Of a DNA stretch of 16,904 nt, positions 1 through 16,904 are shown in pieces. This stretch comes from Dehalococcoidales bacterium (GTDB lineage Bacteria > Chloroflexota > Dehalococcoidia > Dehalococcoidales > RBG-16-60-22), in the NCBI GenBank assembly GCA_030615475.1, contig JAUWZF010000002.1, forward strand, positions 1-16,904, given 5' to 3'. Within the stretch, counting starts at the first letter, position 1. Every line of letters begins with the position of its first letter. The notes under the pieces were generated by a model. That model did not search any database. It was not told the origin of the DNA and was given only the letters and a program-made list of their open reading frames with translations. A program made the position numbers and the translations under genes.

Positions 1-536
1 CCATGACCGACCGCTACCCCCATGAGTTCTCCGGTGGCCAGCGCCAGCGTATCGGCGTGGCGCGCGCACTGGCCTGCGACCCCGACCTCATTGTCTGCGA
101 CGAGCCCATTTCCGCCCTGGATGTTTCCATTCAGGCCCAGATTATCAACCTGCTGGAAGAACTACAGGACAGAACCCAGGGGCTCAGCTACCTCTTCATC
201 GCTCACGACCTTTCCGTGGTAAGGCATATATCCGACCGCGTGGCGGTGATGTACCTGGGACGCATCGTGGAAATCTGTAAGTCAAGGGTGCTCTACGAAA
301 ACCCCCTGCATCCCTACACCAGGGCTCTGCTCTCCGCCGTGCCTATCGCCGACCCATTCGTCGAGGAAACCCGTGAGCGCATCATCCTGAAGGGTGAAGT
401 CCCCAGCCCCCTGAACCCGCCACCCGGCTGCTCCTTCCACCCCCGCTGCTTTATGGCTATCCCCGAGTGCAGCGAAGCCGTGCCCCCTCTACGCGATATC
501 GGCGACGACCACGAGGTAGCCTGCATCAGAGTGTAG
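1..536 (+). CDS. Peptide/dipeptide ABC transporter ATP-binding protein, C-terminal part (5' truncated)
   Basis: This is the ATPase subunit of an oligopeptide/dipeptide importer (DppD/DppF/OppF family), powering uptake at the cytoplasmic face of the membrane. The gene enters from the left edge, so the Walker A half is missing, and the ATG at position 3 is an internal methionine. Visible from that Met: the ABC signature FSGGQRQR (residues 9-16), Walker B LIVCDEP (29-35), D-loop SALD (37-40) and the switch histidine in IAHD (H68). The C-terminal extension typical of peptide transporters follows: [14 protein letters not shown] (101-114), then a cysteine-bearing tail with C143, C149, C156 and C174. 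That tail and the HPY motif set the family apart from other ABC ATPases. It ends at TAG and converges on the minus-strand metallo-hydrolase, 54 bases away. Substrate specificity cannot be read from this fragment. Confidence 0.93.
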
Positions 537-590
537 CTATGCTCGGGATATCTTGAGAAATTGTAGAATCTTGATTTCTGGCGTATTCCC

Positions 591-1361
591 TTAGATTGTA
601 AGTCGCATACCCTCATGCGCCACGGTAATGGGAATGTCCAGCTTCTCAGCCACTGCCGTAATTTCCTCTCTGGTTTTCGGCTCAAGGCTGGTATCCATGT
701 GTACGGCCATTACCTGGGGCAGGTAGCCTTTTAACCCCCGGAAGCTGATTAATTCTTGCTCAAGCAGATTCGGGGTAAGATGGCCAGTTTCTATGGCAAA
801 CCCCTCGTTATCATTAGGCAGGGTAACATCAATAATTAATAGCTGCGGTGATATATGCCGCCAGCAGTCTGACAATGCCGGGCCGGTATCACCTGTGTAG
901 AACACGGCCTTCCCCTGATTATCGCTAATCTGATAGCCAACGGTAGTACCGAAATGATTTACCGGTACCGCTAGGATGTTATAACCGTCAACGTTCTGCG
1001 GCTCGAAGGGTTCAATTATGTTGAAATGAACGGTTGGTTTTGCCTCGGGTATTTTCTGGAATTGAGGGTAAACCCTCCCGTTCAACAGGTTGGTTTCAAC
1101 AACATCACACACCGTAGCCGTGGAATATACCTGGATACTGGCACCACAACGGAAAAGGTTCAGGGCGATACCGGGAATGTCCCGAATATGGTCAAAGTGC
1201 TGATGGGTTAGTATAACTGCGTTAATTTTCCGTTGTTCTTGAATAGAAAGATTGGAAGTTAACCCGCCGGCATCAATAGCCAGAGTGTCATCAATGACAA
1301 AGCAAACGCAGCTGGAAGTCAGTGATTCGCAATTGTGTGCGCCAAGAATACGGATATCCAT
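591..1361 (-). CDS. MBL-fold metallo-hydrolase, class II cyclic-nucleotide phosphodiesterase-like
   Basis: A 256-residue metallo-beta-lactamase-fold protein. The zinc motif THQHFDH (residues 52-58: H53, H55, D57, H58) is intact. Further probable ligands lie in VNHFGTTVGY, YTGDTGP and AVHMDTSLE. The overall pattern (an N-terminal RILGAHNCESLTS stretch, IDAGGLTS, the HxHxDH block, and a SGHLTP-like ETGHLTP) is what I know from the class II cAMP phosphodiesterase branch (PDEase_II) rather than from lactamases or glyoxalase II. If so, it hydrolyses 3',5'-cyclic nucleotides in the cytosol; it lacks a signal peptide. Its ATG at 1361 is preceded by GGGAG at suitable spacing. It is the last gene of a minus-strand group after a nucleotide cyclase and a GAF/HD-GYP protein, which supports a cyclic-nucleotide role. 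The alternative is a generic MBL hydrolase of unknown substrate. Confidence 0.85.
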   Translation of the reverse strand: MDIRILGAHNCESLTSSCVCFVIDDTLAIDAGGLTSNLSIQEQRKINAVILTHQHFDHIRDIPGIALNLFRCGASIQVYSTATVCDVVETNLLNGRVYPQFQKIPEAKPTVHFNIIEPFEPQNVDGYNILAVPVNHFGTTVGYQISDNQGKAVFYTGDTGPALSDCWRHISPQLLIIDVTLPNDNEGFAIETGHLTPNLLEQELISFRGLKGYLPQVMAVHMDTSLEPKTREEITAVAEKLDIPITVAHEGMRLTI

Positions 1362-1444
1362 TATTATTCTCCCGCTATCTCCTTATAACAGGCTCCGTAA
1401 TCTCTATCTTTCCCGGGCTTTCTTTACGGTTAATTATTTAATGG

Positions 1445-2581
1445 CTATTTATCGGTATTCAGGCGAAGTCCAGATATAAAAGCTTTTACAGCAATGGGGC
1501 AGAACTGACTGCCGGAGCAGTTGTGCAGTTCCTCAACGGCGTGGTCGACGGTCATAGCGGCGCGATACGAACGGTCGGTAGTCATGGTATCAAAAGCATC
1601 AGCCACGGCTATCAAGCGAGCCCCTATCGGTATTACCTCACCCCTGATTCCGTTGGGATAGCCTCCCCCGTCAAACCTTTCGTGGTGACATAGCACAAGT
1701 TCGCTTGCCTTTTCCAGGAAGGGGATCCCTCTCAATAAGTTGGCCCCGACAGCGGGGTGCTCACGTATCATCTCCCACTCCGATTCGTTAAGAGCGCCGG
1801 GTTTATTCAGTATTGTAGAGTCAATGGATATTTTACCGATGTCATGGAGAATACCCGCATATTCCAGAGTTTCCATTTCCTCAGAGGAAAATGAAAGGTA
1901 AGTGCCTGCCAGCAAGGTGTATTCCATCACCCGCTGGGAATGTCCACGGGTATACGGGTCTTTAGCATCAATGGCTGCCGCCAGTGTTTTGATAGTGTTT
2001 TTATAGGCGTCCAGCACGGTCTGGTGCAGCCTGGTATTTTCAATCGCCATAGCCGCCGTGGTTGCGACCGAAACGACCGCTTCCAGGTCCTGCTCTTCGA
2101 ATTCGCTCCCATCCAGTTTGTTCAGTACTTCAATCACGCCCAGGATTCTACGATGTACCGCCAGCGGTGCGCAGACAAGAGACTTCGTGCTAAAGCCGGT
2201 AGCATCATCAATTATTTTATGAAAATTCTCGCTCCGGCTGACGTCGTTTACTATCAACGGTCTGCCCGTGCGGGCGACCTGCCCGGCAATACCGTACTTG
2301 GTGCTTAATTTCACCTGTCGCAACGCCTTGCCGACCGGACCTGAGGCAACCTCGAAGTACAATTCCTGGTCGTTGTCTCTAAATAATAGTATCGAGGCTG
2401 CCGAGGCGTTAAGCGTCTTCTGGGTCATTTTTATCACCTGTTCCAGCATCTGTGTCATGCGCGGAACCGACCCTACTTTCTTACTTACCTCGTAAATGAG
2501 CTCCAGCCTCGCCTTATTTTCCCGTTCCACGCGGCCGGACAATACTGTTGAGGGCTGTGATTTTTCCGGGCTAGATACCAT
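1445..2581 (-). CDS. GAF domain and HD-GYP domain phosphohydrolase
   Basis: A 378-residue signalling protein with two domains. A GAF sensor domain spans about residues 25-185, and an HD-GYP domain spans about 190-370. The HD-GYP core is complete: DPYTRGHS (H214), LHDIGKI (H246, D247), HHERFDGGGYP (299-309) and VADAFDTMT. HD-GYP proteins with this full signature typically degrade cyclic di-GMP (some act on cGAMP). The GAF domain may bind a cyclic nucleotide or another small ligand, but nothing in the sequence fixes which. No membrane segment is seen, so it should be cytosolic. The start at 2581 follows AGGAAG with about 7 bases spacing. It lies 42 bases after the cyclase stop and 83 bases before the phosphodiesterase-like gene on the same strand, so co-transcription is likely. 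Confidence 0.93.
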   Translation of the reverse strand: MVSSPEKSQPSTVLSGRVERENKARLELIYEVSKKVGSVPRMTQMLEQVIKMTQKTLNASAASILLFRDNDQELYFEVASGPVGKALRQVKLSTKYGIAGQVARTGRPLIVNDVSRSENFHKIIDDATGFSTKSLVCAPLAVHRRILGVIEVLNKLDGSEFEEQDLEAVVSVATTAAMAIENTRLHQTVLDAYKNTIKTLAAAIDAKDPYTRGHSQRVMEYTLLAGTYLSFSSEEMETLEYAGILHDIGKISIDSTILNKPGALNESEWEMIREHPAVGANLLRGIPFLEKASELVLCHHERFDGGGYPNGIRGEVIPIGARLIAVADAFDTMTTDRSYRAAMTVDHAVEELHNCSGSQFCPIAVKAFISGLRLNTDK

Positions 2582-2623
2582 TAACTACTTCCTCGCTTCT
2601 GAATTTAGGATGAGATACCAGTG

Positions 2624-3439
2624 TTACGCCGTTACAGATTCAAGACTGCGAAACATCTCTTTGTTTTTTTCCGGTAACCTTTCAAATTCCTCTTTAACTA
2701 CCCACACCAGCTCATTATCGCCCACACCACGAATAGAAACGTACTTGGGCGCAAAGAGCCGGAGGTATTCAACAGGCATATGTTCTCTAACCTGAAAACC
2801 GCGGTGAGGAAAGCAAAACGATAAGGAGCCTACCCGTGATAATCTGGAAGCATTATTTATGCAATGGCCGACATAATCGCTACCGTTACCCACGCTGAAG
2901 ACCTTGCCCCGTGCCACGCCGCACCTGAGAACGCGCGGCGGTTTATTCACGGCCATGCTTATCTGGGGGTAGAACTCTTGCCGGTAGGCACGGCATATTC
3001 CATAAAGTGTAGCTGTTATCCTGCAGATTTGATCTTCCGTCATCCGGCGAGCATTCCAGAGGAGCAGGAGCCCATCTCCCAAAAATTTCACCATGATGGG
3101 TAGTTTCGCCGAAGGCGAACTAAGGTCCGCGTAATTCCCTTCGGTCAGACTTTCCCTGACACTTTTGAAAAACCACTCCAGGAAATCGTTGAGAAACCTG
3201 GGAATGGCGAGATACGAGTCTACCTGGTTGCAGAAAGTCGTAAAGCCGGTGAGGTCAAACACAGCGGCTATCGCTTCTCTCTCCTGGCAGGGCGCACCGA
3301 TATCACCGAGTTCCAGCATAGTGGGATTAAATCTCTTGATGATTTCATTCTCAAGCGTCCTTATCCCGCTTTGTTGCCGGCTATCCGTCATGGTTCTCGG
3401 CCTGCCGGCTCTTACTCTTCTTACCATAATCCTTTTCAT
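2624..3439 (-). CDS. Class III adenylate/guanylate cyclase-domain protein
   Basis: A 271-residue protein with a class III nucleotide cyclase domain from about residue 55 to 250. The catalytic set appears intact. Metal-binding aspartates are D62 in VFDLTGFT and D122 in KFLGDG; K118 is a possible base-selecting residue; N195 and R199 (NNASR) match the NxxxR transition-state pair. The domain ends in the usual VSIRGVGDNELVWVV strand. It should therefore make cAMP or cGMP. It lacks a recognisable sensor domain; the 50 N-terminal residues are basic and unassigned. The reading frame is open up to 3685, but I choose ATG 3439 because AGAGAGGTG sits just upstream and the upstream extension has no domain character. 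It leads the minus-strand group that continues with the HD-GYP and phosphodiesterase-like genes. Confidence 0.85.
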   Translation of the reverse strand: MKRIMVRRVRAGRPRTMTDSRQQSGIRTLENEIIKRFNPTMLELGDIGAPCQEREAIAAVFDLTGFTTFCNQVDSYLAIPRFLNDFLEWFFKSVRESLTEGNYADLSSPSAKLPIMVKFLGDGLLLLWNARRMTEDQICRITATLYGICRAYRQEFYPQISMAVNKPPRVLRCGVARGKVFSVGNGSDYVGHCINNASRLSRVGSLSFCFPHRGFQVREHMPVEYLRLFAPKYVSIRGVGDNELVWVVKEEFERLPEKNKEMFRSLESVTA

Positions 3440-3546
3440 AATGCACCTCTCTGATGTGTTAATAGTAATCCTAAAATGATAAACAAAACATAAACGTTGC
3501 CGAGAAGCGTCTAAATATTCCGTAACAATCGTGAACGGAAGCAATA

Positions 3547-3566
3547 ATACCCTGCGAACAGGGTAT
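3547..3566 (-). terminator. Perfect 8-bp hairpin between serpin and cyclase genes
   Basis: The plus strand reads ATACCCTG, CGAA, CAGGGTAT, giving an 8-bp perfect stem with a 4-base loop (TTCG when read on the minus strand). It lies about 100 bases past the serpin stop in that gene's direction and is followed on the minus strand by TATTATTG, which is only weakly T-rich. It may be a poor intrinsic terminator for the serpin gene or a protein-binding dyad ahead of the cyclase gene. Confidence 0.4.
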
Positions 3567-3665
3567 ATATAAGGAACAAAAATCTTCCTATACTCCGACG
3601 ACACGGCATCGTTGCGGAAGTTTAATGTTGCGGCAGGGTGGTAGCGCCATCCGTGGAACAGACAA

Positions 3666-4970
3666 TCACTCACTCGGGTTGACAACGCGGCCCAGGAAGA
3701 GAATGGCTCCCGTCTCGATATCCCGAATCAGGAAGATGAAGGGCCGGTCAACGATGACGATAATGAATTCCTCTTCCTGCGGCGGTGCGGACGTCGGCAT
3801 GATGACGGCGGTGGCCGCGGCCGCCTCGGTGCCCTCTTCATCGACAGACACAAAAGCCTTGTGTATCACCTCGCCGATAAATAAATCGCGGTTGCCCGTC
3901 ATACCGGAAAAGTCGGCACTTCCCAATAAGAAGGCGTCCCGCATACCCAGCGCCGACAGAGCCTTGGCGAGTCTAAAACTGGAATCGAACTCGAATTTCG
4001 GCATCCTGAGATTGACATCTGTCCTCGTAAGTTCATTGATAATCCCCTCTACCTGCTGAAAATCCAGGCCATCCTCAAATTCACCAAAATAACCTTCAGC
4101 GGGAAGCAGTATCACCATCGAGAGCTCCCGGCCGTCATAAGGCAACTCCACCGCCTGATAGTTATCTCCCGCGGCATAGCCGAACGATGCTCTACGCAGC
4201 ATCAGGGGTACAGTCACTGTGCCTCCATCCAGAAGATGGAAGAGGCCATCGGAGGTCTGCCTTTCACTGAAGTCGTACTCCCAGGCGGCATTGAAGTAGA
4301 TGGCGTTGGTCAATACGAGCCGGGTATACGCGTCAATGGCGCCCTGCGGAATCAGGTCTTTAATCCTGTCTTCAGTCTGGTCGCTGACCCAGTCATTGAT
4401 GGTGATGCGTGACTTCTCCGACTCTTTGATGAAGTCCAGAATCCTGAGCCCGGCGCCGTAGTTCTCGGCCAGGGTATCGAGGAAATCGACCAAGAATTCA
4501 AAATCCTTCTGTCCCCAGATGGCATTGACCACGTTCAGCCGGAAACCCTGGTCGTCTTTACCTTCAGCGCCTTCTCCTCTTCTGGCAAACTCCTGGTCCA
4601 GCCAGTTGAAGGCGGGGTGCAGCTGGTCCTGGGGAAGGTCAAGGTGAAGGGTATTGGCCATCTCCCGCCCGGTCTGGCCGCGGGCGCCGGCGTAGGCCAT
4701 GACCAGCGCCGCAGTAATGCTGTAGGGCGAGTAGAAAAGGTTGCCGCCTTCAGCCTTAAGCTCCTGATAAAGGTCAAAGGCGAAAGCGCTGTTACCAGCC
4801 ACGATAGATACCTGGCCGGATTTATCTACTTGCGGCGACGTGAACCGGGCCCTGTCCGATTGTAGCGTCTTGCCGGATGCCATCACCACGCCATCCTTTA
4901 CCGGCGCAGGAGTGCAGGCCGCCAGGCCGACCAGGATTAGTATGACTGTTAATATTATTGCCTTCTTCAT
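3666..4970 (-). CDS. Serpin family protease inhibitor, predicted lipoprotein
   Basis: A 434-residue serpin, a suicide inhibitor of serine (sometimes cysteine) proteases. The start at 4970 is chosen because it gives a lipoprotein signal peptide (MKK, a hydrophobic stretch, then LAAC with C19) preceded by GGCAGG; the frame runs open to 5255 but that extension overlaps the divergent promoter. Serpin landmarks: NLFYSPYSI, LTNAIYFNAAWE, and the C-terminal RPFIFLIRD and FLGRVVNP. The hinge of the reactive loop, EEGTEAAAAT (378-387), matches the inhibitory consensus with small residues at P12-P9, so this should be an active inhibitor rather than a non-inhibitory relative. By standard counting P1 falls near S394 (MPTSAPP), but the loop is longer than in alpha-1-antitrypsin, so P1 is uncertain. 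Lipid anchoring places it outside the membrane. It is divergent from the glutamate synthase operon. Confidence 0.95.
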   Translation of the reverse strand: MKKAIILTVILILVGLAACTPAPVKDGVVMASGKTLQSDRARFTSPQVDKSGQVSIVAGNSAFAFDLYQELKAEGGNLFYSPYSITAALVMAYAGARGQTGREMANTLHLDLPQDQLHPAFNWLDQEFARRGEGAEGKDDQGFRLNVVNAIWGQKDFEFLVDFLDTLAENYGAGLRILDFIKESEKSRITINDWVSDQTEDRIKDLIPQGAIDAYTRLVLTNAIYFNAAWEYDFSERQTSDGLFHLLDGGTVTVPLMLRRASFGYAAGDNYQAVELPYDGRELSMVILLPAEGYFGEFEDGLDFQQVEGIINELTRTDVNLRMPKFEFDSSFRLAKALSALGMRDAFLLGSADFSGMTGNRDLFIGEVIHKAFVSVDEEGTEAAAATAVIMPTSAPPQEEEFIIVIVDRPFIFLIRDIETGAILFLGRVVNPSE

Positions 4971-5177
4971 TTTACCTGCCCCTTTTCTAATCCGCATTAC
5001 CGGCTCGACTGTTCCTTTTAACATTATCACCGCCGGCGATGGAATACAAGAAATTCGCGAGGATTCTGTTTGCTTGTAGTTGGTGGTGGATTTATAATAT
5101 TTTATGACCAGCAATATCCGTCCCGCAATGAAGGTTAGAATAACTATTAGAAGAAAAGATACCTTCGTAAAGAGGCA

Positions 5178-5206
5178 TTGACAAACCGTGATAAACGTGT
5201 TAACAT
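5178..5206 (+). promoter_or_regulatory. Sigma-70-like promoter of the glutamate synthase operon
   Basis: TTGACA at 5178-5183 (6/6 to consensus), a 17-base spacer, then TAACAT at 5201-5206. The perfect palindrome TGTTAACA (5198-5205) overlaps the -10 element and could be a repressor contact. Transcription should start near 5213, about 43 bases before the ferredoxin ATG. The rest of the 285-base divergent gap (4971-5255) is AT-rich. It shows only weak candidates for a serpin promoter on the minus strand, such as a TATAAA-like box around 5090-5105. Confidence 0.7.
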
Positions 5207-5211
5207 ATGGT

Positions 5212-5240
5212 ATGCGGTAAGCGGTTGCCGTTTGCCGTAT
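5212..5240 (+). promoter_or_regulatory. 13-bp dyad/leader hairpin ahead of the glutamate synthase operon
   Basis: ATGCGGTAAGCGG (5212-5224), loop TTG, CCGTTTGCCGTAT (5228-5240). Every position pairs if three G-U wobbles are allowed, so as RNA it forms a 13-bp stem with a 3-base loop. As DNA it is an imperfect dyad immediately downstream of the predicted start site. It ends 15 bases before the ATG, just before the GAGGA ribosome-binding site. It could be an operator, an mRNA-stability hairpin or a translation control element. Confidence 0.5.
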
Positions 5241-5255
5241 TATTGAGGACATCAA

Positions 5256-5741
5256 ATGAAAAAAGTCTATATCAAAGAGGATGTCTGCATCGGGTGTGGT
5301 CTCTGCGAGGTCTACTGCCGGCTAAAGCATTCCCGGTCGAAAGACCTGGTTAAGGCCTACAAAAAAGAAACACCCCGGCCTTTGTCGAGGCTCCGGGTTG
5401 ATGAAAGCGGCATCGTGTCCCTCTCGGTGCGCTGCCAGCACTGCGACGATGCTCCCTGTATTGGGGCATGCCTGACCGGCGCTCTATCCCGCGACCCTTC
5501 GACTTCTCTGGTAAACGTGGACGAAGAGCGCTGCATCGGCTGCGGCACATGTACCCTGGCCTGCCCGCTGGGTGTCCCGAAGCTGGATACGGCACAGAAG
5601 AAGATGGTCAAGTGCGACCTCTGTCAGGATGAGGAGATTCCGGTATGTGTCGCCAATTGCCCGAACGAGGCGCTGTTATATGCGGATGCGCCGGAGGAGA
5701 GTCCCGCGGCCAATAAACAGGCCGCAACCACGGTTCAGTAG
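5256..5741 (+). CDS. Four-cluster 4Fe-4S ferredoxin (HycB/CooF/DmsB type)
   Basis: A 161-residue cytosolic electron carrier. Sixteen cysteines fall in four groups: C11/14/17/21, C60/63/68/72, C93/96/99/103 and C120/123/131/135, the layout of DmsB/HycB-like polyferredoxins that carry four [4Fe-4S] clusters. It has neither a twin-arginine signal nor a membrane segment. It is the first gene of the operon, 61 bases ahead of an FAD oxidoreductase and then three glutamate synthase subunits. This suggests it passes electrons into (or from) the synthase, taking the job of the Fe-S domain of GltD in the common bacterial enzyme. The ATG follows GAGGAC with 5 bases spacing. Specific redox partners are inferred from context only. 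The C-terminal 15 residues (Pro/Ala-rich) are not part of any cluster. Confidence 0.93.
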   Translation: MKKVYIKEDVCIGCGLCEVYCRLKHSRSKDLVKAYKKETPRPLSRLRVDESGIVSLSVRCQHCDDAPCIGACLTGALSRDPSTSLVNVDEERCIGCGTCTLACPLGVPKLDTAQKKMVKCDLCQDEEIPVCVANCPNEALLYADAPEESPAANKQAATTVQ

Positions 5742-5750
5742 GCTCTCTCC

Positions 5751-5767
5751 TTAAATCAATGATTTAA
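5751..5767. promoter_or_regulatory. Perfect 8-bp palindrome between ferredoxin and FAD oxidoreductase genes
   Basis: TTAAATCA, a single A, TGATTTAA: a perfect dyad of 8+1+8 bases in the 61-base gap. The AT-rich sequence makes it a poor terminator but a reasonable operator or an mRNA processing site. No obvious -35/-10 pair surrounds it. Confidence 0.35.
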
Positions 5768-5802
5768 ATAAGCGGTCTTTAACTTAATCAGGGGATAACA
5801 GA

Positions 5803-7149
5803 ATGGTAGCGACCAGGAAAATAAAGTACTTGATTATCGGGAACTCGGCCGGTGGTATCGGTGCCGCCGAGGCTATTCGCGAGGTAGATAAGGCCGGTGC
5901 TATCACCATCGTCTCTGACGAGCCCTACCCGGCTTATTCTAGGCCGCTCATCTCCGAGTACCTGGCCCAACCCTACCCCGTCGAGAAGATGGCTTACCGC
6001 AAGCCCGATTTCTACGAGAAGAACAGGATTAAGACTCTTCTCGGAGAGAAAGTAATTCAGGTCGACCCAGACAAACATACGGTCAAGCTGGCAAGCGGGA
6101 CAACGCTGGCCTGGCGGAGACTGCTGCTGGCTACCGGCGGCACGCCCATCTTGCCCGAGATGGAAGGCGACCGATTAAAAGGGGTCTTTACCTTTAACAG
6201 GCTTGACGACGCCAAGGCCATCGATGGCTTCCTGAATCAATACCGGAGCAAGGTAAGAGCCGTGGTTATCGGCGGCGGTCTGATAGGTGTCAGTGTTACG
6301 GAGGCCCTGGTCAGGCGAGGCGCCGACGTAACCATCGTCGAGATGAAGGACTGGATTCTCAACACTATACTTGACGAAGAGGCAGCCGATTTCGAGGTAC
6401 AGGCCCTGGCGCAGACCGGCACCAACATCATTACCGGACACACCGCCGAAAAAATCAACAGCTACCTGCCCGGCGAGGTCTGCGGCGTCACTCTCGACGA
6501 TGGACGTGTCTTACCCTGCCAGATGGCTGTAATCGCCATCGGCGTGCAGCCCCGCCTCGAAGTCGTTTCCGAAAGCGGTATCAAGATAAACCGCGGCATC
6601 GTCGTCGACCGCCGCATGGCGACGTCCGCTCCCGATATCTATGCCTGCGGCGATGCTGCCGAGGCTTACGATTTCGTCTACGGAAAAAACCGGCTCACCC
6701 CGGTCTGGCCGAATGCTTACGAAGGGGGCAGGGTCGCCGGACTTAACATGGCGGGTAAATCGGCTAAATATCAGGGCGGGACGGCCATGAACGCCCTGAA
6801 GTACTTCGGCATAAATATCGTCTCGGCCGGCCTGGTGACACCTCCCGATGACAGCTACGAGACTCTCATTAACAGGTACAATGGCATCTACCGGAAAGTG
6901 ATAATAAAAAACGGTAAATTAGCCGGGCTGGTCTTTGCCGGCGATATTGAGAAGTCAGGCATCGTCTATAACCTGATGAAGGACGGAGTGGATGTCAGCG
7001 GCTTTAAAGAAGTCCTCATCGCCGACGATTTCGGGCTGGCTTCCCTGCCGGACTTAGTCTGGCGGGACTGGCTGGTCGGTGCGCCTCCGGAGGGCGTTAC
7101 GGTGGTAACCTCTATTGAAGAGCCGGAAGAGTTGGTCATCGGGGACTAG
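5803..7149 (+). CDS. FAD-dependent pyridine nucleotide-disulfide oxidoreductase family protein
   Basis: A 448-residue flavoprotein with two Rossmann folds. The FAD motif lies near the N-terminus (IIGNSAGGIGAAEAIRE, residues 11-27), and the NAD(P) motif is VVIGGGLIGVSV (about 154-165). The second FAD contact is YACGDAAEAYD, with D284. It belongs to the branch with NADH oxidases, rubredoxin reductase and the NirB N-terminal part; I see no redox-active CxxxxC pair. A C-terminal dimerisation-like region follows. Placed between a polyferredoxin and the amidotransferase subunit of glutamate synthase, with a 24-base gap to the next gene, it most likely moves electrons between NAD(P)H and the ferredoxin for glutamate synthesis, replacing GltD. 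AGGGGA lies about 10 bases before the ATG. The true electron donor cannot be told from sequence. Confidence 0.92.
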   Translation: MVATRKIKYLIIGNSAGGIGAAEAIREVDKAGAITIVSDEPYPAYSRPLISEYLAQPYPVEKMAYRKPDFYEKNRIKTLLGEKVIQVDPDKHTVKLASGTTLAWRRLLLATGGTPILPEMEGDRLKGVFTFNRLDDAKAIDGFLNQYRSKVRAVVIGGGLIGVSVTEALVRRGADVTIVEMKDWILNTILDEEAADFEVQALAQTGTNIITGHTAEKINSYLPGEVCGVTLDDGRVLPCQMAVIAIGVQPRLEVVSESGIKINRGIVVDRRMATSAPDIYACGDAAEAYDFVYGKNRLTPVWPNAYEGGRVAGLNMAGKSAKYQGGTAMNALKYFGINIVSAGLVTPPDDSYETLINRYNGIYRKVIIKNGKLAGLVFAGDIEKSGIVYNLMKDGVDVSGFKEVLIADDFGLASLPDLVWRDWLVGAPPEGVTVVTSIEEPEELVIGD

Positions 7150-7173
7150 TATTTCTCTCCGAAAGGAACGGTA

Positions 7174-8328
7174 ATGAGAGATTTGAGACAGGTTAATAAC
7201 ATCCATGACGACGACAAGGTAATCGACGCCTGCGCGATATTCGGTGCCATGGATAGGGCGGGCAAGAGGTTCTCCGGGGAGAGCGTCATCAAAGCAATCA
7301 CCAATATGCACGACCGCGGCAACGGACTGGGAGGAGGCTTCGCCATCTACGGCCTTTACCCCGAGCACGCCGACCTCTATGCCTTCCATATAATGTTTCT
7401 CGATAAAAAAGATAAACAGGAGACGGAAGAATTCCTGCGTAAACATTTTACCGTTACCCGCGAGGAAGAAGTGCCCACCCGCCCGACGGCAGCGATTAAG
7501 AATCCCCCGCTGGTATGGCGCTACTTCCTGGACATGCCGCAAAGTCTGCCGGAGAACCTGTCCGCGGACGATTATATCGTGGCCAGGGTTATGGATATTA
7601 ATACCGGTACCAACAATAGTTTCGTTTTTTCCAGCGGCAAGAACATGGCCGTATTTAAAGGCGTGGGTTACCCCGAAGAACTGGCCGGGTATTTCCGACT
7701 GGAAGAGTACCGGGGCTATCTCTGGACGGCGCACGGGAGGTTCCCGACCAACACGGTGGCCTGGTGGGGCGGGGCGCACCCGTTCTCGATTCTGGACTGG
7801 ACGGTGATTCATAACGGCGAGATTTCATCCTACGGGATAAACCGCCGCTTCCTGGAGCAGTACGGCTACCAGTGCACCATGCAGACCGATACCGAAGTCG
7901 TCGCCTATGCCGTCGACCTGCTCATGCGCCAGCACAACCTGCCGCTGGAGATAACCGCCAGGGTACTGGCGGCCCCCTTCTGGGACGAAATCGAGCGGAG
8001 GCCGCCGGCGGAGCAGAAACTCTTGAGGGCATTGCGTCAGGTATACGGCAGCCTGCTCCTGAACGGACCCTTCGCCGTAATTATCGCCCACCACGGGGAA
8101 ATGATAGGACTGACCGACCGCATCAGGTTGCGGCCGCTGACCGTCGGAGAGAAAGGCGATATGCTCTACCTTTCTTCCGAGGAGTCGGCCATCCGCCTGA
8201 TACGTCCCGACCTTGACCGGACCTGGCTTCCTATGGGCGGCGAGCCGGTCATCGGCAGGCTTAAAAAGGAGCCAACTCCACAAGATACCACTGGCGGGGA
8301 GAAGGTATCAGCCGGGAAGTCGGTATAA
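7174..8328 (+). CDS. Glutamate synthase, class II glutamine amidotransferase subunit (archaeal/Glx type)
   Basis: A 384-residue Ntn-type amidotransferase that should release ammonia from glutamine for the FMN subunit encoded next. The nucleophile candidate is C20 in DACAIFG, so 19 residues must be removed to expose it, comparable with the propeptide of large GltB. Other conserved blocks: AHGRFPTNT (H187, R189), GGAHPFSI, IHNGEISSYG (from H213) and QTDTEVVAY. The subunit corresponds to the first domain of fused bacterial GltB and to GlxB-like proteins. It contains about 150 residues between the first strand and the HGRFPTN block, which is normal for this branch. Start: ATG after GAAAGGAACGG. 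It ends only 4 bases before the FMN subunit, so translation is coupled. Confidence 0.93.
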   Translation: MRDLRQVNNIHDDDKVIDACAIFGAMDRAGKRFSGESVIKAITNMHDRGNGLGGGFAIYGLYPEHADLYAFHIMFLDKKDKQETEEFLRKHFTVTREEEVPTRPTAAIKNPPLVWRYFLDMPQSLPENLSADDYIVARVMDINTGTNNSFVFSSGKNMAVFKGVGYPEELAGYFRLEEYRGYLWTAHGRFPTNTVAWWGGAHPFSILDWTVIHNGEISSYGINRRFLEQYGYQCTMQTDTEVVAYAVDLLMRQHNLPLEITARVLAAPFWDEIERRPPAEQKLLRALRQVYGSLLLNGPFAVIIAHHGEMIGLTDRIRLRPLTVGEKGDMLYLSSEESAIRLIRPDLDRTWLPMGGEPVIGRLKKEPTPQDTTGGEKVSAGKSV

Positions 8329-8332
8329 TACA

Positions 8333-9838
8333 ATGAAGACTTATAGCGCACCAAAATTCAAAATAATCAGAGACAAGGACCGATGCATCCAGTGTCAGGT
8401 CTGTGTCAATCAGTGCAGCTTCGGCGCGAACTACTACGACGAAGAAGACGACGAGGTAAGGAGCCTCGAAGAGAACTGTGTCGGCTGCCAGCGCTGCGTG
8501 CTCTTCTGCCCTACCCGGGCATTGACCATCAGCTATAGCCCGCTGGACTACCGCGGTAATTACAACTGGCGTCCCGAGATTATCGAGGACATTAACAAGC
8601 AGGCAGAGACCGGGGGCATGCTGTTGACCGGCATGGGCGATGATAAGGACCAGCGCATTTACTGGGACCATCTGCTGCTTAATGCCAGCCAGGTGACCAA
8701 TCCCTCCATCGACCCCCTGCGCGAGCCGATGGAACTGGTCACTTACCTGGGGCGTAAACCCGACCGACTTGAAGTCGAACCGGACTCACTCACTTTAAAA
8801 ACGCCGTTAACGCCGCTGGTCAAGCTGGAGGTGCCGGTCATGTTCGCCGCCATGTCCTACGGGGCGGTAAGCCTCAACGTACATGAATCCCTCGCCCGGG
8901 CGGCGACCGAGATGGGCACACTGTGGAACACCGGCGAAGGCGGTTTACACCCCAGCCTGTACAAATATGGAAACAATACTATCGTTCAGGTGGCATCGGG
9001 GCGTTTTGGCGTTCATGCCGATTACCTCGACGTGGCCGAAGCAGTTGAAATAAAGATTGGCCAGGGGGCCAAGCCGGGCATCGGCGGACACCTGCCCGGA
9101 GAGAAAGTAAGCGCGGACGTATCACTGACAAGGATGATTCCGGAAGGCACCGATGCCATCTCGCCGGCTCCCCAGCACGATATCTACTCCATCGAGGACC
9201 TGGCCCAGCTTATCTACGCCCTGAAGGAAGCGACCAATTATACCAAGCCGATATTGGTAAAGATTGCCGCCGTCCATAATTCCGCCGCCATCGCCAGCGG
9301 TATCGTTAGAGGCGGTGCCGATATCGTCGTCCTCGACGGGCTGCGCGGGGCCACCGGCGCCGCGCCCAAGGTCATCCGCGATAACGTCGGTATTCCCATT
9401 GAACTGGCCCTGGCCTCGGTGGACAGCCGCTTGAGAGAAGAAGGCATACGCAACCAGGCCTCCATCGTGGTCTCGGGCGGCATCAGAAGCAGCGGCGACG
9501 TGGCCAAGGCAATTGCCCTCGGGGCCGACGCCGTGTACATCGGGACCGCCGCCCTCGTCGCGCTGGGCTGCCATGTCTGCCAGCAGTGCCACACCGGCAA
9601 GTGCGCCTGGGGCATCTGCACCACCGACCTGCGCCTGACCAAGAGAATCAACCCGGAAATCGGCGCCCGCCGGGCGGCCAACCTGCTCCGCGGCTGGAGC
9701 CTCGAGCTGAAAGATATCCTCGGCGGACTCGGCGTTAACGCCCTGGAGAGCCTGCGAGGGAACCGCCTGCACCTTAGAGGCGTCGGCCTGACCGATACCG
9801 AGCTCGAAATCCTGGGTGTAAGAATGGCAGGAAGCTAG
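8333..9838 (+). CDS. gltB: Glutamate synthase, FMN/iron-sulfur catalytic subunit (archaeal type)
   Basis: A 501-residue subunit that makes glutamate from 2-oxoglutarate and ammonia. The N-terminus carries two [4Fe-4S] motifs: C18/21/24/28 (the fourth followed by S, not P) and C49/52/55/59. A linker and the FMN-binding TIM-barrel domain of the GltS type follow, with KIAAVHNSAAIASG, GGADIVVLDG, GATGAAP and VVSGGIRSSGDVAKAIALGADAV. The cysteine group CHVCQQC...KC...C (about 413-429) corresponds to the [3Fe-4S] site of GltB. This combination of N-terminal ferredoxin domain plus FMN domain without fused amidotransferase is the archaeal-type architecture. The frame is open from 8213, but ATG 8333 is used because it begins 4 bases after the previous stop and directly precedes the ferredoxin domain. 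Ribosome binding there is weak (GGGAAG), consistent with coupling. Confidence 0.95.
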   Translation: MKTYSAPKFKIIRDKDRCIQCQVCVNQCSFGANYYDEEDDEVRSLEENCVGCQRCVLFCPTRALTISYSPLDYRGNYNWRPEIIEDINKQAETGGMLLTGMGDDKDQRIYWDHLLLNASQVTNPSIDPLREPMELVTYLGRKPDRLEVEPDSLTLKTPLTPLVKLEVPVMFAAMSYGAVSLNVHESLARAATEMGTLWNTGEGGLHPSLYKYGNNTIVQVASGRFGVHADYLDVAEAVEIKIGQGAKPGIGGHLPGEKVSADVSLTRMIPEGTDAISPAPQHDIYSIEDLAQLIYALKEATNYTKPILVKIAAVHNSAAIASGIVRGGADIVVLDGLRGATGAAPKVIRDNVGIPIELALASVDSRLREEGIRNQASIVVSGGIRSSGDVAKAIALGADAVYIGTAALVALGCHVCQQCHTGKCAWGICTTDLRLTKRINPEIGARRAANLLRGWSLELKDILGGLGVNALESLRGNRLHLRGVGLTDTELEILGVRMAGS

Positions 9839-9839
9839 T

Positions 9840-10598
9840 ATGACAGATATCAGGGACTCCGTAGTCAATATAGATGCCAGCGGCGTTTATTACCGGGAGC
9901 TCAATAACAGGCTCAGGGACGTTGTCGCCAACGGTAGCCGGAAGATTGAGTTGCGCAATGTTTACGGGCAAAGATACATCGGCACCGACCTTAATAAGCC
10001 GGTAGAGATTGAGATTTTCGGCACGCCGGGCAACGACCTCGGAGCCTTCATGAACGGACCGAGGATTATCGTCCACGGCAACGCTCAGGACGGCTGCGGC
10101 AATACCATGAACGAAGGCGAGATAATCGTTCACGGCCATGCCGGGGATACGGTCGGTCTATCGGCCAGGGGCGGCAGGATTTTCATCCGTGAAGACGTCG
10201 GCTACCGCGCCGGTATCCATATGAAAGAGTATCGGGACAAGATGCCGGTAGTTGTCATCGGCGGCACCGCCCAGGACTTCTTCGGCGAGTACATGGCCGG
10301 AGGCACCCTGGTTCTTCTCGGCCTGAATCTCGGCAAAGGGAAAAACCACAAGGCCAGGTTCATCGGCACCGGCATGCACGGCGGCGTTATCTACATACGG
10401 GGAAATGTTGAGGAATACCAGCTGGGTAAGGAAGTGGGCGTCGCCGACCTTGAAGAAAACGACCGCGACGCTCTCCGCAGGTATGTCAGTGAGTTTGCCG
10501 GATATTTCGACCTTGATGCAGATAACATACTGTCGCACAAGTTTATGAAACTGTTCCCGCGCTGGCTCCGGCCCTACGGAAGGCTTTACGCCTATTAA
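9840..10598 (+). CDS. Glutamate synthase, GXGXG-domain subunit
   Basis: A 252-residue protein that matches the C-terminal beta-helix domain of fused GltB and also resembles subunit C of formylmethanofuran dehydrogenase. The regular repeating pattern of G-x-x-G-x-G turns is plain: NGPRIIVHGNAQDGCGN, EGEIIVHGHAGDTVGLSARGG, GTAQDFFGEYMAGGTLVLLG, and GMHGGVIYIRGN. In GltB this helix is structural, connecting the amidotransferase and synthase sites. Its ATG begins one base after the stop of the FMN subunit, with AGGA upstream, so the two are translated together in equal amounts. The residues after about 200 are helical-looking and not assigned. It is the last gene of the glt operon; a hairpin follows the stop. 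Confidence 0.94.
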   Translation: MTDIRDSVVNIDASGVYYRELNNRLRDVVANGSRKIELRNVYGQRYIGTDLNKPVEIEIFGTPGNDLGAFMNGPRIIVHGNAQDGCGNTMNEGEIIVHGHAGDTVGLSARGGRIFIREDVGYRAGIHMKEYRDKMPVVVIGGTAQDFFGEYMAGGTLVLLGLNLGKGKNHKARFIGTGMHGGVIYIRGNVEEYQLGKEVGVADLEENDRDALRRYVSEFAGYFDLDADNILSHKFMKLFPRWLRPYGRLYAY

Positions 10599-10604
10599 TA
10601 CGAG

Positions 10605-10632
10605 CGTGATTAAGAATGATTAATAAATCACG
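10605..10632 (+). terminator. Weak hairpin after the glutamate synthase operon
   Basis: CGTGATT (10605-10611) and AATCACG (10626-10632) form a 7-bp stem with a 14-base loop, followed by TTTG. It begins 7 bases after the GXGXG-subunit stop. The long loop and short T run make it a marginal intrinsic terminator. Confidence 0.35.
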
Positions 10633-10642
10633 TTTGACAATG

Positions 10643-10728
10643 TGTCATTCCCAACTTGATTGGGAATCAAGAGGTATCTGGATTCCCGCTCCCGTATCAA
10701 GTACGGGACAAGCTTCGCGGGAATGACA
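10643..10728. repeat. MITE-like palindromic repeat with 10-bp inverted ends
   Basis: The 86-base element is bounded by TGTCATTCCC (10643-10652) and its exact inverse GGGAATGACA (10719-10728). Inside lie two perfect hairpins: ATTCCCAA/TTGGGAAT with a 5-base loop (10647-10667) and CCCGTA/TACGGG with a 5-base loop (10691-10707). GTCATTCCC...GGGAATGAC ends are typical of small dispersed palindromic elements found in many bacterial genomes. It has no coding capacity. Only one copy is present in the window, so its repetitive status is inferred from type. Confidence 0.7.
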
Positions 10729-10762
10729 AAATTATGTTCGTAACATCAGTCCTCTAAAATGA

Positions 10763-10796
10763 AGACATCCGGACTTTCGGGAGGTCTGGGATGTCT
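10763..10796 (+). promoter_or_regulatory. Hairpin upstream of glnA
   Basis: AGACATCC (10763-10770) pairs with GGATGTCT (10789-10796). Inner GGAC can pair with GGTCT after a one-base bulge, leaving a loop rich in G and T. No T tract follows, so it is not a standard terminator. It lies about 90 bases upstream of the best glnA promoter and could be an operator dyad or part of a longer leader if another promoter is used. Confidence 0.4.
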
Positions 10797-10887
10797 ATCA
10801 ACACTGGTGATACCGCCTGGATACTGATTTCATCGGCGGGTTAAACTTCTTCGGTTTTGCTAATGTGGGGATATCGTATAAAAAATG

Positions 10888-10916
10888 ATGACAAAAGGCG
10901 AAATATCATTTAGAAT
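10888..10916 (+). promoter_or_regulatory. Sigma-70-like promoter of glnA
   Basis: ATGACA (10888-10893, 5/6), a 17-base spacer, then TAGAAT (10911-10916, 5/6). The start site would be near 10923, giving a leader of about 18 bases that contains the strong ribosome-binding site AGGAGGGAGA (from 10929). An alternative, weaker pair lies at 10855-10882 (TTTTGC, 16 bases, TATAAA). Confidence 0.55.
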
Positions 10917-10940
10917 AACATTAATATCAGGAGGGAGAAA

Positions 10941-12302
10941 ATGGCAAACAGAAGCAGAGAAGAGGCTAAAGAATATGTCCTGAAGATGTCCAAGGAGCAT
11001 GAGGTCAAGTTCATCCGGCTCTGGTTTACCGATATCCTGGGTATACTGAAGAGCTTCGCCATCACCGTGGAGGAGCTTGAGGGAGCACTGGAGGAAGGCA
11101 TGGGCTTTGACGGGTCGTCAATTCAGGGATTCGCCCGGATTGATGAAAGTGATATGGTCGCCCTGCCCGACCCGGATACATTTCAGCTGGTGCCCTGGCG
11201 ACCGCGCGAACACAGCGCCGTGGCCCGCATGTTCTGCGATATCCTAAGGCCGGGTGGCGAGCTTTTTGAAGGCGACCCAAGATACGTCCTGAAGAAGAAC
11301 CTGAAGCGGGCGGCCGAGATGGGCTTTACCTACTATGTAGGCCCCGAGCTTGAGTACTTCTATTTCAAGAATGATGAGAACGACCCGAATTGTTACACTA
11401 CCGAGGTGCTCGACCATGGCGGCTACTTCGACCTGACCCCCCGGGATGCTGCCGTGGACATGAGAAAGGAAACCGTCCTTCAACTGGAAGAGATGGGTAT
11501 AGGTGTCGAGTATTCCCACCATGAAGTAGCCCCCAGCCAGCACGAGATAGACATGAGGTACACCGACGCCCTTACCATGGCCGATAATGTAATGACCTAC
11601 CGCCTGGTGGTGAAAGAGGTCGCCCTGCAGCACGGGGCCTACGCTACCTTCATGCCCAAGCCAATTTACGGCATCAATGGCAGCGGCATGCACGTACACC
11701 AGTCGCTGTTCAAGGGCGATATTAACACCTTTTTCGATGCCAAAGACCCCTATCACCTGTCCCGGGTAGCCAAGAGCTATATCGCCGGCCTGTTGAAACA
11801 TGCCCCCGAGATTACCGCCGTCTGCAATCAGTGGGTCAACTCCTACAAGCGGCTGGTGCCCGGCTATGAAGCGCCGGTATACCTGTCCTGGGCACGGCGG
11901 AACCGTTCCGACCTTGTCCGCGTGCCGGAATATCGGCCAGGCCGCGAAAAGTCCACCAGGATAGAATTCCGCTCGCCCGACCCCGCCTGCAATCCCTACC
12001 TTGCCTTCAGCGTGATGCTGGCCGCCGGCCTGGAAGGCATCGAGAAGGGCTACGAACCCCCGGAACCGGTCGAGGAAAACGTCTACGAGATGCCCTCAGC
12101 GGAACTCCAGAAAAGGGGTATCGGCACTCTGCCGGCCAGCCTGCTGGAAGCGATACTACTCACGGAAAACAGCGAGGTAGTCCGGAAGGCGCTCGGCGAC
12201 CATGTTTTCGAGGCTTTCATACAGAACAAGAAGATTGAGTGGAACGAGTATCGCATGCAGGTTACGGAATACGAGCTCAAGAAGTACCTGCCGATATTAT
12301 AA
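10941..12302 (+). CDS. glnA: Glutamine synthetase, type I
   Basis: A 453-residue GSI that makes glutamine from glutamate, ammonium and ATP in the cytosol as a dodecamer. Signature blocks: MGFDGSSIQGF (54-64), the glutamate-bearing VGPELEYF, EVAPSQHEID, NGSGMHVHQSLF and RNRSDLVRVP; the final block is KSTRIEFRSPDPACNPYLA. The length and the segment NVYEMPSAELQKRGIGTLPASL resemble the GSI-alpha group (Bacillus-like). I see no clear adenylylation loop of the E. coli kind (NLYDLPPEE), so control by adenylyltransferase is unlikely. The strong AGGAGGGAGA site precedes the ATG. It is followed 61 bases later by an NrpR-like regulator and preceded by the glutamate synthase operon, so the locus encodes a full GS-GOGAT cycle. 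Confidence 0.98.
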   Translation: MANRSREEAKEYVLKMSKEHEVKFIRLWFTDILGILKSFAITVEELEGALEEGMGFDGSSIQGFARIDESDMVALPDPDTFQLVPWRPREHSAVARMFCDILRPGGELFEGDPRYVLKKNLKRAAEMGFTYYVGPELEYFYFKNDENDPNCYTTEVLDHGGYFDLTPRDAAVDMRKETVLQLEEMGIGVEYSHHEVAPSQHEIDMRYTDALTMADNVMTYRLVVKEVALQHGAYATFMPKPIYGINGSGMHVHQSLFKGDINTFFDAKDPYHLSRVAKSYIAGLLKHAPEITAVCNQWVNSYKRLVPGYEAPVYLSWARRNRSDLVRVPEYRPGREKSTRIEFRSPDPACNPYLAFSVMLAAGLEGIEKGYEPPEPVEENVYEMPSAELQKRGIGTLPASLLEAILLTENSEVVRKALGDHVFEAFIQNKKIEWNEYRMQVTEYELKKYLPIL

Positions 12303-12363
12303 ACATTGGAAAATGCGTGGCATAATAACCTGAAAATCGTACCAGGAAGTAGAGCGGCCTCAG

Positions 12364-13359
12364 ATGGACCAACCTGTCGGTGCCGATGCCGAAAGCAAGT
12401 TAATAGCCATCCTCAAAGTGCTGAGTGAGTCCTCGGAACCCCTCGGTTCAATCACCATCGCCCGACTCCTTGAGCATGACGGGGTATTCCTGAGCGAGAG
12501 GGCGGTGCGATACCACTTGAGATTTACCGACGAACGTGGTTTCACCCAGCCCGGCGGCCGGGACGGTAGGATGATTACTCCCCTGGGCAGGCAGGAGGTC
12601 AGGGAAGCGCTGGCGCCGCAGCAGCTTGGTCTCGTGCGTGATAAGCTGGAGCTGCTGGCCTACCAGACCACTTTCGACCCCGAAAAACGTACCGGACAGC
12701 TGGCTATAAACACCTCGATTATTGACAGAGACAGGTTTAAGAAGGCATTGTCGGCTATGAAAGACACCTTCAAGGCCGGAATCTGCGTCAGCGAGCTGGT
12801 GGCCACAGCCGCCGAAGGAGAGAAACTCGGTTCGGTGGTCGTGCCCGAGGGTAAAATAGGCTTCGCCACTATCTGCGGCGCTTCCATAAACGGCGTCCTT
12901 CTCAATGCCGGGGTACCCACGGAGTTCCGGTTCGGCGGCGTGCTGGAAATCAGGGATTCCAAGCCGAGACGCTTCGTGGCGATAACCGAATACGCCGGCA
13001 CTTCCACCGACCCCTCCGAGCAATTTATCCAGGCGAAAATGACCAGCGTGGGTCAGGCGTCCAAGACAGGGAGCGGTAAAATCTTGGGTGCGTTCCGCAC
13101 CATACCGGCGCCGGCCAGGGCAGTTGTCGAGGAGAAGACAGCCAGGCTCAAGGAGGTCGGCATCGGCGGTATTTACGCCTTGGGCCATACCAGCGAGCCG
13201 CTCTGCCAGATTCCGGTCGCCATGAATCGTATTGGCGTCGTACAGCTCGGCGGACTGAATCCGGTGGCGGCGGCCGTCGAGGCCGGAGTTGAAATTGAAA
13301 ATATCGCCGAGAGCGGCTTAATTGATTTCGAGCAGTTGCACAGCTTCCAGGAGCTTTAG
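12364..13359 (+). CDS. nrpR: NrpR-like transcriptional regulator (winged helix plus DUF128/NrpR domain)
   Basis: A 331-residue DNA-binding regulator. Residues 8-80 form a winged-helix domain of the RNase R/NrpR type (KLIAILKVLSESSEPLGSI, then SERAVRYHLRF as the recognition-helix region). From about 85 to the end is one NrpR regulatory domain (DUF128), with TTFDPEKRTGQLAINTSII, GKIGFATICGASINGVLLNAGVPTEF, KTGSGKILGAFRTIPAPA and VGGLNP-like QLGGLNPVAAAVEAG. In methanogens NrpR represses glnA and nif genes and is released by 2-oxoglutarate. This protein has the single-domain (HTH plus one NRD) architecture. Position directly after glnA supports control of this locus, including itself. An in-frame stop at 12331 fixes the start region; the ribosome-binding site is weak (AGGAAG, 14 bases away). 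I found no canonical GGAA-N6-TTCC operator nearby. Confidence 0.88.
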   Translation: MDQPVGADAESKLIAILKVLSESSEPLGSITIARLLEHDGVFLSERAVRYHLRFTDERGFTQPGGRDGRMITPLGRQEVREALAPQQLGLVRDKLELLAYQTTFDPEKRTGQLAINTSIIDRDRFKKALSAMKDTFKAGICVSELVATAAEGEKLGSVVVPEGKIGFATICGASINGVLLNAGVPTEFRFGGVLEIRDSKPRRFVAITEYAGTSTDPSEQFIQAKMTSVGQASKTGSGKILGAFRTIPAPARAVVEEKTARLKEVGIGGIYALGHTSEPLCQIPVAMNRIGVVQLGGLNPVAAAVEAGVEIENIAESGLIDFEQLHSFQEL

Positions 13360-13408
13360 TCTGGCGCGGTGGGCAGACTTCGATTAAAAAACCCTAGCGG
13401 AGATTGCC

Positions 13409-13642
13409 ATGAAACTGACCGACGAAGAAAAGGCTTTGCTTGATGGCAGCGAAGGGCTGGCCCGGCAGAAAGCCATGGAGCTTCTGATAAGGTACGGGGA
13501 AGCCCTGGAGGCGGAGAGGCTGGTGGACACCAGTAATGTCTGCGTTTCCGTGACCGCGGGTGCCTACTCCACGGCCAGGCCGGCGAACAGAGAAAGCGAT
13601 ATCGATGCGGACGCCGGTATAATCGAAGTAACCAAAAAGTAA
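13409..13642 (+). CDS. Small protein resembling the N-terminus of aconitase X (AcnX/DUF521)
   Basis: An intact 77-residue reading frame with its own ribosome-binding site (GCGGAGA, 7 bases before ATG). Residues 1 to about 50 (MKLTDEEKALLDG, then QKAMELLIRYGEALEAERLV) look like the opening helices of the AcnX catalytic subunit family, which is normally about 400 residues. Similarity fades near residue 60. The last 17 or so residues (DIDADAGIIEVTKK end) are unlike AcnX as far as I recall. The rest of AcnX is absent: the next gene, 25 bases on, is a cupin-like protein. It is either a truncated remnant that stayed open, or a small protein with its own job, perhaps as a partner of the neighbours. 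No signal peptide or membrane segment is seen. Function unknown. Confidence 0.7.
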   Translation: MKLTDEEKALLDGSEGLARQKAMELLIRYGEALEAERLVDTSNVCVSVTAGAYSTARPANRESDIDADAGIIEVTKK

Positions 13643-13667
13643 TTGATTATGGACAGGGAGGATAAAA

Positions 13668-14204
13668 ATGGCTGAAACCAAATACGGCAAGTACTTCCTG
13701 AAATATGACCCCCCGCCGGGGCCCCCGTTCATCATGGGGCCGATTCTCCAGCGTATGGATAGTAAAACCATTAGCGGTAGTAACTTCTATTTCATTCACT
13801 GGGTGCTCCCCCACGAGACCCCCCGCATGAAGGTGGGGCACCCGCCGCACATACATAGCGAAGCCGAGCTCCTGATACACATCGGCACGAACCCCGATGA
13901 CCCCGATGACCTGGGGGCGGAGGTCGAGCTATACATGGGGCCGGAGTTGGAAAGACATGTCATCACCACGACCACCGTGGTCTTTATTCCGCCCAACTTC
14001 ATCCACGCTCCCTGGAATCCCCTGAAGACGGTCAGGCCCTGGATATTCATTGAAATCAACCAGGGCTTCAGGCACACGGAGAAATTCTACCCGCAGCTGG
14101 TGACCAGGGAACAAAGAGCCGAACTGGACTGGTCGTTCTGGCATGACGACGGCATGAGCGAAGGGTACAGCAACATGGTAAAGCCGCAACAAACGGGAGG
14201 GTAA
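13668..14204 (+). CDS. Cupin-like protein, first of a tandem pair
   Basis: A 178-residue protein with a single cupin-type beta-barrel. Motif 1 is GHPPHIHSEAELLIHIG (57-73), giving metal-ligand candidates H61, H63 and E67; motif 2 is FIPPNFIHAPWN (107-118), with H113. This is the HxHxxxE...H set of mononuclear metal cupins. No enzyme activity can be assigned. It is paralogous to the next gene: both begin M-x-ETKYGKY and share HVITT, FIH-x-PW and HTEK-x-Y segments. GGGAGG precedes the ATG at good spacing, and the next gene starts 5 bases after its stop, so both belong to one transcript. Cytosolic. The family could be an isomerase, dioxygenase or ligand-binding protein. Confidence 0.85.
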   Translation: MAETKYGKYFLKYDPPPGPPFIMGPILQRMDSKTISGSNFYFIHWVLPHETPRMKVGHPPHIHSEAELLIHIGTNPDDPDDLGAEVELYMGPELERHVITTTTVVFIPPNFIHAPWNPLKTVRPWIFIEINQGFRHTEKFYPQLVTREQRAELDWSFWHDDGMSEGYSNMVKPQQTGG

Positions 14205-14209
14205 AGTAA

Positions 14210-14770
14210 ATGGTGGAAACGAAGTACGGAAAATATATCTTATCCGGGCCAAGGCCATGGAATCCGCCCGGGACCGGTGAGATTGTCGCCTTTGTGGATG
14301 ATAAAGTGAATAATAACGCCTATTTTCAAAGCCACCAGTATTACATTCACTGGGTGCCCGCTGTCCCGGAGGGATTGCCCGGAGTATCCTCATGGGAAGA
14401 GATGGGGCACGGACCGCATAAACATAAATACCCGGAAGTTGTGATGCATATCGGAACAGACCCGGATAATCCGCTGGACCTGGGAGGCGAGGTTGAGTTC
14501 TGTCTGGGGCCGGAGCTGGAAAAGCATGTCATCACCACGTCCACCCTCGTCTATCTGCCCGCCGATTTTATCCATGGCCCCTGGATAATCAGGAAGGTGA
14601 CGAGGCCGTTTATCATGATAACCGTCGAACAGTCGCCCACACACACTGAAAAGTCCTATCAGGAGCTGGTATCCGAGAAAGAAAGAGATAACCTGTTATT
14701 CATCGACCAGGGCTATGACAGCGAGGAGAGAGTTATCAAGCTGGCGAAGAAGATGGCACGCGAGTGGTAA
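14210..14770 (+). CDS. Cupin-like protein, second of a tandem pair
   Basis: A 186-residue paralog of the preceding protein. Motif 1 GHGPHKHKYPEVVMHIG (66-82) keeps H70, H72 and E76; motif 2 YLPADFIHGPW (115-125) keeps H122 but has Ile where the usual Asn follows. The insert between the first strand and motif 1 is longer (VPEGLPGVSSWEEMG) than in its partner, and the C-terminus ends in a basic helix (KLAKKMAREW). Shared metal ligands in both copies suggest that both bind metal, with divergence in the pocket, so they may form a heteromer or act on related substrates. GGAGGG at the end of the preceding gene serves as ribosome-binding site. No known function is recognised. Confidence 0.84.
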   Translation: MVETKYGKYILSGPRPWNPPGTGEIVAFVDDKVNNNAYFQSHQYYIHWVPAVPEGLPGVSSWEEMGHGPHKHKYPEVVMHIGTDPDNPLDLGGEVEFCLGPELEKHVITTSTLVYLPADFIHGPWIIRKVTRPFIMITVEQSPTHTEKSYQELVSEKERDNLLFIDQGYDSEERVIKLAKKMAREW

Positions 14771-14787
14771 GCCTGAAAGGAGAAAGG

Positions 14788-15939
14788 ATGCCGGAACTGA
14801 GCCTGAAAGAGAAAGAGCGCCGCTGGTCGCTGCTGCGTAAAACGTTGCAGAAAGCCGGGCTTTCGGCGCTCATCGTCTACGGCGGTACCCAGCTGGGCGT
14901 ACCGGTCCACTACCTGACGCGGGTGTGGGGCAGCAAGCAGAACATGGTGATATTTCCGGTCGATGGCGAGCCTGTTTTCTTAATTCCCAGCAACACCGGC
15001 ATGACGGGAGAATCCCTGGTCAAACAGGGCTGCTGGCTGCCGGCGGAGAACATCCGCTCCTCGTATAATCTGGCGATTGACGCAGCGAAACTGATTATCG
15101 ACCTCAAATTACAAAAAACACAGGTCGGGGTCGACAGTTTTCGCTTCTGGCCGGTGTTCGAGTACCGGACATTCAATGAGCTGTGCCCGGATGTCCAGCT
15201 CGTGGAGTCGCACCGGTTATTCGGCGAGATACGCGGTCCCAAGAGCGCCGAGGAACTGGCGGTCATGGAAAAGGCCATCCGTATTTCGGACCTCGCCCAC
15301 AACACCTTTTTAGCCAACCTGAAACCGGGACTTACCGAGGAAGAGGTAGCCAATAAAGCGAATGAAGTCCTGACCGCCCATGACGTCGTCGACAGGATAA
15401 TCTTAATCCACAGTCGTCCCGAAGCGGCTTACCCCTACCGTCCCGGCCCCACGGTGATACAGAAACCGAACCCGGTAACGTTCTCCCCGGAATTCACCCG
15501 AAACCTGGGCTACGGCGCCCAAATGATACGGGCTTACTGGTGGGAGGAGCCTGAAGGCATATACAAAAAGATGTTCTACCTTTGGGCGGAAATGAGGCAG
15601 ATGGTAGTACGGGAGTTCCGACCCGGCGTGGAAATCACCGGCGCCGGTCAGATGATTGAAAACCTGGTCGGAGAATGGGGCTTCGAGTGCGATAAACTGG
15701 GACATGCCGTCGGGCTGTCCTACGGGGACGCCCCCTACATCACCGCCGGCCCCCACGAGCGCGACTATATGGAGTGGACAATTTTAACCGACGAAGTGTA
15801 CGCCGTTCATCCCATGGTCAGGTGCAAGGGCGGTAAAGCCCCATTTACCATGATTGGTGATATGTATTTCATCGGCAAGGACGCCACCAGATGGATGACC
15901 ACCGCCCTGCCGGGTCTCCCCGAGATGATTCCGCATTAA
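14788..15939 (+). CDS. M24/creatinase-like pita-bread-fold protein with degenerate metal site
   Basis: A 383-residue protein with an N-terminal creatinase-like domain (about 1-150) and a pita-bread domain (about 155-375). It would be labelled a Xaa-Pro peptidase by similarity, but of the five metal ligands of aminopeptidase P-type enzymes (D, D, H, E, E) only H306 in GHAVGL is clear. The first two positions fall in FSPEF...GYGAQMIR (P/S and Q245 instead of Asp). The first Glu is H341 (AVHP), and the second is Gly in IGDM (357). A metal-dependent peptidase is therefore unlikely. A metal-free hydrolase in the manner of creatinase, or another lyase or binding role, fits better. I chose ATG 14788, which has AAGGAG 5 bases upstream; ATG 14764 is in frame, overlaps the previous gene and lacks a site. 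Confidence 0.85.
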   Translation: MPELSLKEKERRWSLLRKTLQKAGLSALIVYGGTQLGVPVHYLTRVWGSKQNMVIFPVDGEPVFLIPSNTGMTGESLVKQGCWLPAENIRSSYNLAIDAAKLIIDLKLQKTQVGVDSFRFWPVFEYRTFNELCPDVQLVESHRLFGEIRGPKSAEELAVMEKAIRISDLAHNTFLANLKPGLTEEEVANKANEVLTAHDVVDRIILIHSRPEAAYPYRPGPTVIQKPNPVTFSPEFTRNLGYGAQMIRAYWWEEPEGIYKKMFYLWAEMRQMVVREFRPGVEITGAGQMIENLVGEWGFECDKLGHAVGLSYGDAPYITAGPHERDYMEWTILTDEVYAVHPMVRCKGGKAPFTMIGDMYFIGKDATRWMTTALPGLPEMIPH

Positions 15940-16904
15940 TGATGAAAAGCATCGTAATTTATTATTCACAGACGGGAAACACGAAAAGGATTGCCGAAGC
16001 AGTCCGCACCGGTATGCGCGAGCTGTCGGAGACGTGCGATATTGCCCGACTCCAGGACGTGGATACCGGGGACATAGCCGGGTACGATTTAATCGGGCTG
16101 GGCGCACCCGTGTGGCACCGGCGGGAACCGGCCAACGTGATGAACTTCATCGAATACACCATGAACTCGGTGGAAGGCAAGCACGGTTTCGCCTTCTGCA
16201 CCCACGGTCTCCTGCCCGGTCGCTTCCTGGCCAGAGTAGCGCCCATAATGACACAGAAAGGACTGACAGTTATCGGCTGGAATAACTGGTACTGCGGCGT
16301 CACCATGCCGGAGAAGCCCAAGCCCTATTTTACCGATGGCCACCCTGATGAAATCGACCTTGCCGAGGCGAAGGACTTCGGCCGGGAAATGGCGGAGCGG
16401 AGCCGGAGGATTTACGCCGGAGAGGACGGTCTAATACCTTCATTACCTCAAGGCCGCGAATATGACGAGCTTTACCCGGGCAGAGGCAGCAGCTGGGAAC
16501 TGAAAAAGGGGCGAACCCCGAGACAGGAAAATGCTGAAGACCTGGAGCAGACCGGCCTGCGGAGTTTCGGCTTCAAGTTCAATAGAGAGAAATGCCTGTA
16601 TCCCAGGTGCACGCTGTGTATCGATAACTGCCCGACCAACAGCATTGACATGTCTGCCTCACCGCCGATTCTAAGGAAAAGGTGCGACCGGTGCTGGTAC
16701 TGCGAGCAAATCTGTCCCCGGGGCGCCATCGAGGTGGACTGGGAGTCTATCGTGAAAATAATCGATGAACATGTCGCCCCGGGCTTTGTCGAGCTGGCCG
16801 AAGAGGCGGCAACTGAAGGGCGTTTCCGAAGGCTGGTGCCGCCGGAGGCGGTCGGCTGGAAGACGTACTGGTACCAGGTCAAGAAGCCGCCGCGCCTCAA
16901 GCCG
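15939..16904 (+). CDS. Flavodoxin-ferredoxin fusion protein (EFR1-like), 3' truncated
   Basis: The frame is open from ATG 15939, whose first base is the last base of the previous stop (TAATG), to the right edge: 322 residues and no stop. The N-terminus is a flavodoxin domain with the phosphate loop YYSQTGNTKRIAEA (about 8-21) and LIGLGAPVW. The second domain, from about residue 215, is a two-cluster ferredoxin: C219/224/227/231 and C249/252/255/259. The first group is C-x4-C-x2-C-x3-C instead of the usual C-x2-C-x2-C-x3-C. Such fusions carry single electrons in the cytosol of anaerobes. It is probably translationally coupled to the pita-bread protein, making a redox step in the same pathway likely. 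The ATG at 15942 is an equally possible start. Redox partner unknown. Confidence 0.85.
   Translation, partial: MMKSIVIYYSQTGNTKRIAEAVRTGMRELSETCDIARLQDVDTGDIAGYDLIGLGAPVWHRREPANVMNFIEYTMNSVEGKHGFAFCTHGLLPGRFLARVAPIMTQKGLTVIGWNNWYCGVTMPEKPKPYFTDGHPDEIDLAEAKDFGREMAERSRRIYAGEDGLIPSLPQGREYDELYPGRGSSWELKKGRTPRQENAEDLEQTGLRSFGFKFNREKCLYPRCTLCIDNCPTNSIDMSASPPILRKRCDRCWYCEQICPRGAIEVDWESIVKIIDEHVAPGFVELAEEAATEGRFRRLVPPEAVGWKTYWYQVKKPPRLKP

Follow-up and report, generated by a model that had tools for sequence, protein, structure and literature searches.

A gene cluster with paired cupins, a metal-poor pita-bread protein and a flavodoxin-ferredoxin, part of a lineage-specific cupin expansion in Dehalococcoidales

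Creatinase needs no metal and, together with ectoine hydrolase (DoeA/EutD), belongs to the peptidase M24 family of pita-bread fold proteins. DoeA is described as creatinase-like in the available text of PMC3187862, and the available text of PMC8184944 places cis-3-hydroxy-L-proline dehydratases, archaeal mevalonate 5-phosphate dehydratases and subclasses of unknown function among the two-subunit (Type II) aconitase X (AcnX) dehydratases. Single-domain metal cupins with solved structures include the non-heme iron epimerase/lyase 7eqk/7f6x and the epimerase MarH (6j4b), and EFR1-family proteins join a flavodoxin to a ferredoxin with two [4Fe-4S] cysteine sets. In SAR202 Chloroflexi, a lineage next to Dehalococcoidia, the parts of PMC5395668 cited here report many paralogues of FMN/F420 monooxygenases, CoA-transferases and SDRs and propose the FMN/F420 monooxygenases as livelihood enzymes.

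Here we analysed a 16,904-nt stretch of DNA (the window), which is one whole contig (C72) of a Dehalococcoidales genome of 1.41 Mb (265 contigs, 77.65% complete). The cupins of the window are 16–18% identical to 7eqk/7f6x and 6j4b and, unlike these, are paired, carry invariant His58, His71 and His136 and are members of a family of tens of copies. The pita-bread protein (M24) has its fold in common with creatinase and DoeA/EutD, at only 15–16% identity. The flavodoxin-ferredoxin matches the EFR1 family in domain order and both cysteine sets, and lies behind M24 among cupins, whereas of Type II AcnX the window holds only a scar and a relative (locus L051) keeps the intact pair beside cupin 2 and M24. 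The likeness to SAR202 lies in genomes rich in paralogues of families that are, or in the case of the cupins would be, catabolic, and the SAR202 case may by analogy serve as a precedent for the cupins; in SAR202, however, the main expanded enzymes are oxidative, and the word cupin is absent from the main text of PMC5395668 in its available parts.

Composition of the gene cluster

Five frames on the forward strand, separated by 25, 5, 17 and −1 bases, make up the cluster, which is truncated at the right contig end near the last EFR1 codons. The initial annotation gave these frames and gaps correctly; its reading of them as a single transcript is supported by the tight spacing, the common strand and an order partly conserved in relatives, which suggest co-transcription, and its families (a cupin pair, a creatinase-like fold, a flavodoxin-ferredoxin) agree with the Pfam and EFR1 models and the predicted cupin fold. 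The first frame (13409..13642, +; 77 aa) matches the AcnX model PF04412 with 49.6 bits over model positions 1–55 of 400 only, far short of a full-length catalytic subunit.

Cupin 1 (13668..14204, +; 178 aa) carries the metal motif His61-x-His63-x3-Glu67...His113, and cupin 2 (14210..14770, +; 186 aa) is its paralogue, 44% identical, in the same clade and with the same motif, so that HxH(x)3–4E ... H is present in both. For neither was there a Pfam or NCBIfam match at E ≤ 1; the predicted structure of cupin 1 is a double-stranded beta-helix, the cupin fold. Within the subfamily, His58, His71 and His136 are invariant in addition to the motif. Fold comparison and, weakly, profile comparison both single out 7eqk/7f6x and 6j4b as the nearest solved structures, and the Foldseek matches also include quercetinases and 3-hydroxyanthranilate dioxygenase.

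M24 (14788..15939, +; 383 aa) matches PF00557 with 59.8 bits and PF01321 with 24.5 bits; an alternative GTG start is open at 14764. When its columns were mapped onto the prolidase residues that we take to be the metal ligands (Asp, Asp, His, Glu, Glu), one of the five, His306, was left, in agreement with the metal-poor protein of the initial annotation: the two Asp are replaced by Ser and Gln and the two Glu by His and Gly, the last two columns being aligned through the L020 paralogue. The predicted fold (pLDDT 76.3, with residues 304–315 and 320–327 under 50) resembles ectoine hydrolase, prolidases and creatinase, the prolidases tying with the other two, and the model points to a pita-bread fold without the metal ligands, as in creatinase and DoeA. 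Two NCBIfam models for ectoine hydrolase were missed by a wide margin (39.6 bits against 575 and 24.5 against 613). The last frame, starting at 15942 (or 15939) and running without a stop to the contig end at 16904 (+; 321 aa), is an EFR1-type flavodoxin-ferredoxin that scores 88.7 bits against NF038196 (cut-off 75) and combines a flavodoxin domain with two [4Fe-4S] cysteine sets, C-x4-C-x2-C-x3-C and C-x2-C-x2-C-x3-C.

Relative to near relatives, cupin 1, cupin 2, M24 and EFR1 have dN/dS values of 0.09–0.19 (0.10 for cupin 2 and 0.19 for EFR1; glnA, 0.11), and these four genes are under purifying selection. Because of these values and of a gene order that recurs in other genomes, the cluster goes beyond a chance arrangement. 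Upstream lies an NrpR-like regulator (12364..13359, +; HTH_12 and NRD1_2 domains; PF01995 252.9 bits, PF08461 62.2 bits). Counts from a promoter and terminator scan were at or below chance level, and a search for NrpR operators found no excess.

AcnX deletions and conservation of gene order

The first 67 codons of the AcnX remnant align with the N terminus of the intact L051 large subunit (44/67 identical) and its last 13 codons with the C terminus of the L051 small subunit (8/13), with the junction at an Asp-x-Asp-Ala stretch that is similar in both. These alignments indicate that the remnant is the deletion scar of an AcnX gene pair, from which a single deletion took out the remainder, and that it is not a working dehydratase; the AcnX-like fragment of the initial annotation thus does match AcnX, but its nature as a scar rather than a gene had been missed. 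Since the same junction is found in P0241 (66/77 identical) and P0244, it is not an assembly error. A different deletion occurred in G003, of the same genus, where AcnX codon 36 is fused to the middle of cupin 1 at a common Leu-Gly-Ala-Glu stretch, after which the cupin part leaves its frame; the public protein P0246 has an identical junction. In P0247 a third junction fuses AcnX to residues 143–178 of cupin 1 (34/36 identical). The sequences therefore indicate that AcnX was deleted in at least three different ways, and the AcnX–cupin 1 junctions of G003/P0246 and P0247 place AcnX immediately 5′ of cupin 1 in the ancestor. We also considered the remnant as a conserved mini-protein, but with three different junctions decay fits better; the leftover peptide may have some role.

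The intact pair in G029 (L051) consists of a large subunit of 426 aa (PF04412, 404 bits) and a small subunit of 143 aa (PF01989, 78 bits), located 5′ of cupin 2 and M24 with one reverse-strand frame between. The L051 protein reaches 248 of the 700 bits required by the cis-3-hydroxy-L-proline dehydratase model. In G005 (L132), the large subunit, the small subunit and a cupin follow in a row with a gap of 7 bases and then a 4-base overlap; this large subunit seems to shift frame near its end. The AcnX copies G005:C15 and G015:C12 have no cupin in their flanks.

M24 was found in 9 of 61 genomes (the own genome and 60 relatives; E ≤ 1e-30). We count 11 M24 loci in total, including nine from a scan with named organisms; two of these (L047 and L049) lie outside the 61-genome set, and the other seven probably belong to the same genomes, judging by identity and position. 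The nine named loci are labelled Dehalococcoidales or Dehalococcoidia (five), Chloroflexi (two), Bacillota (one) and Deltaproteobacteria (one). Among the 31 genomes of the bacterial family, EFR1 was detected in seven (tblastn, E ≤ 1e-25), always directly 3′ of M24 (7/7), and these are seven of the nine family genomes with M24, against none of the 22 without it. G004 has a second, diverged EFR1 copy elsewhere. A cupin directly precedes M24 in 6/11 loci (the window, G001, G002, G003 as a remnant, G018 and G029), and in all four loci of the two nearest genera whose sequence runs on (G001, G002, G003 and G018) EFR1 is followed by a third cupin, starting about 25–30 bases on, and by an SDR within about 0.8 kb; they are absent behind EFR1 in G004, and in G015 the contig ends there.

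From these arrangements we infer the ancestral order AcnX large–AcnX small–cupin 1–cupin 2–M24–EFR1–cupin 3–SDR, of which relatives would have kept different parts. The cluster is a recurring operon-like module and not peculiar to its own genome: the neighbourhood search that the initial annotation had proposed finds the genes together elsewhere and does not assign each to a separate known pathway. The NrpR-like regulator is not a conserved part of it, as GlnA/NrpR adjoin the cluster, or are separated from it by one gene, in only 3/11 M24 loci, all in one genus (G000, G001 and G002).

The cupin family and its gene neighbourhoods

An iterated profile search detected 40 domains of the cupin family in the own genome, in 33 ORFs on 19 contigs; membership in a family of this size had escaped the initial annotation. 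Across the 61 genomes the family occurs in 18. Within the bacterial family, 16 of 31 genomes have between 20 and at least 65 matches (two of the counts, at least 65, are lower bounds) and 15 have none at E ≤ 1e-5. Elsewhere in the order, 2 of 30 genomes carry it, with 2 and 6 matches, and in a sample of the phylum 2 of 251 genomes match, one being the own genome; the genomes of L047 and L049 hold two domains (one partial) and one. The cupin family is thus a lineage-specific expansion. The His-His-Glu/Gln-His set is complete in 34 of the 38 own-genome domains that span the motif (two of the 40 do not and were left out), with Gln in 5 of the 34, and the four domains that lose ligands are all in double cupins.

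The family has no NCBIfam model or good Pfam match: among 34 A3 members, none matched an NCBIfam model and eight matched Pfam Cupin_2 (PF07883) at E ≤ 0.01, the best at 2.5e-4, short of the model's cut-off. Apart from weak matches to Cupin_2 and MarH, no useful hits came from profile or sequence searches with the cupins. Judged by titles and the beginnings of abstracts, the papers found on cupins in Dehalococcoidia, Chloroflexi or Bathyarchaeota or with ferredoxin, on NrpR and on paralogue expansion in Dehalococcoidia offered nothing on this family.

Cupins 1 and 2 have their closest paralogues in a sister cassette of cupin, ferredoxin and cupin. In 11 of 12 loci the ferredoxin comes directly after the first cupin (one is cut by a contig end, and L113 is the exception); the second cupin is present in nine and a divergent Zn-alcohol dehydrogenase in five. 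In a tree of 182 domains (midpoint-rooted, with weak inner branches of 0.23–0.60, and without identical domains or those covering fewer than 110 model positions), the window pair and the sister pair fall into one clade of 38–39 with support of 0.96–0.97. At nine group A loci of cupin 1 that lie outside the M24 operon (genus g6, G004, G016 and G018), flanks of up to about 1.5 kb contain no EFR1 or ferredoxin; the orthologues lie beside double cupins and a class III CoA-transferase in g6, and beside an SDR and an AOR in G004. Several family cupins stand alone.

We then compared 69 cupin clusters with 52 control windows from 7 of the 10 genomes used. At least one of ten redox/CoA families, which were chosen post hoc, lay within 3 kb in 36/69 clusters versus 8/52 controls (Fisher p 2e-5), and nearly half of the clusters lacked all ten. 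SDR and nitroreductase each occurred near 9/69 clusters versus 1/52 controls, and AOR, FAD2, MDR, UroD, ferredoxin and M24 were higher near cupins, but with p of 0.06–0.3. Liv transporters, CoA-transferase III, AMP ligases, OYE, FAD oxidase and SnoaL showed no excess. Genes of a kind typical of anaerobes are among the neighbours: AOR, UroD-like, FrdA-like and ferredoxin. A tie between AOR number and cupin presence was considered and dropped: raw counts averaged 9.5 versus 5.1 (p 0.02), but per Mb p was 0.058, with kinship ignored.

Possible functions of the module

The initial annotation knew of no pathway that combines these families, and we found none either. The reading that we favour, with slightly better than even confidence, is that the cluster is one catabolic module of a lineage-specific metal-cupin set, serving small-molecule breakdown without oxygen in an anaerobic Dehalococcoidales-like family of Chloroflexota. 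The module would degrade a small organic compound anaerobically. With a bound metal, cupins 1 and 2 would catalyse an epimerase-, isomerase- or lyase-type step, perhaps together in a mixed oligomer; M24 could hydrolyse or otherwise cleave a bond without a metal, as creatinase and ectoine hydrolase do; EFR1 might supply one step with low-potential electrons or take them from it; and the SDR would oxidize or reduce an alcohol or ketone. The former AcnX step may have been the dehydration of a hydroxy acid.

The proximity of nitrogen genes had suggested to the initial annotation that nitrogen is released from an organic compound. If so, M24 would be a creatinase/ectoine-hydrolase-like amidino- or amidohydrolase acting under NrpR control. 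The fold of M24, close to ectoine hydrolase and creatinase, leaves C–N cleavage possible, but prolidases match equally well, and a GlnA/NrpR neighbourhood confined to one genus does not bear out the hint, so that we regard nitrogen scavenging as tentative and rather unlikely. Another proposal joins cupins 1 and 2 in a complex that would reduce a substrate with low-potential electrons drawn from ferredoxin or EFR1. The ferredoxin behind the first cupin in 11/12 sister cassettes, the EFR1 in the window operon and the common clade of both cupin types favour this; yet EFR1 follows M24 (7/7) rather than the cupins (7/16 cupin genomes), the nine cupin 1 loci outside the M24 operon have neither carrier nearby, and L113 departs from the cassette pattern, which makes the proposal unlikely in our view. 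Its broader form, for which we hold out little expectation, is a new class of oxygen-independent redox enzyme, built of two paralogous mononuclear metal cupins with a dedicated low-potential carrier and multiplied against many organic compounds; the carrier may be the 2[4Fe-4S] ferredoxin in the sister cassette and EFR1 in the window.

The cupins could instead have no catalytic role and carry metals or ligands, act as sensors or serve for storage, having multiplied for diversity of binding, as the solitary cupins and the four ligand-poor domains in double cupins might suggest. The metal set in 34/38 domains, the repeated location beside enzymes and the purifying selection on the window pair make this improbable. 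As for the chemistry, the initial annotation had proposed isomerases or dioxygenases; the best structural matches are epimerases and isomerases. Despite the quercetinases and 3-hydroxyanthranilate dioxygenase among the Foldseek matches, oxygen-dependent dioxygenases are highly improbable in this lineage, given those best matches, the anaerobe-type neighbours (AOR, UroD-like, FrdA-like and ferredoxin genes) and the anaerobic nature of cultured Dehalococcoidia according to the cited parts of PMC5395668.

For the catabolic module that we favour, the operon offers a small testable set of two or three cupins, a metal-free pita-bread protein, one electron carrier and an SDR. One unnamed cupin family accounts for an estimated 2% or so of the genes of the own genome (33 ORFs in 1.4 Mb); it divides the bacterial family in two, 16 genomes with tens of copies and 15 without. 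If catabolic, this cupin family would be a main candidate for the livelihood of these uncultured bacteria, a role that reductive dehalogenases play for Dehalococcoides.

Relatives of the window cupins

The closest paralogues of window cupins 1 and 2 form a cassette with a 70–77-aa ferredoxin, whose second site is an unusual Trp-Trp-Cys-Pro, at 11 loci (L018, L107, L108, L109, L111, L112, L114–L117 and L123). A second cupin is present at nine of these loci and a divergent Zn-alcohol dehydrogenase at five. Two genes resembling cupin 2 (55% and 46% to the window protein) stand in tandem at L118 (G005:C36), a 3.5-kb locus from which the M24 gene is absent. Cupin 1 shares 62–63% identity with P0156 and P0160, public proteins that carry Bathyarchaeia and Nitrososphaerota labels, a hint of transfer between bacteria and archaea.

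A second M24 clade, and genes elsewhere in the window

Metal ligands are similarly lost in a second M24 clade (L020:1132–2238, L049:13519–14661, L053:8074–9186 and L058:13561–14673), each adjoined, as read by eye, by a FrdA-like FAD protein; L049 and L053 additionally carry SnoaL-like and peptide-transporter genes.

In the window itself, glutamate synthase apparently occupies three separate genes (7174–10598), read by eye as an amidotransferase, an FMN core with a ferredoxin domain and the GltB C-terminal part, followed by glnA and then an NrpR-like regulator. Such a three-gene split is an arrangement known from archaea. The minus strand at 3666–5255 encodes, again by eye, a putative lipoprotein serpin, here in a bacterium.

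Deletions in a related genome

The related genome G003 (L044:7566–11642 and L175) has lost AcnX, together with half of cupin 1, by deletion. Because M24, EFR1, cupin 3 and SDR are all retained despite these deletions, intact cupin 1 may be dispensable for the working of these four.
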